Part shown: positions 1 to 64,000 of the stretch, piece by piece
Numbering within the stretch: position 1 is the stretch's first letter
How the letters are laid out: each line of letters opens with the position of its first letter
Origin: an uncultured Pseudomonadales bacterium
Lineage (GTDB): Bacteria; Pseudomonadota; Gammaproteobacteria; Pseudomonadales; Azotimanducaceae
DNA length: 64,000 nucleotides
NCBI GenBank assembly: GCA_938017975.1
Contig: CALIKQ010000011.1
Coordinates: 1 to 64,000, forward strand
Reading direction: 5' to 3'
The notes under the pieces: model-generated
Databases searched by the model: none
What the model was told of the DNA's origin: nothing
Seen by the model: the letters and a program-made list of their open reading frames with translations, nothing else
Program-made: the position numbers and the translations under genes

Positions 1-488
1 AAACGTCTACAAGGAAGTAAAAAAAGATCTTCAAGACGGCTCAAGTGAACCAAGATACAAAGCTGTCACAGACTAACCAGTAGCTTTAGACCTTAAAAAC
101 ACCGTAAAGAGACCCATAAAAAGACAGTCAAGATTTGTTTAGGTAAAACGCTGCTCTGATTGTGAGGGGGCGGAAGTTTGCGCCAAGTAAAAGCGGAGGG
201 TTTCGGAAGGGTTTTTATCGATGATAGAGATTTTTAGCGTTCAGTCAGCACGCACAGAGGCGTGCTGACGCGGCTTGCAGGCTACCGATCAAAAGGCAGA
301 CATCGGTTGCCAGGGCAACGACGTTAGATTAGATGACGATCCCTGAGAAAATAGAGCGGTAGAAAAGAGTCGAGTAGCCGAGTAACGGACCAAGGCCGAA
401 AGAGGCTGGATTCGACCGAAAACAATCGGTGAAGCTGGATGAATCAGTTTCAAAATAATGCAATGTTCACAAACGGAGAACAGATCCT
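1..488. other. Leader and intergenic region upstream of rpoD
   Basis: This stretch carries no convincing complete gene. A frame open from base 2 to a TAA at 74-76 could be the last 24 codons of an upstream gene; rpoD is often preceded by dnaG, but the peptide is not recognisable as DnaG. From 77 on there is no coding signal. A perfect 10-bp inverted repeat with a 6-nt loop lies at 244-269, without a T-run. The rpoD ribosome binding site (GGAGAA) lies just before 482. I cannot place a sigma-70 promoter with confidence. Confidence 0.5.
244..269. repeat. Perfect 10-bp inverted repeat (hairpin) upstream of rpoD
   Basis: GTCAGCACGC at 244-253 is the exact reverse complement of GCGTGCTGAC at 260-269, with loop ACAGAG. 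It could end transcription of the upstream gene or structure the long rpoD leader. No T-run follows, so it is not a textbook intrinsic terminator. Confidence 0.6.
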
Positions 489-2417
489 ATGGCTAATACG
501 ACTGAAGGTGACTTCGACTCGATCATCGAAAGTGACACGATCGAAAATTCAGCCGACGACATGGACGCGTTAGAGGTCCTCACCAGTCGGATCGTCCTTG
601 CAACTGAGGCCGACGATGAAGTCGAAAACCTAGAGTCTGTACTCAATGGTTTAATCGAGAAGGGTCGGGAACAGGGCTACCTGACCTTTGACACCTTGAC
701 CGAATCATTACCAGACCGCATCTTGGCGTCAGAAGAGTTCGATAATATCTGTCAGGGGTTTGCCGATCTTAACGTTGTGTTGTGCGAGGTTGCGCCAAAA
801 GATATCGCCGACTTAAAAGTAGAGTCTGAAGAAACCCTCTCAGAAGAATCTTTGCTTAATGTACCTGAAGCGGGCAAGACCATGGACCCGGTTCGTATGT
901 ATATGCGCGAAATGGGTACGGTCCCGCTTTTGACGCGGGAAGGGGAAATTGTAATTGCAAAACGGATCGAAGACGGAATTCGTGACGCGATGCGTGTCCT
1001 TGCTTCGTACCCGGGTGCTGTGGAGCACGTGCTTTCAGTGTACGACCGATTGCTTGAGCAGCGCGAGGATCCTTCAGAGAGACTGGACGTATCACCGATC
1101 ATCGCCGGGTTCCTCGATCCTGAAACGGAAATTCCCGATACTTCGGAAATCGCTGAAGCGAAGTCGAGTGGTCAATTCGAAGAGACTGAAACCGAAACTA
1201 ACAATGGCCCCGATCCGGAGTTAGTCACGTATCGCTTCGACCTGATTCGCAAAACGCATAAAGCTTTTCTTCGCGTTGCCAGCAAGCATGAACGAGGCTC
1301 ACCAAAATACAATCAAAGCCTCTCTAAGGTGCAAGAAGTCTTTTGTTTATTGAAGTTGGTTCCGGCAGTCATGGATCCGATTGTTGCTATGGTCCAGTCA
1401 GATGTCACATTGATCCGTGCCCAGGAAAAAACTGTTCGAGACCTCTGCGTGACCAAAGCTGGAATGCCGAAAAGCGAGTTTTTAAAGCGCTATGGCCAAA
1501 GCCAGGTCGACGTGGCTTTCGTAGATCGCCTTGAAAAATCAGGAGAGCCTTGGGCCAACAAAATCAAAGCAAACCGCGTTTCACTGCGTCATGGCATTAA
1601 AACAATGCGCAGGGTTGCCGAAGACCGAGGTCTCTCAATTCCCGAGATTAAAGAAACTCAAAAGGCGTTGCAGTCTGCCATGAATGCAATGCGTCGCGCC
1701 AAGAAAGATATGATTGAAGCCAACCTAAGACTGGTGATTTCGATCGCGAAGAAATACACGAACCGAGGGTTACATTTCCTCGATCTCATCCAAGAGGGCA
1801 ACATTGGGTTGATGAAAGCGGTTGATAAGTTTGAATATCGTCGTGGATTTAAATTTTCAACTTATGCGACTTGGTGGATTCGCCAGGCCATTACGCGAAG
1901 TATTTCTGATTTGGCGAGAACCATTCGGGTGCCTGTCCACATGATGGAAACGGTTAATAAAATAAATCGCCTAAGTCGGCAACTGCTCCAAGAGCTGGGT
2001 CGGCCAGCAACCATAGAGGAACTCAGCCTGAAAATGGAGCTGCCTCAGGATAAAGTGATTAAAGCGCTTGATGTAGCTAAGCAGCCGATTTCTCTCGAAA
2101 CCCCCGTTGGTGACGATGACGATTCAACGATCTGGAATCTTGTGAGCGATGCGTCGGTTGAGTCCCCCCTCGATCATGCTGCGGATGAAGGCCTCCGAGA
2201 AACGACGAATGATGTGTTGACTGCTCTGACTGAAAGAGAGGCGAAGGTGCTTAGAATGCGCTTTGGTATAGATATGAACACCGACCATACGCTCGAAGAA
2301 GTGGGTCGTCAGTTCTCTGTAACTCGCGAGCGGATCCGCCAAATCGAAGCGAAAGCACTTCGCAAGTTACGTCATCCAGCACGGTCTGAGCAGCTCAAGA
2401 GTTTTATTGAGCGCTAA
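489..2417 (+). CDS. rpoD: RNA polymerase primary sigma factor RpoD (sigma-70)
   Basis: This is the housekeeping sigma factor that directs RNA polymerase to -10/-35 promoters. The 642 residues are a normal length for proteobacterial RpoD (E. coli 613). Region 1.1 spans about 48-105. Region 1.2 includes [12 protein letters not shown] near 132-143 and is followed by a non-conserved insert to about 400. Region 2 starts at [12 protein letters not shown] (about 409) and contains the [21 protein letters not shown] and [13 protein letters not shown] segments used for core binding and -10 recognition. Region 4 lies at about 577-640, with the helix-turn-helix [20 protein letters not shown]. The ATG has a GGAGAA Shine-Dalgarno (SD) sequence. 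The leader is long, so the gene may be transcribed on its own. Confidence 0.98.
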
Positions 2418-2449
2418 CCGACTGAGCCCTCCTTCAGGTTGCAGTCCTG

Positions 2450-2472
2450 GCCCGACCTAGCTAGAGTCGGGC
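2450..2472 (+). terminator. Possible rpoD terminator hairpin
   Basis: GCCCGAC at 2450-2456 pairs with GTCGGGC at 2466-2472 around a 9-nt loop, 33 nt after the rpoD stop codon. The position suits a terminator, but no T-run follows, so Rho-independent function is uncertain. Confidence 0.35.
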
Positions 2473-2496
2473 TCATGCTCATACCGTGAAGAAATT

Positions 2497-2916
2497 ATGG
2501 CGCCCCTTAACGACGTTCGCACTTTATTCGCTGGCCGATCCTGGTGGGCCAACGGTATATTCCTGTTTTGTCTTTATATGACGGTGATTTACTTGCCGTT
2601 CGACCTTTTTTACAAACCCGTCGCCGAAGACCAAGAAGTTTGGTTTGGCCTTATGTTCACAGGTTGGTCCGCAAAGATGGGCGGGGTGCTGCATTGGCTT
2701 GTTTATGGTTTTGGGGCTTACGGTTTTCTGCACCATCGAACTTGGCTATATCCTTGGGCAGGCCTTTATGTGCTTCAGGTCGCTTTAAGCATGCTGCTCT
2801 GGGCGATGTTCGATGAGCGTGGCAGTGGACTGTGGCAAGGGACAATTGCGGCAGCGCCGTTTATTGGACTTGCTCTATTGCTGCATTTGAAGCCCGCAGC
2901 TTACACCAAACACTGA
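2497..2916 (+). CDS. Small integral membrane protein of unknown function
   Basis: I do not recognise a named family. The 139 residues show about four hydrophobic segments, near 18-36, 60-78, 82-105 and 113-132, joined by short loops, so it should sit in the inner membrane. Aromatic residues are frequent. The ATG lies about 80 bp after rpoD, and the next gene (an SDR) starts 24 bp after its stop, so the two may be co-transcribed. No catalytic motif is visible. Confidence 0.75.
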   Translation: MAPLNDVRTLFAGRSWWANGIFLFCLYMTVIYLPFDLFYKPVAEDQEVWFGLMFTGWSAKMGGVLHWLVYGFGAYGFLHHRTWLYPWAGLYVLQVALSMLLWAMFDERGSGLWQGTIAAAPFIGLALLLHLKPAAYTKH

Positions 2917-2940
2917 TGCAATCTAACGAAGGACAGATTC

Positions 2941-3897
2941 ATGAATGACTTTTCAGGAAGAACTGCGGTAATCACTGGTGGCGGTACGGGCATGGGCCGT
3001 GCCCTGGCAGTCGCGCTGGTCAAAGAAAGCTGCCATGTTGCTATTTGCGATGTCAGCGAGGACGCGATGGCCGAGACTCAGGCTCTGTGTCAAGCAATCA
3101 GTGATGTTCGAGTTACAACCCATCTCTGCGATGTCTCGAGTGAGGAGGATATCAATCGATTTCAGCAGGAAGTCGAGGCAGCGCATGGTGATGTGATTCA
3201 TTTACTCTTCAACAATGCTGGTATTGGTGGCGGCGGAGGCTTTGTTGCGGGCGACCGGGGAGAATGGGAGAAGACCTTCGCAGTTTGCTGGTATGGCGTT
3301 TACTATGGGTGCCGTGCTTTCCTGCCGATGCTGATAAAAAGCGACTCGGGCCATATCGTTAATACCAGCAGCGTTAACGGCTTTTGGGCCTCGTTAGGAC
3401 CCAACGTTCCTCATACAGCCTACGCTGCTGCAAAGTTTGCAGTGAAGGGGTTCTCGGAGGCGCTGATTACTGATCTGCGTTTGAATGCGCCTCACATTAA
3501 TGTTTCGGTGGTGATGCCTGGTCACATTGGCACGTCAATTGCCATTAATTCCGGAAAAATTTTGGGACATACCGCGCCTTTGGAGATGTCTGAAGCGGAA
3601 GTGCGGGATGTGCGTGAAAGACTCATGTCGCAGCCGGGTCCGATGACAGAGTTGCTGATGAACTTGAGTGATGATCAATTACGAGAGTTCATGCACAACC
3701 GCGGAATTGAATTTCGTGACAATGCGCCGACGACAGCTGATCAAGCCGTTGACATTATTCTTTCTGGTGTAAAAAACAATCAGTGGCGTATTCTTGTCGG
3801 TGATGATGCGGAGCGTCTGGATGCACGTGTGCGCGCCAACCCGTTTGATGTTTATGATTTGGACTTCACAGCGTTAACCACGATTTCAGCAAGCTGA
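2941..3897 (+). CDS. Short-chain dehydrogenase/reductase (SDR)
   Basis: This is a classical SDR, an NAD(P)-dependent oxidoreductase acting on an alcohol or ketone. The cofactor-binding glycine motif TGGGTGMG is at residues 12-19 and NNAG at about 91-94. The catalytic serine lies in NTSSVNG and the catalytic pair YAAAK at about 161-165. At 318 residues it is longer than the usual 250, with an extra C-terminal helical part seen in some SDRs of lipid and xenobiotic metabolism. AAGGACAG serves as SD before the ATG. The substrate cannot be told from sequence. It runs convergent with the TPR gene. Confidence 0.9.
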   Translation: MNDFSGRTAVITGGGTGMGRALAVALVKESCHVAICDVSEDAMAETQALCQAISDVRVTTHLCDVSSEEDINRFQQEVEAAHGDVIHLLFNNAGIGGGGGFVAGDRGEWEKTFAVCWYGVYYGCRAFLPMLIKSDSGHIVNTSSVNGFWASLGPNVPHTAYAAAKFAVKGFSEALITDLRLNAPHINVSVVMPGHIGTSIAINSGKILGHTAPLEMSEAEVRDVRERLMSQPGPMTELLMNLSDDQLREFMHNRGIEFRDNAPTTADQAVDIILSGVKNNQWRILVGDDAERLDARVRANPFDVYDLDFTALTTISAS

Positions 3898-3926
3898 GTT
3901 TTGTTGGGGTGGCGCTAAACCCGCAA

Positions 3927-4802
3927 TTATCCCGACAAGGCTTTGAGTTCTTTTTTTATTCTTGCTTTAACTTTCGGGTTTTGGGCCGTCTCCAACGAAG
4001 TCTGAAAAGCAGCCTTTGCTGCTTGAGTATTCCCCTGCGCTGCCTGTGTCATCGCCTGCATCATAGAGACTAACCCTGGTGTCGGATAGTGCCACAGGCC
4101 CTGCCCTTTGATATTTGCGAGGGCATTAAACGCACTCTGAAATTGTTTGTTTCGCAAGTAGAGTTGGGCCAGTTGAAACCAAGCAACCGCCGGGTCGGCT
4201 ATGGTCTTTGTGGCGTCCAACATTAATTGCTCGGCGCCTTCTAGATCGTCTTCTTTTGCGAGGAGTAGACCCTCCGCGAGCTGGTGGTAACTCGGATTGA
4301 GTTGTTTTAGGTTAGGTAGAAGCGCGCGCGCCTGGTCTAAATCTCCGCCAGCAAAGCTCGGTGCATTGATATAAAAGGCGATCACCGCAAAGTTTGAAAG
4401 GACGTGATTCGGATTAACCTCAACAGCCTGCTCCCAGGCCCCGATGGCTTTTTTTGCCACACCGAGCTTTTTAAATATGCTGACATCCTGAACCTGTGAT
4501 AGATGGATTAAACCCTTAAGGTAAAGCGTTTCTGATGGCGCGTAGGAAGCTTCCATGAGCTGATCTGTGATTGCGATAGCCGCTTTATGTTCACCCAATC
4601 GCCAGAGCGCAACCCCTAACTGGAAAGACTGGATGGGAGAACGTGTTTCAGGCGCCATGTCGCCTAAAGCTGATTTGACGGCCAAGAAATCAGAGCCTGG
4701 CACTGATAGCTGTTCTGGGCCTGTTGCTCGCGCAGAGGGAATTAGCACGCAGCAAATTATCGTCAAGTTCAACAGCTTTAGACTACGTTGTTTAAGTTTC
4801 AT
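3927..4802 (-). CDS. Exported TPR-repeat protein
   Basis: The 291-residue protein starts with a basic stretch and a hydrophobic core ending in a likely signal-peptidase site (SARA, residue about 26), so it should be periplasmic. The rest is helical with tetratricopeptide-type repeats, for example GVALWRLGEHKAAIAITDQL, AIGAWEQAVEVNPNH and AWFQLAQLYLRNKQFQSAFNAL. Such repeats form protein-binding scaffolds; the partner is unknown. The gene is divergent from the dehydratase gene, and both start sites lie within a 60-bp gap. Confidence 0.8.
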   Translation of the reverse strand: MKLKQRSLKLLNLTIICCVLIPSARATGPEQLSVPGSDFLAVKSALGDMAPETRSPIQSFQLGVALWRLGEHKAAIAITDQLMEASYAPSETLYLKGLIHLSQVQDVSIFKKLGVAKKAIGAWEQAVEVNPNHVLSNFAVIAFYINAPSFAGGDLDQARALLPNLKQLNPSYHQLAEGLLLAKEDDLEGAEQLMLDATKTIADPAVAWFQLAQLYLRNKQFQSAFNALANIKGQGLWHYPTPGLVSMMQAMTQAAQGNTQAAKAAFQTSLETAQNPKVKARIKKELKALSG

Positions 4803-4860
4803 CTAGGCCTCTTCGTCGGTGATAGACTGCTGGTTGGGGTGACGTCTACGGGGTTCAATT

Positions 4861-5820
4861 GTGGCAAAAGCAAAGCTTAGTGAAGTCGAAGAGGCGGCGC
4901 AATTGGTCTACGCATTGCTTCAGCCAACACCTGCAAGGTTATCTCCAGGGTTGAGCAAATCGGCGGGCGCACACATTTGGTTGAAGCACGAGAATGAACT
5001 TCCCACAGGTGCATTTAAGGTTCGTGGAGGCTTGGTATACCTATCGAAACTTCTTGCTACGGGAACAGTCACCGGGGTTTGCGCGGCGACCCGAGGAAAC
5101 CATGGCCTAAGTGTCGCTTTTGCAGCAGCGCGCCATGACTTACCAGCTGTGATTGTCGTGCCTAACGGTAATAGCCCAGAGAAAAATAGTGCGATTGAAG
5201 CGCTTGGCGCAAGGCTGATTCAAGTTGGTGACGATTACGATGAAAGCGTGCGGTACGCACAGCAACTTGCACAAGATGAAGGGCTTCATCTTGTGCCCTC
5301 CTTCCATGAAGATTTGGTTTTGGGCGTTGCAACCTATGCGCTTGAGTTTCTAAATGCAGTACCCGATATGCAACGAATTTACGTTCCTGTTGGGCTTGGT
5401 TCAGGAATTTGCGGCGTATTGCGTGCTAAGGAAGCGCTGGATCATGAGGTAGAGATTATTGGCGTGGTCTCGGATCAGTTTCAAACCTATCCGCTATCCC
5501 TTGAGGCTGGGCATCCCGTGGTGACCCATCCGGGGTTTTCTATCGCAGATGGACTCTCGGTACGAACAGCCAGCAGAGAAGTCTTATCTGAGTTAAATCG
5601 CGGTGTGAGCCGAGTAATTGCGGTTAGTGATGCAGCCATTTTGGGCGCTATGGGGATGATGATGCGCGAATTAGACCAGCACGTTGAAGGGGCCGGAGCA
5701 GCAGGGCTTGCTGGAGCGCTTTCTGAATCTGATAGGCATAGCCCTCAGGACGTCATCGGCGTCGTCATTTCTGGGGGTAATGTCAGTTCAGCCTTAATGA
5801 CCCAGGCGATGAATCAGTGA
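4861..5820 (+). CDS. Threonine/serine dehydratase-like PLP enzyme (fold type II)
   Basis: This enzyme probably removes the amino group from threonine, serine or a related hydroxy-amino acid. The PLP lysine is K53 in the motif PTGAFKVRGG, typical of the IlvA/TdcB/serine racemase family. The substrate loop reads TRGNHG instead of SAGNHAQG or SSGNHG. The phosphate-binding glycine loop is GLGSG rather than GGGGL. At 319 residues it has only the catalytic domain and no ACT regulatory domain. The start is GTG. The next gene begins inside its stop (ATGA overlap), so the two are translationally coupled. The unusual loops suggest a substrate other than threonine. Confidence 0.85.
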   Translation: MAKAKLSEVEEAAQLVYALLQPTPARLSPGLSKSAGAHIWLKHENELPTGAFKVRGGLVYLSKLLATGTVTGVCAATRGNHGLSVAFAAARHDLPAVIVVPNGNSPEKNSAIEALGARLIQVGDDYDESVRYAQQLAQDEGLHLVPSFHEDLVLGVATYALEFLNAVPDMQRIYVPVGLGSGICGVLRAKEALDHEVEIIGVVSDQFQTYPLSLEAGHPVVTHPGFSIADGLSVRTASREVLSELNRGVSRVIAVSDAAILGAMGMMMRELDQHVEGAGAAGLAGALSESDRHSPQDVIGVVISGGNVSSALMTQAMNQ

Positions 5821-6827
5821 GTTTTGTCAGTTCAGTAGAGCGACTGGGGCCGTTGATTTTGCCTGAGCTACATCCAAGTATAGGGGATAATATTCAAGGC
5901 CCATCGCTGATCGAGGTCCCCGATTGGATTGATCAGCCCCTGGGGCGTTTCTACCTTTATTTCGCTGATCACAAAGGAGAATATATTCGGTTGGCATACG
6001 CCGATGTGTTAACTGGACCGTGGCGTATCCATGAGCCGGGGAGTTTGCGATTGAGTCAAACACACTTTGCCCAGCAAGAGATTGTGCCGACTCCAAAACA
6101 GCGTCAGCTTGTCGAGGCTGCGACGGTAGAACTAACGTTGCCTCATGACCCTATGCTCGATTTGTGCATCCCTCATATCGCGTCCCCCGATGTTCATGTC
6201 GATGAAGAAAATCAGATCATCCGCATGTACTTTCATGGATTGGAGCGATTTGGTGTTCAGCTCACGCGACTCGCAGAGTCCCGCAATGGCATTGATTTTG
6301 TTGCGCATCAAGCTGAATTGGCTCGACCTTATCTTCGGATCTTTGCGTATGACGGGATGACGTATGGAATGGCGATGCCGGGCGTTTTTTATCGATCGAA
6401 GAACGGGCGAACAGATTTTGAACAAGGACCAACGCTGTTTCCGAGTACGATGCGCCATGCGGCGCTCTGGAGAGACGGTAATACACTTTGGGTTTTCTGG
6501 ACCAATGTGGGCGATGCACCCGAGCATATTCTCGTTACCTCAGTTGCCCTTTCCTCGAACTGGATGGATTGGCAGTTGGGAACAACGGAGTCAGTCATGA
6601 AACCGGAACATAGATGGGAGGGAGCCGATCAGCCTATGATGCCCTCCTTGCGAAGTGTTGCCTATGGTCGACAGTGTCAGCTGCGAGATCCCGCGATCTT
6701 TGATCCCCGCGACGGCACACTGTATCTGCTCTATGCCTTGGCTGGTGAAGCAGGGATTGGCCTCGCACGATTAACCATGAATTCCGACAAATCCGCGGCC
6801 AAGCCGGTTGCGGCCGTGCCGAGATAA
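5817..6827 (+). CDS. Five-bladed-propeller, glycoside hydrolase 43-like protein
   Basis: The 336 residues have features of beta-propeller sugar enzymes: IQGPSLIEVPDW near the start, FYLYFADHKGEYIRLAYADVLTGPW, and late GRQCQLRDPAIFDP and GTLYLLYALAGEAGIG. Blade-like repeats combining a D-P or W-G turn with YLYYA-type strands resemble the GH43/GH117/GH130 clans. No signal peptide is visible, so it should be cytoplasmic. It starts at an ATG overlapping the dehydratase stop by 4 bp. Pairing with a PLP dehydratase rather than with sugar genes leaves the true substrate open. Confidence 0.6.
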   Translation: MSFVSSVERLGPLILPELHPSIGDNIQGPSLIEVPDWIDQPLGRFYLYFADHKGEYIRLAYADVLTGPWRIHEPGSLRLSQTHFAQQEIVPTPKQRQLVEAATVELTLPHDPMLDLCIPHIASPDVHVDEENQIIRMYFHGLERFGVQLTRLAESRNGIDFVAHQAELARPYLRIFAYDGMTYGMAMPGVFYRSKNGRTDFEQGPTLFPSTMRHAALWRDGNTLWVFWTNVGDAPEHILVTSVALSSNWMDWQLGTTESVMKPEHRWEGADQPMMPSLRSVAYGRQCQLRDPAIFDPRDGTLYLLYALAGEAGIGLARLTMNSDKSAAKPVAAVPR

Positions 6828-6837
6828 TGAGAAAGCA

Positions 6838-8223
6838 ATGACAAAGCAATCGACGAAATTGACATCCGGTCCAAGGTCGGGGGCCTCGGCATCTCGAGAC
6901 ATGACCGAAGGCTCCGTCTCGAGTCATTTGGTCAGGCTGACCGGGTTTATGTTGTTCGGGTTTATTGCTGTTATGGGCGCCAATTTGATGGAGTCTCTGT
7001 ACATTGGCCGAGTCGGTACATTAGAACTCGCCGCGCTCGGTTTTACGTTCCCGCTCGTGATGACATTGCAGGGAATGACCATGGGGCTTGGGGTTGGCGC
7101 TTCCTCTGTGGTGGCCCGCAGTATCGGTGCGTCCGACTGGCCGAGGGCGAGAAGACTGATCACCCACAGCTTTCTCCTAGTCATCGCGTTTGTGACGATC
7201 GTCGCTGTGGTGATTTACCTCTCATTAGAAACGCTCTTTACGATGCTCGGTGCCAATGATGAAGCGAGAGTGCTGGCCAGTGGCTATATGACCATTTGGC
7301 TATTGGGCCTGCCCTTTTTTGCGATTGCCATGGTGGGTTCATCTCTGATGCGAGCGGCTGGGGATGCGGTTAAACCCAGCTATCTGATGACAGTGGGTGC
7401 AGTGATTCAGGTGTTGATTGGGCCTGTCTTGATTTTTGGATGGGCTGATTTTAAGGGTTATGGCTTAGCAGGCGCAGCACTCGCTTTTGTGATCGCTAGG
7501 ACCTTGAGCTTTTTGATGTATGTGTATTACGCGGTGAAAGATCGGTTGGTTGTTTTCTCTATGGGCGGCCTCCTAAGCTCGAGTCGCGCGATTTTACATG
7601 TAGGGTTGCCTGCGATTGCAGCGAATTTAATCTCTCCAATTTCGCTCACAGTTGTGACTCGATTGCTCGCTGGGCATGGTGAGGCGGTGGTCGCCGGATT
7701 CAGTGTTGCCTCACGCATCGAGACGATGTTGGCGATGGTCATGTGGGCACTATCGATGAGCGTTGCGCCTTTTGTGGGACAGAATTGGGGTGCTGCCCAA
7801 TACGATCGTGTCCGAGCTGCGCTGCGCGGCGCGAATATTTTTGCGTTGGTTTGGGGCGCGTTCGCCTTCCTATGCCTGTATCTGCTTGGCCCAGGTCTCA
7901 TAGCGTTGGTCAACGATGACCCAGCAGTGATTGAGGCAGCAAGCAGTTACTTACTGATCATCCCACTGGGTATGGGCATGATGGGGATTGTTGCCAATAG
8001 CACCTCGAGTTTTAATGCGCTTGGAATGCCTGGACCGCCTTTGATCATTTCTGTGATGCAGATGCTTTTCCTATCTGTACCATTGGCGTTACTTGGAAAT
8101 TATTTGATGGGTTATCAGGGTATTTTTATCGGCAGCGTTGTGGCGATTGTGATTACTGCTGTTACCTCTTTTATTTGGCTGCGTCTTACTCTGAAGCGCC
8201 GCATTAGAACGGCGCTTACTTAG
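6838..8223 (+). CDS. MATE family efflux transporter
   Basis: This is a multidrug/toxin extrusion antiporter with about 12 membrane helices arranged as two homologous halves. Typical early features are NLMESLYIGRVGTLELAALGFTFP and the glycine-rich GLGVGASSVVARSIGA. The frame is open upstream to a TTG at 6808, but the ATG at 6838 fits the family better and lies just after the previous stop at 6827. It would exchange Na+ or H+ for organic cations at the inner membrane. Its 3' end overlaps the convergent MFS gene by 8 bp. Confidence 0.93.
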   Translation: MTKQSTKLTSGPRSGASASRDMTEGSVSSHLVRLTGFMLFGFIAVMGANLMESLYIGRVGTLELAALGFTFPLVMTLQGMTMGLGVGASSVVARSIGASDWPRARRLITHSFLLVIAFVTIVAVVIYLSLETLFTMLGANDEARVLASGYMTIWLLGLPFFAIAMVGSSLMRAAGDAVKPSYLMTVGAVIQVLIGPVLIFGWADFKGYGLAGAALAFVIARTLSFLMYVYYAVKDRLVVFSMGGLLSSSRAILHVGLPAIAANLISPISLTVVTRLLAGHGEAVVAGFSVASRIETMLAMVMWALSMSVAPFVGQNWGAAQYDRVRAALRGANIFALVWGAFAFLCLYLLGPGLIALVNDDPAVIEAASSYLLIIPLGMGMMGIVANSTSSFNALGMPGPPLIISVMQMLFLSVPLALLGNYLMGYQGIFIGSVVAIVITAVTSFIWLRLTLKRRIRTALT

Positions 8224-9481
8224 CTTGAGTCTCTGATCCCGCGCTGATTGAACGGCTAGACTGTGTATTGACCGAAAGTCCGAGCACCGCAACCGCTGCA
8301 ACTAGATACAAAATGATGAAGGTAATCGACGCCGCTGCATAATCGCCGGTTGTGTCGTAGACCCATCCGGCAAAAGGTGTACCAATCAGATGAATGAGCG
8401 CCATCGGCGGCCGCATCGCACCGAGCACCCGTCCAAACGACGCCCGTCCAAAGGCAGCGCCAACCACAGCCCCTTGCATTGGCACAACCCCGCCCATACC
8501 AAAACCGAAGAAGCACGCGCCTAAAAAGAAGAATCCGTAATCGGGCATGATCAGCATGATGAGCTGTCCAACTACTTGAAAAAAAATGCCAAGCCACAGG
8601 GCGTATCGGACTTCCCACCGATCGACTAACCGACCGAAAATGAGCTTGCCGAGGACACCAAATCCCGCTGTTGCTGACGCGATCAATGAGGCATTGAATA
8701 AGCCATAGCCGCGGTCAGTTAATAGGGGCACCATATGAATTAAGGTCCCCGACTGAACACAAAACAGAAGACCAATCACAACAACCAAAATCCAAAAATT
8801 TTTATTGTTTAAGAATTCGCGGGTCTTTAGCGGCGGCTTCGAAGGAGGTAGCCGGGATCTTTCAGTTTCGCCATCAGGAAGTTGTCCCGCATCCTCAGGC
8901 CTTGAAATCACAAACTTGAGGACAATGGGCATGACAAAGACGATGGTGATGAACCCATAGAGCATAAAGCCTTCGCGCCACCCCGCGTAGGTGATCAATG
9001 CAGCACTGATACCGGGCATGATGACACCGGAGACTGAGATTCCGGTCGCAGCGATGCCAAGCGCGGCCCCACGTTTTAAAACAAACCAATTGCTGACCAA
9101 TTTTGAGGTTGCCAGTTGACCCATCGCGCCTGCACCAAAACCAATGAAGAGGCCAAGAATCAGGTAAAATTGGAGGGCTGTTTTCGAAAATCCAAGGGCA
9201 ATAAAACCCGTACCCATGGACAGTGCTCCAAGGGCCATAATCAGTTTTAAGGGATAGCGATCGAGCGCTCGGCCGAGAAAAGGTGCCAGCAACGCACCGA
9301 CGCCCTGGGTGAGCGTGATGCCAACGGCGACGCCGAGCCTTGAATCACCAAACTCGATTGCAATCGCTTTGAAGAAAACACCATAAGAGTAAAAGAAAAA
9401 GCCGACGGCTATAAAGTCTACAAAGAATGCGACAGCCACCATGCGCCAACCGAGGAAACTGCTATCCGGGGTGCGCATCAT
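8216..9481 (-). CDS. MFS transporter, monocarboxylate/OFA-like
   Basis: This is a major facilitator with 12 predicted helices and a short central loop near residue 200-215. The segment FLGRALDRYPLKLIMALGALSMG matches the MFS loop 2-3 region. The overall pattern, including the start GWRMVAVAFFVDFIAVGFFFYSYGVFF, resembles the oxalate/formate and monocarboxylate group, so a small carboxylate is a reasonable substrate guess. The start at MM is preceded by GAGGA about 8 nt upstream. It is divergent from the serine hydrolase gene. Confidence 0.9.
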   Translation of the reverse strand: MMRTPDSSFLGWRMVAVAFFVDFIAVGFFFYSYGVFFKAIAIEFGDSRLGVAVGITLTQGVGALLAPFLGRALDRYPLKLIMALGALSMGTGFIALGFSKTALQFYLILGLFIGFGAGAMGQLATSKLVSNWFVLKRGAALGIAATGISVSGVIMPGISAALITYAGWREGFMLYGFITIVFVMPIVLKFVISRPEDAGQLPDGETERSRLPPSKPPLKTREFLNNKNFWILVVVIGLLFCVQSGTLIHMVPLLTDRGYGLFNASLIASATAGFGVLGKLIFGRLVDRWEVRYALWLGIFFQVVGQLIMLIMPDYGFFFLGACFFGFGMGGVVPMQGAVVGAAFGRASFGRVLGAMRPPMALIHLIGTPFAGWVYDTTGDYAAASITFIILYLVAAVAVLGLSVNTQSSRSISAGSETQAK

Positions 9482-9566
9482 GGGTCATTCCTCAAACCGC
9501 CGATTGTAGCGGTTTCGAATGTTTGTGTAAGCTGGTTTCTCGTCAGTGTGATTCAGGAGCTTGATT

Positions 9567-10817
9567 GTGGAGAGAAATATCGAACTGGAGCAGGGCTCTG
9601 TGTTGGGGTGGTGTGATCCAGCCTTTGAATCAGTTCTCAAGGCTTTTGTTGATAATTTTAATCAGCGTGGTGAGATCGGAGCAGGTCTTGCGGTCTACCA
9701 ACATGGCACGTGTTTGGTGAATCTGCAGGGCGGATTTAGTGATTTAGAGCGCGGACATCCATGGCAGGAAGACACGCTCTGCGTTGTTCACTCTTGTACC
9801 AAAGCGGCTACCGCGCTGTGTTTGCATCATTTGATCGATCAGGCCGATTTGCAGCTTAATGACCCTGTGACGCGCTATTGGCCCGAGTACGGGGATGCTG
9901 GTAAGGGTGGAACCACCCTTTCGATGCTACTCAATCACACCAGTGGCGTTCCCGCTCTAAAAAATCCATTGCCGGAGCAGGCCTTTCTCGATTGGCCCTA
10001 TATGGTTCGGGCGATAGCGAAGGCTGAACCTTTTTGGGAGCCTGGGACCCAGCATGGTTACCAGATGACGACGTTTGGTTGGTTGATTGGCGAGGTGGTT
10101 CGGCGGATATCAGGTCAATCCTTAGGGGAGTATTTTAAAACGAATCTTGCCGAACCCCTAGGCGCTGATTTTTGGATTGGATTGCCGCAGGATGAACATC
10201 ACCGAGTATCAAAATTGGTTCGGTATCGCCCGCAAAAAGGCTTGGCGCCAGCTGCGTTTACACGTCGCTTAATGGCGGACCCAGAGGGGATTCCTGCCCT
10301 CGCCTACTTCAATACTGGAAAGTTTCGCGCGGATTCTGCTGAGAGTTATTCAGCTGAATTTGGTGCGGGTGGCGGCATCGGCACTGCGAACAGCATCGCC
10401 AAACTCTATGAACCACTGGCCAACAGCGGTCGTCTTGGAGATCAGCAGCTGTTCAGCGAGCAGCAGGTCGCAGTGATGGCCGAAACATCGATTAAAGGCG
10501 GTGAAGATAGGACTTTGATTATGCCGACCCATTTCAGCCTAGGGTTTATGAAGTCCATGAATAATTTTGAGCGCCCAGGAGGTGCGATGGAATCGCTGGT
10601 GATGGGGTCAACGGCCTTTGGCCATGCTGGTGCTGGCGGGAGCCTAGGATTTGCGGATCGAGCGTTGGGCCTTTCCTTTGGTTACGTTATGAATCAAATG
10701 GGGCCGGGTATTTTAGTGAATGAGCGGGGCCAGAGTTTGGTTGATGCGATCTATTCAACGTTGGGCCAGACGCGATCAATGCTTGGAGATTATAGAGACC
10801 TGCGGGCCGCGCATTAA
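9567..10817 (+). CDS. Serine hydrolase of the beta-lactamase / class C esterase family
   Basis: A penicillin-binding-protein-like fold acting on esters or amides. The nucleophile motif SxxK is SCTK at about residues 76-79. The region around 170 reads GYQMTTFGWLIGEV, the usual family position of the second catalytic tyrosine. NHTSGVP near 130 and the late glycine-rich GHAGAGGSLGFAD segment also fit. There is no signal peptide, which favours an intracellular esterase (EstB/LovD-like) over a true beta-lactamase. The frame opens at a TTG (9561), but AGGAG at 9555-9559 is correctly spaced for the GTG at 9567, so I choose that start. A second family member lies at 60184-61455. Confidence 0.88.
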   Translation: MERNIELEQGSVLGWCDPAFESVLKAFVDNFNQRGEIGAGLAVYQHGTCLVNLQGGFSDLERGHPWQEDTLCVVHSCTKAATALCLHHLIDQADLQLNDPVTRYWPEYGDAGKGGTTLSMLLNHTSGVPALKNPLPEQAFLDWPYMVRAIAKAEPFWEPGTQHGYQMTTFGWLIGEVVRRISGQSLGEYFKTNLAEPLGADFWIGLPQDEHHRVSKLVRYRPQKGLAPAAFTRRLMADPEGIPALAYFNTGKFRADSAESYSAEFGAGGGIGTANSIAKLYEPLANSGRLGDQQLFSEQQVAVMAETSIKGGEDRTLIMPTHFSLGFMKSMNNFERPGGAMESLVMGSTAFGHAGAGGSLGFADRALGLSFGYVMNQMGPGILVNERGQSLVDAIYSTLGQTRSMLGDYRDLRAAH

Positions 10818-11089
10818 AGGCGCGTGATCGCTTCTCTTCTTCAGTCTGATTGACCGGTTGGAGAGCTTGCATCATCGTGATACGGTGCTTGATTTGAAGG
10901 AACGGGCTGATGCCTGATTGCAGATTGTGATCGATCTAGGTGGGCGACGAAGTTACGAGTGTAGCGGCGCTCAGAGACATGGGCTCTTGGGGCGAGAAAT
11001 TCAGCCTGATCAAGCAAAAAGGTAGGCCCGGATGTGAACGATTAATCCGATTGAAACGCATAAAAAAGTAGCATTAAAGGAGAGGAAAC

Positions 11090-12202
11090 GTGAATTTCGA
11101 ATTTTCAGACGAGCAGAATATGCTCAGAGAACAGGCCCAGACATTTCTGCGAGCTGAATGTCCCCCTCAAGCCGTACGCCAAGTTCTAGATGGGGATGCG
11201 CCGTTTGATCGCGCTCTTTGGCAAAAAGTGGTAGACATGGGCTGGACCGCGACCGCCATCCCAGAAGCGTATGATGGATTGGGTCTTTCTTACTTAGAAT
11301 TGTCGGTCATTGCTGAAGAACTGGGTCGAGCTTTGGCGCCGATCCCTTTTTCCTCGTCTGTTTATTTAGCGACCGAAGCGATTCTAATGGCGGGCTCTGA
11401 GGCTCAAAAGACGGCTTGGTTACCCAAGCTCGCTGCAGGTGCTGTTATTGGCTGTTTAGCTGCGGCGGAGACCAGCGGGCAAGCTTCTGCAGCCAAGTTA
11501 GCCGTGCGCTATGAAGACGGCAAGCTCTCGGGTAGCAAGCGCCCAGTAGCGGATGGCGATGTGGCCGATCTTGCGGTAGTGATGGCAACCAGTGAGAGTG
11601 GGCCGGTTTTATGTTTGACGGACCTGAATCAAGCTGGAGTTGCTCGTACAGCCATAAAGACGTTGGATCCAAGTCGTTCTCATGCCGAAATTCATTTTGA
11701 TCAGGCAGCAGCAGAAGTTTTGGGCGGCCTCGGAGAGGGTTGGGACCTATTGCAGGCGCTCTATGATCGTGCGGCTGTTTTATTTGCTTGGGAGCAGGTG
11801 GGCGGATCGGAAACCGCTTTGGAAATGGCAAAAGACTATTCCCTAGGACGCTTTGCTTTCGGGCGGCCGATTGCCACTTACCAAGCAATCAAGCATAAGT
11901 TAGCGCAAGCCTACGTAAAAAATACGCTTGCGCGAGGTAATTGCTATTACGGCGCCTGGGCGCTGTCAACGGATGCTGAAGATCTGCCCATCGCGGCTGC
12001 CTCAGCCCGTGTTTCTGCAACCCAGGCCTATTACTATGCGTCCAAGGAGAACATCCAAACCCATGGCGGTATGGGCTTTACCTGGGAGTTCGATTGTCAA
12101 TTTCCGTACCGGCGATCGAAATTGCTGGCGGTTAATATTGGATCAGAGGCAATCTGGCAGGAAAAACTGATTGCAGCAATTGAAGCACAACGCGCGGCTT
12201 AA
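11090..12202 (+). CDS. Acyl-CoA dehydrogenase, short subunit of an adjacent pair
   Basis: A FAD-dependent enzyme that forms the alpha,beta double bond in acyl-CoA. The 370 residues show the N-terminal helical domain (FSDEQNMLREQAQTFLRAE), a central beta domain and the C-terminal helical domain with DYSLGRFAFGRPIATYQAIKHKLA and HGGMGFTWEFD. The start is GTG with a strong AAGGAGAGG. The next gene, another acyl-CoA dehydrogenase of different length, follows after 27 bp. This arrangement resembles FadE pairs of steroid and branched-chain degradation that form alpha2beta2 enzymes. The real substrate is unknown. Confidence 0.93.
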   Translation: MNFEFSDEQNMLREQAQTFLRAECPPQAVRQVLDGDAPFDRALWQKVVDMGWTATAIPEAYDGLGLSYLELSVIAEELGRALAPIPFSSSVYLATEAILMAGSEAQKTAWLPKLAAGAVIGCLAAAETSGQASAAKLAVRYEDGKLSGSKRPVADGDVADLAVVMATSESGPVLCLTDLNQAGVARTAIKTLDPSRSHAEIHFDQAAAEVLGGLGEGWDLLQALYDRAAVLFAWEQVGGSETALEMAKDYSLGRFAFGRPIATYQAIKHKLAQAYVKNTLARGNCYYGAWALSTDAEDLPIAAASARVSATQAYYYASKENIQTHGGMGFTWEFDCQFPYRRSKLLAVNIGSEAIWQEKLIAAIEAQRAA

Positions 12203-12229
12203 GCGCTTTGCAGTTAAAGGAGAAAAGTG

Positions 12230-13441
12230 ATGGATTTTAACGATACGGCACAAGAAGCGGCGTTCAGAGAAGAGGTTAAGACCTGGTTGACGACGAATAT
12301 CCCCTCGAATTCTGAATTAGAAAATTTGGACTATATCCAGCGCGCGAAACTTTGGCAAAAACGTAAATACGATGCCGGTTGGGCTTGCATTCGATGGCCA
12401 AAAGCCCATGGCGGCCGTGACGCAAGCGCGATCGAACAAGTTATTTTTAATCAGGAAGAAGCCAAATTCGATACACCAGATGGGATCTTCAGCATTGGTC
12501 AGGGGATGTGCGCACCAACCATGATGACTTGGGCGACGGACGAGCAAAATGAGCGGTTTATGCCGCCGCTTGCCAGCGGAGAGGAAGTTTGGTGCCAGCT
12601 GTTTAGCGAACCTGCGGGCGGCTCTGATCTCGCTGCTTTGCGTACCAAGGCGGTAAAAGATGGTGATGATTGGGTCGTAAACGGTCAAAAGATTTGGACT
12701 TCAGGTGCACATTATTCTGACTACGGTGTGCTGGTGCTCAGAACAGACCCCGACCTGCCGAAGCACCAAGGTTTGACTTATTTCTTCTTGGATATGAAGT
12801 CTCCAGGGATCGATATTAAACCGATTCGCCAGATCTCTGGAGGTGCTAACTTCAATGAGGTCTATTTCAACGATGTTCGAATTCCAGATGCCCAACGCTT
12901 GGGCGCAGTGGGACAGGGTTGGCAGGTCGCATTGACCACGCTGATGAACGAGCGTGCATCGATCGGCGGTGGTGGCGGCGGCGTGAATTTTAATTCTGTG
13001 TTCGAGTTGGCCAAGACCGTTGACCTTGGTGATCGCCCAGCGATTGAAGACCCGTCAGTCCGACGAAAACTTGCAGATTGGTATGTGCAGGAATCGGGAC
13101 TGAAGTTTACCGGTTATCGTTCGATGACGGCCTTGTCTAAAGGCGAAATTCCAGGACCTGAAAATTCCATTGGCAAGCTGGTCGGCGCGCCCAAGCAGCA
13201 GGATATGGCAAATTTTGCGCTCGACCTTCTTGATCAAGCAGGCATTATTTGGGATGAAGCACACTCAGTGAATGCGGGTATGTTTCAAGCCACCTACATG
13301 GCGTCGCCTGGGTTGAGGATCGCAGGTGGAACCGACGAGATTATGGCCAACATCATTGCCGAGCGCGTGCTCGGTATGCCGCAAGATATTCGGGTGGACA
13401 AGGGTATTCCCTTCAGCGAAGTGCCGACTGCGACAAAATAA
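12230..13441 (+). CDS. Acyl-CoA dehydrogenase, long subunit of an adjacent pair
   Basis: A 403-residue acyl-CoA dehydrogenase. The flavin/substrate region is QLFSEPAGGSDLAALRTKAV and QKIWTSGAHYSDYGVLVLRTD, and the C-terminal dinucleotide segment is GGTDEIMANIIAERVLGMP. In medium-chain enzymes the catalytic glutamate sits just before the GT of this segment; here a glycine takes its place. That fits a heteromeric enzyme in which the partner supplies part of the active site (inference). GTG at 12227 and ATG at 12230 are both possible, and AAAGGAG at 12216-12222 is better spaced for the ATG. It lies 27 bp after its partner. Confidence 0.93.
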   Translation: MDFNDTAQEAAFREEVKTWLTTNIPSNSELENLDYIQRAKLWQKRKYDAGWACIRWPKAHGGRDASAIEQVIFNQEEAKFDTPDGIFSIGQGMCAPTMMTWATDEQNERFMPPLASGEEVWCQLFSEPAGGSDLAALRTKAVKDGDDWVVNGQKIWTSGAHYSDYGVLVLRTDPDLPKHQGLTYFFLDMKSPGIDIKPIRQISGGANFNEVYFNDVRIPDAQRLGAVGQGWQVALTTLMNERASIGGGGGGVNFNSVFELAKTVDLGDRPAIEDPSVRRKLADWYVQESGLKFTGYRSMTALSKGEIPGPENSIGKLVGAPKQQDMANFALDLLDQAGIIWDEAHSVNAGMFQATYMASPGLRIAGGTDEIMANIIAERVLGMPQDIRVDKGIPFSEVPTATK

Positions 13442-13582
13442 CGACGCTCAGCCAGCCGTTCAAAATGAGGTCAGCACGCTTTTTTGAGTGTTGGCCTCAG
13501 AGCTTTTGGCCCTGAGTGTCTCGTGACCCAAGTTTTGTTTAAGTCCGTAAAGACCCTCGAAATGAGCTGAATCGAGAAAGTC

Positions 13583-14809
13583 ATGACGAAAGTGTGCCGC
13601 AAAGGGTGCGTGCGTGTCGGTGCACTGGCGCCGCTCTTTGCGCTTTTTTTGAGCCTCTTATCGGTTATTGGCTGTGGACAGGGATCTGTTCGCCCTGAGG
13701 CTGCATCGATTGCAAATTCACCTCCGAGACTCTCTTCCCCTTTGGAATACACCCATGATGAAGGGGCAACCCTCGTTGTCGCGTTGGTGGGCGTAGATGA
13801 TGAGGGTGATGTGATTCGTTTTAGCATCGCGCCTGGACAAGATGGTGCACTCTTTGGGATCGATGCAGAGGGGCAGTTACAGTTCAGTGCTCCGCCGGAT
13901 TTTGAATCCCCCAGGGACAGCGATCGAAACAACATCTACTCTTTGGTGCTTGTGCTTTCCGACCAAAAACAGAATGTTGAGTACGAAATTGAGATTACCG
14001 TCCTCGACCTGCCTGAATATCTTTTGCTTAAAGGCGGTTCCGAAAAAAGGGCCATCTCGCAAGCGATTCAAGGCGTAACTGTTCAGCGGGATTATTGGCT
14101 GAGAGCAGCTTCCAATCCGAAACAAAGCGACTATCCGATTTTGATCTTCTTGCATGGTGCTGGTGGTAATGGGCAAGTCATGCTCAACGACGATCGGGTC
14201 ATAGATTTAATTGAAAGGGATCAATGGGTCGGTGTGTTCCCGTCTGGTTTTGACGGTCGTTGGAACTCGAACGGGGAAACGAATGCAGATGATATTGATT
14301 TCATTCGTCGCATTTTGTTGGACTTGCAGGCATATGAATCCCTGTCTCAGCCTGATGTCTATGGTGTCGGCTTTTCAAATGGTGCCAGTATGATTAATCG
14401 ACTCGGTAAAGAGACTGATATTTTTGTTGCGATTGCTCCGATCGCCTCTCAACAAATCATCGAATTGGCGATGCTGGATGCGCCCGTGCCGCCATCGGTC
14501 ATTCAGATTAATGGAGAGCTTGATCCGATTATCCCCACAAAGGGAGGGGTTGGTTTTGGTGAATTTGAATACCTCTCTGCCTTAGAAAGCGCTCAAAATT
14601 GGGCGGATCAAAATAACTGTATTGGCACATGGGATGAGGACCGGCGGGTTTGGGGAGACTTTGAGGTGATTTCGAAAGAACAGGCCGATTGTGCTACTGG
14701 ACGTGTGGTCAGTGCCCATATTGTATTAGGCGCCGGCCACACCTCAAGATTCGGCGCCGACTTTAATGTTTTCACATTGATCTCGAATTACTTTTTGGCA
14801 TTGCCTTAA
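13583..14809 (+). CDS. Lipoprotein: cadherin-like domain fused to LpqC/PHB-depolymerase-type esterase
   Basis: A 408-residue exported lipoprotein with a lipobox ending in C31 (SVIGC). Residues about 45-145 form a cadherin-like beta domain with the repeat hallmarks DDEGD, FGIDAEGQLQF and FESPRD. The rest is an alpha/beta hydrolase of the polyhydroxybutyrate depolymerase/feruloyl esterase kind: HGAGGNG near 190 (oxyanion hole), GFSNG near 263-267 (nucleophile S265), GELDPI near 313 (acid) and GAGHTSRFG near 385 (histidine). It probably hydrolyses polyester or aryl esters at the outer membrane. The domain order, with a cadherin module before the catalytic domain, is unusual. Confidence 0.85.
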   Translation: MTKVCRKGCVRVGALAPLFALFLSLLSVIGCGQGSVRPEAASIANSPPRLSSPLEYTHDEGATLVVALVGVDDEGDVIRFSIAPGQDGALFGIDAEGQLQFSAPPDFESPRDSDRNNIYSLVLVLSDQKQNVEYEIEITVLDLPEYLLLKGGSEKRAISQAIQGVTVQRDYWLRAASNPKQSDYPILIFLHGAGGNGQVMLNDDRVIDLIERDQWVGVFPSGFDGRWNSNGETNADDIDFIRRILLDLQAYESLSQPDVYGVGFSNGASMINRLGKETDIFVAIAPIASQQIIELAMLDAPVPPSVIQINGELDPIIPTKGGVGFGEFEYLSALESAQNWADQNNCIGTWDEDRRVWGDFEVISKEQADCATGRVVSAHIVLGAGHTSRFGADFNVFTLISNYFLALP

Positions 14810-15015
14810 CCTTAGAACGATGACCAACGAGGCCTTTAGAAAGCATTGACAGGCCGGTGCTATTAGGCAGTGATCTTGCCGAGAGGCTGGGAGATTAAAC
14901 CGGCCTAAGAGATCTATATTGCGGCGGTGAGTGGGCAGCGCTTTAGCAAGCAATCGATGCATAAAAGACCTGCAGAATCACAAGGTGAGATTGCCTGATC
15001 GCTGACAAAAGTCAT

Positions 15016-15765
15016 TTAAGGCTTGGGCTTGGTGAAACCGGCCTTAATACGGTCATTCATGTCGGGTGCAACCCCTGGACCATTCGATCGTTCCTCAATG
15101 AGACCTGCATCGAGAGAATGGTTTTGCCCCATATGAATGAGGCTTTTGTCTGCGCGGAGGGTGTGCCATGAGTTTTGGGTGAAACTTTGTGCCATTTCGA
15201 TCGCAGCATCGAGCAAATGATCATCTGAAACGCATCGATTGGCAATACCAAGGGCAACGGCTTCGTGGCCATCGATTGTTCGACCAGAAAACATCAGTTC
15301 CTTGGCTTTGACGACCCCGATTCGTCTGGGAAGACGTTGACTCATCCCCCAGGTGGGCGACATTCCCCATTTACCGTGGGTGTCAGCGAGTCGAGCTGAT
15401 TCAGCGGTAATCATTAGATCGCAAGACAGGGCAAGTTCAAGAGAGCCTGTGTAGCAATGGCCTTGTACCGCAGCTATGACCGGTTGCGGTAGGCGCTCAA
15501 TGGCATCAAGGGTCTCTGCCTGAAAGTGTGCGGAAGGGGCTCGCTCGCCGGATTGAATTGCTTTGAGATCATTGCCGGCAGAAAAAGAACGACCTTCGCC
15601 GCGCAAAATCACGCAGCCAATTGAGTCGATAGCTGATGCGATTTGATCTATTTCAGCCCGCAGCTCAATGAAGAGATTTGGGCTAAGCGCGTTGAGTGCT
15701 TCCGGGCGATTGAGGCTTAGGACGGTAATTCCTGAAGGTAGATCTTGGCGGGTGATGTCACTCAT
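15016..15765 (-). CDS. Enoyl-CoA hydratase/isomerase (crotonase) family protein
   Basis: The crotonase fold is evident from RPEALNALS, the oxyanion-hole strand FSAGNDLKAI and GHCYTGSLELALSCDLMI. The first catalytic glutamate of classical hydratases appears to be kept (LELA). The second, which lies in the PEI.LG segment of rat enoyl-CoA hydratase, aligns here with histidine in LADTHGKWGMSP. A simple hydratase role is therefore doubtful; an isomerase, thioesterase-like or other crotonase activity is possible. The length of 249 residues is normal. AAGGAAA precedes the ATG. The gene stands alone between the esterase and dioxygenase genes. Confidence 0.9.
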   Translation of the reverse strand: MSDITRQDLPSGITVLSLNRPEALNALSPNLFIELRAEIDQIASAIDSIGCVILRGEGRSFSAGNDLKAIQSGERAPSAHFQAETLDAIERLPQPVIAAVQGHCYTGSLELALSCDLMITAESARLADTHGKWGMSPTWGMSQRLPRRIGVVKAKELMFSGRTIDGHEAVALGIANRCVSDDHLLDAAIEMAQSFTQNSWHTLRADKSLIHMGQNHSLDAGLIEERSNGPGVAPDMNDRIKAGFTKPKP

Positions 15766-16015
15766 GGATGTTTCCTTTTAATCAAATTCGGTCTGTTGAA
15801 GCCTAATAAAATACGCCTTTTCCCTTGAAAGGTTCTGTATCGATGGGTCACTGAACATTCATGGCCGTCTGAAAGTATGGCGTTAGAGCGCAAGCCAAGC
15901 AAGGCTGTCAAAAATGCCATGCCGAGATTGTCGCGTAGTTGATTGGTTGCGCAGGTTCTTCCACTTCGCTAGATTGTGGTTTGGATGATCATTTAAATAA
16001 GGGTTGAACCCACCC

Positions 16016-16918
16016 ATGGTTGACTCGATCCCATCACTAGAATCGCCTGGCCCGACAGACGCCCGCCACCCTGCCGCAGTGGCTGCCCATGAGAGACTGG
16101 ACCGAATTCGAGACGATATTTTACGACTTGGTTTGGAGCGTCACGTTCTTGACTTAGAGCTCTATGGATACACGGTGCTTGATGACATCAAACCGTTGTC
16201 ATTTTTTGATGACCTTCGATCGACCATCTTAAGGTTAGGGGAAGAAGACCGTATTGCTGGCCGCCGGATACCGCTGGCAGGTCAACAGGGTAAAAGCTAT
16301 CTGGTGACGTGGTTGCTGGCACGGGATCGTATTTTCGAAGAAGCTGTGATGGCCGAGAAACCGCTGTCCTTAATCACTTATTTGATGGGGGAAAGTTGTC
16401 AAATTAGCTCAAATCACGGCCATGTTAGGGTCGAGGGAGATCCACCCCAAGGCCTTCATGCGGATGCACCGATGGTGCCTGGCCCAATACCCGAGGCACC
16501 GGTTGCTAGCAATATTATGTGGGTACTCGATGATTTTACGCTTGAATCAGGGGGTACCTTGGTCGTGCCCGGGTCGCACCACACGCGCACGCATCCCCCT
16601 GGCGGGGCCAAGAAGATGGCGATTCCCATCCAGGCGAAGAAGGGGACGGTGATTATTTTCAACGGCAACGTCTGGCATGGTGCCGGCGCGCGAACCGTCT
16701 CGGGTGAGCGTGTGGGTATGACAGTCTATTTTAATAGGATGTATGTCCGCCCCCAGGAAGATCTTAACTCGGTTATTTCCGACGTAGCGATTGCGCGCAA
16801 TCCACCGCGATTTGCCCATTTAGTGGGTCGAAATAACCCCTACCCTGCTCAAAACTTTGAGTTTTTTAATCCGAAAGGGGCGGTGTACTTTGGCAAGACG
16901 CAAGACCCTAAAGGGTAA
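16016..16918 (+). CDS. Phytanoyl-CoA dioxygenase (PhyH) family protein
   Basis: A probable Fe(II)/2-oxoglutarate-dependent hydroxylase. The iron-binding facial triad is visible as H148-A-D150 (GLHADAP) and H221 (NVWHGAGA), followed by the 2-oxoglutarate-binding arginine in GERVGM. VLDDFTLESGGTLVVPGSH is the typical strand between them. The frame opens at a TTG (16004), but the ATG at 16016 is the more credible start. Another PhyH gene follows after 52 bp, probably in the same transcript. The substrate could be an alkyl chain, a sterol-like molecule or a natural product; the sequence does not tell. Confidence 0.9.
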   Translation: MVDSIPSLESPGPTDARHPAAVAAHERLDRIRDDILRLGLERHVLDLELYGYTVLDDIKPLSFFDDLRSTILRLGEEDRIAGRRIPLAGQQGKSYLVTWLLARDRIFEEAVMAEKPLSLITYLMGESCQISSNHGHVRVEGDPPQGLHADAPMVPGPIPEAPVASNIMWVLDDFTLESGGTLVVPGSHHTRTHPPGGAKKMAIPIQAKKGTVIIFNGNVWHGAGARTVSGERVGMTVYFNRMYVRPQEDLNSVISDVAIARNPPRFAHLVGRNNPYPAQNFEFFNPKGAVYFGKTQDPKG

Positions 16919-16970
16919 TGTAAAAATGATAACGCCCTAAGGCCGAGATAGCACAAACGAGGAGAAGTCC

Positions 16971-17801
16971 ATGGCATTGCAAACGCTTAAACGAGATGCT
17001 TCCGTCGATCAGATCATCGAAGTGATGTCGTCTGACGGGGCCTTAATTCTCGAGGATGTTGTCGATGAGCAGCGAATTGACCATTGCGTTGCAGAACTCA
17101 AGCACTTTATAGATGTGACGCCTTTGGGTCGCGATGATTTCACCGGCCGACTGACCAAGCGTACAGGTGCCCTTGCCGCTCGGTCTGGGACCTGTCGTGA
17201 CTTCATCGTTGACGAGATCATACTGGCAGCGGCGGAGTCGTATCTGAAGCCCTATTCAAAAAAGATTCTGCTGCATTTGACACAGACAATCTTGTTGCAG
17301 CCAGGAGCGGCTGGGCAACCTTTCCATCGCGATCGTTATGCGTGGGGTCGACATCTACCTCTCACCTTAGAGCCGCAATTTAATACGATATGGGCACTAA
17401 CAGATTTCACGAGCATGAATGGCGCTACCCGAGTTATTCCTGGCAGTCACCATTGGGAGCATGGTCGTGAACCCAATGACTCTGAGGTCTGTGTTGCTGA
17501 AATGTCGAAGGGGTCGGTCTTTTTGTATTCTGGTAGCGTCATTCATGCAGGTGGCGCTAATCACAGTGAACAGAATCGATTGGGGCTTAACATAACGTAT
17601 TGTTTAAATTGGTTGCGGCAAGAAGAAAATCAGTACCTCTCTTGTCCACCAGAAATCGCCCGAAACTTTGATCCTGTTCTCCAAGATCTTTTGGGTTATG
17701 TCCAAGGCGATTATGCATTGGGATATTTCAGTGAACCGACGGATATGACGGGGCAACGCGAGGTGGTATCGCCCTCGGTTTTGATGAACCGAAACGACTA
17801 A
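16971..17801 (+). CDS. Phytanoyl-CoA dioxygenase (PhyH) family protein
   Basis: The second of two neighbouring PhyH genes, with 276 residues. The iron ligands are H119-R-D121 (PFHRDRYAW) and H192 (SVIHAGGANHS), and the 2-oxoglutarate arginine is in EQNRLGLN. ALTDFTSMNGATRVIPGSHHWEHGR is a strong family signature. The ATG is preceded by GAGGAG. The protein is clearly different in sequence from its neighbour, so this looks like two enzymes acting in sequence or on related substrates rather than a recent duplication. It runs convergent with the amidohydrolase gene. Confidence 0.92.
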   Translation: MALQTLKRDASVDQIIEVMSSDGALILEDVVDEQRIDHCVAELKHFIDVTPLGRDDFTGRLTKRTGALAARSGTCRDFIVDEIILAAAESYLKPYSKKILLHLTQTILLQPGAAGQPFHRDRYAWGRHLPLTLEPQFNTIWALTDFTSMNGATRVIPGSHHWEHGREPNDSEVCVAEMSKGSVFLYSGSVIHAGGANHSEQNRLGLNITYCLNWLRQEENQYLSCPPEIARNFDPVLQDLLGYVQGDYALGYFSEPTDMTGQREVVSPSVLMNRND

Positions 17802-17830
17802 TTCGCCTTTCCGACCCCAAACTATGCTGT

Positions 17831-19324
17831 CTAAGATCTTGGTTTGCCATGAGCTGTTTCTCGATAACGCAGCATTTGCCCTGAACCTGCCATGTGATGG
17901 TGGCCATTGTGAAAAGCGAGCTGTCCATTCACGATCACTGTATCGATACCTTCAGCCAAGGTTTGCGGTGCATCGTAAGTGGCTGTGTCTGCGATTGTCG
18001 TTGGATTAAAGAGAACCAGGTCTGCGTGAAAACCCGTTCTAATCATCCCTCGCTGATGCATTCCAAACGTTGCTGCGGGCAGTGAGGTCATCCGCCGAAT
18101 CGCCTCAGGTAGCGATAGCAAGGCGCGCTGACGCACGTAATGCCCGAGGATTTTTGCAAAAGTACCATATAGTCTTGGGTGCGGTTGACCTCTAAGGTCT
18201 GGAATACCGTCCGAGCCGATCATCATTTCTGGCCAACGGAGATTGGTTTCAACATCGGCCTCATCAATAATGAATTGAATGCAGATGGTATTTTCACCGC
18301 GAGGTGCGGTAAGAATCTCTAAGGTTAATTCGGTGATATCGCGCTGCTGCTCGGCTGCAATATCCTTGAGCATACGGCCTTCATAAGCTCTGAAAGCTGG
18401 ACAGCTGGCTATGCGAATGACCTCGGCAAGGTCTCGATTAATGCGATCAAGGTTGAAATATTCGATCATCCTGCCGCTACCCGCGGTATAAGGGTACACA
18501 TCCATCGAGACGGCCTGACCTGCGGCAATGGCGCGGTCAATTCGTGCAAGTGATGAAGTCACCTTGCCCCAGTTCGCAGCGCCTGCGGCTTTGTGGTGAG
18601 AAATATGGGTGTGCACCTGCGCCTCATCACCAATTTGTAGGGCTTCCTCAACTGCTTCAAGCAGACGGTCGCCCTCGTTTCGCATGTGGGTCGTGTACAG
18701 CGCACCGGCGGACCCCGCGAGGCTGGCCAGTTGGATGATTTCCTCGGTCTGGCTGTAACGTCCCGGATGATAGATCAGGCCTGTAGAAAAACCGCAGGCT
18801 CCCTGCTCTAACGCACGCTCGACATAGCCTTGCATCTTTTGCATTTCGCTGACTGACGGCGTCCGCTTTTGATCACTCACGGCCAGACTTCTGACGGTAT
18901 TGTGCCCAACGAGCATCATATTGTTGATGGCAGGTTTGGCCTCTAGGACGGCATCAAAATATCCCGAGAGATCAGTAAAACCTCCTTTCAACCCCGAGAG
19001 GATTCCGCCACTGGCGGTTCTGGGGTCGGCGCTCGGATCAAAAGGTACCGCACTGAACCCGCAGTTGCCACTGACCACGGTTGTGACCCCCTGAGATAAT
19101 TTGAAGGTCATATCTGGATGCCGTAAAAAGGCGCCATCGTCATGGGCGTGTGTGTCGATCAGACCTGGTGCAAGGCACATGCCCGCTCCGTTGATCTCGG
19201 TTTGGCTGGCACCGACAACCCCAATGGTTTCGATCATTCCATCTGAGATACCAATATCTGCCTCAAAACCTTCCCCGCCACTGCCGTCCAGTATGAGGGC
19301 ATTTCTAATTGCTATGTCAGTCAT
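17831..19324 (-). CDS. N-acyl-D-amino-acid deacylase (D-aminoacylase-like amidohydrolase)
   Basis: A zinc amidohydrolase of 497 residues. The metal motif DTHAHDD lies at 57-63, and a cysteine in SGNCGFS (C88) is the usual bridging ligand in D-aminoacylases. Further ligands are expected in HTHISHHKA and MIGSDG. The C-terminal ARLYGTFAKIL-like segment (HPRLYGTFAKILGHYV) and GFHADLVLFNP, which closes the small beta domain, also match. It would release free D-amino acids or act on dihydropyrimidine-like or acylated amides in the cytoplasm. It is followed in the same direction by no close gene; the GMC gene lies 20 bp upstream and may share its transcript. Confidence 0.9.
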   Translation of the reverse strand: MTDIAIRNALILDGSGGEGFEADIGISDGMIETIGVVGASQTEINGAGMCLAPGLIDTHAHDDGAFLRHPDMTFKLSQGVTTVVSGNCGFSAVPFDPSADPRTASGGILSGLKGGFTDLSGYFDAVLEAKPAINNMMLVGHNTVRSLAVSDQKRTPSVSEMQKMQGYVERALEQGACGFSTGLIYHPGRYSQTEEIIQLASLAGSAGALYTTHMRNEGDRLLEAVEEALQIGDEAQVHTHISHHKAAGAANWGKVTSSLARIDRAIAAGQAVSMDVYPYTAGSGRMIEYFNLDRINRDLAEVIRIASCPAFRAYEGRMLKDIAAEQQRDITELTLEILTAPRGENTICIQFIIDEADVETNLRWPEMMIGSDGIPDLRGQPHPRLYGTFAKILGHYVRQRALLSLPEAIRRMTSLPAATFGMHQRGMIRTGFHADLVLFNPTTIADTATYDAPQTLAEGIDTVIVNGQLAFHNGHHHMAGSGQMLRYRETAHGKPRS

Positions 19325-19344
19325 CCTTACCTCTTTGTAGTGGG

Positions 19345-20874
19345 CTAGAGTCCAAAACTGCTGGGATTCCGGTTGATATCTTGGCTTATTTTTTCCCCGA
19401 TCATGATTGTGCTGAGATTGGTATTGGCCCTTGGCACTTCCGGCATAATGGAAGCATCAGCGACAACAAGGCCATCGCATCGGTGCATTTGGCCAGAACT
19501 GTTAACAATGGCACAAGGATCTTCTTTGGGGCCCATTTTAACGGTCCCGCAAGGGTGATAGCCGCTCCCTGCGAAGCGTTGAATCAGCGCTGCGAGATCT
19601 GAATCTTTGCTGCCTCGATTTGGATCGGGGAATGAGACTGAATCGATCATCTCGCGCAGTGCTGGTTGCTGAGTGAAGGCAAGCGCATCTTTCAGGCCTT
19701 TAACAAGTGCGCTCAGATCTCTTTGATCTTCACAAAAATGATTAGAGATCATGGGTAAATCTTTAGCAAAAGGACCCGTCAAGGCTAAACTGCCTCGACC
19801 ATACTGGTACTCAAGGCAGGCGGCAATGGCAAATCTTGCTGGACCATTTGAATTTCCGGCATAGCTGAGTTGTTCTATTTGCATGTTATTTCGGTGCTCG
19901 GCGCCGTCGGTCGTGTAACGCAAAATGGTTTGAATGATTGGCGCGTCGTGATCGATGGTGCAGCCCGGTTTGGCCAAGCAGACCACTGAGATTGCGGGAT
20001 GATCGCAGAGGTTCTGGCCGATGAAAGGTTCTGACTCGATCAGTTCAATGCCAAAGGCAGCCAGCATATCTGGTGGGCCTAATCCCGAGCGCATTAATAA
20101 CGTGGGTGTTAGCAGAGAGCCAGCGCTGACGATGTTGAGCTTTCCGAAAACACGCTGAGTGCTGCCTTCAGGGGAAACAATTTCGACGCCGATGCACCGT
20201 TTTTTTTCAAAGAGAAGGCGCTGGGCTGACGTATTTGCTAGCACCGTCAGGTTAGGCCTGAATCGCGCCGGGGCCAGATAGCCAATGGCACAACTGATTC
20301 TAAGGCGGCCAAGCTTATTCATAGGCTGGGGACCAGCACCGGTTGATTGCGGTGCATTGGCGTCAGGGCATTCGGGATACCCGAGGGTGTCTGCATCGGC
20401 GAGAAACGCTTGATGGACGGGGGTCATTTCAGATTTAGGATATCGGCGGATCGAAATAGGTCCAGCGTCACCGTGATCATCGGTCTCGCCATAGTCGAGG
20501 TCGCGTTCTAAGCGCTTGAAATGCGGCAACACTGCCTCCCAATCCCAGCCGGGGTTTCCAGCATCTGCCCACGTGTTGTAGTCCTCCGGCAGACCCCTCA
20601 AGGCAATGGTGGTATTGACGGCACTAGAACCTCCGGTAACTTTGCCGCGGGGTAGTTTTGATTGTTGGGATTGAGTGGGGGCATAGCCAAGGCCCCAATC
20701 GTGGTCTTTGAGTGCGTTTCTGTGGCTATTGATGAGCTCGAAGGGCAGCGTTTTGGGCTCGACGTAGTCAGGGCCAGCTTCAATCAGCAGCACCGTTCGG
20801 TTCGGGTCTTCAGACAACCGGTTGGCCAGCACACTGCCTGAGCTGCCTGCTCCAATGATGATGACGTCATACAT
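19345..20874 (-). CDS. GMC family FAD-dependent oxidoreductase (choline/alcohol dehydrogenase type)
   Basis: A flavoenzyme oxidising an alcohol. YDVIIIGAGSSGSVLANRL at the N-terminus binds the FAD ADP part. GRGK-like GKVTGGSSAVNTTIALRG is GMC signature 1, and the C-terminal HPCGTVKMG plus VVADASIMPEVPRANTNLSTIMIGEK carry the catalytic histidine region. The frame extends to a GTG at 20904, but the ATG at 20874 places the Rossmann motif at the very N-terminus as usual, with AAGGTG upstream. It is followed after 20 bp by the D-aminoacylase-like gene. A second GMC gene lies at 23505-25148. Confidence 0.92.
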   Translation of the reverse strand: MYDVIIIGAGSSGSVLANRLSEDPNRTVLLIEAGPDYVEPKTLPFELINSHRNALKDHDWGLGYAPTQSQQSKLPRGKVTGGSSAVNTTIALRGLPEDYNTWADAGNPGWDWEAVLPHFKRLERDLDYGETDDHGDAGPISIRRYPKSEMTPVHQAFLADADTLGYPECPDANAPQSTGAGPQPMNKLGRLRISCAIGYLAPARFRPNLTVLANTSAQRLLFEKKRCIGVEIVSPEGSTQRVFGKLNIVSAGSLLTPTLLMRSGLGPPDMLAAFGIELIESEPFIGQNLCDHPAISVVCLAKPGCTIDHDAPIIQTILRYTTDGAEHRNNMQIEQLSYAGNSNGPARFAIAACLEYQYGRGSLALTGPFAKDLPMISNHFCEDQRDLSALVKGLKDALAFTQQPALREMIDSVSFPDPNRGSKDSDLAALIQRFAGSGYHPCGTVKMGPKEDPCAIVNSSGQMHRCDGLVVADASIMPEVPRANTNLSTIMIGEKISQDINRNPSSFGL

Positions 20875-20950
20875 GAAATGCACCTTGCAGGCATTGTGCC
20901 TCACCCTCTGCTCTGGGGAAAGCGCTTAATTGCCGTTAAAAAGCGGGCAA

Positions 20951-20978
20951 AAAAAAGCCCCAATCCAGGGGCTTTTTC
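20951..20978 (-). terminator. Intrinsic terminator of isocitrate lyase gene
   Basis: AAAAAGCCCC and GGGGCTTTTT flank a 6-nt loop, giving a stem with A-rich and T-rich ends that can work in both directions. Read on the minus strand it lies about 47 nt after the aceA stop and is followed by a run of eight Ts. This is the clearest Rho-independent terminator in the window. Confidence 0.88.
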
Positions 20979-21024
20979 TATGAGTCGCAGTCAGAGATAT
21001 AGGAAAGCGATCTCCTTTGGACCT

Positions 21025-22629
21025 TCAGAACTGGTTCATCGTGTTGTCTTTCCCACCAGCGAGTAAAGCATTGTCTCCGGAGAAGTATTCTTTGTGGTCA
21101 TCACCGATGTTAGACCCAGCCAAATCCTGATGCTTCACCGACGCCATGTCTCGGCGAATTTCTTGACGCTGCACATCCCGAACGTAGGCCAGCATCCCAA
21201 GATCACCGAAGTAGCCTTCTGAGAGAATGTCAGTGCCCAATGCCGTCTCATGATAGGTCGGCAAGGTAATCAGGTGATGGAAGATGCCTGCTTCACGTGA
21301 AGCGTCTTTTTGAAACTGCTGCACAAGTCGATCAGCTTCTGCGGCCAGCTCGGAGTCGTCAAAGTTTGCTGACATAAGGCCTTTAGGATCCTCTGCAGGA
21401 TCTGGATAGGCGCTCATGTCACGGCCCTCATTGCTCCAAGCACTGTAGACTTGCTCTCGGAATGACAGAGTCCAGTTAAAGCTGGGTGAGTTGTTGTAGA
21501 CCAGTTTTGCATCCGGCACGTGTTGTTTGATGGCATTGACCATCTCGGCAATCTGAGCAACGTTTGGTTTTTCGGTCTCAATCCAAAGCAGGTCTGCTCC
21601 ATGGGTCAGCGATGTGACGCAATCGAGTACGACGCGGTCGAAACCTGTGCCGTCTTTGAAAGCGTACAAACCATTATCGAGTCTGACGGGTTTCACCAAC
21701 TCGCCATTTTGATGGATGGCGATGTCGTTGTCCTGAAGCTCACTGAGATCATTAACGGGCGCAGTCTCTAGGAAGTCGTTGTACTGGCTCGCCAAGTCTC
21801 CGGTTTCTTTGGAAACAGGAATCTTTTGGGTCAAGCTTGCGCCCAGAGAATCTGTTCTCGCAACGATGATGCCGTTATCAATGCCCAGTTCGAGAAAAGC
21901 GTAGCGGATGGCATTAATCTTAGACAGAAAGTCTTCGTGAGGGACTGTCACTTTACCGTCTTGATGCCCGCACTGTTTGGCATCGGAAACTTGGTTTTCA
22001 ACCTGAATTGCGCAAGCGCCTGCTTCGATCATCTTTTTGGCGAGTAAATAGGTGGCTTCTTCATTACCAAAGCCGGCATCGATGTCAGCAATGATGGGCA
22101 CCACGTGGGTCTCAAATTGATCTATGCGGGTCAAAATGTTGCTGGTGTCGGCACCGGCTGCTGAAGCTTCATCAAGTTCGATAAAGATGTGGCGAAGCTC
22201 GCGAGCGTCTGCTTGCTTAAGAAAGGTGTAGATCTCATGAATGAGTTCAGGGACGGTGGTTTTTTCATGCATGCTTTGATCAGGCAAAGGCCCAAACTTT
22301 GACCGTAATGCTGCGACCATCCAACCACTGAGATAAATGTAGGATTTGTCCATCGTACCGCGGTGCTTTTTGACTGACATTGCGAGTTGCTGCGCGGTAA
22401 AACCGTGCCAGCAGCCTAACGATTGGGTATAGCGAGCCGTGTCAAGATCGTAGTCATGCATGTCTTTTCTCATGATGTCCGCCGTATATTGGGCGATATC
22501 AAGACCGGTTTTGAAGCGATTTTGCAGTTGCATGCGGACGGCGTACTCGGCGTTGATGCCCTTCCAGGTTTCCGCATGGGTTGATTTTAGTTGTTCAAGT
22601 TCAGCGATTTGATCAAGATAGGCTGACAT
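21025..22629 (-). CDS. aceA: Isocitrate lyase
   Basis: Splits isocitrate into succinate and glyoxylate, the first step of the glyoxylate shunt, which lets cells grow on acetate and fatty acids. The 534 residues match the long Pseudomonas/Acinetobacter type. The catalytic cysteine lies in AKQCGHQDGKVTVPHEDFL near residue 217, and NNSPSFNWTLSFREQ is the substrate-binding segment. The ATG has AAAGGAA upstream. The gene ends in a strong terminator and starts from an AT-rich region divergent from the MOSC gene. It gives the acyl-CoA catabolic genes nearby an outlet for acetyl-CoA. Malate synthase is not in the window. Confidence 0.97.
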   Translation of the reverse strand: MSAYLDQIAELEQLKSTHAETWKGINAEYAVRMQLQNRFKTGLDIAQYTADIMRKDMHDYDLDTARYTQSLGCWHGFTAQQLAMSVKKHRGTMDKSYIYLSGWMVAALRSKFGPLPDQSMHEKTTVPELIHEIYTFLKQADARELRHIFIELDEASAAGADTSNILTRIDQFETHVVPIIADIDAGFGNEEATYLLAKKMIEAGACAIQVENQVSDAKQCGHQDGKVTVPHEDFLSKINAIRYAFLELGIDNGIIVARTDSLGASLTQKIPVSKETGDLASQYNDFLETAPVNDLSELQDNDIAIHQNGELVKPVRLDNGLYAFKDGTGFDRVVLDCVTSLTHGADLLWIETEKPNVAQIAEMVNAIKQHVPDAKLVYNNSPSFNWTLSFREQVYSAWSNEGRDMSAYPDPAEDPKGLMSANFDDSELAAEADRLVQQFQKDASREAGIFHHLITLPTYHETALGTDILSEGYFGDLGMLAYVRDVQRQEIRRDMASVKHQDLAGSNIGDDHKEYFSGDNALLAGGKDNTMNQF

Positions 22630-22882
22630 AGAAATTCCTTTGATGTGATTCGGCGAAAGGGTCGAAGTGGGCTGAGACTAAGTAAGTCGGCGGCTTCGGG
22701 AGAAATAGATTCTACAAGCTCGAACAAAGTATTAAAAAGAATTAATGGATACTAATATATTCTATTTATTCATTTGATTGTCAGCCGATGGGAGGAGGTT
22801 CACGGATGCATGACGATTTGAACGCGCAAGGGTCCGGCCTAAAGTTTGACGGTGGGATAGTCCATCCAGGCGAGGGATAAAA
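22630..22882. promoter_or_regulatory. Divergent promoter region aceA / MOSC gene
   Basis: A 253-bp gap between divergent genes contains an AT-rich block at about 22710-22785, unlike the surrounding DNA, suitable for the promoters of aceA (minus) and the MOSC gene (plus). On the minus strand TAGAAT could be a -10 for aceA, but no good -35 is seen, so it may rely on an activator. No exact operator is claimed. Confidence 0.4.
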
Positions 22883-23548
22883 ATGATTGTTGCTGTCAGT
22901 GTTCATAAAGGACAAAAAAAATCGCTCAAGGTCGGTCAGCGCCGAGTGAGTACGGGCATCAATAAAATTGAAGTACCTGGACGCTCAACGATAGATAAAG
23001 GGGGATTGCTTGGTGATGCGATCTGTGACGACCGTCATCATGGAGGCGTGGATCAGGCGATCTATATTTATCGTCAAGAGGACTACGGGTTTTGGCAACG
23101 TCAGTACCGTTCAGTGTTTCCGGTAGGTGGTTTTGGGGAGAATCTAGTGGTGTCTGGGCTTGATGCGAACCTCATGATTGGAGATCGTTTAATCTTTGAA
23201 GACCTAGAATTGGAGATTTCGGCACCACGTATCCCATGCAGCGTCCTTGGCGCTTCGGTACCGCACCGAGATTTTTCCCTGGCGTTTCAAAGAGCAGAGC
23301 GTCCTGGGTTCTATTGCCGAGTCATAACGCCGGGCACAATAGGTGCAGGGGATGTGGCTCAGCTCGGCCGTCCCTATCCGAACGGCAAGACGGTGCTGGA
23401 TCTTTATCGAGCCAATTATGCCCAGCTAGACGAGGCCGAATTGACTGCTTTTTTGGCCTTGCCGATTGATGCACGCACCCGCAAAAAGTTTGAGACTAAA
23501 AGATCTAGGTTGCAATCGGCGTCTGATCGCTTGCATCGGCCAAGATAA
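22883..23548 (+). CDS. MOSC domain protein (YiiM-like)
   Basis: MOSC domains bind sulfur-carrying molybdenum cofactor through a conserved cysteine, here C119 in RIPCSVLG. HHGGVDQAIYIYRQEDYGFW and GGFGENLVVSGLD are typical YiiM segments, and the C-terminal RANYAQLDEAELTAFLAL matches the three-helix extension. The probable role is sulfur transfer or Moco-dependent reduction of N-hydroxylated compounds. At 221 residues it is of normal length. Its end overlaps the convergent GMC gene by 44 bp. Confidence 0.9.
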   Translation: MIVAVSVHKGQKKSLKVGQRRVSTGINKIEVPGRSTIDKGGLLGDAICDDRHHGGVDQAIYIYRQEDYGFWQRQYRSVFPVGGFGENLVVSGLDANLMIGDRLIFEDLELEISAPRIPCSVLGASVPHRDFSLAFQRAERPGFYCRVITPGTIGAGDVAQLGRPYPNGKTVLDLYRANYAQLDEAELTAFLALPIDARTRKKFETKRSRLQSASDRLHRPR

Positions 23549-25148
23549 ACGCAGCACCCTGTTCAGCGATCATGACGGTCGGCGCATTGGTATTGCCAGA
23601 GGTGATCAGTGGCATGACTGAGGCATCGACGACTCGAAGGCCACTGCAGCCGTGAACTTGAAGCCGATGATTCACGACAGCCTCGTTATCTGACCCCATT
23701 TTACAGGTACCTACGGGATGAAAGATGGTCGTGCCCAGATCTCTTGCAGCGTCGAGCAAGTCGGCGTCGCTTTGAATGTCAGGGCCAGGCTTCCACTCTT
23801 CGGGTTGAAATGGTGCCAGGGCTTTGGCTTGCATAATGCGCCGTGTATAACGCAATCCCGCCACCGCCACCGCCTCATCCTCTGGGCAAGATAAATAGTT
23901 AGGGCGGATTAGGGGTGCAGCGTTTGGATCTTTACTCTGTGCCTGGATGCTGCCGCGACTTGCAGGTCGTAAATTGCAAACAGAGGGCGTAATTGCATCA
24001 AACGGATGCAGAGGGCTGCCGAATTGATCCAGCGATAGTGGCTGCACATGCCACTCAATGTTTGGAGACGACTGAAAATCGTCACTCATCGCGAAGGCGC
24101 CTAGCTGTGACGGCGGCATTGTCAGCGGGCCCGTTTTAAACAGCAGATATTCAAGCCCCATGGCGGCTTTGCCGATCAAGGAGTTCACTTTTGGATTGAG
24201 CGTTGTTGTATTTTTGACCTTGTAAATGGTTCTGATTTGCAAATGATCCTGCAGGTTTTGACCTACTCCCGGAAGATCATGTTTTTGCTCAATCTCTAAT
24301 TGCTGTGCCAATTCAGGGGCTCCGATGCCGGAGAGTTGCAGAATTTGCGGAGAAGCGACGGCGCCGGCGGCAAGAACGACTTCTTTTCTCGCCTTGATCT
24401 GTCGGGGCGCATCGGCTTTGTGAGAGACCCAGACGCCATTGGCCGCTAAGCCGCTTTGGGTTTGGTCAAGATTCACGCGGTGGACATGCGATTGAGTCAT
24501 CACGGTCAAATTCTGACGATGTAAAACGGGCCTCAGAAAACCTTTACTGGCACTCCAGCGGACACCTTTTCGCTGATTCATTTGAAAGTAAGCACAGCCA
24601 AAGTTGTTGCCGCGATTAAACTCTTTAATTCGGGGAATACCGATTTCCTCAGCGGCATCCTGCCAGGCATCTAAGATTTCCCAATTCACTCGACGCTCTT
24701 CAACTCGAAGTTCGCCTCCCTCTCCATGGAATGGATCAGCGCCGTGCTGATAGTCTTCAGACGCTTTAAAGATCGGAAGAACCTCATCCCAGCTCCAGCC
24801 TGAATTACCCAGCGCCGCCCATTGATCGTAGTCACTGGCTTGGCCTCGCATGTAGATCATGGCATTGATTGATGATGATCCCCCGAGACCACGACCTCTC
24901 GCGTAGCCGATTTCTCGATGATTGAGTCCAGGTTCTGCTTGGGTTTTAAAGCACCAATCCGTTCTGGGATTATTAATGGTGTAGAGGTAGCCAACGGGGA
25001 TATCGATCCAAAAGTAATCGTCTTTGCCGCCGGATTCGATTAACAAAACCTGATGCTCGGGATTGGCTGAGAGCCGGTTCGCTAAAACGCAACCAGCGGT
25101 TCCGGCGCCAACAATAATATAGTCATAAGCTTCCATGGGGCTAAGCAT
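23505..25148 (-). CDS. GMC family FAD-dependent oxidoreductase (BetA/alcohol dehydrogenase type)
   Basis: The second GMC enzyme in the window, 547 residues, closer to bacterial choline and alcohol dehydrogenases. YDYIIVGAGTAGCVLANRLS binds FAD. GRGLGGSSSINAMIYMRG is GMC signature 1, GAVASPQILQLSGIG signature 2, and HPVGTCKMG plus VVDASVMPLITSGNTNAPTVMIAE the C-terminal catalytic part. Two ATGs, at 25148 and 25136, are possible; the second gives the more usual short N-terminus. The substrate is probably a primary alcohol. It is divergent from the MaoC-like gene. Confidence 0.93.
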   Translation of the reverse strand: MLSPMEAYDYIIVGAGTAGCVLANRLSANPEHQVLLIESGGKDDYFWIDIPVGYLYTINNPRTDWCFKTQAEPGLNHREIGYARGRGLGGSSSINAMIYMRGQASDYDQWAALGNSGWSWDEVLPIFKASEDYQHGADPFHGEGGELRVEERRVNWEILDAWQDAAEEIGIPRIKEFNRGNNFGCAYFQMNQRKGVRWSASKGFLRPVLHRQNLTVMTQSHVHRVNLDQTQSGLAANGVWVSHKADAPRQIKARKEVVLAAGAVASPQILQLSGIGAPELAQQLEIEQKHDLPGVGQNLQDHLQIRTIYKVKNTTTLNPKVNSLIGKAAMGLEYLLFKTGPLTMPPSQLGAFAMSDDFQSSPNIEWHVQPLSLDQFGSPLHPFDAITPSVCNLRPASRGSIQAQSKDPNAAPLIRPNYLSCPEDEAVAVAGLRYTRRIMQAKALAPFQPEEWKPGPDIQSDADLLDAARDLGTTIFHPVGTCKMGSDNEAVVNHRLQVHGCSGLRVVDASVMPLITSGNTNAPTVMIAEQGAAFILADASDQTPIAT

Positions 25149-25219
25149 AGTGAACTTGTTTGCTGTTGGGAATTCAATTAGCGTTCAGATTAAATGATGA
25201 GGCCAATGGAGGCGCTATT

Positions 25220-26047
25220 TTGACGTTAAGTTTTTCTGGCATTGCCCACAATCAATCTCCGAACTCTCAAAACCAAATTCACAGCGATGAGATGGCCCAG
25301 CGCTATGGATTCAAGGGAGGTCTTGTGCCTGGTGTTACGCTATCAGCGTATTTAACGCAGCCGGGCGTTCTGCGATGGGGAACAGAATTTTTAAACAGGG
25401 GTTTCGCCGAGATCAAGGTTGTGCGACCGGTTTATGATACGAGACCTTTTGACGTCGCTGTCACCCTGTTAGACGAGAAGACGTATAGCGCTAAATTGAT
25501 TGATGAGACGGGTTCGGTGCGTGCTGAATCCAGAGTGGGTCTACGGGTTCAAAGCAGCGAACTTGAGCTGCCCAAACCGCTCGGTTTGCAGCAGCTACCA
25601 GATGTTTTTGACCCGCCGCTTGCAACGCCTGAAACGTTCAGGGAACTGAAAGCTAAAGGATGCTTTGCGACGCGATATCTCTGGCATGCAGGCCATGCTA
25701 TGGCGAGCTATTTTTTGGATCCTGCATCGATGCCGTCAGTGCTTCGAGTTGATACAGATGTTTCTTCTGCCGAAGGCTACGCGAACACGTCGTTTATATT
25801 GGGCTGTGCTAACTGGATATTCGCTGCCAATGCGCTGATGAATCCTTGGGTCCATCTTCAAACAACGCATCATAATTTTGCGGCCATCACGCCAGAAACC
25901 GAAGTGCTTGCAGAAATGGTTGTATTGGATCTCTTTGAGCGCCGGGGTCATCAGTTCGCGGATATCCGGGTAGGATTATTTGACGCGAGCTCATTACAGC
26001 CGCTTGCTGAAATAGAACAACGTGCAATTTATCAGCTGCGATCTTAA
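25220..26047 (+). CDS. MaoC/hotdog-fold protein, possibly a hydratase
   Basis: The 275-residue protein opens with a hotdog-like region: HNQSPNSQNQIHSDEMAQRYGFKGGLVPGVTLSAYL, in which GFKGGLVPGV matches the helix and oxyanion loop of MaoC-like dehydratases. The C-terminal part looks like a second hotdog half. The frame is open from a TTG at 25160, but GGAGG at 25208-25212 is ideally placed for the TTG at 25220, which I take as the start. It probably acts on acyl-CoA-like thioesters. It stands beside the GMC and luciferase-like genes; the pathway is unknown. Confidence 0.72.
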   Translation: MTLSFSGIAHNQSPNSQNQIHSDEMAQRYGFKGGLVPGVTLSAYLTQPGVLRWGTEFLNRGFAEIKVVRPVYDTRPFDVAVTLLDEKTYSAKLIDETGSVRAESRVGLRVQSSELELPKPLGLQQLPDVFDPPLATPETFRELKAKGCFATRYLWHAGHAMASYFLDPASMPSVLRVDTDVSSAEGYANTSFILGCANWIFAANALMNPWVHLQTTHHNFAAITPETEVLAEMVVLDLFERRGHQFADIRVGLFDASSLQPLAEIEQRAIYQLRS

Positions 26048-26072
26048 AGGACTAAAAGATCACTGATAGAGG

Positions 26073-26939
26073 CTAAGCTGCCGCTTCAATCAAGTCTGAG
26101 ACCAGGCTCAAGCGTTGATCGATTCGGTCCGGCTTTTGGCTACCCAAATGCACGATCAATCGGTCGACGCCCAGGTCTTGGTAGGCACGGATCTGATCCT
26201 TGGTGATTCCATAAGGCGGTGTAATGATGAGCTCGAATTCATCCCAACTGCGCCCTTGATCTTCCAGTGCCCGATTTAGCTCAGACTTCATTACTGAGGT
26301 TTGTTCTAAATTGAGCTGAAAGCCATACCAGCCTTGCCCGTACTTTGCTGCCCGCTTAAAGCCCGCAGCAGAATGGCCGCCAACAATCATGGGGATGCCG
26401 CCCTGCTGCACGGGCTTAGGGTCCATACGTGCACCCTTGATCTGAACGTGCTGCCCCTCATAATGCGTGATGGGGTCGCTCCATAAACTTTTGATGACTT
26501 CAATAAATTCGTCACAGCGTCGCCCTCGGTCTCCAAAGGAGTAACCGCAAGCCTCAACCTCTTCTTGGCACCATCCTACGCCAATGCCGAAGTCGATTCG
26601 GCCTTCGCTGAGCCAGTCTAGGGTAGTAAATTCTTTGGCCGTGTAGACCGGATTACGCTGGGGCAAAAGGGTGATTCCGGTCCCCATTCTGATTCGACGG
26701 GTGCAGCCCGCGATAAGCCCAAAGGTCGCGACGGTATCAAGCATGCCGCCCCCTTCCGGAACAGGAAGCTTGCCATCCCGGCTGCCTGGATAGGGGTTAG
26801 ACGTTTGATCAAACAACACGACATGCTCGCCCATCCAAAGCGAATCGACTCCGATCTGTTCGATCGTCTGAGCAAAGTTTTGGATCATTGAGGGGGTTGA
26901 GATGGGTGACATGAAAGTCGCGAACAGGCCAATTTTCAT
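26073..26939 (-). CDS. Luciferase-like (LLM) flavin or F420-dependent monooxygenase
   Basis: A TIM-barrel oxidoreductase of 288 residues. The start MKIGLFATFMSP, the segments DSLWMGEHVV, IRMGTGITLLPQRNPVYTAKEFTTLDWLSEGRIDFGIGVGW and the later GGIPMIVGGHSAAGFKRAAKYGQGW match the LLM subfamily often annotated as probable F420-dependent oxidoreductases. Gammaproteobacteria usually lack F420, so FMN is more likely here (inference). It could oxidise or desulfonate a small organic compound. It is transcribed alone, towards the MaoC-like gene. Confidence 0.88.
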   Translation of the reverse strand: MKIGLFATFMSPISTPSMIQNFAQTIEQIGVDSLWMGEHVVLFDQTSNPYPGSRDGKLPVPEGGGMLDTVATFGLIAGCTRRIRMGTGITLLPQRNPVYTAKEFTTLDWLSEGRIDFGIGVGWCQEEVEACGYSFGDRGRRCDEFIEVIKSLWSDPITHYEGQHVQIKGARMDPKPVQQGGIPMIVGGHSAAGFKRAAKYGQGWYGFQLNLEQTSVMKSELNRALEDQGRSWDEFELIITPPYGITKDQIRAYQDLGVDRLIVHLGSQKPDRIDQRLSLVSDLIEAAA

Positions 26940-27115
26940 TGTAATCTCCGTAGCGTGTATTTGTCTTTGAGCGTAGAACCTCTAACCATAGAACCTTTAA
27001 CCAGCCCGTAGGTCAAGCGTGCGACTGTCGGGTAGGGTATTGCGGGGCTTGGCAAAATGGCGAGGTTTCTGTCACTGTAATAATGTTGATAAAAAGCGTT
27101 TGAGGAAATTTTAGA

Positions 27116-27544
27116 ATGACGATTGAAGACATCTTTGCAGTCACCACGGCGATGAAAGCCGACATCGAAAATCTGAGTATCGATGACCTTAAATCAGAAA
27201 TGGCTACGAATCCTGATCTTTTGTTGATCGACATCCGAGAGGTTCAGGAGCTGATAGATCTTGGAACTATTCCGACCGCGAAGCATTGTGCTCGAGGCAT
27301 GCTGGAATTTTGGGCGAGCCCGGCGAGCCCCTATTATCGCGAATATTTCCAAGAGGATCGGCGGACGGTTGTTTTTTGCGCTGGAGGTGGACGCAGCGTC
27401 TTAGCCGTCAAATCGTTGCAAAGCATGGGATTCTCTGACGTGGCGCATTTAGAGGCAGGGTTTTCAGGCTGGCAAAAGCAGGGTGAAACGGTTGAAGATG
27501 TCAGCAAGATGAGCAAATGGATGAGAAAGCCACAATCACCGTGA
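27116..27544 (+). CDS. Rhodanese-like sulfurtransferase
   Basis: A single rhodanese domain of 142 residues. LLIDIREVQELIDLGTIPTAKH is the usual first half, and the active loop is CAGGGRS with cysteine C88, which would carry the persulfide. FSGWQKQGETVE closes the domain. It may move sulfur or detoxify cyanide; the acceptor is unknown. The stop overlaps the GTG of the next gene (GTGA), which suggests translational coupling with the CoA-binding protein. Confidence 0.9.
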   Translation: MTIEDIFAVTTAMKADIENLSIDDLKSEMATNPDLLLIDIREVQELIDLGTIPTAKHCARGMLEFWASPASPYYREYFQEDRRTVVFCAGGGRSVLAVKSLQSMGFSDVAHLEAGFSGWQKQGETVEDVSKMSKWMRKPQSP

Positions 27545-27966
27545 TCAAGGTCCAAGAAATGGATGATGTATTGACGGCTTTGTTTCGGTCGGTTGAAACA
27601 ATCGCAGTGATCGGTTTGTCCCCTGATCCTTCGAAGGCGAGCTTTGGTGTTGCACAATATCTTCAGTCTCATTACCGGATTATTCCAATCAATCCCAATT
27701 ACGCTGAGGTGTTAGGGGAGACGTGTTACCCGGATTTGTCTGCGGTGCCGATCTCGATTGACTTGATTGATGTTTTTCAACGCAGTGAGCGTATTGCGCA
27801 TTTGGTGCCCGAGGCGATTGCCGCGGGTCCGATATGCTTCTGGATGCAATTGGGTATTGCGCACCGCGAGTCTGCATCGCTGTTATCGCAGGCAGGAATC
27901 ACTGTTATCGAGAATCGGTGTACAAAGATCGACCATCAGAGGTTGATCGGCCTTGGCCGTTTGTAA
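27541..27966 (+). CDS. CoA-binding domain protein (YccU-like)
   Basis: A small Rossmann protein related to the CoA-binding domain of succinyl-CoA synthetase. VIGLSPDPSKASFGVAQYL holds the nucleotide loop, and the later IPINPNYAEVLGETCYPDL and IDLIDVFQRSE fit the YccU family. The frame extends up to an ATG at 27517 inside the rhodanese gene; I prefer the GTG at 27541 because it overlaps the upstream stop as GTGA. An ATG at 27559 is also possible. Its role is not established; the family is seen as a CoA or CoA-thioester sensor. Confidence 0.85.
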   Translation: MIKVQEMDDVLTALFRSVETIAVIGLSPDPSKASFGVAQYLQSHYRIIPINPNYAEVLGETCYPDLSAVPISIDLIDVFQRSERIAHLVPEAIAAGPICFWMQLGIAHRESASLLSQAGITVIENRCTKIDHQRLIGLGRL

Positions 27967-28160
27967 GATTACAGCTTGTATTGCATTGAACGAAGGTCCC
28001 GGCGTTCCTGCGGGTGAGCCTATAAACCAGACTCAAAGATCTGGATCGGAGGGACTTACGGTCCTTTGATGAGGAGATTCTGTGTGTTTATCCAAGAAAT
28101 TCAAATGACCCAGAGTGTTGATGATTCGCTCATCGCTGGGGTTCAAACACCGCCCTGCAA

Positions 28161-28210
28161 GGCAGGTTGATTTGTCTTGATATCAGGCAGGTTGATTTGT
28201 CTTGTTATGA
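28161..28210. repeat. Two tandem copies of a 25-bp unit
   Basis: The units at 28161-28185 and 28186-28210 share GGCAGGTTGATTTGTCTTG and differ at only two of 25 positions. The 25-bp period is close to two and a half helical turns, so bound proteins would face different sides of the DNA. It may be an operator duplication or simple slippage. Confidence 0.8.
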
Positions 28211-28221
28211 GGATAACAGCA

Positions 28222-28244
28222 GTTTAGATTGAGGGTGTCTAAAC
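28222..28244. promoter_or_regulatory. Inverted repeat, candidate operator
   Basis: GTTTAGA at 28222-28228 and TCTAAAC at 28238-28244 form perfect 7-bp arms around a 9-bp spacer. This is the shape expected for a dimeric winged-helix regulator, and the next gene encodes one. Confidence 0.4.
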
Positions 28245-28285
28245 AGAGGTTTGTAGTTAATTTTGGGGCCGTTTGATTGGCGCGA

Positions 28286-28304
28286 GAGGAAAAGGAATTT
28301 CCTC
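28286..28304 (+). promoter_or_regulatory. Leader hairpin before the winged-helix regulator
   Basis: GAGGAAA at 28286-28292 pairs with TTTCCTC at 28298-28304 around a 5-nt loop, about 32 nt before the start codon. It could be a DNA palindrome for a regulator or an RNA hairpin in the leader. Confidence 0.35.
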
Positions 28305-28336
28305 CTCAGGCGGACCGGTGATGAAAGGGAGAATTC

Positions 28337-29101
28337 ATGGGCTCAGATCTTTATTTCGCAAGGTCGTCCGCTGGACAAAAGTCTCGAACAGCTGCGACTC
28401 ATTTGAAGGCGCTGGTCGATAGTGTGTGTTGGTTTATGACCAATATGCAGACATCAAAAACAAGTATCAGGGCCTATCGGTTAAAAAGTTTTCTCAACGC
28501 TGCCTTTTTTGATGTACAAAACGCCGTGCCTTTTGACATCGAATTCATCGCTGGTGAAATAGAAGAATCGCCTGAATTCGTGACCCGTCGTTTGATGACA
28601 CTGTTCGATGCTGGAAGGATCTGTCATGAAGACGGCTGGCTCTTTCCAGAGATCTCGCTCATCGAGACACATCGCAATTGTTTTGTGGACAACAACGTTC
28701 CATTTCGGCTAACCGAAAATCGATTCAAAATCCAAGCGCCCTATCCATTGATTGGGCTGTCAGGCAAATATGCCCAGCGCTTACGCGATTGCGGCGAACG
28801 CGTTACCTTGTCCCAGCTCTGTGTCGAGTTAGCGCTGTGGGAGGCAAATTGTTTGAGGGGCCAGACAGGTATGACGGCGTCTGAGATTGGGCATCGAATC
28901 AATCTGCAAAAAAGCACCTTATCAACGTGTATCAAAGCCATGTGCGAGCATGGGCAGCTCGAGGTAAAACCCCATTCTTGGGATGAGCGAAAAACGTTGC
29001 TGACGTTGAATCCGAGTCATCCCGCTTATCGAGAAAAGTATCAAATACTCAAAGCCGGTTTGCCGACATCCTCGACTGAAATGCAGTTGCAGTTGGCCTG
29101 A
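28337..29101 (+). CDS. Winged-helix (MarR-like) transcriptional regulator
   Basis: A 254-residue protein with a probable DNA-binding winged helix in its C-terminal half: MTASEIGHRINLQKSTLSTCIKAMCEHGQLEVKPHSWDERKTLLTLN has the helix-turn-helix followed by the wing with DERK, as in MarR proteins. An earlier segment (PFDIEFIAGEIEESPEFVTRRLMTLFDAGRICHEDGW) looks like a second, degenerate winged helix, so the protein may be a tandem HTH. AAAGGGAG precedes the ATG. The ligand is unknown. It stands alone between repeat-rich and empty regions. Confidence 0.75.
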   Translation: MGSDLYFARSSAGQKSRTAATHLKALVDSVCWFMTNMQTSKTSIRAYRLKSFLNAAFFDVQNAVPFDIEFIAGEIEESPEFVTRRLMTLFDAGRICHEDGWLFPEISLIETHRNCFVDNNVPFRLTENRFKIQAPYPLIGLSGKYAQRLRDCGERVTLSQLCVELALWEANCLRGQTGMTASEIGHRINLQKSTLSTCIKAMCEHGQLEVKPHSWDERKTLLTLNPSHPAYREKYQILKAGLPTSSTEMQLQLA

Positions 29102-29442
29102 CGATTTGAACCAAGGGCAAGCAACCAAAAGGATCGCTGCCAGGATGTTAAAAAAGGCGTCTGATAGGCAATGATGCGTGGCGACTCTGATTTAAAATAA
29201 GGGATCATCTGCTCGAGCACTGTTTAAATTGTCAGGGTTAGAACAATTCAGGTTGCGAAACTGTCAGTGCCATTAGACTCTAGAAAAAAGACATTGTCGC
29301 TGACTTGAATTGCCTTGATCAGATGTCAGGGAACACCCCACAAGGTTTGTTACCAGAATAGCTGTGCCGTCCTTTTTATGGGGAATTAAATTTAGAACAA
29401 GCGCCCAAAGTTAACCCTCTGAATTGTCGCTATTTCGGCTCG
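29102..29442. other. Intergenic region, nothing recognised
   Basis: 341 bp between the convergent regulator and kinase-fold genes. I see no credible reading frame, no RNA gene and no clear terminator. The base composition is somewhat AT-richer than the coding DNA. Confidence 0.5.
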
Positions 29443-30435
29443 TTAAAATGCTGGAAGCTGTGTTGAGGGCTCGGTCTCTGGATCCATTGTGACAACTTGC
29501 TGGGCCGAGCTTTCTATGAAGGTCTTTGAGCATCGTTCCATTCGGTTGACGACCTTTGCATCAAGTCCCCAGTCGCCCATGAATTTAAGGGCGGCGGAGC
29601 CTACAAAAACCTGCCAAAGTGCTAATCGCCAACGGTCGATTGGCAATCGCTGAGCGTAGTGCTTGGTAAACTGTTGTGCAGTTGCATCGTCGAACTTCCA
29701 GAGTATTTCTAATCTCGCAGTTGCTAGATCGCACATGGGATCTCCGATTGCTGCATCCTCCCAGTCTAAGATACCGACGAGCTGGTCTTGATCCCAAATC
29801 AGGTTTCCGGCCCAAAAGTCACCGTGCAACAAAGAGGGGGTGCCCGAATATTCGCAGAATCGATTGTCGCTTAATAATCTGCGAAGTTGAGACCAGAGAG
29901 CGCCAGAGGGCAGATAATCATAGAGTTCTGGAATAGGATTTGTCCGGCTAGGTAGTTTTTTAAGCGCGCTGATTGGGGCCTTGTGAATCTGCACCAGTGC
30001 TTCAGCCATGGCTTCGAGCCTGGCTCTTAGATCACCATCGCCCAAGTCGGTGCTGCCTGAGATGAAGGCCATGACCCAAAAAGGTTCGCCAAATTCAGTT
30101 GTATCCAAGCAGACAGCCAAAGGTTCAGGAACGCAAAAGCCTTGTCGATAAAGTGCATGGGCCAATTCATATTCCCGTGAGATCGCAATACTCGCGGCGG
30201 TTTGGGTGTCTGCTTTTTTGTTTTGCCGTAAGACCCATTGAGCCCGATATCCTTGATGGTCTTTAACTTGAAGCAAAAAGACGTCCGCAGACACGCCGCC
30301 GAGCAGCCGTCGCCCCGCCACGAGGCGCATTTTTGGGTCGATGAGGCTGATCGCGAAGTTGTATAAAGAGGAATCCATGGCCAAAGTATGCCAGATCAGA
30401 ATCAGGTCATGATGGTAAAGCCTCGATATTGTCAT
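29443..30435 (-). CDS. Aminoglycoside-phosphotransferase-fold (APH) kinase-like protein
   Basis: A kinase-like protein of the APH/choline kinase type. LLGGVSADVFLLQV corresponds to the nucleotide loop, VLRQNKK holds the ATP lysine, LLHGDFWAGNLIW is the catalytic loop with the aspartate, and GILDWEDAAIGDPMCDLA supplies the metal-binding aspartate. Relatives are often found with acyl-CoA dehydrogenase genes (ACAD10/11-like), where they phosphorylate hydroxyacyl-CoA; that may apply in this acyl-CoA-rich genome but is inference. The start is uncertain: the ATG at 30378 would give a more usual N-terminus. Confidence 0.85.
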   Translation of the reverse strand: MTISRLYHHDLILIWHTLAMDSSLYNFAISLIDPKMRLVAGRRLLGGVSADVFLLQVKDHQGYRAQWVLRQNKKADTQTAASIAISREYELAHALYRQGFCVPEPLAVCLDTTEFGEPFWVMAFISGSTDLGDGDLRARLEAMAEALVQIHKAPISALKKLPSRTNPIPELYDYLPSGALWSQLRRLLSDNRFCEYSGTPSLLHGDFWAGNLIWDQDQLVGILDWEDAAIGDPMCDLATARLEILWKFDDATAQQFTKHYAQRLPIDRWRLALWQVFVGSAALKFMGDWGLDAKVVNRMERCSKTFIESSAQQVVTMDPETEPSTQLPAF

Positions 30436-30611
30436 CGCAGTTAAAGTGAATCTTAAACCGTGTAAGAGGACCTTGAAGATTCGAAATCGAGGGTCAACCT
30501 GGCCTCACTCAATGCAACGTTCTTGACCAGGGCGCGCATTGCCTTCGTATCTTGTCCGATCCCGGAACGAACGATTTTATGTGACAATGTTCACGAAATT
30601 TAGGAGTGAAT

Positions 30612-32291
30612 ATGAGGCTTAAATCGATTTGTCTGGGGTTGCTCGCAAGCGCTTTCACGATGTCGTCCGCCGCCGATACAGTGTTCGAAAACGGTGTGGT
30701 GTATACCCTTGATGAGGCGTCTTCAAGGGTGAGCGCACTCTGCGTAAGCGACACTGGACGGCTGAAAACGCTGGAAACTTGCGAGCCGAATAAAAAAATA
30801 GACCTGTCTGGTCAGGTAGTGATCCCAGGGTTCGTTGAAGGCCACGGTCATTTGATGGGTTATGGGGAGGCGCAGCTCAACTTAAATTTAGCGACAGCAC
30901 AAAATCTTGATGAACTCGTGGCGCAAGTCGCTGCGGCAGTTGATCAGGCAGAACCGGGGGAATGGATCCTGGGCCGTGGCTGGCACCAAAGTAAGTGGAA
31001 CGAGACGCCTAAAATGGTAAAAGGGTTCCAAACCAACGAGACGCTCAATCGCGTTTCTCCAGACAATCCAGTGTTTTTAAAACATGCCAGTGGCCATGCT
31101 GCTTTTGTTAACGATCGAGCACTGGAGATCGCCGGTATTGATGAAAAAACCCGAGTTGCTGGTGATGGAGAAATCATCCGTGATACGACAGGGCGAGCAA
31201 CCGGCGTGCTCAATGAGCGCGCGCAAAATCTTGTCAGTCGATTTGTGCCCGCACTGAGTCGATCTCAGCGCGAGCGAGCGCTTGAATTAGCGCTCGATGG
31301 ATTGGCGAATGTCGGGATCACCAGTTTCCAAGATGCGGGGGCATCTCAGAGCGATATTCGTCTTTTTCAGTCGTTTTTAGAGGAAGGCCGGTTAACAGCG
31401 CGGGTTTACGCCATGATTACGGGTGGAGACAGTGACATGCTCGCGGATTGGATGGAGCGTGGACCTTTGATCGATGCGGGTAATGGCAAGTTGACCGTGC
31501 GCAGCATTAAGTTAGTGGCTGACGGCGCGCTTGGGTCCAGAGGCGCGTGGTTACTTGAACCTTATTCTGACCGAGCAGGACACTCGGGTCTGCCAACAAT
31601 GCCTGTCGCTGATATGGCTGATATTAGCCATCTGGCCTATCGCAACGGTTTTCAAGTAGCGATCCACGCCATTGGCGATCGCGCGAACAAGGAAGTGCTC
31701 GATATTTTTGATGCGCTATTTGACGGCCGAGATCGGGGTGTTCGGTTTCGGATTGAACATGCCCAGCATTTGCACCCAGACGACATTCCAAGATTTGGAC
31801 AGTTGGGCGTTATCCCCTCGATGCAGGGTATTCATATGAGCTCTGATCGGCCCTGGGCCATAGACCGGTTAGGTGCCGACCGCATTCGTTCGGGGGCCTA
31901 CATGTGGAAGAGTCTTATTGAATCAGGTGCTGTCTTGGTTAATGGTACCGACGTGCCGGTAGAACCGGTAAACCCTTTTGCCTCCTATTATGCTTTGGTG
32001 ACCCGAATGACGCTGGCAGGCTATCCGGAAGGCGGCTATGAACCCAGTGAGCGCTTGAATCGTGAAACGGCTTTAAAAACTTATACCGTCAATCCCGCGT
32101 TCGGGGCCTTTGAGGAAGCCTTCAAAGGCAGTCTAGAGCCGGGGAAGGCCGCTGACTTTATTGTTTTGGATCGTGATTTGTTGACGGTTGCTGTAGCTGA
32201 CATTCCCGGCACGAAAGTACTGATGACCGTTATGGATGGATCAATAATCTATAAATCTGATGCCGCAATGTTTCAGCCCCAGGTGAAATGA
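30612..32291 (+). CDS. Exported amidohydrolase (amidohydrolase 3 / YtcJ-like)
   Basis: A metal-dependent hydrolase of 559 residues with a signal peptide: MRLKSICLGLLASAFTMSSA, cleaved near residue 20, so it works in the periplasm. VIPGFVEGHGHLMGYG has the HxH metal pair. Further metal residues are expected in IKLVADGALGSRGAWL, QVAIHAIGDRANKEVLD and FRIEHAQHLHPDD. The C-terminal GSLEPGKAADFIVLDRDLL closes the composite domain. TAGGAG at 30601-30606 selects the ATG at 30612 rather than the upstream GTG. The stop overlaps ppnN by 4 bp (ATGA). Confidence 0.9.
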   Translation: MRLKSICLGLLASAFTMSSAADTVFENGVVYTLDEASSRVSALCVSDTGRLKTLETCEPNKKIDLSGQVVIPGFVEGHGHLMGYGEAQLNLNLATAQNLDELVAQVAAAVDQAEPGEWILGRGWHQSKWNETPKMVKGFQTNETLNRVSPDNPVFLKHASGHAAFVNDRALEIAGIDEKTRVAGDGEIIRDTTGRATGVLNERAQNLVSRFVPALSRSQRERALELALDGLANVGITSFQDAGASQSDIRLFQSFLEEGRLTARVYAMITGGDSDMLADWMERGPLIDAGNGKLTVRSIKLVADGALGSRGAWLLEPYSDRAGHSGLPTMPVADMADISHLAYRNGFQVAIHAIGDRANKEVLDIFDALFDGRDRGVRFRIEHAQHLHPDDIPRFGQLGVIPSMQGIHMSSDRPWAIDRLGADRIRSGAYMWKSLIESGAVLVNGTDVPVEPVNPFASYYALVTRMTLAGYPEGGYEPSERLNRETALKTYTVNPAFGAFEEAFKGSLEPGKAADFIVLDRDLLTVAVADIPGTKVLMTVMDGSIIYKSDAAMFQPQVK

Positions 32292-33643
32292 TGGAGAAGG
32301 TTAACGTCAAAATCAGCCCGAGAGGACAGCTTGAAGTCCTTTCCCAGCGGGAGGTCTCCTCGCTTTTAGACAGTTCGCAAACTGGTCTTTACAGCCTCTA
32401 TCGAAATTGTTCGTTGGCCGTACTCAACAGCGGGGCCGATGTTGACGATACTCGAAGCCTTTTGGATGCTTACGCAGATTTTGAAATTAAGCTTCTCCAA
32501 GAGGATCGAGGGATACGCTTAGAGCTGAAACAAGCGCCTCCAACCGCTTTTGTAAATGGAATGATGTTAGCGGGTATTCGGGAGCATCTTTTTTCGGTGC
32601 TCAGGGATATTTTATACGTGAACACGCACATGCAAACGGAGCGCCCCACAGGTGATGGGTTTACGCATGGGGTGTTCGATATTCTAAGAAATGCTGGGGT
32701 GCTTAAAAGCGATGCGCCGCCGAAGATGGTGGTGTGTTGGGGAGGGCACACGATTTCTAGACCAGAATATCAATATACAAAAGACGTTGGCTATCAGTTG
32801 GGCTTGCGAGGGCTAGACATTTGCACTGGGTGCGGGGATGGTGCGATGAAAGGTCCCATGAAGGGCGCGGCCATTGGTCACGCAAAGCAGCGTATAAAAA
32901 CAGGCCGATACTTGGGAATTTCTGAGCCCGGGATTATTGGTGCTGAACCCCCGAACCCGATTGTGAATGAACTTGTGATCATGCCTGATATTGAAATGCG
33001 TCTAGAGGCATTTGTCAGACTGGGTCACGCTTTCGTTGTGTTTCCTGGTGGGGCTGGAACGGCAGAAGAAATATTTTATTTGATCGGCCTTTTGCTGTCG
33101 GAAGAGAACCGGAATATTCCTTTTCCATTGATCTTTACAGGGCCAGAATCCGCGCGATCCTATTTTGAGGAAATTGATCGACTGTTGGTCTCACTTCTGG
33201 GGGAATCTGTCCGCGATCGATATACCATTATTATCGATGATCCAGAAGCGGCGGCGGATGCTGTTTTCACTGGGATTCGCACGGTCAGGAAGTTCCGAAA
33301 AGCCAGAAGTGACGCTTACTATTTTAATTGGTCGATTCAAGTCCCGGCAGCGTTGCAGTCTCGATTCGTACCAACGCATGAGTCTATGAGTGGTTTGAAC
33401 CTTCATCTCGATCAGCCCGCGGTTGATCTTTGCTATGAAATTCGTCGGGCATTCTCGGGAATTGTTGCGGGAACGATAAAAGAACAGGGCCAGCAGGAAG
33501 TGGCAAGATTGGGGCCGTTTCAAATCTCTGGAGATCGACGGGTTGTCGATCAGCTGGGGGATCTCTTGGATCAATTTGTGCTTCAGAAGCGACTGAAGGT
33601 CGCATCCCAAAATCATCGACCCTGCTATGAGGTGAGGGCTTAG
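32288..33643 (+). CDS. ppnN: Nucleotide 5'-monophosphate nucleosidase PpnN (LOG/YgdH family)
   Basis: Cleaves purine and pyrimidine nucleoside monophosphates to base plus ribose 5-phosphate. The 451 residues match PpnN/YgdH, including the N-terminal regulatory part, the Rossmann core VVCWGGHTIS...GLDICTGCGDGAMKGPMKGA and the LOG signature FPGGAGTAEEIFYLIGLLL. In E. coli PpnN is stimulated by (p)ppGpp; whether that holds here cannot be seen. It starts at an ATG overlapping the amidohydrolase stop, so the two genes are coupled, an arrangement that suggests salvage or turnover of nucleobase-like compounds. Confidence 0.94.
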   Translation: MMEKVNVKISPRGQLEVLSQREVSSLLDSSQTGLYSLYRNCSLAVLNSGADVDDTRSLLDAYADFEIKLLQEDRGIRLELKQAPPTAFVNGMMLAGIREHLFSVLRDILYVNTHMQTERPTGDGFTHGVFDILRNAGVLKSDAPPKMVVCWGGHTISRPEYQYTKDVGYQLGLRGLDICTGCGDGAMKGPMKGAAIGHAKQRIKTGRYLGISEPGIIGAEPPNPIVNELVIMPDIEMRLEAFVRLGHAFVVFPGGAGTAEEIFYLIGLLLSEENRNIPFPLIFTGPESARSYFEEIDRLLVSLLGESVRDRYTIIIDDPEAAADAVFTGIRTVRKFRKARSDAYYFNWSIQVPAALQSRFVPTHESMSGLNLHLDQPAVDLCYEIRRAFSGIVAGTIKEQGQQEVARLGPFQISGDRRVVDQLGDLLDQFVLQKRLKVASQNHRPCYEVRA

Positions 33644-33707
33644 GGGTATCGTTTATTTATGCCACAAAAGCCAAGGTCCCCTTATGAAAATAAATTAAAA
33701 CTGCAGA

Positions 33708-34898
33708 TTATGTGTGGTCTGCATTTTCGATCAACATCGCCATACCTTGGCCAGCGCCCATGCACATTGCGAGCATTGCGAAGCGGGCGCCGGTTTCTTG
33801 TAAATGCTGGGATGCATTGAGCATCATGCGAAGGCCGGTCACCCCCGGTGGGTGCCCTACTGAAATGCCGCCTCCATAAAGGTTGTGTCGGTCTCTGGGA
33901 ATACCCAGTTGGGCTTCAACATGGAGGTTTACGACCGCGAAGGCCTCATTGACCTCAAAGTAATCAACGTCAGAAATGGTTCGACCAGCTCGAGCAAGGC
34001 ACTGCTCAATCGCAGGAACTGGGCCATGGCCCATAAGACTGGGTTCAACGCCAACAACTGCCCAATCAACGACTCTTGCAATGGGTTTGATACCAGCGGA
34101 CTCCAGGCTTTCTCGTGATCCCACGGGTATTGCAGCAGCGCCATCGGTAACGCCTGAGGCATTGCCTGCCGTGACTTTGCCATCCGCCTGAAAGGCTGGT
34201 GATAGGCGCGCAAGTCGCTCGAGAGTTATCCCTTCGCGGGGGGACTCATCAACAGAAAACGTGCGACTGGATTTGCCTTCGGGTACTAAGACTGGGTGAA
34301 TCTGGCGCTCAAGGAATCCTGATTCGATCGCGGCCAGCGCTCTCGCTTGGCTTTGCACTGCGTACTCATCCATAGGGCTGCGTTCGTATCCATATTTGGC
34401 GGCCAAATTCTCAGCGGTATCACCCATGTACTCGAGACTAAAGGGGCAGCGATAACACCATTCCAGCATGTCCTCGAGTTGTTGATGTCCCCGTGCATTG
34501 CCCCAGCGTGAGGTCGTGACTGCAAAAGGCGCTCGACTGAACATTTCAGCACCCGCAGCAATCGCAAGTTGGCTTTGTCCAGTAGCGACCTGCTGTCCCG
34601 CAGAAATGATTGCCTGCAAGCCGCTGGCGCAGGCGCGAGAAACATCGAGCGCGGCAGCGTCGGCTGGCAATCCTCCTTTCATGCCGACGACCCGCGCGGC
34701 AAAGAGGGAGTCCTGGTCGGTGGGACAGGTCGTTGTGAATACAATATGGTCGAAGTTTTCAGGCGAGGCGCCAGATCTCTCGATACAGGCGCTAACAATT
34801 TCTGCAGACAGTCCCGTCATGGGTCTATCTCTTAGGGATCCGCCAAAATTGCCAAGAGCGGTGCGTACTCCGGATGCGACGTAGACGTTGCTGGTCAT
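33708..34898 (-). CDS. Acetyl-CoA C-acyltransferase (thiolase)
   Basis: A thiolase of 396 residues that cleaves 3-ketoacyl-CoA or joins two acetyl-CoA. The nucleophile is C90 in DVSRACASGLQAI. The other catalytic residues lie in GGGISVGHPPGVTGLRM (histidine) and MCMGAGQGMAMLI (second cysteine). NASGVTDGAAA is typical. The open frame runs 69 codons further upstream, but MTSNVYVASGVRTALG is the normal thiolase N-terminus, and the ATG at 34898 has AAGGA upstream. It would supply acetyl-CoA to the glyoxylate shunt. Confidence 0.95.
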   Translation of the reverse strand: MTSNVYVASGVRTALGNFGGSLRDRPMTGLSAEIVSACIERSGASPENFDHIVFTTTCPTDQDSLFAARVVGMKGGLPADAAALDVSRACASGLQAIISAGQQVATGQSQLAIAAGAEMFSRAPFAVTTSRWGNARGHQQLEDMLEWCYRCPFSLEYMGDTAENLAAKYGYERSPMDEYAVQSQARALAAIESGFLERQIHPVLVPEGKSSRTFSVDESPREGITLERLARLSPAFQADGKVTAGNASGVTDGAAAIPVGSRESLESAGIKPIARVVDWAVVGVEPSLMGHGPVPAIEQCLARAGRTISDVDYFEVNEAFAVVNLHVEAQLGIPRDRHNLYGGGISVGHPPGVTGLRMMLNASQHLQETGARFAMLAMCMGAGQGMAMLIENADHT

Positions 34899-35142
34899 GA
34901 TATGAGTCCTTGTGAATACTGACCGATAGAATACCACCATTGTTAGGGCAGTCTCGTGCTTAAACAGCTCAGTGGGCACCGCCTGCACACTCGAGCGCGT
35001 GGGGCTAAGTCCAAAGCAGGTCCTAATTTGAGGGATTGATTGATGGTTTTGCTGATAATTCGTTGATCGTGAGCTGCGACTTGCGTATTGTTCTTCGCCA
35101 ATCAAGTTATAAATCTGAATATTTTTTAAAGGAGAAAGCAGT

Positions 35143-36270
35143 ATGGCTGAGTCAGGACTACAGTTTCAGACACATATCAGCGCGGAAGGCGCGCTTACCT
35201 TGTCCTTAGTGAACGTTGATTTTCCTGATCCCAAAGAGGACGAAGTACTTGTTCGGGTTGAGGCGTCTCCAATTAATCCTTCTGATTTAGGGTTGTTATT
35301 TGGGCCTGCAGATATGAGCAATGCCGAGTACAGTGAGGTCAACGGCTTGCCTCAGGTTAAAGCCAAGGTGCCGGAACCAATGTTGCGTCACATCGGTGCC
35401 AGAGCGGGTCAGGCGTTGCCCGCGGGTAATGAGGGTGCGGGTACAGTCGTTCAGGCAGGTTCCAGTCCTGAGGCGCAGCAGCTGATGGGGAAGACAGTCG
35501 CAGTCTTAGGTGGAGCCATGTATTCGCAATACCGAGTTTTAAAAGTCAGTCAATGTCTGTTGATGAATGAGGGGGTGACGGCTAAACAAGGCGCGTCTTG
35601 TTTTGTCAATCCTTTAACAGCACTTGGTATGGTGGAAACCATGCGGCTTGAGGGTCACAGTGCATTGTTGCACACCGCAGCGGCCTCGAATCTCGGACAA
35701 ATGTTAGTGAAAATTTGCTTGGCCGATGGGGTCCCGTTGGTGAATGTCGTTCGCAAAGACGAGCATGTCTCGCTCCTCAAAGGATTGGGTGCCGCGTACG
35801 CGCTGAATTCCACCGATCCTGACTTCATGCAACACTTGGTCACTGCGCTGACCGAAACAGATGCGACTCTTGGTTTTGATGCGACCGGCGGTGGAACGCT
35901 TGCAGGTCAGATTCTTACCGCTATGGAAGTTGCTCAAAATGCCAAGATGGGAGAGTTTTCTCGTTATGGTTCTACCACCTACAAGCAAGTGTACATTTAT
36001 GGAGGGCTTGACCGGTCTGCGACGACGCTGAACCGGAGTTTCGGTATGGCATGGGGGTTAGGTGGATGGTTGCTGACGCCATTTTTGCAAAAAATCGGAC
36101 ATGAGGGTGCGCAAGCGCTCAGGCAGCGGGTAGCCGATGAGATCACCACTACCTTTGCGAGTCAGTACACCCAAGAGGTTTCTCTGGCTGGAATGTTGAG
36201 CCAAGATAATCTGGAGACCTACGCTAAGCAGGCCACCGGGGAGAAATATCTGGTTGTGCCTCAGACTTAA
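35143..36270 (+). CDS. Medium-chain dehydrogenase/reductase (zinc-independent, quinone-reductase-like)
   Basis: An MDR oxidoreductase of 375 residues. The N-terminal GroES-like domain (VLVRVEASPINPSDLGLLFGP) continues to GNEGAGTVVQAG, and the Rossmann half has LLHTAAASNLGQMLVKICLADG and VNVVRKDEHVSLLKGLGA. The catalytic and structural zinc cysteines of alcohol dehydrogenases are absent, so it is probably a NADPH-dependent enone or quinone reductase. AAAGGAG precedes the ATG. It converges with the CoA-transferase gene, leaving 6 bp between stops. Confidence 0.88.
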   Translation: MAESGLQFQTHISAEGALTLSLVNVDFPDPKEDEVLVRVEASPINPSDLGLLFGPADMSNAEYSEVNGLPQVKAKVPEPMLRHIGARAGQALPAGNEGAGTVVQAGSSPEAQQLMGKTVAVLGGAMYSQYRVLKVSQCLLMNEGVTAKQGASCFVNPLTALGMVETMRLEGHSALLHTAAASNLGQMLVKICLADGVPLVNVVRKDEHVSLLKGLGAAYALNSTDPDFMQHLVTALTETDATLGFDATGGGTLAGQILTAMEVAQNAKMGEFSRYGSTTYKQVYIYGGLDRSATTLNRSFGMAWGLGGWLLTPFLQKIGHEGAQALRQRVADEITTTFASQYTQEVSLAGMLSQDNLETYAKQATGEKYLVVPQT

Positions 36271-36276
36271 ATCACG

Positions 36277-37464
36277 CTACCCGCAGGCTTCCTCATCCGC
36301 TAAGAGGATGCCTGCTTGGGCCAGCCCGTCAACCTCAGATTGCGTCATCCCTAGCCACTGCTCAAGCACCACGCAATTGTGCTCCCCACGATGGGGCGCG
36401 GGTCCGCGAACGCCACTTTCTGCGTTAGAGAAGCGATAAGGGGATTGGGTGATGGGCCGTGTGCCGCCCTCTCGATTGTCGATTTCAGTAACGCTCCTGC
36501 GGTGGGCGACAGTGGGTTGGGCTTGGATCGTGCTGGGGTCGCGCACAAGACCCCAGGCGACATTGATCGCTTTCATCAACGCGTCAAACTCTTCCAGAGT
36601 CTCGATGGCTGCCAATGTTTCCTGGACGGCAGCGCGTCGAGCGGAAATTTTTTCGTTCAAGCTGGCATCTGGAGCAGAAGGGTCCACCAAATGATTGCCC
36701 GAAACCAACAATTTGAACAAGAGCCGAAAGTCAGTGGAAATCAGCACAGTGCCACAAGGCAGTTGCCAAATCTCGTTTCTCATTGGGCCGGTTCCCTGAG
36801 CATCCTCTAGGTCATAATGCATTTTATCGTCGGTGGCGATGGTGGCATCGATCATTGCGATGTCGATATGTTGGCCCTCTCCAGTCGATGATCGAAGAAT
36901 CACTGCAGCCAGAACCGCAACCAGTCCATGCAGAGAGGCGTTGGTATCGGCAACCGAAAGCGGCAGGTCCTGAAAATGTGATTCAAGACCCGAGTCAAGT
37001 GCCTCAGCGCTACTTCGGTGAATGAGACCTGCTTCTGAATGAATGACAGGCGCGTAGGCCGGTCGTTTTGATTCTGGACCGTTATGCCCAAAGCCACTGA
37101 TCGAAAGCATGATGATCTTGGCGTTGACCCGTTTTAAATCCTCATAGCCGAGGCCGAGCCGGGCCATGACATCAGGTCGATAATTCTCGATGACAATATC
37201 AGCTTCAGCCACCAGTGAAAAAATGAGCTCCTTGGCGCTTGGTTGCCGAAGGTCGACGCAGATATTGCGTTTTCCCGCATTTTGCTGATGATAGTAACCC
37301 GGCAAATGCGCAATGACTCTGCCCCAGTATCGGGTAACATCGCCCTCAGGCGGCTCAACTTTGACAACGTCTGCGCCGAGGTCACTGAGCATTCTGCCGG
37401 CAAAGGGGCCTGCCAAAACACGGGAAAAATCAAGGACTTTAAGTCCTGCGAGTGGGTAGGACAT
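36277..37464 (-). CDS. CaiB/BaiF family (class III) CoA-transferase
   Basis: Transfers CoA between an acyl-CoA and a free acid. LKVLDFSRVLAGPFAGRMLSDLGADVVKVEPPEGDVTRYWG is the hallmark N-terminus and NAGKRNICVDLRQPSAK follows. The catalytic aspartate is expected at D173 in LPLSVADTNASLHG. The length of 395 residues is normal. It probably activates a carboxylic acid before beta-oxidation; the acid is unknown. It is divergent from the exported-protein pair that follows. Confidence 0.94.
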   Translation of the reverse strand: MSYPLAGLKVLDFSRVLAGPFAGRMLSDLGADVVKVEPPEGDVTRYWGRVIAHLPGYYHQQNAGKRNICVDLRQPSAKELIFSLVAEADIVIENYRPDVMARLGLGYEDLKRVNAKIIMLSISGFGHNGPESKRPAYAPVIHSEAGLIHRSSAEALDSGLESHFQDLPLSVADTNASLHGLVAVLAAVILRSSTGEGQHIDIAMIDATIATDDKMHYDLEDAQGTGPMRNEIWQLPCGTVLISTDFRLLFKLLVSGNHLVDPSAPDASLNEKISARRAAVQETLAAIETLEEFDALMKAINVAWGLVRDPSTIQAQPTVAHRRSVTEIDNREGGTRPITQSPYRFSNAESGVRGPAPHRGEHNCVVLEQWLGMTQSEVDGLAQAGILLADEEACG

Positions 37465-37555
37465 GGTATTGGTCTTGTTAGGTATGAAGTGTTCTCTGAT
37501 AGTAGATCAGCTCTTGTGTAAAATCGCCAGCGTCCGACGGCCTCAGAAGGCTGGC

Positions 37556-38218
37556 GTGTGGAAGCGCCGCGCTGTAGCGCTTTTGTGGTTTTGCTTGATG
37601 AGCACTGGCCAGTCAGTGCAAGCTGCGAGCAGTGATGCTGTCAGTGCTTTTTTGGGGCACTGGGAAGTTGATTTTTCGGCCAGCGAGCATCCCAACGATA
37701 AACTACGCTATCTCTATGAGGTAACGCTCAGTGATCATCGGCGACGCTTGGCCAGTGGTCAAAACCGGATGGGTGAATCCCCTTTTCAAGCGATGGAAGA
37801 TTTAAGGGGTTTGGTGAATCTAGGACGACTGGCCGAACAAATCACCCGAACTTCGGTGCTTGAAATTAGACAATTCGATGAGACCTTAACGGTCACTCGG
37901 GATGACAATTTTAGTCTGCGCTGTGACTTGGTCGGTCAGGTGCAACGCGAGGGGCTTGGTGCGAGTGATTGCCGTATCAAAGATCAAGAGCTGTTGTTTG
38001 AATTGAAGTTGCCGGGGGATGTTGTCATTACCCATCGTCTCATCTTGTCACAGCGCCGAGACCGCTTGAGCATGGCCACCTCGATTTTTGCTGGCGGCGT
38101 TTCTCAGCCTTTCACGGTTAACCGGGTCTACCAGCCCTTCACACCCGCTGAGACGGGTTTTGCATGCGAATACCACTTGGGTAAAGGCAAGGTCTGTCAA
38201 TTGGGCACCGGGAAATGA
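37556..38218 (+). CDS. Exported protein of unknown function, coupled to a lipoprotein gene
   Basis: No family recognised. The open frame starts at 37463, inside the CoA-transferase leader, but a GTG at 37556 preceded by AGAAGG gives a normal signal peptide, MWKRRAVALLWFCLMSTGQSVQA. The mature part of about 195 residues begins FLGHWEVDFSASEHPNDKLRYLYEVTL, has four cysteines, and is predicted to be mostly beta strands, as in lipocalin-like or DUF-type exported proteins. Its stop overlaps the ATG of the lipoprotein gene (ATGA), so both products probably act together in the envelope. Confidence 0.7.
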   Translation: MWKRRAVALLWFCLMSTGQSVQAASSDAVSAFLGHWEVDFSASEHPNDKLRYLYEVTLSDHRRRLASGQNRMGESPFQAMEDLRGLVNLGRLAEQITRTSVLEIRQFDETLTVTRDDNFSLRCDLVGQVQREGLGASDCRIKDQELLFELKLPGDVVITHRLILSQRRDRLSMATSIFAGGVSQPFTVNRVYQPFTPAETGFACEYHLGKGKVCQLGTGK

Positions 38219-39330
38219 TGCGTTTGGGATCGGTTTCAACCATCGTTGTCCTGACCTGCCTCGTTGCGCTCCAGAGCTGCAGCAACGCCCCGCTACAGCC
38301 TGATCAGACCTCAGCTGCGCCCATCCTGTTGGATAAGATAGCGAGTGCTGATTTCAGTCGGCCGTCTTTGAATGTGAGCATCAGTATCTTCGATCATCAA
38401 GTGCTGGGAGTGACGCCACAACGAGCGCGATTACTCAGTGCCGAACAGCGTTATCTCCCCTACCTCTTGAAGGAGATATTGGTTGAATCTGGGTTTTGGG
38501 GCGGAGTTCGTGTCTCGCCGCGTCGAGATCCCACCGCGGAGCTGAACTGTGGTGGGACACTCCATCAAGCAAGTGCTTGGTCGATTGATCTGCATGTTAT
38601 ATGTCGAGATGCGATTGGCCAGGTTTGGATGGATGAGCGATTGATTGAGCAGGTTGATGTCAGCCGGTATCTCCTTGATGAGACAGAGCAAGATCCTTAC
38701 AGCCCTTTGATGATTCGAATCGCGAACCATCTCTCTCAGAAATTAGCTTTGGCGACCGATCAGGCGCGACGGCAAATCGAGTTAGCAGCTATTTTGCGGT
38801 ATGCCGATGCATTAGCGCCTGATCAATTCAGTCGGTTTTTACAAACGGACGAATCTGGGTTGCTGGAATTAGTTGGACTGCCTGCTGAATCAGACCCGAT
38901 GTATGCCCGGGTCCTTAGAATCCGTGACAGTGAGTATCAATTCATCGACGCCATCGATGAGCAGATTGGGACGATTTATACCGAGATGAAAGTGCCCTAC
39001 GCATTATGGCGTCGCTATCAGTTTGAGTTTGAAGGCTACAATATAAGTTTGTCTGAGAAACAACCAAGCAAACTAAGACGTGTTGCCAGCGATTATGGTG
39101 CCCTTCTTGGAACCTATAAGCGATATCAAGATTTCAAACGAAACGAAGACGAAATCGAGGAAATGGGGATTTCTCTGCAGCGAACACTGTCCCCTACGGT
39201 GGGACGAGTTGAAGGTCAGGTGCTTGAATTAACCGGGAGCCTTGATCAGCAATATGAGTTATGGCGTAGCTTCTTAATGCAGATTTACCGTGTTGAATCG
39301 GGTGTTACTGTGATGCCGGATAGAGATTAA
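38215..39330 (+). CDS. Lipoprotein of unknown function
   Basis: A 371-residue protein with a lipobox (ALQSC) at C22, so it should be anchored in the outer membrane. I do not recognise the family. Residues 45-180 look like a mixed alpha/beta domain (SLNVSISIFDHQV, FWGGVRVSPRR, DLHVICRDAIGQVW), resembling putative assembly lipoproteins that pair with TPR proteins. The C-terminal half is helical, with the coiled-coil-like YKRYQDFKRNEDEIEEMGISLQR. It is coupled to the preceding exported gene and its 3' end overlaps the convergent TPR gene by 26 bp. Confidence 0.72.
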   Translation: MMRLGSVSTIVVLTCLVALQSCSNAPLQPDQTSAAPILLDKIASADFSRPSLNVSISIFDHQVLGVTPQRARLLSAEQRYLPYLLKEILVESGFWGGVRVSPRRDPTAELNCGGTLHQASAWSIDLHVICRDAIGQVWMDERLIEQVDVSRYLLDETEQDPYSPLMIRIANHLSQKLALATDQARRQIELAAILRYADALAPDQFSRFLQTDESGLLELVGLPAESDPMYARVLRIRDSEYQFIDAIDEQIGTIYTEMKVPYALWRRYQFEFEGYNISLSEKQPSKLRRVASDYGALLGTYKRYQDFKRNEDEIEEMGISLQRTLSPTVGRVEGQVLELTGSLDQQYELWRSFLMQIYRVESGVTVMPDRD

Positions 39331-40447
39331 CCACAAGGCCTGTTTGAGCAAGCTCCAAAAGCCACCCGGATCCAAAATTATTGCCGCTGTCGAGCACTTG
39401 TTGGTAGCGGGCTACGGCGGCATTGCGATCCCCTGAAAAGTCATTAACCAAGCCTTGAGCGAGCATCAACCAATCCTTTGTCCATTCCGGTAGGTCGCCT
39501 GGCCTCACTGCCAAAATAGAAGATTGAAGGCCACTGGGAAGAGGCATCTCGAGGTATTTTAGAACGTAGATTTCCCAGATCTTGCCGACCACCGTAAAAC
39601 GGGATTCTTGCTGGATTGCGCTCTTCATGGCCTGTATCGCCGAGTAGGCCTTTTGCCATTCGTTTTGATAGGCATAGCTTGAAATGTGAGCGAGATGAAG
39701 TCTTGGATTACCGGGATATCGATCAACTAACGCTTTGAGCTGTGCGCTCGCTTGCGGGATCTGCTCGGGCGCTTTTTGCATGATCAGATCGCTGTAGATG
39801 AATCGGGCCGCGTCCGCATAAGGCCCTCCGCCATTCATGACGGCTTCGATATAAGGAAGACTTTTGTCCGAATTCCCCGTGGGAATAAACCAGAGAAACG
39901 GCGCCATAAATTTGGCAAAGGATGGTAAGTGGTCAGCGTAAAAATAGGCCATGCCCAAAGGAAGCTTTACATCGGTGAGTTTTGGATCTCGATCCAAAGC
40001 AGCCTCGAAGGCTTTGATGGCTTGGCTCCCGTGACTGCCAGCATCATAGAGGTTGCCTCGCAGGGCTGATAAGTATGAGCGAGCAAAATGACCACGGCCG
40101 CATTGAAACAGACGCTCAGGCCTACTTTGGCGGCGATTTTTTGGGCATAGCGCAATGAGTTGCTCGCTGAGACCGAACAGATATCCGTCTTCCTCATGAC
40201 TTTGGCTGTCCCATGACAGCCGCGTCAAACGGGTGTCCAACTCCAGGGCGATGGCAAGGTCGCGGCTGTCGGGTAGTAATTTCAGACGTTCGGTTTGAGC
40301 GAGGGCGCGATCATAATTGCCTTCAAGTCGCGCCGTCAGAATACCTTGTTCAAGCTTGAGGCGCTCCGAGTGCGCGCCGGCACTCAATGCACAATTGGGC
40401 TGAAAAAACGTCAGCAAGGTAACCAGCAGAGTGCTCAAAAACTTCAT
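39305..40447 (-). CDS. Exported TPR-like helical-repeat protein
   Basis: A signal peptide (MKFLSTLLVTLLTFFQPNCALSAG, cleavage near residue 22) precedes about 355 residues of helical repeats: QGILTARLEGNYDRALAQTERL, HGSQAIKAFEAALDRDPKLTDVKLPLGMAYFYAD, AQLKALVDRYPGNPRLHLAHI and DRNAAVARYQQVLDSGNN. Such repeats bind peptides or proteins in the periplasm. The segment with AMNGGGPYADAARF (here AVMNGGGPYADAARFIYSD) is distinctive. The function is unknown. It faces the lipoprotein gene, with overlapping 3' ends, and may belong to the same envelope system. Confidence 0.78.
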   Translation of the reverse strand: MKFLSTLLVTLLTFFQPNCALSAGAHSERLKLEQGILTARLEGNYDRALAQTERLKLLPDSRDLAIALELDTRLTRLSWDSQSHEEDGYLFGLSEQLIALCPKNRRQSRPERLFQCGRGHFARSYLSALRGNLYDAGSHGSQAIKAFEAALDRDPKLTDVKLPLGMAYFYADHLPSFAKFMAPFLWFIPTGNSDKSLPYIEAVMNGGGPYADAARFIYSDLIMQKAPEQIPQASAQLKALVDRYPGNPRLHLAHISSYAYQNEWQKAYSAIQAMKSAIQQESRFTVVGKIWEIYVLKYLEMPLPSGLQSSILAVRPGDLPEWTKDWLMLAQGLVNDFSGDRNAAVARYQQVLDSGNNFGSGWLLELAQTGLVVNLYPASQ

Positions 40448-40693
40448 ATCAATTTAAACGCATGGATCTGGTGGATAGTTTAATGGATTTATTCGTCTTG
40501 AATGACAGCGTTGTATTCCCGCGAGTAAACTGCGCTCGATTTCCAGATCAACTTAGGTGAAGATAAAAGGTTCAGCCCAAGGGGCGAGACTAACCGACTC
40601 TATGACGCGCTAGTCATGGGTGACATTATCAAGGGCTATGATGAATCTTAGCGATTGCCTTATATAGTCCGTAGAACATAGCGAGGATAAACC

Positions 40694-42025
40694 ATGGCGA
40701 GTTCAACTGCTGGCCTTAGTCAAAAGCAAATTGATGCTTACTGGATGCCCTTCACCGGGAACCGCCAGTTTAAGTCAGATCCTCGAATGATCACCGCTGC
40801 CGATGGTTGTTATTACACCGATGGCGAGGGTCGTCAGATTTTTGATGGACTCTCAGGGCTTTGGACCTGTGGCCTTGGGCATAACATAAAAAAAATCAAT
40901 GAGGCCATCGCGACTCAGGCTAAGACGCTTGATTTCAGCCCGACGTTTCAATTTGGCCACAAAGGTGCTTTTGAGTTGGCCGAACGAATCACTCAATTTA
41001 TGCCTGAGGATTTAAATCGTGTTTTTTTCTGCGGGTCGGGTTCTGAGGCAGCCGATACCGCGTTAAAGATTGCGCGAGGTTACTGGCGGGCGCAGGGCAA
41101 AGCCAGTAAAACCCGCTTGATTGGTCGAGCCAAGGGTTACCATGGCGTGAACTTTGGCGGTATCTCGGTCGGCGGCATTGGCGGCAACAAGGCCAGTTTT
41201 GGTGAGGGGATAGCGTCAGATCATCTTCGGCATACTTGGTTGAGTGACAATTACTTTACGCCTGGATTACCCGAAAAAGGAGCTGAGCGCGCTGATGATC
41301 TACTGGACTTGATCGCCTTGCATGATGCCTCAAATATCGCAGCCGTCATTGTTGAGCCTTTGGCGGGTTCTAGCGGTGTGTTTCCACCGCCAGTAGGTTA
41401 TCTCAAACGGCTTCGGCAAATCTGTGATGATCATGACATCTTGCTAATTTTCGATGAAGTCATAACCGCATTCGGACGGATGGGTGCCAACACAGGTGCA
41501 GAGGCTTTTGGCGTCACGCCGGATATCATCAATGTTGCAAAGCAACTGACCAATGGCGCGGTACCCATGGGCGCGGTGGTGGTCCATGAAAATATCTACG
41601 ACTGCTTTATGGAGACCAAAGCGCCTCACTACGCGCTTGAAGTCCCGCATGGCTATACCTACTCTGCACACCCTCTGGCTTGTGCTGCCGGGTTAGCGGC
41701 GTTGTCCGTCCTTGAAGATGAGCGAATGATTGAACGCGTACAAAAGATCGCGCCCTACTTTGAGAAGTCGATCCACGAATTGGGCAATGCCCCGCGAGTT
41801 GTCGATATTCGTAACTACGGACTCGCGGGGGGGTTGACGTTGTTTCCTTACGAGGGCGAGCCTTTACGAAGGCCATTTGAGGTTGCAATGTCTATGTGGA
41901 AAAAGGGGTTTTATGTTCGGTACGGGGGCGACACCATTCAACTTGGGCTTCCCTTTATCGTAGAAGAGAATGAAATCTCCAGTCTGATGAATGCGCTTGG
42001 GGATAGCCTCTCCGAATGTGCTTGA
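40694..42025 (+). CDS. Class III aminotransferase, omega-amino acid:pyruvate type
   Basis: A PLP aminotransferase of 443 residues. FFCGSGSEAADTALKIARGYWRAQGK binds the cofactor phosphate, IFDEVITAFGRMG holds the PLP-binding aspartate, and NVAKQLTNGAVPMGAVVV holds the Schiff-base lysine. WMPFTGNRQFKSDPRMI matches the omega-amino acid:pyruvate (beta-alanine or taurine) aminotransferase group. It would move an amino group from an omega-amine to pyruvate. GAGGA precedes the ATG. An SDR gene follows 100 bp later and may act on the aldehyde product (inference). Confidence 0.93.
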   Translation: MASSTAGLSQKQIDAYWMPFTGNRQFKSDPRMITAADGCYYTDGEGRQIFDGLSGLWTCGLGHNIKKINEAIATQAKTLDFSPTFQFGHKGAFELAERITQFMPEDLNRVFFCGSGSEAADTALKIARGYWRAQGKASKTRLIGRAKGYHGVNFGGISVGGIGGNKASFGEGIASDHLRHTWLSDNYFTPGLPEKGAERADDLLDLIALHDASNIAAVIVEPLAGSSGVFPPPVGYLKRLRQICDDHDILLIFDEVITAFGRMGANTGAEAFGVTPDIINVAKQLTNGAVPMGAVVVHENIYDCFMETKAPHYALEVPHGYTYSAHPLACAAGLAALSVLEDERMIERVQKIAPYFEKSIHELGNAPRVVDIRNYGLAGGLTLFPYEGEPLRRPFEVAMSMWKKGFYVRYGGDTIQLGLPFIVEENEISSLMNALGDSLSECA

Positions 42026-42125
42026 CCGGCTGCGCTGATCATTGACCGGTGCAAGCCGTTCTTGATTGGGCGCTTTTTAAAAATGCGAGCTTAATAACAC
42101 CATCAATAATCCTGAGGAGATCTGT

Positions 42126-42929
42126 TTGGGCCAGAGACTAGACAACAAGGTAGCAGTGATCACTGGTGGTACCAGCGGCATTGGGGAAGCCACAGCAGCG
42201 CTCTTTGTCGCTGAAGGTGCGCAGGTGGTGATTTGCGGACGGTCAGAAGAAAAGGGGCAGCGTTTAGCCTCGACGTTAGGCGATCGCTGCCGATTCGTTG
42301 CGGCAGACGTGTTGGTGGAAGCTGATATCGAGCGGACTTTGAACGTTGCAGTCGAGACCTTTGGTGGACTCGATATTTTGTTTAACAACGCAGGTGGTCC
42401 AACCCATGGTTTAGTCGATGGCGTCGAGCGGGAGGCCATCGTTTATGCGACCGATTTGCTGTTCGCGAGCGCAGCCCTGGGTATGAAGCATGCTATTCCT
42501 CATTTCCGGCAGCGAGGGGGTGGCGTGATCATTAATAATTCCAGTGTTGCAGCAATACGAGATAACCAAGGTGACTTGATTTATTCAGCCGTAAAGGCCG
42601 CTCTGACCCATTATTCAAAATTGACCGCGGTGCGTTTGGGGCCTGAGAATATACGGGTGAATACGATCTCACCCGGTGCGATTGCAACCCCAATTTTTTG
42701 GGGCGGGTCTGCTAGAGCGAATACCTTGAGTGATGAAGAAAACGATAAGAAGATGGCTAAGTTGCAATCAAATCTAGCGAAAGCAACGCCGCTGAAACGC
42801 TCGGGCGTCGCGGCAGATATTGCCCAGGGCGCTCTTTACCTCGCATCTGCAGAGGGGTCCTTCGTGAACGGGCATGATCTTGTCATTGACGGAGGTCGAG
42901 TTAATTTATTTCATGAAGCGCCGTCCTAA
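42126..42929 (+). CDS. Short-chain dehydrogenase/reductase
   Basis: A 267-residue SDR. VAVITGGTSGIGEA is the cofactor motif, NNAGG the next landmark, then NNSSVAAI (catalytic serine) and YSAVKAAL (Y and K). VNTISPGAI and FVNGHDLVIDGG are family features. It begins at a TTG with GAGGAG 6 nt upstream, so this non-ATG start is well supported. It follows an omega-aminotransferase and may reduce the aldehyde or ketone that enzyme produces. Confidence 0.93.
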   Translation: MGQRLDNKVAVITGGTSGIGEATAALFVAEGAQVVICGRSEEKGQRLASTLGDRCRFVAADVLVEADIERTLNVAVETFGGLDILFNNAGGPTHGLVDGVEREAIVYATDLLFASAALGMKHAIPHFRQRGGGVIINNSSVAAIRDNQGDLIYSAVKAALTHYSKLTAVRLGPENIRVNTISPGAIATPIFWGGSARANTLSDEENDKKMAKLQSNLAKATPLKRSGVAADIAQGALYLASAEGSFVNGHDLVIDGGRVNLFHEAPS

Positions 42930-43047
42930 ATGGCGTGTTTTGACCAAGGTTCCCAACCTCAGCCCTGATGCAAGAAGCCTCTGTCGCTGTTCGGTAAGGG
43001 ACAAGCGGTTTTAAAGCCAAGTGTTCGTGTTCAGAGCAGGATGATAC

Positions 43048-44070
43048 TTAAACCCGCGCGACAGGGGTTGCGCGGGTCTCATTTAATCGCTCCATGGCCA
43101 GGGCTCCAATTTCATAACTGCGCAGGCGCAGTTCTGGATCAAAAATAGAAGAAACCAACATTAGCTCGTCCGCACTCGTTTCCTCGATAAAACTTTGGAA
43201 ACCTTCCGTGACCGTATCAAGATCGCCGACCGTTGAGCAGCGCCCGATGTCTTTGACCATCTGCTGCTCTGCTGCAGACAACTGCGCTTCAAAGTTTTCG
43301 ATGGGCGGCGGTAGTGGACCAGGAGCACCTCGGCGAAGATTGACAAAAGATTGTAGCGAGGAGGATCTAAGGTGTTGCGCCTGTGCATCACTTTCGGCGG
43401 CGCAGAGGTTGAAGCCAAGCATGACATAGGGTGCTTGCAATGTTTCAGAGGGCTTAAATTGTGATCGATAGGTTTCGAGCGCAGCCGTGAGATAGGTTGG
43501 TGCAAAGTGAGATGCAAAGGCAAAGGGCAGACCGAGCATCGCAGCGAGTTGGGCCCCAAAAAGACTTGATCCTAGAATCCAAAGCGGTACCTTTGTGCCA
43601 GCGCCGGGCGTTGCGCTGACGCGCTGTCCAGGTTGTACGGGGTTCAAATAGTGCTGGAGTTCGACGACATCGCGGGGAAAGTCTTCAACGTTGCCATTGA
43701 GGTTTCTGCGAAGCGCCTGCATGGTCAGTCCATCGGTTCCCGGCGCTCGCCCTAAACCGAGATCAATCCTATTGGGAAACAAAGTTGCCAGGGTTCCAAA
43801 CTGCTCCGCGACCATTAACGGCGCATGGTTGGGTAACATAATGCCGCCGGACCCAACTCGAATAGTTTGAGTAGCACCAGCGATATGACCAATCACAACC
43901 GCAGTCGCTGAGCTCGCGATCCCTGGCATATTGTGATGTTCTGCAACCCAGTAACGGTTATAGCCCCACTGCTCAGCGGAGATTGCGAGATTTTTGGTTC
44001 GGACAAGGGCTGTCGCGGCATTGCTGCCCTGAGTGATGGGTACGAGGTCCAAAATTGAAAATGCTGTCAT
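43048..44070 (-). CDS. Luciferase-like (LLM) flavin-dependent oxidoreductase
   Basis: A 340-residue TIM-barrel protein of the alkanal monooxygenase-like (YhbW/MsnO8) group. [26 protein letters not shown] is the family's N-terminus, followed by [23 protein letters not shown] and [22 protein letters not shown]. It probably binds FMNH2 supplied by a separate reductase and oxidises a small substrate; none can be named. A strong hairpin overlaps its stop. A second LLM gene of a different subgroup is at 26073. Confidence 0.9.
43052..43077 (-). terminator. Hairpin overlapping the end of the LLM gene, possible terminator
   Basis: ACCCGCGC at 43052-43059 pairs perfectly with GCGCGGGT at 43070-43077 around a 10-nt loop. 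On the minus strand it spans the last codons, and the stop TAA lies in the following TTTAAG. The T-run is short, so termination strength is uncertain. Confidence 0.45.
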
Positions 44071-44478
44071 AGGTGTGATGTTTTCATTGAGGAGACTCGA
44101 TTATGACAGAAATATCAGACAACGCGTGCTGGAGGCGGCTAACTTTGGGGCACTCAGTGCCTTTGTTAGGTCGCTGCTTTTGATGCGGGTTGTTTTACGT
44201 CTGAGTATGGGTGCTTTTGAGTTTAATTTTCAGTCAAAGATTGGTCAGAAAATTTGGTGTGCCCAAATGAGATCCAGGAAGCTTGCTTTAAAAATGAGTG
44301 ATACCGCATGATAGAGGGCATTGAAGACCTATCAGGCAATGCGCGCGGCTCAGAATATAGGGGCAAGCGGAGCGCAAAAAAGTCGGTTTTGTAAGCACGA
44401 TTTGTCATCTTGCACGTAGGACTCAATATTGAATGTTCAAAATATCGAGTCGTTGTGAAAAGACCCTAAGGACACGTT
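44071..44478. other. Divergent intergenic region between LLM and LON-domain genes
   Basis: 408 bp holding no recognised gene. It contains a 26-codon reading frame with a good SD (44103-44183) and an imperfect dyad near 44421-44450 just before the LON-domain gene. A longer open frame at 44033-44311 overlaps the LLM start and resembles nothing known; I treat it as noise. Confidence 0.5.
44103..44183 (+). CDS. Possible 26-residue small protein
   Basis: ATG with GAGGAG 8 nt upstream opens a 26-codon frame beginning MTEISDNACWRRLTLG and ending LLGRCF. The good SD is the main support. No membrane segment or family is seen. It may be a leader peptide, a short orphan gene or chance. Confidence 0.25.
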   Translation: MTEISDNACWRRLTLGHSVPLLGRCF

Positions 44479-45117
44479 GTGGCAGAGATTGCGCTATTTC
44501 CTATTCCCGAGCTCGTGGCTTTCCCTGGCCATGAAGTCCCCTTGCACATTTTTGAACCAAGATATCGCAAGATGGTGACGGATTGTGTTGCAGCAGATCG
44601 TCCAATCGGTGTGTGTCATACTCGAAAGCAGATTCGAGCTGCAAAGCCCTCGACAACGACCGAGGAGGCGTTAAACAGCAACCAGGCGACTTACCTTCCC
44701 TTCGATGTGTTCTCTGCGGGACCCTGCCGAATTCATGAGACACTCCCGGACGGCCGCATTCATGCCTCTATCGATATGACTGCCCGCTACCAGGTTGTTG
44801 AGGAGTTGCAAACCCTGCCGTACAAGATTGTTCGTGCGGAGCTGCTTCCGGATGAAGATGCCGCTGCTCAATATGTAGAGCTGCAAAGGGAAATCAATGA
44901 CAGTCTGTTGTCGTTGATCGGCGATGAGCATGAACAACTGAGAAAAATATTATCCGAAGAAAGCTGGGTGACGCAGTCCTCGGAGGATTTTTCTTATCGA
45001 ATTTTTCAGTTTTTAAAATTCGAGGCGGACGTGATGCAGCAGTTGCTCGAATGTAATTCCATCGAGTCGAGACTTCACCTGATTGGCGGTTTGCTCAGCG
45101 GTAAACCGGTTCACTGA
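44479..45117 (+). CDS. LON substrate-binding domain protein
   Basis: A stand-alone N-terminal LON domain of 212 residues without ATPase or protease parts. ALFPIPELVAFPGHEVPLHIFEPRYRKMVTDCVAADRPIGV is the domain signature. The usual FxIGTxGxI strand is altered, with a low-similarity loop near 55-75. The helical C-terminus includes FLKFEADVMQQLLECNSIESRLHLI. Its job is unknown; such proteins may recognise substrates for other proteins. The start is GTG with AAGGA upstream, and it converges with the GPH transporter gene. Confidence 0.88.
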   Translation: MAEIALFPIPELVAFPGHEVPLHIFEPRYRKMVTDCVAADRPIGVCHTRKQIRAAKPSTTTEEALNSNQATYLPFDVFSAGPCRIHETLPDGRIHASIDMTARYQVVEELQTLPYKIVRAELLPDEDAAAQYVELQREINDSLLSLIGDEHEQLRKILSEESWVTQSSEDFSYRIFQFLKFEADVMQQLLECNSIESRLHLIGGLLSGKPVH

Positions 45118-45130
45118 CGGCATTTTCTGT

Positions 45131-46468
45131 TCAAGCAGCGTGATATCGTGCTTGTTTTCTGGCAACGAGACGTTGCAATCGCTTGTGGAGACGCGCCGTG
45201 AGGGGCCATGTCACACAGAGATAAAAGGCGACGACAAACAAAGCAGTGGGCACAATTGCATAAAGGATACCCAGCCAAAGCAGCTCATTGGGTCCATTGA
45301 CCACATCTACCGCAACTGAGTAGCCCACTAAGCCCAGAATAGGCAGTGAAAGCCCGCCAAAAGATGCGGCACATTTGGTCATGAAGCCAAGAATTGCAAA
45401 GTAGCTTGCCGGGCGCGCGTTGCCCGATTTGACCGTATCGAAATCTACAACATCGGCCAGCATTGCTCTTGGCAGATAGGCGAAAGCCCCAAAGCAAAAT
45501 CCTTTAAGGGCGAATAACACGTAAAACTCGGTCACCTGTCCATGCTCGAGCATAAAACAAGCGATCGAAATGATGCTTACCAGGACCATCGCGGCTGCCA
45601 GAGATTGATGCTTGCCGAAACGGTGGGCAATCCAATCCCAGATTGGAATAGCAAGCAGACCAATGCCAAAGTAAAGCACGTAGAGTCTTCCGACTCGATC
45701 GGCGCCGATGTAGTCTTGGACAAAAAACAGAGACAGGGTATTTCTGAAGTTTTCACCCCCTGCGATTAAAAGTTCTATGGCCAAGAGTCTGAAAAATAGT
45801 CGGTTTCGGCCCATGCTTTTGACTGATTGAAATAACGAAACAGTCGGTGCTTTTGGCACCGAAACTTCTGGCACTTTCATCAAGACCAGCAGGGCGGTGA
45901 TGGGCAGCAAAGTCACAATGACCCAAGAGAAATTGCTCAGTACAAAGCTTGCAGTTCGATTGTCAAAGACTTCCTCTGAGATAAGTACAATTGCTGATGC
46001 GACAATGAGTCCTGCGAGGACATATTTCTCCCGAGCCGATTGAATCATCGTTCTGGCGTGGTATTCGCCGGATAATTCCATCCCCCAAGCGGCGTAGGGT
46101 AGGCCTAAAATGGTGGTGGCGAGTCTGAGTAATATGAAAAATAGCGCCAAGTAAAGAACGGTGCTGCCTTGATCTGGGTTTAGCAGCATCCAAACGGCAA
46201 CCGCATAAATGGGCACGCCGATGGCAATCCAGGGCTTACGACGTCCCCACCGGGTTTGAAATCGATCCGACATAAAACCCATTGCAGGATCCGATAGTGC
46301 GTCGAAGATCGCAGCCGAAAAAATTACAAGCCCAATCAGTCCTAGGTCAATGCCTATTTCGGTCGAGTATAGCCTTGGTATCCATACAGCCAGAGGGTAA
46401 CTGATGATTGCAAGTGGCAGACTGACGGATCCGTAGATCCAAGCTGTAGATTTTGTAATTGAGGTCAT
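45131..46468 (-). CDS. GPH-type (MelB-like) cation symporter
   Basis: A 12-helix glycoside/pentoside/hexuronide transporter-like protein of 445 residues. The cation-binding region is FDALSDPAMGFMSDRFQTRWGRRKPWIAIGVPIY, a classic GPH signature, and a similar motif recurs in the second half (PRAMLADVVDFDTVKSGNARPASYFAI). The frame opens at a TTG (46501), but the ATG at 46468 with AGGA upstream is the likelier start. Besides sugars, MelB-like proteins carry other solutes and lipids, so the substrate is open. It stands alone. Confidence 0.9.
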   Translation of the reverse strand: MTSITKSTAWIYGSVSLPLAIISYPLAVWIPRLYSTEIGIDLGLIGLVIFSAAIFDALSDPAMGFMSDRFQTRWGRRKPWIAIGVPIYAVAVWMLLNPDQGSTVLYLALFFILLRLATTILGLPYAAWGMELSGEYHARTMIQSAREKYVLAGLIVASAIVLISEEVFDNRTASFVLSNFSWVIVTLLPITALLVLMKVPEVSVPKAPTVSLFQSVKSMGRNRLFFRLLAIELLIAGGENFRNTLSLFFVQDYIGADRVGRLYVLYFGIGLLAIPIWDWIAHRFGKHQSLAAAMVLVSIISIACFMLEHGQVTEFYVLFALKGFCFGAFAYLPRAMLADVVDFDTVKSGNARPASYFAILGFMTKCAASFGGLSLPILGLVGYSVAVDVVNGPNELLWLGILYAIVPTALFVVAFYLCVTWPLTARLHKRLQRLVARKQARYHAA

Positions 46469-46787
46469 CGATTGATCCTGATCTGTGAGCAAGTTACGCA
46501 AGCGCCTCTGTGATCTGGGCCTCAGTCTGCCAAGCGTTGTGGGATGAGTCTACTCCAAGTTTACAGCGCTGATGGGTTGTGGCCACTGCCGGTGAATTGC
46601 GCCAGCTAGGTATTACGGGTGATTTCGGGTATTATTGCGGCTCGCGCAAAGTTGACTGTCTCTTTCCCTTCACTGTTTGTCTTTCAAGTCCGTGTAAAAA
46701 GTCCAGTTGATACAGAGTATTCGATGAATTTGGCTGGCAGGTCGCGCGACGCCAGACTCGAATTCTGGACGACACAGTGAAGCCGCT
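46469..46787. other. Divergent intergenic region before the FKBP gene
   Basis: 319 bp with no gene. I see small palindromes near 46740-46770 (CCAGA...TCTGG) and an AT-rich stretch with TATTAT near 46630 that could be a -10 box for the FKBP gene, but the matching -35 is poor. Confidence 0.4.
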
Positions 46788-47255
46788 ATGAAGATTACCC
46801 AAAATGCAGCAGTCCTGATGCATTACACCCTGACCGATGACAGCGGTACCATGGTTGATTCCTCGAGGGATCAGGATCCATTGGGCTATATCCACGGTTC
46901 TGGGGGTTTGATCCCTGGCCTCGAAGCTGAGTTAGAGGGTCGGGGCGCTGGTGATCAAGTGCATGCTGTGATCCCGCCCGAGTTGGCTTATGGCGATGTA
47001 GAAGAAGAACTTATTCAGATTGTGCCTCGTTCGGCGTTTCCGGGCGTTGAGGAGATCCAAGTCGGTATGCGCTTCACCGCATCTGATCATGAGGGTCAGC
47101 AGCAAACAGTAGCCGTTACGATGATTGACGCGGATGAAGTCACTGTTGACGGCAATCACCCCCTCGCCGGCCAAACGCTGCACTTTGATGTTGAGATTAT
47201 GAGTGTAAGGGCAGCGACTGAAGAAGAAATCAATCACGGGCATCTGCATTCGTGA
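46788..47255 (+). CDS. slyD: FKBP-type peptidyl-prolyl isomerase, SlyD-like
   Basis: A 155-residue proline isomerase/chaperone. MKITQNAAVLMHYTLTDDSGTMVDSSRDQDPLGYIHGSGGLIPGLEAELEGRGAGD is the FKBP half, and the following 75-residue insert-in-flap segment, with FRF-like MRFTASDHEGQQQTVAVTMIDADEVTVDGNHPLAGQTLHFDVE, matches SlyD/FkpB. It helps fold proteins and may bind metal. The C-terminal tail is short, ending HGHLHS, in contrast with the long histidine tail of E. coli SlyD. Confidence 0.92.
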   Translation: MKITQNAAVLMHYTLTDDSGTMVDSSRDQDPLGYIHGSGGLIPGLEAELEGRGAGDQVHAVIPPELAYGDVEEELIQIVPRSAFPGVEEIQVGMRFTASDHEGQQQTVAVTMIDADEVTVDGNHPLAGQTLHFDVEIMSVRAATEEEINHGHLHS

Positions 47256-47270
47256 GATAAGCAGCCTGGA

Positions 47271-47297
47271 GCAAAGTCGTCTCTCTTGCTTTTTTGG
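47271..47297 (+). terminator. Weak terminator-like hairpin after slyD
   Basis: AGCAA at 47271-47275 pairs with TTGCT at 47287-47291, then a run of five Ts follows. The stem is only 5 bp, so this is a weak candidate in the right position. Confidence 0.3.
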
Positions 47298-47342
47298 AAT
47301 CATCGGAAACAAGCAGTAATCAAGCAGTCATAAGGAAAATCC

Positions 47343-47603
47343 GTGAAGATATATGTTGGAAATCTACCTTTCAAGATGACGCAAGAGGAGCTGTCTTCGA
47401 TGTTTGAAGCGTTTGGCACTGTTACCGACGCCGTCATCATCAATGATCGAGAGACTGGCCGCTCGAAAGGATTTGGTTTTATTGAAATGAGTGAAGATCA
47501 AGCAGCGAAAGCAGCAATCGAGGCTTTAAATGGTAAAGATGAAGGCGGTCGAGCATTGACCGTCAACGAAGCACGTCCACGAGAGGAGCGATCGCGCCGA
47601 TAA
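47343..47603 (+). CDS. RRM-type RNA-binding protein
   Basis: An 86-residue single RNA recognition motif protein. RNP2 is IYVGNL and RNP1 is SKGFGFIEM, both at the expected spacing. The C-terminal tail is short and basic (REERSRR). It starts at GTG with AAGGAA. Such small RRM proteins in bacteria often respond to cold or growth phase. It is followed after 16 bp by a 59-residue gene resembling SutA. Confidence 0.92.
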   Translation: MKIYVGNLPFKMTQEELSSMFEAFGTVTDAVIINDRETGRSKGFGFIEMSEDQAAKAAIEALNGKDEGGRALTVNEARPREERSRR

Positions 47604-47619
47604 GCGCGAGCAAAACATT

Positions 47620-47799
47620 ATGGTTAAAAAAGCAAATTCTGAGGGGCAGGCGCAGCAATCGTTGCGTGATAAAATCGTTTCTGAAACAGAGGCCTTTCTT
47701 GCTTCAGGCAAGAAAATTCAAGAGATCCCCAACGGCGTCAGCGGACAGAACAGTCAAAGCGGTTCTCGGCATATCCGGATCAGCACTAAAAAAGATTAG
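47620..47799 (+). CDS. Small SutA-like protein (59 residues)
   Basis: This frame starts at ATG 47620 and ends at TAG 47799. The region TEAFLASGKKIQEIPNGVSG strongly resembles the C-terminal conserved part of the Pseudomonas transcriptional regulator SutA (a FLxRGGKxQExxPNV pattern), which binds RNA polymerase under slow growth. Here it lacks SutA's acidic N-terminal tail. The tail ends with a polar, basic stretch. No strong SD is visible, but the gene follows the RRM gene by 16 bp and may be read with it. The resemblance is from memory, not a search. Confidence 0.65.
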   Translation: MVKKANSEGQAQQSLRDKIVSETEAFLASGKKIQEIPNGVSGQNSQSGSRHIRISTKKD

Positions 47800-47918
47800 T
47801 TCGCAGAACAGAATCGAGGCAATCTATGTGTCTCCATCACCAAATTCCAGGTTGTAGTCAACAGCCAGGTTAGCCCCTATGATGCTCCTAAAGGCAATTT
47901 CTAGCCCTAGGAGATTCG

Positions 47919-49115
47919 ATGAACCCAGCAGAAGTAACGGAATTTCGTGCGCAAGTAAGTGCTTGGCTTAGCGATAATAAACCCGCTGATCCTGGTTTTT
48001 TGCTGCCTGAGACATTTATGGAAGTTGGCACCGACCAACAATTCGAGTTTCTACGAGATTGGCAACGGAAGGTGTACGAGGCGGGTTATCTGGGTATGTC
48101 CTGGCCAGAGGCTTACGGCGGAGGCGGACAGCCGCAGCTCATGCAAGAAATTGTGAACCAAGAAATGGCGGCGCAGCGCGTGCCCTTTGTTCCTAACACC
48201 ATTGGTTTGAATTGGGCAGGACCTTTGATTTTGGATATGGGGTCAGAAGCCGATAAAAACCGTTACATTAAAAATATTCTCAGCGCCGAAGATATTTGGT
48301 GCCAAGGGTTTTCCGAGCCTGACCATGGCTCTGACTTGGGCAATGCACAGGTTCGTGCCGTCAGAGATGGCGATGAATATGTCATTAATGGTTCCAAGAT
48401 TTGGACCAGTCTCGGCAGCTACGCAAAATATATGATTCTGATTGCGAGAACGTCGACCGAAGGACCCAACAAGTACGCAGGACTGAGTTTTTTCCTTGCG
48501 CCGATGAACGTCCCCGGCGTCAATCCAACGCCCATTAAAAAATTGACGGGGGAATATGGCTTTTGCCAGACCTATTTTGACGACGCTCGCATCCCTGCAG
48601 ATTGCATGCTTGGACAGGAGGGTGAGGGTTGGTCGGTCGCAATGAAAACACTGATGTTTGAGCGCGGAGCGATTGGGGGTCAGGCAGGTGGTTTATCGAT
48701 GATGGATTTGAATATCAACGATATTATCGAACTTGCGCGAAGAGCCACCCGCAATGGCCAACCCGCAATTGATGATCCGTTAACCCGGGATGAGCTGACC
48801 AAACTTGTTCTTGAAGCGAAGGGCAATGGCTTAATGGCGTCAAAAGCCAAGATTCCAGTATTGAATCAGGGTTACCCCACGGCGGTTGCGATGTCGTCAA
48901 AGTTGCGCGGAAGTGAGTTGAAGCGAAAGATGACTCGGTTTGCACTCTCGCTTCAAGGGGCCAACGGCGCTCGCTACATTAGCAATCAAGCAATGGATGG
49001 TGGTAAGTGGCAGCGTTCTTACTTGAACGCATTTTCAGCCACGATCGGGGGTGGCACCACACAAATTCAAAAAAATATCCTCGGCGAGCGCGTTTTGGGG
49101 TTACCGAAGAGCTAG
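47919..49115 (+). CDS. Acyl-CoA dehydrogenase, long subunit of second pair
   Basis: A 398-residue flavoprotein. WCQGFSEPDHGSDLGNAQVRAVRDGDEYVINGSKIWTS is the flavin and substrate region, and ATIGGGTTQIQKNILGERVLGLP the C-terminal one. The residue where the catalytic glutamate sits in medium-chain enzymes is a glycine, as in its partner type at 12230. AGGAG precedes the ATG. It is followed at 9 bp by a shorter acyl-CoA dehydrogenase gene and then by a PhyH gene, all in one direction, forming a probable operon. Confidence 0.93.
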   Translation: MNPAEVTEFRAQVSAWLSDNKPADPGFLLPETFMEVGTDQQFEFLRDWQRKVYEAGYLGMSWPEAYGGGGQPQLMQEIVNQEMAAQRVPFVPNTIGLNWAGPLILDMGSEADKNRYIKNILSAEDIWCQGFSEPDHGSDLGNAQVRAVRDGDEYVINGSKIWTSLGSYAKYMILIARTSTEGPNKYAGLSFFLAPMNVPGVNPTPIKKLTGEYGFCQTYFDDARIPADCMLGQEGEGWSVAMKTLMFERGAIGGQAGGLSMMDLNINDIIELARRATRNGQPAIDDPLTRDELTKLVLEAKGNGLMASKAKIPVLNQGYPTAVAMSSKLRGSELKRKMTRFALSLQGANGARYISNQAMDGGKWQRSYLNAFSATIGGGTTQIQKNILGERVLGLPKS

Positions 49116-49124
49116 GAGGCTACC

Positions 49125-50234
49125 TTGATCGTTTTTTCAGAAGAGCAGGCTATGTTGCTCGATACAGCTAACGAATTTTGTCAGAACCAAGCGCCGTTAT
49201 CGGCAGTACGAGAAGTTATCCATAACGATGCTGCGATGGATCCCGTGGTTTGGCAGACGATGGTAGATCTGGGTTGGCTGGGCATCTCGATTCCCGAAAG
49301 TTTTGGCGGGCTTGGAATGAATTTGGCCGATGCTGTTCCTATCTTTGAGGCAATGGGCCGCCAGTTAATGGACACGCCTTTATTAGCCAGCACGGTGGCT
49401 GCGCAAGTGTTGATTAAAGATGGCAGTGAGGAGCAAAAAAGTACTTGGTTGCAAAAGATCAGCAGTGGAACCATCGCGTCGGTAGCGTATCAAGAAACTG
49501 ACGGAAATTGGGATCTTGATGCCATTGAAGCGGTTCTAACACCAACAGACGCGGGAGGCTTGATCCTTTCAGGTACCAAGACTCTGGTACCTGATGCTGA
49601 AGTTGCTGATCTTTTTGTGGTTTCAGCGCTTCATGAGGGCCGGCCGGTATGGTGTTTGGTATCCCGGGAATCCCTGAGCGCTTCGAGTTCGATCGAGCGA
49701 GAAACGGTTATTGATGAAACTCGCCGAAGTTATCGTGTTCACTTTTCTGATGTATTGTTATCGCCTAAGGAGGTCTTGCCGGGTTGTCATTTTCAGCACT
49801 TTGAGCTGGCCTCGATGATGCTGATTGCGGCAGAAATGTCTGGTGGGCTTGCCGGTCTGCTTGAAGTGGTTGTCGATTACCTCAATACCCGTAAACAATT
49901 CGATAAGCTGATAGGCAGCTATCAGGCGTTGAAGCATCCCACTGTCGATATATTGCTGGGCTCGGAGATGGTTCGGTCCTATCTGTATCATGCCGCTACC
50001 GTTTGGCGAGAAAATGAGTCCGTCATTGCAGTTGAATCTGCCATCAGGATGGCGAAGTGTTGCGCAAGCGAGCAGTTTTCAGAAGCTGGGGACCGCGGAA
50101 TTCAATTTCATGGTGGGTTTGGGTTTACCTATGACTGTGATGCTCAGCTTTTTTTAAGACGTGCTTTGTGGTCGCAGTACCAATTAGGTGATGAACGCTA
50201 TCAGCGCCAAAAACTGGGCGCGCTTTTGTTTTGA
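49125..50234 (+). CDS. Acyl-CoA dehydrogenase, short subunit of second pair
   Basis: A 369-residue acyl-CoA dehydrogenase. FSEEQAMLLDTANEFCQNQAP is the N-terminal helix, DYLNTRKQFDKLIGSYQALKHPTVDILLG the C-terminal flavin region, and RGIQFHGGFGFTYDCDAQLFL the active-site end. It starts at TTG with TAGGAGG 5 nt upstream, so the rare start is well supported. Nine bases separate it from its partner, which suggests coupled translation and a heteromeric enzyme (inference from the FadE pairs known in actinobacteria). Confidence 0.92.
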   Translation: MIVFSEEQAMLLDTANEFCQNQAPLSAVREVIHNDAAMDPVVWQTMVDLGWLGISIPESFGGLGMNLADAVPIFEAMGRQLMDTPLLASTVAAQVLIKDGSEEQKSTWLQKISSGTIASVAYQETDGNWDLDAIEAVLTPTDAGGLILSGTKTLVPDAEVADLFVVSALHEGRPVWCLVSRESLSASSSIERETVIDETRRSYRVHFSDVLLSPKEVLPGCHFQHFELASMMLIAAEMSGGLAGLLEVVVDYLNTRKQFDKLIGSYQALKHPTVDILLGSEMVRSYLYHAATVWRENESVIAVESAIRMAKCCASEQFSEAGDRGIQFHGGFGFTYDCDAQLFLRRALWSQYQLGDERYQRQKLGALLF

Positions 50235-50272
50235 TGCTGGCGTGAATAAGACGCTGAGCCCGGGAGCAAGGT

Positions 50273-51295
50273 ATGACCTTTATATCCTCAGAAATGGCCG
50301 AAGGGCGGCGGTTGTCCGATAGACAAATCGATCAGTGGCGCGAGTCGGGATATACCCTAGTGCAGGGTCTAATTGATCGCCAGCAGCAACTCGATGTGTT
50401 GGCATTAGCCGATCAAACCTTTCCAAAACCAAGCACTGAGGCAGCTGCAAAGATTACCGACTTTGGTAGCAATGGTGCTTGGGTCTTTCCCTCAGCGCAC
50501 CGAATATTCAACGAAATCACATTGTGCCCCCATCTGCTTCGCGCGGTCGCTAGCCTGCTCGGGGTCGAAGTCGAGCAGCTTCGGCTCACCCAATCGGATT
50601 TGTGGCCAAAATATGGACGCACGGAGAAGGTCTCAAGTCAGGACAATATGGATCAGAGAATTCACGTGGATTATCCGAATCATTCGCTCGTTCACCCACC
50701 AGAGTGGAGTCGTCCGGAGGCCGTAGAGCTTATGCTGTATTACTCGGATGCATCAGACTGCGGTGGTGAAACTGCTGTGGTGCCGCGAGCAGGGCCAGAT
50801 GATGACGCTTATCGTTGGCCCATTGTTGATTCTCCTGGTATAGGGGCATTGACCTTTACCAATGATCGAGCGTCTGCCGAAGCTGCTTTGCAGGCTGGCC
50901 AACCAGAAATGTTCAAATTTCGAACGCAACTTTACAATCGAGAAGTCTATGTTGACTTTCGTCAAGGCGATATTTTGTTTTATCGCCACGACACTTGGCA
51001 TCGAGGGACGCCGCTGAGGCCGGGGACTCGACGGCTGGCCCAAAATATGACGTTTAGGGTGGCAGACGCTGAATGGATTAGTACCTTGCACCCGGGGTGG
51101 GCTTGGTCTGCTTATCGACCCAGCCAGTATTTGGAGAAGTGGATAGCCACATGCTCAGTGCTGCAAAGGACGGTGATGGGATTTCCTGCGCCAGGTAACG
51201 CTTATTGGACCGAAAAGACCGTTGCTGCGGTGACGGCCCGGTACGGCCCGTTGGGGTTCGATCCGACGCCCTACCTAAAGGATCGGTTGGAGTAG
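50273..51295 (+). CDS. Phytanoyl-CoA dioxygenase (PhyH) family protein
   Basis: The third PhyH-type gene here, 340 residues. The iron ligands are H131-V-D133 (RIHVDYPNH) and H243 (DTWHRGTPLRPGTRR), and the 2-oxoglutarate arginine is in the latter segment. YYSDASDCGGETAVVPRAG is the family strand. It is longer than the others because of an insert between the ligands. It follows the acyl-CoA dehydrogenase pair by 38 bp, which suggests hydroxylation coupled to acyl-CoA oxidation. GGGAGCAAGG precedes the ATG. Confidence 0.92.
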   Translation: MTFISSEMAEGRRLSDRQIDQWRESGYTLVQGLIDRQQQLDVLALADQTFPKPSTEAAAKITDFGSNGAWVFPSAHRIFNEITLCPHLLRAVASLLGVEVEQLRLTQSDLWPKYGRTEKVSSQDNMDQRIHVDYPNHSLVHPPEWSRPEAVELMLYYSDASDCGGETAVVPRAGPDDDAYRWPIVDSPGIGALTFTNDRASAEAALQAGQPEMFKFRTQLYNREVYVDFRQGDILFYRHDTWHRGTPLRPGTRRLAQNMTFRVADAEWISTLHPGWAWSAYRPSQYLEKWIATCSVLQRTVMGFPAPGNAYWTEKTVAAVTARYGPLGFDPTPYLKDRLE

Positions 51296-51320
51296 CGGGT
51301 AAAGCGCGCCGGTCTGATCC

Positions 51321-51998
51321 CTAGCTTGGATTGAAACGCATAAACGGATTCAGAACTTGCTTGATACCGGTTAGCTTAATGGGTGCTGAAAGGACAGAGA
51401 GGCACACACAAGATTCATTTTGCGCGGCGATTGGTTGGTGCACGTCGCCTGCTTCCCGAATTAAGAAGTCGCCCTCATGGTACATTCCTTGTTCGTCGGA
51501 AAATGTGCCTTTCAGAACGACGGTGACTTCTGTGCCTTGATGGTCGTGGACGGGCGTCTTACCTCCAGCCTCAATCCTATGTAATGCGAGCTCGTAATCG
51601 GACTCACCGACAGTGATGGGCGCGACCGAGACGGAAGAGGATAACGATCGCCAATTTAAAGTTGATCGACCAACGAACTTATGCAGGTAGTCGGGAAGTT
51701 CGTTGGCAAGGTCGCTATCAATCAAGGCTGTGGTGTCGCCTTGAGCCGACGGACTTGTTGCCGCGCTTTCCATAGGTGCATCCAGACGGTCTAGGGTTTC
51801 AGCCAGCAAGGAAGAGGAGATCTCGATGCCTTCGCAATCACTCAGTAACTCTCCACCTAACGCATTGAGGCCACTGACGGCTTCTCGACATTGGTCGCAA
51901 AATTGTAGATGGGTGGTTACTGAAATTGCGGGCGCAAGTGAAAGTGCCCCTGCAGAGTAATCGGCTAGAAATTGTGTTGGTGGGTGGTTTTTAATCAT
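51321..51998 (-). CDS. chrR: ChrR-type zinc-binding anti-sigma factor
   Basis: A cupin anti-sigma factor that holds the adjacent sigma factor inactive until singlet oxygen or related stress appears. The N-terminal zinc site has H5, H30, C34 and C37 (HLQFCDQC), matching the pattern of Rhodobacter ChrR. The cupin site HDHQGTE near 151-157 is followed by later ligands. The length of 225 residues is typical. It overlaps the sigma gene by 4 bp (ATGA), so the two are translated together. Confidence 0.93.
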   Translation of the reverse strand: MIKNHPPTQFLADYSAGALSLAPAISVTTHLQFCDQCREAVSGLNALGGELLSDCEGIEISSSLLAETLDRLDAPMESAATSPSAQGDTTALIDSDLANELPDYLHKFVGRSTLNWRSLSSSVSVAPITVGESDYELALHRIEAGGKTPVHDHQGTEVTVVLKGTFSDEQGMYHEGDFLIREAGDVHQPIAAQNESCVCLSVLSAPIKLTGIKQVLNPFMRFNPS

Positions 51999-52594
51999 TG
52001 TGCGTACACTACCTGTTGGTCTTCCCCAGTTGGGCTTAATTTTAATTTTAATTTTTGTAGAGCTAATCTGACCCGAGATTTTACGGTTCCTAGGGGAATG
52101 CTCAGCTCGTCAGCCACTTCTTGGCCAGACTTTCCCTGAAAATACATGAGCGTGAGGACCTGAAGCTGCTCTTGGGGCAACTCAGCGAGATGTGCTTTGA
52201 TGTTGCCAGCGTTGCGGGTTTGGATGAGAGCCGTGAAGGGTGAGGACTCCTCGTTCTCGTCGAAAAGGTCTTCCGCCACGAGTTCATCGGTCTGCTGGTT
52301 CTTTTTGCTGTGTTTTCTCAACCAATCGATACGGGTGTTTCTAGCGATGGTATACATCCAGGTGCTGGCCGCAGCTTGGGCGGGCGCGTAGCTGGGCGCT
52401 TTTCGCCACACCTTGATCATGGTTTCCTGGACAAGTTCTTCAGCTTGCTCTGGCTCTACGCCACCGCCTTTGAGCAGGAAACCCTTGAGGAGTGGTGCAA
52501 AGTGAGAAAAAAGTGCACCGAAAGCAGCCTTGTCTTGATGGCTACCAACCCGGACCAGGAGGGTGTTCCAATCGGGTCCGCTGTCTTTTTTCAT
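51995..52594 (-). CDS. rpoE: ECF sigma factor, RpoE/ECF11 type
   Basis: An alternative sigma factor for photooxidative stress, paired with chrR. Region 2 includes AEELVQETMIKVWRKAPSY and WMYTIARNTRIDWLRKH. Region 4 is ELPQEQLQVLTLMYFQGKSGQEVADELSIPLGTVKSRVRLALQKL. The frame is open to 52666, but the ATG at 52594 is preceded by AAGG and gives a normal N-terminus of 200 residues. It lies in an apparent folE-lipocalin-rpoE-chrR operon and probably also activates its own promoter, seen at 54013-54039. Confidence 0.93.
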   Translation of the reverse strand: MKKDSGPDWNTLLVRVGSHQDKAAFGALFSHFAPLLKGFLLKGGGVEPEQAEELVQETMIKVWRKAPSYAPAQAAASTWMYTIARNTRIDWLRKHSKKNQQTDELVAEDLFDENEESSPFTALIQTRNAGNIKAHLAELPQEQLQVLTLMYFQGKSGQEVADELSIPLGTVKSRVRLALQKLKLKLSPTGEDQQVVYAQ

Positions 52595-52678
52595 GGTTGC
52601 CTTACGAGTGCTGTAATCGGCCATTATGTTGAATCGCTGAAAGATTTCCAAGTTGTACGTGACCAAAACTCGGCCGGA

Positions 52679-53275
52679 TCACTGGGGATTTGGGGGCTCT
52701 AGGGCGGAGACGGAAGGGGTGTTGAGCGCTGCTGACTGCTTATGTAGCCGAAGTTTGCTCAGATCATAGCCGAGTTCTTGAGTTTTCTTGAGAAGCGCAT
52801 CGAGTGTGGGTGAGCTGATGTCCGGATCTCGGGACATGACCCACACGAAGTCTCTCTTGGAACGTCCAACAATGGTTGTTTGGTAGTCAGGATCCACAAA
52901 AACAACTCGATATTCCGCCTTGATCGGCCAAAAAATCTGCATGGCCCAAATGGCGGTCGACTCCTCGGACACAAAAGCTTTCAAGTGTCGCTCCCGAATG
53001 GGACCTGACGCGGCGCCTTCGCGGTAGGAGTAGATGGTCTCGACGATGTTGTCATCCACGCGTTGGTAGGTTTCTAATGGCGCAAAAGCGTCTCGATCAA
53101 AGGGTGTAGATATGTCTGCGAGCACGTGCCATTGGCCCATGAAGCGGTCGAGATCTAAGTTTTCTACTGTTTCCATAGGTGGTCTCTGTTGGGTACTACA
53201 TCCAGGAAGTAAAAAAATCAGTAACCACAAGGGGTTTGCAATAAATCTGAAACTCCTACGGAGAACGCGATGCAT
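52679..53275 (-). CDS. blc: Outer-membrane lipocalin (Blc-like)
   Basis: A 198-residue bacterial lipocalin, lipid-anchored at C26 (LPGC). The signature DLDRFMGQWHVLADI is the GxW motif, and IWAMQIFWPIKAEYRVVFVDPDYQTTIVGRSKRDFVWVMSRDPDI matches the Blc barrel. Blc binds lysophospholipids and fatty acids, which fits a response to oxidised membrane lipids. The gene follows folE by 10 bp and precedes rpoE. TGATC with a CGTAG 17 bp on covers its own start codon, which is curious but may be chance. Confidence 0.93.
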   Translation of the reverse strand: MHRVLRRSFRFIANPLWLLIFLLPGCSTQQRPPMETVENLDLDRFMGQWHVLADISTPFDRDAFAPLETYQRVDDNIVETIYSYREGAASGPIRERHLKAFVSEESTAIWAMQIFWPIKAEYRVVFVDPDYQTTIVGRSKRDFVWVMSRDPDISSPTLDALLKKTQELGYDLSKLRLHKQSAALNTPSVSALEPPNPQ

Positions 53276-53285
53276 CAGATCAGGC

Positions 53286-53978
53286 CTAAAAAGCGCCGAC
53301 GGGCCGGAGGAATTCCTCTCGTGAAGTAGAACCGTCTTTAAAAATGCCGCCCATGGCTGTGCTTTGGGTCACGGAACTCGTATCCATAACGCCCCGGGAT
53401 TTGACACAATAGTGGGTCGCCTTAACGCGAACAGCTACGTTTTCGGTCTCGAGCAGTGTTTGAAGAGCCACTAAAATTTGACGAGTCATGCGCTCCTGAA
53501 CTTGGGGCCTTTTGGCGAAAAATTGCACAATTCGATTGATCTTAGAGAGCCCGATGACCTTTTCATGAGGCACGTAGGCGACGTCTGCCACCCCATCGAT
53601 GGTCACGAAGTGATGTTCGCAGGTACTGGTGAGACTGATATCGGCAACCTTGACCATTTCATCGACGCCCATTTTATTGTCGATGACAGCAATTTTCGGG
53701 AATTGCGTGTAATCGAGCCCTGAAAAAATTTCGTCGATATACATTTTAGCGATTCGGTGGGGTGTCTCGGTGAGGCTGTCATCGGAGAGATCTAACCCAA
53801 GGGTTGTCATCACATCCAACATGGAGGCCTTGATGCTGCGGTACTTCTCATTTCTGCTCAGACCATTAGGAACCATGGGGGTTTCCAAACCCTGAGCAAC
53901 CAAGGCGTCTCTGACTGCAATAGCCGAATCACTGAGCGAGGGGTGAGAGGGGAGTGCTTGGGCCGCTGCTAAAGCCAT
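53286..53978 (-). CDS. folE: GTP cyclohydrolase I
   Basis: Makes dihydroneopterin triphosphate from GTP, the first step of folate and pterin synthesis. The 230 residues carry the zinc ligands in [12 protein letters not shown] and HYCVKSRGV, and the catalytic segment [34 protein letters not shown]. The N-terminal 45 residues are an extension. In this stress operon it may raise the supply of folate, for example the antenna cofactor of the photolyase encoded nearby (inference). The gene begins about 35 bp downstream of a candidate ECF promoter. Confidence 0.95.
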
Positions 53979-54012
53979 GATGATTTCCTATTTTTTGGAG
54001 GCGTAAAAAAAG

Positions 54013-54039
54013 TTACGAGTGGCATCTGAATTTAGATCA
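54013..54039 (-). promoter_or_regulatory. Candidate ECF (RpoE-ChrR) promoter for the folE operon
   Basis: On the minus strand TGATC (54039-54035) and CGTAA (54017-54013) are separated by 17 bp. TGATC is the -35 type known for ECF11 sigma factors. The start of folE lies about 35 bp further on. A matching copy faces the other way at 54078-54104. Confidence 0.65.
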
Positions 54040-54077
54040 TCTTTTTGGCGAGGATGTATTTGGAAGTTTCTGAGATT

Positions 54078-54104
54078 TGATCTCACCTAAGGGTGTGTAC
54101 GTTA
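54078..54104 (+). promoter_or_regulatory. Candidate ECF promoter for the DUF6482 gene and downstream genes
   Basis: On the plus strand TGATC (54078-54082) and CGTTA (54100-54104) are separated by 17 bp, the same spacing as the opposite promoter, and the base after TGATC is T in both. The first gene starts about 105 bp downstream. Confidence 0.58.
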
Positions 54105-54209
54105 AACCGCTGGTGGTGGAAAGCCGTGTCGAAGGACTGCGTTTGCAGCCCAAAGCCGAATAATGCACAAAAGAGAAAACTGTAAGTGAGCTAGGTTGGG
54201 AACCGTCCA

Positions 54210-54539
54210 ATGACTTCAGACATTGCACAGCAGGAAAACAACGGGGCAGTCACGCTGCAAGCGCTGATACAGCACTCTGGCCGCTCTGCGGTTGACCTTG
54301 TTGTGGTCAGTAGTGATCCAGAGTTTTACAGCGTAGAGCAAGATTTGGATGGGGTTCGTTTATTGGTCTTCGATGGAAAGCGGCCGCTAGTGACGCGCAG
54401 CTTAGGCGCGATGAAGCGAGCACTGAAGGGTGTCCGGTGTAGACGAGCATCACTACGTCACGTCACGGCCTTCGACGAAATGATTGGGATGCCCTCCGCC
54501 GCCGGTGGCGCCTTGTTGGAAATTTCAATAGCGATGTAG
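54210..54539 (+). CDS. DUF6482-like protein
   Basis: A small protein of 109 residues. VDLVVVSSDPEFYSVEQDLDGVRLLVFDGKRPLVTRSLGAMKRALKG and HVTAFDEMIGM match the pattern of DUF6482 (a Y-V-E strand, a short D-G turn, R-S-x-x-A-x-x-x-L and a closing Y/F-DEM-G). The family has no known function. No signal peptide or membrane segment is seen. It is the first gene on the plus side of the divergent ECF-like promoter pair. Confidence 0.6.
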   Translation: MTSDIAQQENNGAVTLQALIQHSGRSAVDLVVVSSDPEFYSVEQDLDGVRLLVFDGKRPLVTRSLGAMKRALKGVRCRRASLRHVTAFDEMIGMPSAAGGALLEISIAM

Positions 54540-54733
54540 GCTTGAACAAGAACCAGCCACAGAAAATGTGGGGGTAGAAGAAATGCTCGAAGAGCGGGTT
54601 TCAGAGTAAGCTTGCTGGGGACGATTGGGTTTATAAGCGGTGTTGTAGCGATGTGGCTAAAGAGAACCAGCGAGCGATTTAGCAAAGTGCCATTGAGCAA
54701 AGTGCAAATTAGCGCAAAAAAGGAAGGCGAGTT

Positions 54734-55612
54734 ATGCCACTGCACACAAGTTTAATCGGTGAAACCACTCAGGCCAGAATCCACAATGCAGATGCTCGAT
54801 GGACGATGGCTTATGCAGCGGGTATCAATGATTATAATCCCAAGTATTTCGATAATCGCAAGCAAGATCTCGCTGTTCATCCGGTGTTTCCAGTCTGTCT
54901 CGAATGGCCCAGTATCTTAGATGTTCGAAACTTACCCGCCAACAAGACGCTATCGGAAGAGGAGTCAGCGCGAGGGGTTCATGCCTCGCACGATCTGCAT
55001 ATGTTCAAGCCTCTACAAGCCAATGGGAGGTACGAGACATCGGTCCAGGTCATAGGCTGTGTGCCGAGTGCTGCTGGCGGGCGAGTGATCATGAGAATCG
55101 ATACGCGAGAGGTTGGTGGGGCCCTGGTCGCTCAAACCTGGCAAACGAGTGTTTATCGGGATGTCCCCATTGAGGGCAGGTCCAGAAAGCCTTTAGCAGA
55201 CCCGCCTTCGTGGCCGGAGCCTGCTGAAGCAAAAAATAAGGTCCAAGCAGCAGACTTCGTGCGGCGATCGATTCCTGTCGGCACGGGTTTGGGAAATGTT
55301 TATACCGAAACAGCCCGTATTTTTAACCCGATTCATAGCGATGTGGCTTATGCCGTTGCCGCAGGCCTGCCCGACATTATTTTGCACGGTACTGCGTCTT
55401 TAGCACTGTCAATCAGTGCGCTGGTCGACCATCTACTCGATGGCGCGTCAGACCGGGTCACACGGTTGGGGGGGCGGTTTGTAGGCATGGTGCTGATGCC
55501 CAATCAATTAACCATGTCCGTCACAAACTTGGATGCTCAGGGCTGCTGCTTTGAGCTAAAGGATCAGTCAGAAAAGATGGTCATCAAACAGGGATTTCTA
55601 CAATGGAAATAA
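54734..55612 (+). CDS. MaoC-like double-hotdog hydratase
   Basis: A 292-residue protein with two hotdog halves. The C-terminal half has RIFNPIHSDVAYAVAAGLPDIILHGTASLAL, the hydratase-2 motif of MaoC and peroxisomal multifunctional enzymes. The N-terminal half begins MAYAAGINDYNPKYF and HPVFPVCLEWP, typical of the non-catalytic half. It would hydrate 2-enoyl-CoA. GGAAGG precedes the ATG. A 194-bp gap separates it from the DUF6482 gene, so joint transcription is uncertain. Confidence 0.88.
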   Translation: MPLHTSLIGETTQARIHNADARWTMAYAAGINDYNPKYFDNRKQDLAVHPVFPVCLEWPSILDVRNLPANKTLSEEESARGVHASHDLHMFKPLQANGRYETSVQVIGCVPSAAGGRVIMRIDTREVGGALVAQTWQTSVYRDVPIEGRSRKPLADPPSWPEPAEAKNKVQAADFVRRSIPVGTGLGNVYTETARIFNPIHSDVAYAVAAGLPDIILHGTASLALSISALVDHLLDGASDRVTRLGGRFVGMVLMPNQLTMSVTNLDAQGCCFELKDQSEKMVIKQGFLQWK

Positions 55613-55724
55613 GGCACGTGAACGCAAAGCAATTCGGCACAAAGCAAGTGGACATAAAGGCAGGAATATATCGGTCGCAATTCGGGCGCTACTTCGGGAC
55701 TACTGTCTCCAGGAGAGCAAATTA

Positions 55725-57143
55725 ATGCGAACCCTACACTGGTTTCGCAATGATCTTCGCGTTCAAGATAATCCAGGGTTATCGGTTGCCGCCGCCCGCG
55801 GTGAAGTGCTTCCCGTATTTATCGTAGATTCGGATCAGCCCGAATCCTCGAAACCGGGCGCCGCCTCGAATGCTTGGTTGCATCGATCACTTGAGCAATT
55901 GAATGCGTCGCTCTCCGGGGGCCTGTTGACCAAAAAGGGTTCCGCATCTGCCTTGATCATCCAATTGTGCGAGGCCTACCAGATTGACGCCGTGACGTGG
56001 AATCGCGGGTATGAACCGTATTCGATACAACGAGACACTGCGCTGAAAATTGCGCTCAAGGAAGCGGGCATTCAGGTGGATAGCTTCAGTGCAGCGTTGT
56101 TGTATGAGCCCTGGGATGCAGTCAAAAAAGATGGAACTCCGTACCGAGTTTATACACCTTTTTATAAGCACAGCCAGGCCAACTTAGAGATTCGACAGAT
56201 CACGTCTTTAACGTCGAATCAGCTCAATTTGATTCAGCTTCAAACTGATGCCGCGATCGATGATCTTGAGTTGCTGCCAAAAATAGGCTGGGATCAAGGC
56301 ATGATGAGGCATTGGCAGCCTGGGGAGGAAGGCGCTCGTGCACGCTTGGATGCTTTCATTGAACAGGGCCTGAAGGATTATCGAGTAGGCCGAGATTTTC
56401 CTGCAAAAGCCTCGGTTTCAAGACTTTCACCCCACCTTCATTTCGGTGAAATTTCGCCCCATCAGGTCTCGGCGACCCTATCAGCTCGTGCCCCGCGGAC
56501 CGACAATTTTGAACATTTCACGAAAGAGTTGATTTGGAGAGAATTTTCGTATCATCTGCTGTATCACTTTCCTCATCTCCCGGAAAAAAACCTCCAGCCA
56601 AAGTTTGATCACTTTCCATGGGAGGACAATTTAGTCTGGCTAGACGCATGGCAACGCGGGAAGACAGGCTACCCAATAGTTGATGCGGGTATGAGAGAGC
56701 TTTGGCAAACGGGCTCTATGCATAATCGAGTACGGATGATTGTGGCCTCCTTTCTGGTTAAAAATTTGAGGCTTCATTGGCGGCACGGAATGCAATGGTT
56801 CTGGGACTGCTTGGTGGATGCTGATCTGGCCAGCAACAGTGCGGGGTGGCAATGGTGCGCTGGCAGTGGCGCTGATGCGGCGCCTTATTTCAGAATATTC
56901 AATCCGATCACCCAAGGGCAGCGATTTGACCCTGAAGGCGAATACACCTTGAAGTATTTGCCAGAGCTTAAAAAGCTGCCTCTTAAATACTTATACGATC
57001 CATGGAATTGCCCGCCTGAGATCGCTGATCAATTGGACTTTAGCTTGGGAACGGACTATCCCCAACCCATTGTTGATGTTAAACAGTCGCGAGAAATGGC
57101 CCTGATGGCGTTCACTGAAATGAAGCGCCTCGCTACCTTGTAG
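55725..57143 (+). CDS. phrB: Deoxyribodipyrimidine photolyase (class I CPD photolyase)
   Basis: Repairs UV-made pyrimidine dimers using blue light, with FAD as catalytic and a folate or other antenna cofactor. The N-terminal Rossmann part opens RTLHWFRNDLRVQDNPGL. The FAD-binding part shows GYPIVDAGMRELWQTGSMHNRVRMIVASFLVKNL and NSAGWQWCAGSGADAAPYFRIFNPITQGQRFDPEGEY, which are highly conserved. The 472 residues match PhrB. It fits the light-stress theme of the neighbouring rpoE-chrR locus. AGGAGAG precedes the ATG. The next gene starts immediately after its stop. Confidence 0.97.
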   Translation: MRTLHWFRNDLRVQDNPGLSVAAARGEVLPVFIVDSDQPESSKPGAASNAWLHRSLEQLNASLSGGLLTKKGSASALIIQLCEAYQIDAVTWNRGYEPYSIQRDTALKIALKEAGIQVDSFSAALLYEPWDAVKKDGTPYRVYTPFYKHSQANLEIRQITSLTSNQLNLIQLQTDAAIDDLELLPKIGWDQGMMRHWQPGEEGARARLDAFIEQGLKDYRVGRDFPAKASVSRLSPHLHFGEISPHQVSATLSARAPRTDNFEHFTKELIWREFSYHLLYHFPHLPEKNLQPKFDHFPWEDNLVWLDAWQRGKTGYPIVDAGMRELWQTGSMHNRVRMIVASFLVKNLRLHWRHGMQWFWDCLVDADLASNSAGWQWCAGSGADAAPYFRIFNPITQGQRFDPEGEYTLKYLPELKKLPLKYLYDPWNCPPEIADQLDFSLGTDYPQPIVDVKQSREMALMAFTEMKRLATL

Positions 57144-57614
57144 ATGGATGCGAGCGATGATGGTTTAAAGCGTCGAGGTTGGGTTCGGCTGCTGGCGTTC
57201 TCGGGTCTGATACCTTTCGCAGCCCTGGCGGCGATCAGTATGGCTGGATTTGCTGCTGCGGTTGATTTGTTTCAGATTTATGGGTTAGCGATCACCTGCT
57301 TTTTATTGGGCAGTTGGTGGGGGGTTGGCCTTTCTGCCCGCAGCTCAGGTCGTGCGCCTTTACCTGAGCTTTTGTGGAGCAATGGATTGCTATTGGTTGC
57401 TGTCGCATCGTATTGCTTTGTCTCAGTGGCGCTTGCGGTTACATTGCAAGGAATTCTTTTTGCGGTGATTCTCGGGCTCGAACATCGACTTGATCGGTTG
57501 CGCAGGGCGCCCTCCTACTATCGCAGATTGCGGAATCAAGTCACCGTAGCGACGTGTGTAATTCATGGCATGCTCGCCGCAGCGATCGGCGGGTTAGCAG
57601 ATTTCATGAGTTGA
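57144..57614 (+). CDS. DUF3429-type membrane protein
   Basis: A 156-residue membrane protein with about five helices. FLLGSWWGVGL and the late YYRRLRNQVTVATCVIHGML resemble DUF3429 (FLxGxHWG, YxxLRxxVT). Its ATG directly abuts the photolyase stop, so it is co-transcribed with it. DUF3429 genes are seen beside photolyase-like genes in some bacteria (from memory). Function unknown. Confidence 0.7.
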   Translation: MDASDDGLKRRGWVRLLAFSGLIPFAALAAISMAGFAAAVDLFQIYGLAITCFLLGSWWGVGLSARSSGRAPLPELLWSNGLLLVAVASYCFVSVALAVTLQGILFAVILGLEHRLDRLRRAPSYYRRLRNQVTVATCVIHGMLAAAIGGLADFMS

Positions 57615-57681
57615 GCGGAGAGGGCTTGCAAGGGCACTCCCCAAAAGCGAAAAGTAGATCTATCAATCGATGTTTATTGAA

Positions 57682-58461
57682 TTAAGACCACATGTTTGTC
57701 CCACCGCAGACTGTCAGCGCTTGACCCGTGATCCAGCTTGACGCGGAGGATCCCAAGAAAACGGCAATACCCTTAAAGTCCTCTGGTTCGCCTAGGCGCC
57801 GCAGAGGCGTCATCTCATTCGCCCGCTTTTCTCCTTCGGGGTTGTCCCAGAGTGCTTTGGCAAAATCGGTTTTCACCAAGCCAGGGCAGATTGCGTTCAC
57901 GCGAATGCCGTGGGGCCCAAGTTCTAGGGCTAGATTCCTCACCAGTGCAATATCGGCAAGCTTTGAAATATTGTAGGTTCCAAGGACCTCAGATGATCCA
58001 AAGGCGCCGGTGCTGGCAGTAATGGCGATGGAACCGCTCTTCTTCTCAATCATATCCGGCGCAACCATCTTGGCCAGCCATAGATTGGATCGAACGTTGC
58101 TCTCCATAATTTTGTTATAGGCCTCATCGGGTATGTCCAAGATTGAACCGTAATAGGGATTAACGCCGGCATTGCCAATCAAGATATCGATGGGTCCAAC
58201 CTGCCGATGGGTTTCATCGACGAGCGCTTGTAGCTGATCTTTGTAGCCAATATTGCAGGCAATGGCGATCGCGGATCCAGCGCCGCACTTGGCGTTGATT
58301 TCGGCAGCGGTTTCTTCGCATTGATCTTGTTTTCTACTTGAGATAACAACCGTCGCGCCGTGCTCTGCAAGCCCTTCAGCCATTGACTTGCCCATGCCTT
58401 TAGATGCGCCAGTAATGAGTGCGACCTTGCCCGAGAGATCAAATAAAGTTGTGTCGACCAC
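57682..58461 (-). CDS. Short-chain dehydrogenase/reductase
   Basis: A 259-residue SDR. VALITGASKGMGKSMAEGLAEHGATVVISSRK is the cofactor half, GNAGVNPYYGSIL the next landmark, ITASTGAF holds the catalytic serine and YNISKLAD the Y/K pair, then VNAICPGLVKTDFA. CGGTNMWS ends the protein. It resembles FabG-like 3-oxoacyl or secondary alcohol dehydrogenases. It is convergent with the DUF3429 gene and divergent from an acyl-CoA dehydrogenase gene. Confidence 0.93.
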   Translation of the reverse strand: MVDTTLFDLSGKVALITGASKGMGKSMAEGLAEHGATVVISSRKQDQCEETAAEINAKCGAGSAIAIACNIGYKDQLQALVDETHRQVGPIDILIGNAGVNPYYGSILDIPDEAYNKIMESNVRSNLWLAKMVAPDMIEKKSGSIAITASTGAFGSSEVLGTYNISKLADIALVRNLALELGPHGIRVNAICPGLVKTDFAKALWDNPEGEKRANEMTPLRRLGEPEDFKGIAVFLGSSASSWITGQALTVCGGTNMWS

Positions 58462-58728
58462 AATGCTTCCTTGTTGGTTTGCCTAGGTGAGCCATCGATC
58501 ATAACTGAAACATTCGCTTGCCGGCCAGTACTTGCAGGGCGGCGCGTAACTGCGTAGTTTGGAAGCGGCAATGGAGAGATTTTTTGATTCGGTATTGGAA
58601 TGCTCACTTCTGCTCAAAAAGGGCTTGAATGGGGATTGTGAGCTGAGAATGGATGGGTGAATGAGTCTTCAAAATTGAAGTAAATTTTGAAGGCCCAATG
58701 ACGTTGAACAAAATAAGGGGAAAGCAGA

Positions 58729-60027
58729 ATGGCTTGGGATTTTGAAACAGACAGTGAGTATCAAGTTTTATTGGATTGGGCGGCGGACTTTGTTGCTAAA
58801 AAAGTGATGCCCCTTGATATGGTATTGGGCTCAGCAATGGAGTATCAGGACCCGGACTTTATTGCTCTGGTTCGGCCGCTGCAGCAAGAAGTCAAAGACA
58901 TGGGGCTTTGGGCCTGTCATCTGGGTCCTGAGCTGGGAGGTCTAGGATTTGGCCAGCTCAAGCTGGGTCTTCTCAATGAAATTTTGGGTCAATCCCGCTT
59001 TGCATCCGTAGTCTTTGGCTGTCAGGCCCCGGACACTGGCAATGCTGAAATTTTAGCCCACTACGGTAGCGATGAGATCAAAGCCAAGTACCTCCAGCCG
59101 CTTCTCAATGGTGAGCTGGCTTCAAGTTACTCAATGAGCGAACCACAGGGTGGTGCCGATCCAACGCAGTTTCGTTGCATGGCTGTCGAGGATGGCGACG
59201 ACTTTGTGATTAATGGCGAGAAGTGGTTTTCGTCCAATGCCCGATTTGCGAGCTTTTTGATTGTGATGGCAGTCACTGACCCTGAAGCCTCTGCTCATGG
59301 GAGGGCCAGTATGCTGGTCGTGCCGACCGATACGCCAGGCGTCAAAATCATTCGCAACGTCGGCGTAGGCGATGAACCGCCCGGGCATGGTACCCATGCC
59401 TATGTCCGCTATACCGATGTTCGGGTGCCAAAGCAGAATTTGCTGGGCCCTCGAGGACAAGGTTTTGCGGTGGCGCAGACGCGATTGGGTGGTGGCCGTG
59501 TCCATCACGCGATGCGAACGGTCGGACAAATAAAACGGGCGTTCGACATGATGTGTGAACGGGCGTTATCGCGATCAACGAAAGGCGAGATCCTAGCCGA
59601 TAAGCAAATGGTCCAAGAGAAAATAGCGGATTCCTGGATGGAGATGGAAGCTTTTCGATTGATGGTCCTGCGAACCGCTTGGCGCATCGATCAATTTAAT
59701 GATTATTTAAAAGTGCGAAAAGATATCGCGGCAATCAAGGCCATGATGCCAAAGGTCTATCATGATGTGGTGTCCCGGTGTATCCAGGTCCACGGTGCTC
59801 TGGGCGTTTCCAATGAGCTCCCATTGTCGGGCATGTTACTCAGTTCTTATGTCATGGGCATTGCAGATGGTCCAACCGAGGTGCATAAAGTGACCTTGGC
59901 GCGTCAAGTGTTAAGGGACTATGAGGGGACAGAGGCATTATTCCCGGATTACACCCTGCCCAATCGTCGTGCTGCTGCAATCGACATACTCGGTCATCAG
60001 ATCGAGCGAGAAGTTGAAGCTTGGTAG
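58729..60027 (+). CDS. Acyl-CoA dehydrogenase (FadE-like, ACAD10/11 C-terminal type)
   Basis: A 432-residue acyl-CoA dehydrogenase resembling the catalytic domain of ACAD10/11. SYSMSEPQGGADPTQFRCMAVEDGDDFVINGEKWFSSNARF is the flavin region, and IQVHGALGVSNELPLSGMLLSSYVMGIADGPTEVHKVTLARQVLRDYEG carries the active site. This subgroup acts on 4-hydroxyacyl or long-chain acyl-CoA in animals and some bacteria, and often partners an APH-fold kinase like the one at 29443 (inference). GGGGAAAG precedes the ATG. It stands alone. Confidence 0.93.
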   Translation: MAWDFETDSEYQVLLDWAADFVAKKVMPLDMVLGSAMEYQDPDFIALVRPLQQEVKDMGLWACHLGPELGGLGFGQLKLGLLNEILGQSRFASVVFGCQAPDTGNAEILAHYGSDEIKAKYLQPLLNGELASSYSMSEPQGGADPTQFRCMAVEDGDDFVINGEKWFSSNARFASFLIVMAVTDPEASAHGRASMLVVPTDTPGVKIIRNVGVGDEPPGHGTHAYVRYTDVRVPKQNLLGPRGQGFAVAQTRLGGGRVHHAMRTVGQIKRAFDMMCERALSRSTKGEILADKQMVQEKIADSWMEMEAFRLMVLRTAWRIDQFNDYLKVRKDIAAIKAMMPKVYHDVVSRCIQVHGALGVSNELPLSGMLLSSYVMGIADGPTEVHKVTLARQVLRDYEGTEALFPDYTLPNRRAAAIDILGHQIEREVEAW

Positions 60028-60085
60028 ATCACTCAGCGCAATTTTTGAATTGGGAAAAGGGCTCGACCTGGTAGGTATGACTGTT

Positions 60086-60115
60086 TGAGATCTCATCAAG
60101 ATTGAGCGCGCTCAA
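60086..60115. repeat. Two adjacent palindromes upstream of serine hydrolase gene
   Basis: TGAGATCTCA (60086-60095) and TTGAGCGCGCTCAA (60102-60115) are perfect palindromes 6 bp apart, and both contain TGAG/CTCA. They may be binding sites for a dimeric regulator of the downstream serine hydrolase gene. Confidence 0.45.
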
Positions 60116-60183
60116 GCGTGAATGCCGCTGAGTTCAGCTGGATTCAAGATGGTCGTGACTGTGCATAAGACAAAGGAAAGTGA

Positions 60184-61455
60184 ATGGATACCGATGGATT
60201 AGCGACACTGGGGATGAGTGCAGCAAGACTTGAGCAGGTTTCAAGTTGGCTCACCCAGCAAGCCTCGATGGAGCGTGTCGCGGGAGCCAGTCTGATGATC
60301 GGGCGCCGCGGCGAAATTGCTTTTCGGAAAGCGGTCGGCGTCGTCGACATCGAGACTGGCAAGCCTTTTGGTGAGGATACCATCGTCAGAATATTCTCGA
60401 TGACGAAACCGATCACGACCGTTGCAGCGATGATGCTGTACGAGCGTGGTTGTTTTCAACTGGATCATCCTGTTGCGCGTTTCATTCCCGCTTTTGAGCA
60501 AACACAGGTTTGGCGTGGTGGAGATCTATCTGATGTTGTTCCTCAGTCATCGAGGATGACGGTTCGGCAGTTGATGACCCATACCGCAGGATTGACCTAT
60601 GGTTTCATGCATCAAAATGTCGTGGATGAAGCCTATCGCGCAAAGGGTTTGGATGATCGGCGCGACCAAACTCTCGAAGATTGGGTGGACCAATTGGCCG
60701 AGCTGCCGCTCATGTGTCAGCCAGGCTCCCAGTGGAATTACAGCGTTGCGACCGATGTGTTGGGCCGTTTGGTTGAGGTATGGTCAGGACAAAGCCTAGC
60801 GGAATTCTTTGAAGAAGAAATTTTTAGGCCGCTAGGGATGGTGGATACCGCATTTCATGTGCCAGAACCAAAACAGCATCGGTTTTGCTCGATGTATCGG
60901 CCAGCATCCGGCGCAGTCATGGGATCACAATCGCCAGAGGCTAATCCGCTCAAAGACCGCGATCCCGGTTTAATCCTGGCTGATCGGCTTGATTCGAGTC
61001 CTTATTTAAAGCCTTCGGTATTTTACTCCGGCGGCGGAGGTCTGGTGTCGACGCTTGCTGACTACGGTCGATTCTGCCAAATGCTGATGAATAAAGGTTC
61101 GCTCAATGATGTGCAACTGCTATCGCCAAAAACGGTGGCCTACATGCGGACGAACCAGTTACCCGATGGCGCTGATTTAGCGGCGATGGGACAGCCGGTT
61201 TGGAGCGAGACCAACTATGAGGGTATTGGTTTTGGTCTCGGTTGGGCGGTAGTGCTCGATCCTGTTAAGGCCAACGTGGTTGCGTCAAGGGGCGAACATC
61301 ACTGGGGCGGGGCCGCTAGCACCTTTTTTTGGCTCGATCCCAAAGAAGATTTGTTTGTTATTTTTTTGACTCAGCTGCTGCCGTCTTCAACCTACCCACT
61401 CCGTCGGGAACTCAGGGTTCAGATAAACCAAACCTTGACCGAATCGGAGGACTGA
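60184..61455 (+). CDS. Serine hydrolase of the beta-lactamase / class C family
   Basis: A 423-residue penicillin-binding-protein-like esterase. The nucleophile motif is SMTK (IFSMTKPITTVAAMM), the second motif is near QWNYSVATDVLGRLVEV (Y-S-V) and the third near EHHWGGAASTFFW. No signal peptide is seen. AAAGGAAAG precedes the ATG. It is only distantly similar to the enzyme at 9567 and probably cleaves ester or lactone bonds rather than beta-lactams. Confidence 0.9.
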   Translation: MDTDGLATLGMSAARLEQVSSWLTQQASMERVAGASLMIGRRGEIAFRKAVGVVDIETGKPFGEDTIVRIFSMTKPITTVAAMMLYERGCFQLDHPVARFIPAFEQTQVWRGGDLSDVVPQSSRMTVRQLMTHTAGLTYGFMHQNVVDEAYRAKGLDDRRDQTLEDWVDQLAELPLMCQPGSQWNYSVATDVLGRLVEVWSGQSLAEFFEEEIFRPLGMVDTAFHVPEPKQHRFCSMYRPASGAVMGSQSPEANPLKDRDPGLILADRLDSSPYLKPSVFYSGGGGLVSTLADYGRFCQMLMNKGSLNDVQLLSPKTVAYMRTNQLPDGADLAAMGQPVWSETNYEGIGFGLGWAVVLDPVKANVVASRGEHHWGGAASTFFWLDPKEDLFVIFLTQLLPSSTYPLRRELRVQINQTLTESED

Positions 61456-61754
61456 TCGGGAGACCGAGTTCTTGCACTGGCATTGAGACACGATGTCGGT
61501 GTTTTGGTGTCACCTGCAGCCCCTAAAGACTAGCGCGCCATCGCTAAGGTAAATGCAGCGTGTCACCTAGCGGATTGTTATTTGCTGTCACGGTTCTGAG
61601 GCGCCTAAAGTGATGCGCGTCGAAAGACGGCTTTTTAGGGCAGCTCAACAAGCCATCAAGCGAGCAATAAGGAGTGTAAAAAAAACATGCCGGCTTGATT
61701 TGACCTCGTGTTCAGTGTTTATCTAAGGCTTGAGTCTGTAAACAGGAGCCAAGG
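61456..61754. other. Non-coding region upstream of the selenoprotein gene
   Basis: 299 bp without a gene, rich in short stops in all frames. TTGACC lies near 61698, but no -10 at a normal distance is seen. AGGAG at 61744-61748 serves the next start codon. Confidence 0.4.
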
Positions 61755-62240
61755 ATGAACCAACCGCTTACCTCGGGCGATACGCTGCCCGAATTAACTG
61801 TTGCCACAGTTGCCCATGGCGAGCAGCGCTGGCCCTCTGTCTTTGAGCAGCCTCTAAATCTAGTGCTTTTTTATCGTGGGCATTGGTGACCTTATTGTCG
61901 CCGTCTTTTGGCTGGCTATGAGGAGCGCCGTGAAGCGTTTCGAAAAGAAGGGGTCGGTTTTTTTGCAGCTTCCGTTGATGCGTTGGAAGACAGTCTCGCC
62001 GTCGCACAGGATTTATCTTTTCCCTTGGCTTACGGGATCACCCGCGATGATGCCGCAGCGCTTGGAGCGTGGTGGGATGATAAGCGCGACTTTATTCAGC
62101 CAACTGAGTTTTTAGTCTCACAATCTGGAAAAATAATGTTTTCGACCTACAGCAATTCTCCGGTGGGCAGAATGGATCCGGATGAACTGCTGACCTTGAT
62201 TCAATTTTTGAGCGCCCAGCGAGCCCGCCAAAAAAGCTAG
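61755..62240 (+). CDS. Peroxiredoxin-like selenoprotein (in-frame UGA at Sec45, UxxC motif)
   Basis: Reading through one TGA (61887-61889) gives a 161-residue thioredoxin-fold protein. It starts at ATG 61755 with AGGAG 6 nt upstream. Before the TGA it reads NLVLFYRGHW, then after it PYCRRLLAGYEERREAF. The peroxiredoxin-like family has FYRGxxCPxC here, so the UGA replaces the first cysteine, giving U45-P-Y-C48. The whole downstream domain is intact: FFAASVDALEDS, PLAYGITRDDAAALGAW, FLVSQSGKIMFSTYSNSPVGRMDPDEL. A hairpin follows at 61905-61935. A true nonsense mutation is the alternative, but it would have to hit exactly the catalytic codon and leave the rest undecayed. Sec machinery genes are not in the window. 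Confidence 0.85.
61905..61935 (+). promoter_or_regulatory. Candidate bacterial SECIS hairpin
   Basis: Just after the UGA, CUU (61905-61907) pairs with AAG (61933-61935), GGC (61910-61912) with GCC (61927-61929) and GCU (61915-61917) with AGC (61924-61926). There is a UG bulge on the 5' side and a 6-nt loop, AUGAGG. The loop starts 28 nt after the UGA, within the range for bacterial SECIS. A 5'-side bulge and six-base loop also occur in E. coli fdhF. The loop lacks a G in its first two positions, so the match is incomplete. Confidence 0.55.
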
Positions 62241-62324
62241 CCCCAGAGCGGGCTTGGGTAGGGGATCACTCAGGGCCGAAGGTCAGTGCGGGTGAGCAAG
62301 GATGCCTTGCCCGCTGTCACAGAT

Positions 62325-63005
62325 TCAATGAATGTCAGACATGGCCTTAAAAGCTGACTTAATGGCATCTAGGTTGAAGCCTTCGGACTGTGCGGCCTCG
62401 ATAAGAACCCGTTCCCTGCGAGCTATTTTTTCAGCCTCGATGATGACAGCGTCAACATCATCGATCGGTATAACCACAGCGCCATGCTGGTCAGCATGGA
62501 GGAGATCATCTTCGCAGACCTCCATCCCGTGGACGGTCACAGGCACACCCCAATCAACAACGTGAACATAGGCATGTGAGGGATTGACCATTCCGGCGAG
62601 CATTTGAAACTTGGGCTGCGCGTCTGGCAAGTCTCTGATCGAGCCGTTGGTGACAACCCCTAGGCAGCCCAAACCAAAGTGAACGTTTGTATTAACCTCA
62701 CCCCACAACGCACCAAAGCCAGGTGTTGGATCTAGGTCTTCGACAACAACAACGGAGGGTGTTTTTCCGCCTTCAGCGATGTATTGGTAATAACCGATGT
62801 TATCAACATGAGTGAGAGGGGGATGCTGTGCTCGGATCCTTGCTGTTCTGGCAAAGCCCACAATAGGCGGGAGGTTTGGTTGAGCACAGACTAAAGGTTT
62901 GATGTTGAAACCTCTGCCGCGACGGTCAGGATTGACCACCTCAAGGGCATTACAAATGGTGGGCGTATCTAGTTTAATGAGTGCTTGCCGCGCTGCTTCT
63001 TCCAT
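62325..63005 (-). CDS. RraA-like protein (4-hydroxy-4-methyl-2-oxoglutarate aldolase family)
   Basis: A 226-residue RraA/HMG-aldolase-type protein. GALWGEVNTNVHFGLGCLGVVTNGSIRDLPD has the G.N...R-D core that binds the metal and pyruvate-like substrate in HMG aldolase. The N-terminus LDTPTICNALEVVNPDRRGRGF fits. These proteins act as divalent-metal aldolases or decarboxylases for oxaloacetate and protocatechuate-pathway products. It follows an SDR gene by 10 bp in the same direction and probably acts in the same pathway. Confidence 0.92.
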   Translation of the reverse strand: MEEAARQALIKLDTPTICNALEVVNPDRRGRGFNIKPLVCAQPNLPPIVGFARTARIRAQHPPLTHVDNIGYYQYIAEGGKTPSVVVVEDLDPTPGFGALWGEVNTNVHFGLGCLGVVTNGSIRDLPDAQPKFQMLAGMVNPSHAYVHVVDWGVPVTVHGMEVCEDDLLHADQHGAVVIPIDDVDAVIIEAEKIARRERVLIEAAQSEGFNLDAIKSAFKAMSDIH

Positions 63006-63015
63006 AGGTGTCTCC

Positions 63016-63822
63016 TCAGTTCATTTCCATTCCGCCAGCCACAGTCAGAGCGATTCCGGTTACGTTTTCGGCGCGAGCCAAATAGAGCACTGCTTCCGCC
63101 ATGTCATCACCGGTTTGAGGCCGCCCGAGCGGAATCAGCTCCGCAGAGCGATCCTCAAACGCGACTGCAACCTCGCTGGCCGCGTTCGCCTTTGGCATGA
63201 GGTGTTCCAGCCACATCGCGGTTCCGACAATGCCCGGACAGATTGCATTAACCCGAATACCTTCGGGAGCCAGCTCACTAGCCAGAGATTGGGTGATACC
63301 GATCGCGGCAAATTTTGAACCACAATAAGCCGCCATATTAGGGACGCCTTTTTTGCCGGCGATCGAAGCTGTATTAACGATGCTAGGGTTTTCTGCCGTT
63401 TTCAAATGCGGAATTGCGGCCTGGGACATTAAGAAAATTCCCTTGCTGTTCACTGCAAAAATTCGATCCCAAGCGGCTTCGCTGAATGTCATAATCGGGC
63501 CTGAATCGACGACGCCTGCGTTGTTGACCAATAAATTGAGCTGCCCAAAAGTTTCGATGGTTTGAGCCACCGCATTGGTGCAGGAGTGGGTCTGGGTTAC
63601 ATCCAAATCACAAACAGCGACGCTCGGTTCGTTACCTGCGCCCGTTGCGACCGAGGAAAGTTTTTGGTCGAGTCCCTTTGCATGGCCTAGATCGTAATTC
63701 CAATTTTGATCGCCGGGTAGATCAGCGGCCATGACCCTGTAGCCAGCTTTCAGTAGCGTTTGAGCCATTGCAAGGCCAATGCCTCTGGCTGCCCCGGTAA
63801 CCAAAGCGACCGGCGCAGTCAT
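63016..63822 (-). CDS. Short-chain dehydrogenase/reductase
   Basis: A 268-residue SDR. VALVTGAARGIGLAMAQTL is the cofactor motif, VNNAGVV the next, NTASIAGK holds the serine and YCGSKFAAIG the Y/K pair, with VNAICPGIVGTAMW later. An insert near residues 42-68 is unusual for the family. Its ATG overlaps the stop of the upstream alpha/beta hydrolase by 4 bp, so the two are translated together. RraA follows. The three genes form a short catabolic operon. Confidence 0.93.
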   Translation of the reverse strand: MTAPVALVTGAARGIGLAMAQTLLKAGYRVMAADLPGDQNWNYDLGHAKGLDQKLSSVATGAGNEPSVAVCDLDVTQTHSCTNAVAQTIETFGQLNLLVNNAGVVDSGPIMTFSEAAWDRIFAVNSKGIFLMSQAAIPHLKTAENPSIVNTASIAGKKGVPNMAAYCGSKFAAIGITQSLASELAPEGIRVNAICPGIVGTAMWLEHLMPKANAASEVAVAFEDRSAELIPLGRPQTGDDMAEAVLYLARAENVTGIALTVAGGMEMN

Positions 63823-64000
63823 GCGAGGTCACCGCCGAAAGCGGCATTGAGTTGATCTCGGACTGATTGCATTAAAGCGGCACCATCGCTACACACTGGA
63901 GCGAGTTGCATCAAGATGTGAACTTGGTCAGCCCACTCGGTCAGCGTGACATTATTGCCTTGAGCCTCCAAGGCTTTCGCATAGGCAACACCTTCGTCTC
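63819..64000 (-). CDS. Alpha/beta hydrolase, C-terminal fragment (cut by window end)
   Basis: Only the last 60 codons are in the window. DEGVAYAKALEAQGNNVTLTEW followed by ADQVHILMQLAP looks like the end of an alpha/beta hydrolase of the lipase/esterase fold-3 kind, with the catalytic histidine expected in the QVHIL segment. The stop overlaps the SDR start (ATGA). The first part lies beyond 64000. Confidence 0.65.
   Translation of the reverse strand, partial: DEGVAYAKALEAQGNNVTLTEWADQVHILMQLAPVCSDGAALMQSVRDQLNAAFGGDLA

Follow-up and report, generated by a model that had tools for sequence, protein, structure and literature searches.

Peroxiredoxin-like (Prx-like) selenoproteins of bacteria are described, in the openly available text of PMC13188914 and PMC2398784, as proteins with a PF00578 domain and a UxxC or UxxU motif, and the accessible part of the latter paper names SelL as one of them. 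The corresponding part of PMC13188914 gives the bacterial SECIS (bSECIS) model, in which the loop has a G among its first two positions and, for most elements, lies 16-37 nt from the UGA; according to the same review, a subset of the known elements fails this model. Here we describe what we regard with very high confidence as a functional selenoprotein gene, in which the UGA at codon 45 would be decoded as selenocysteine (Sec), and the two hairpins that follow this codon.

The gene lies at 61755..62240 (+) of the window, by which we mean the whole 64,000-nucleotide stretch of DNA analysed, and comprises 161 codons followed by TAG. A Shine-Dalgarno-like AGGAG, read from the sequence, is located at 61744..61748 (+), 6 nt upstream of the ATG at 61755. 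With TGA translated as a residue, codon 45 (61887..61889, +) is the sole TGA of the 161-residue frame; it stands in the context FYRGHW-U-PYC, forms a UxxC motif with Cys48 (61896-61898) and is followed by 116 open codons up to the TAG. The Pfam AhpC-TSA (PF00578) model matches the read-through protein across the TGA, at residues 8-128 (1.9e-14; 54.1 bits, the cut-off being 26), and codon 45 falls on the first Cys of CPxC in the AhpC/TSA-fold family. The preliminary description had placed an in-frame TGA at this Cys, behind a good start with a Shine-Dalgarno sequence and ahead of 116 codons fitting the fold, and all three points hold. Its view that a UxxC Prx-like selenoprotein was plausible, given such proteins in marine metagenomes, agrees with the published Prx-like kind, since both the PF00578 domain and the UxxC motif (U45-P-Y-C48) are present here.

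Standard annotation would split the gene in two or call it a pseudogene. For the read-through protein every NCBIfam model stays below its cut-off (the best scores 22.7 against 211 bits), and the FYRGHWUP[YF]C group is therefore unnamed in that collection. The neighbouring genes, identified by reading of their frames, are acyl-CoA dehydrogenase-like, serine hydrolase-like, RraA-like and SDR-like, and no clear functional partner was found among the surrounding frames. A scan of the window for UxxC or CxxU frames with TGA lists 12 others, which are candidates by motif. Elsewhere in the window TGA is an ordinary stop, as had been claimed before, because it terminates 15 of the 50 stop-to-stop frames of at least 200 codons (TAA ends 22 and TAG 13), not all of these frames being genes.

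A profile built from 27 homologues finds the gene in 88 of the 206 genomes, and 22 of the 37 genera, of the window's bacterial family (E 1e-30 or better). Among the 89 family matches, 88 span codon 45 and every one of them has TGA (87 contain one TGA and one contains two); the 89th, a fragment that starts downstream of codon 45, is outside the 88/88 count. A position check at the DNA level places the TGA at the same codon in all 88 spanning copies, L264 included, and three single-contig assemblies (G052, G225 and G226) each hold both the TGA gene and selA. In a sample of 369 genomes of the class, searched at E 1e-25, the gene was found only in the window's own genome. Cys forms (TGC or TGT) were encountered solely among remoter homologues, whose identity is about 48% or below, namely in a gammaproteobacterium MAG (L011, 48%) and in Chloroflexi and others (30-41%); a copy from a deltaproteobacterium MAG (L010, 52%) has the TGA. 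In 9 of the 9 more distant homologues looked at, a Cys codon stands opposite the TGA. Thus, the alignment and the survey of related genomes that the preliminary description had proposed both support its reading, and TGC or TGT in close relatives, which together with other decay it would have taken to favour a nonsense mutation or sequencing error, is not seen.

The nearest relative, L098, is 91% identical to the window copy. The dN/dS between the two is 0.033 before the TGA and 0.030 after it, with a nonsynonymous difference of about 0.05 on either side and a synonymous one of about 0.65. Purifying selection is therefore equal on both sides of the TGA. The synonymous difference is 0.66 before the TGA, 0.095 over codons +4 to +17 and 0.64 beyond.

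The genome to which the window belongs (G000; 3.19 Mb in 79 contigs, 96.5% complete) has a tRNA-Sec with anticodon TCA, called by ARAGORN on contig C24 (L127:7248-7340, -); the Rfam tRNA-Sec model scores it at 45.8 bits, 1.2 bits below the cut-off of 47. About 1.5 kb away on the same contig, with a P450-like gene between, lies selD (L127:8814-11051, -), a frame of 745 codons with an N-terminal FAD/NAD-binding part, its identity read from the sequence. Fusions of Ndh and SelD are described in the accessible text of PMC2398784. The same genome contains a second TGA gene (L280, C37:53707-54708) with the motif WUPPC and a hairpin with the loop AGUUA, its G at +18.

In the G000 assembly, neither selA nor selB was found over cut-off. 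Across the family, selA was detected in 172 of the 206 genomes (166 over cut-off) and in 121 of the 128 high-quality ones; selB exceeds its cut-off in 32 of 58 genomes, the window's own being among the 58. The two genes are adjacent in members of the genus, and in relatives they lie away from the selD-tRNA-Sec locus. On contig C46 of the genome G012 the order is thioesterase, comEC-like, DUF2062-like, lolE, lolD, lolC, PilZ-like, apbE-like, deaminase-like, SPOR-like, selA and selB (gene names by reading, one small frame omitted), and the contig stops inside selB. On contig C9 of G000 (81,170 bases) the match to this block, followed via G004, breaks off within the thioesterase gene, at base 81,170. 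A DNA search found no match in G000 to the first 12 kb of G012 C46, and for the remainder of the G004 contig only a 37-base match to part of lolD, on contig C55. Because lolCDE are essential, the selA-selB block is probably missing from the G000 assembly and not from the organism, and the synteny suggests that selA and selB lie beyond the end of contig C9. Another genome, G003 (8 contigs, 93% complete), has the TGA gene; selA and selB were not found there over cut-off, and it shows no DNA match to the selA-selB block of G012. Thus, the sel gene search proposed in the preliminary description is answered in part: tRNA-Sec (selC) and selD are present, and the assembly yielded neither selA nor selB. 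A joint absence of selB and selC, which it had considered telling against a selenoprotein, is not observed either, as selC is there and selB belongs, in relatives, to the block broken at the end of C9.

AlphaFold2, run with 18 sequences, predicts the fold with a pLDDT of 92.9 and a pTM of 0.87, and residue 45 comes directly before helix 46-57. Among solved structures the closest are peroxiredoxins: Foldseek matches 5ovq_B at 6.4e-12, and VIA-align aligns the model with 3hjp_A at Z 20.9 and 2.2 A for 152 residues. Cys48 is invariant in 27 aligned rows. The canonical peroxiredoxin motif PxxxTxxC/U is absent, the string LFYRGHWU having L38 and G42 for P and T, and for this reason we do not call the protein a canonical peroxiredoxin. 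The product would be a small single-domain protein of peroxiredoxin fold, most likely a thiol/disulfide or peroxide reductase. The selenolate would stand in for the first Cys of CPxC, right before helix 46-57; Sec45 would attack the substrate and Cys48 would resolve the selenenyl-sulfide.

Behind the UGA we observed two hairpins. The proximal one (helix 1, GCCGTC-TTTTG-GCTGGC, 61900..61916, +) forms 5 of its 6 pairs in the window copy; neither of the first two positions of its loop is a G, and it can adopt an alternative fold with a bulged U. In TGA homologues it corresponds to columns 14-30 and its loop is often UGUUA, with the G 18 nt after the UGA. It pairs at 4-6 of 6 positions in 88 homologue rows, with the loop 16 nt from the UGA. 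The same site in nine Cys homologues forms between 0 and 4 of the 6 pairs, and the two homologues that reach 4 match the weakest TGA rows; folds are weaker in the Cys homologues, at -0.5 to -4.4 kcal/mol versus -4.1 to -13.8 in 31 TGA rows.

The distal hairpin (helix 2, GAGCGC-CGTGAA-GCGTTT, 61923..61940, +) forms all 6 of its 6 bp, has the loop C-G-U-G-A-A and is separated from the UGA by 39 nt up to the loop. It occupies columns 37-54, mostly as GA[AG]CGC-CGUGnn-GCGUUY, with the loop G at +41. With regard to the bSECIS model, the loop G is found in helix 2 of the window (CGUGAA) and not in helix 1, while the spacing of 16-37 nt is kept by helix 1 and exceeded by helix 2. Relative to the model's MFE threshold of -7.5 kcal/mol or below, the helix 2 stem alone gives -7.3 and the 66-nt region -19.4. 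The best other G-loop hairpin with at least 4 bp and 16-37 nt from the window's UGA reaches +0.7 kcal/mol. In E. coli, SelB contacts a loop G-U.

Synonymous variation was compared with expectation over 63 codon columns (-14 to +49) in 88 rows, and its entropy is lowest, relative to expectation, at helix 2. At codon +14, Arg is encoded by CGT in 61 of 66 cases (entropy 0.44 vs 2.14 expected), and at codon +16, Ala by GCG in 63 of 68 (0.45 vs 1.96). Codons +4, +6 to +9 and +13 are also constrained, and columns before the TGA and past +19 are mostly near expectation. As helix-2 rows make up most of the sample, this constraint in part restates the conservation of the sequence. Helix 2 hardly varies, so that its pairs give no covariation, and the case for it therefore rests on synonymous constraint.

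The two hairpins were scored in 88 rows, consisting of 87 family copies and L010. Helix 2, counted as present when at least 5 of its 6 pairs and the core CGCCG or CGTCG are found, occurs in 62 of the 88 rows and is absent from 26; three rows scored without it (L124, L259 and L272) form 5-6 of the 6 pairs there, with other sequence and no CGUG loop. The loop G of helix 1 is lost in 28 of the 62 helix-2 rows, the window being among the G-less, and none of the 26 rows lacking helix 2 has lost it. L264, which is outside the 88 rows, likewise has helix 2 and no loop G in helix 1. When the rule is tightened to require GU in the distal loop, the counts become 27/61 versus 1/27 (Fisher p 0.0001), the one row being L266. 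This is the sole helix-2 row with the distal loop CGGG instead of CGUG; G followed by G is allowed by the published loop rule.

Because the rows are related, we also counted changes on a tree built without the hairpin codons. It has at least 9 loop-G changes and no G-less row without helix 2, and the chance of this pattern is 0.009 if losses are even over branch length (10.85 vs 7.52); this tree, like a second one built here, is a quick one from few columns with no bootstrap. A comparison of independent pairs, relating loop-G loss to helix 2, had only 5 usable pairs. In 21 helix-2 rows, 97.1% of the cells are paired (95.0 in helix 1 and 99.2 in helix 2), a value as high as which was seen in 0 of 500 shuffles, and three pairs of helix 1 show double, compensating changes. 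In 11 rows without helix 2, helix 1 is 87.9% paired with one recurrent mismatch, the helix 2 site is 50% paired and the CTGTTAG bases are invariant; covariation in these 11 rows is not above that of shuffles.

Alternative hairpins within the published range occur in 6 of the 28 G-less rows (L243, L253, L260, L263, L265 and L270). In L260, L263, L265 and L270 the alternative is more stable than helix 2 (-8.6 versus -7.0); it has the loop AGAGCG 32 nt from the UGA, overlaps helix 2 and follows the published spacing and loop rules. These four rows therefore speak against a simple rule. A strict count of in-range hairpins (contiguous stem, E of -3 or below, 16-37 nt) likewise passes over 19 of the 26 rows that lack helix 2, many of them with a single mismatch in helix 1, and for this reason the lack of an in-range hairpin is weak evidence by itself. 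In some members of the genus (L103, L107), RNAfold draws a third, outer stem, columns 4-12 with 58-65, that encloses both hairpins. We do not claim this three-way junction (61890-61951 in the window): over the 62 helix-2 rows it is 76% paired, shuffling gives 74.6%, with 4 of 500 shuffles attaining the real value, and shifting the stem by two columns yields 70%.

Taken together, the conserved TGA aligned with a redox Cys, selection on both sides of it, tRNA-Sec and selD in the genome (the latter identified by reading, not by a family search), the conserved RNA and the predicted fold lead us to a selenoprotein gene, as the preliminary description had thought probable. The UGA at codon 45 would be decoded by tRNA-Sec, SelD, SelA and SelB, guided by the hairpin RNA downstream; within this reading we infer the place of selA and selB in an assembly gap, the actual insertion of Sec, the chemistry and the substrate. 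Speaking against it are selA and selB, which are not in the assembly, the tRNA-Sec score under the Rfam cut-off, the incomplete fit of either window hairpin to the bSECIS model and the two Cys homologues that pair at 4 of 6 positions. A decaying Cys gene, with a TGA due to a nonsense mutation or to a sequencing error, might be suspected, as the preliminary description allowed, since the genome is a draft and one frame holds a single stop, the more so with selA and selB not found there. This is refuted, to the point of being extremely improbable, by the same TGA in 88/88 spanning copies, three of them in single-contig assemblies, and by strong purifying selection downstream of it. That the UGA is reassigned or suppressed otherwise, by a Trp code or near-cognate read-through, would also leave the frame open with TGA as a sense codon. 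We consider this very unlikely, since TGA ends 15 of the 50 long frames in the window and is aligned with a redox Cys and not with Trp, the genome has tRNA-Sec and selD, and the 9 Cys homologues show the conserved hairpins in weak form or not at all.

Which hairpin serves as the SECIS is a closer question. We see about an even chance that, within one orthologous gene, the SECIS moved from the proximal hairpin (+18) to the distal one (+41) via a stage with both; the move could also have run from distal to proximal. That window-like lineages kept the proximal stem as a spacer and lost its SelB-read loop, giving a tandem-hairpin SECIS outside the current model, is a part of this reading that we hold with evenly divided confidence, and the odds seem balanced that the loop read by SelB in the window's lineage is that of the distal hairpin. 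It is also quite possible, though we incline slightly against it, that Sec is inserted and that every homologue uses the proximal hairpin as its SECIS irrespective of the loop, the distal one being conserved for pausing, codon choice or another binding factor. Helix 1 is indeed kept in 88/88 rows, with 4-6 of its 6 pairs, its loop standing the usual 16 nt from the UGA, and the second TGA gene of the genome uses the same place. The loop-G changes number only about 9 on a poorly resolved tree, the 5 independent pairs are too few, and 4 of the 28 G-less rows have an in-range G-loop hairpin more stable than helix 2. A proximal SECIS throughout is, however, at odds with a loop G kept in 26/26 rows without helix 2 and lost in 28/62 with it, with the lowest synonymous variation examined, which sits on helix 2, and with the CGUG-type loops that recur, by eye, in hairpins of some paralogous TGA genes. 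If the relocation is true, it is a natural experiment on the reach of SelB and on the RNA context behind a UGA, and it would widen the search rules for SECIS elements. The RNA element, absent from the preliminary description, is the less expected and more unusual part of this locus.

In the window's family the copies found that span codon 45 have only TGA forms, and nearly all of its better genomes have selA. All of 20 further family loci, picked for an internal TGA, have W-U-P-x-C, and one (L219) belongs to the same group as the window gene. By eye, many of them have hairpins with an AGUUA loop at about +18, or with GGU and CGUGC loops at about +22; loops of the helix 2 type thus appear to recur in other TGA loci, but nearer the UGA. 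The remaining loci (L202-L218, L220 and L221) are TGA-containing thioredoxin-fold genes, the majority of which show, on inspection by eye, a hairpin downstream of the UGA. They include RGHWUPACN (with an extended C-terminal part), RAHWUPYC (with membrane segments), RSAVWUPPC, RSADWUPYC and RGLWUPPC, and mark the family as a selenoprotein-rich gammaproteobacterial group.

Among described systems, the protein is closest to the Prx-like thiol:disulfide oxidoreductase selenoproteins ('Prx-like 1' of the GOS set in the available text of PMC13188914 and PMC2398784), with which it shares PF00578, UxxC, a bacterial SECIS and an occurrence in marine metagenomes. The FYRGHWUP[YF]C group scores above the cut-off of no NCBIfam model and may belong to the published sets; no such protein group is named in the passages of open-licence text searched, and the string 'RGHW' is absent from the main text of PMC2398784 and PMC1088965. 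The SelL-related family (NCBIfam NF040769) gives a weak match around the UxxC, but at 21.4 bits versus a cut-off of 120 and only over residues 10-72. Sec peroxiredoxins (PxxxTxxU) share the peroxiredoxin fold predicted here, whereas our protein has UxxC, and L38 and G42 in place of the P and T of their motif. Thus, the protein is of a known kind, Prx-like UxxC, and forms a new unnamed group. As for the RNA, a tandem or second bacterial SECIS hairpin is not named in the passages of open-licence text searched. Like the canonical bacterial SECIS, the element described here is a coding-region hairpin behind the UGA with a loop G followed by U; unlike it, there are two hairpins, and 39 nt separate the UGA from the loop of the one that has the G.
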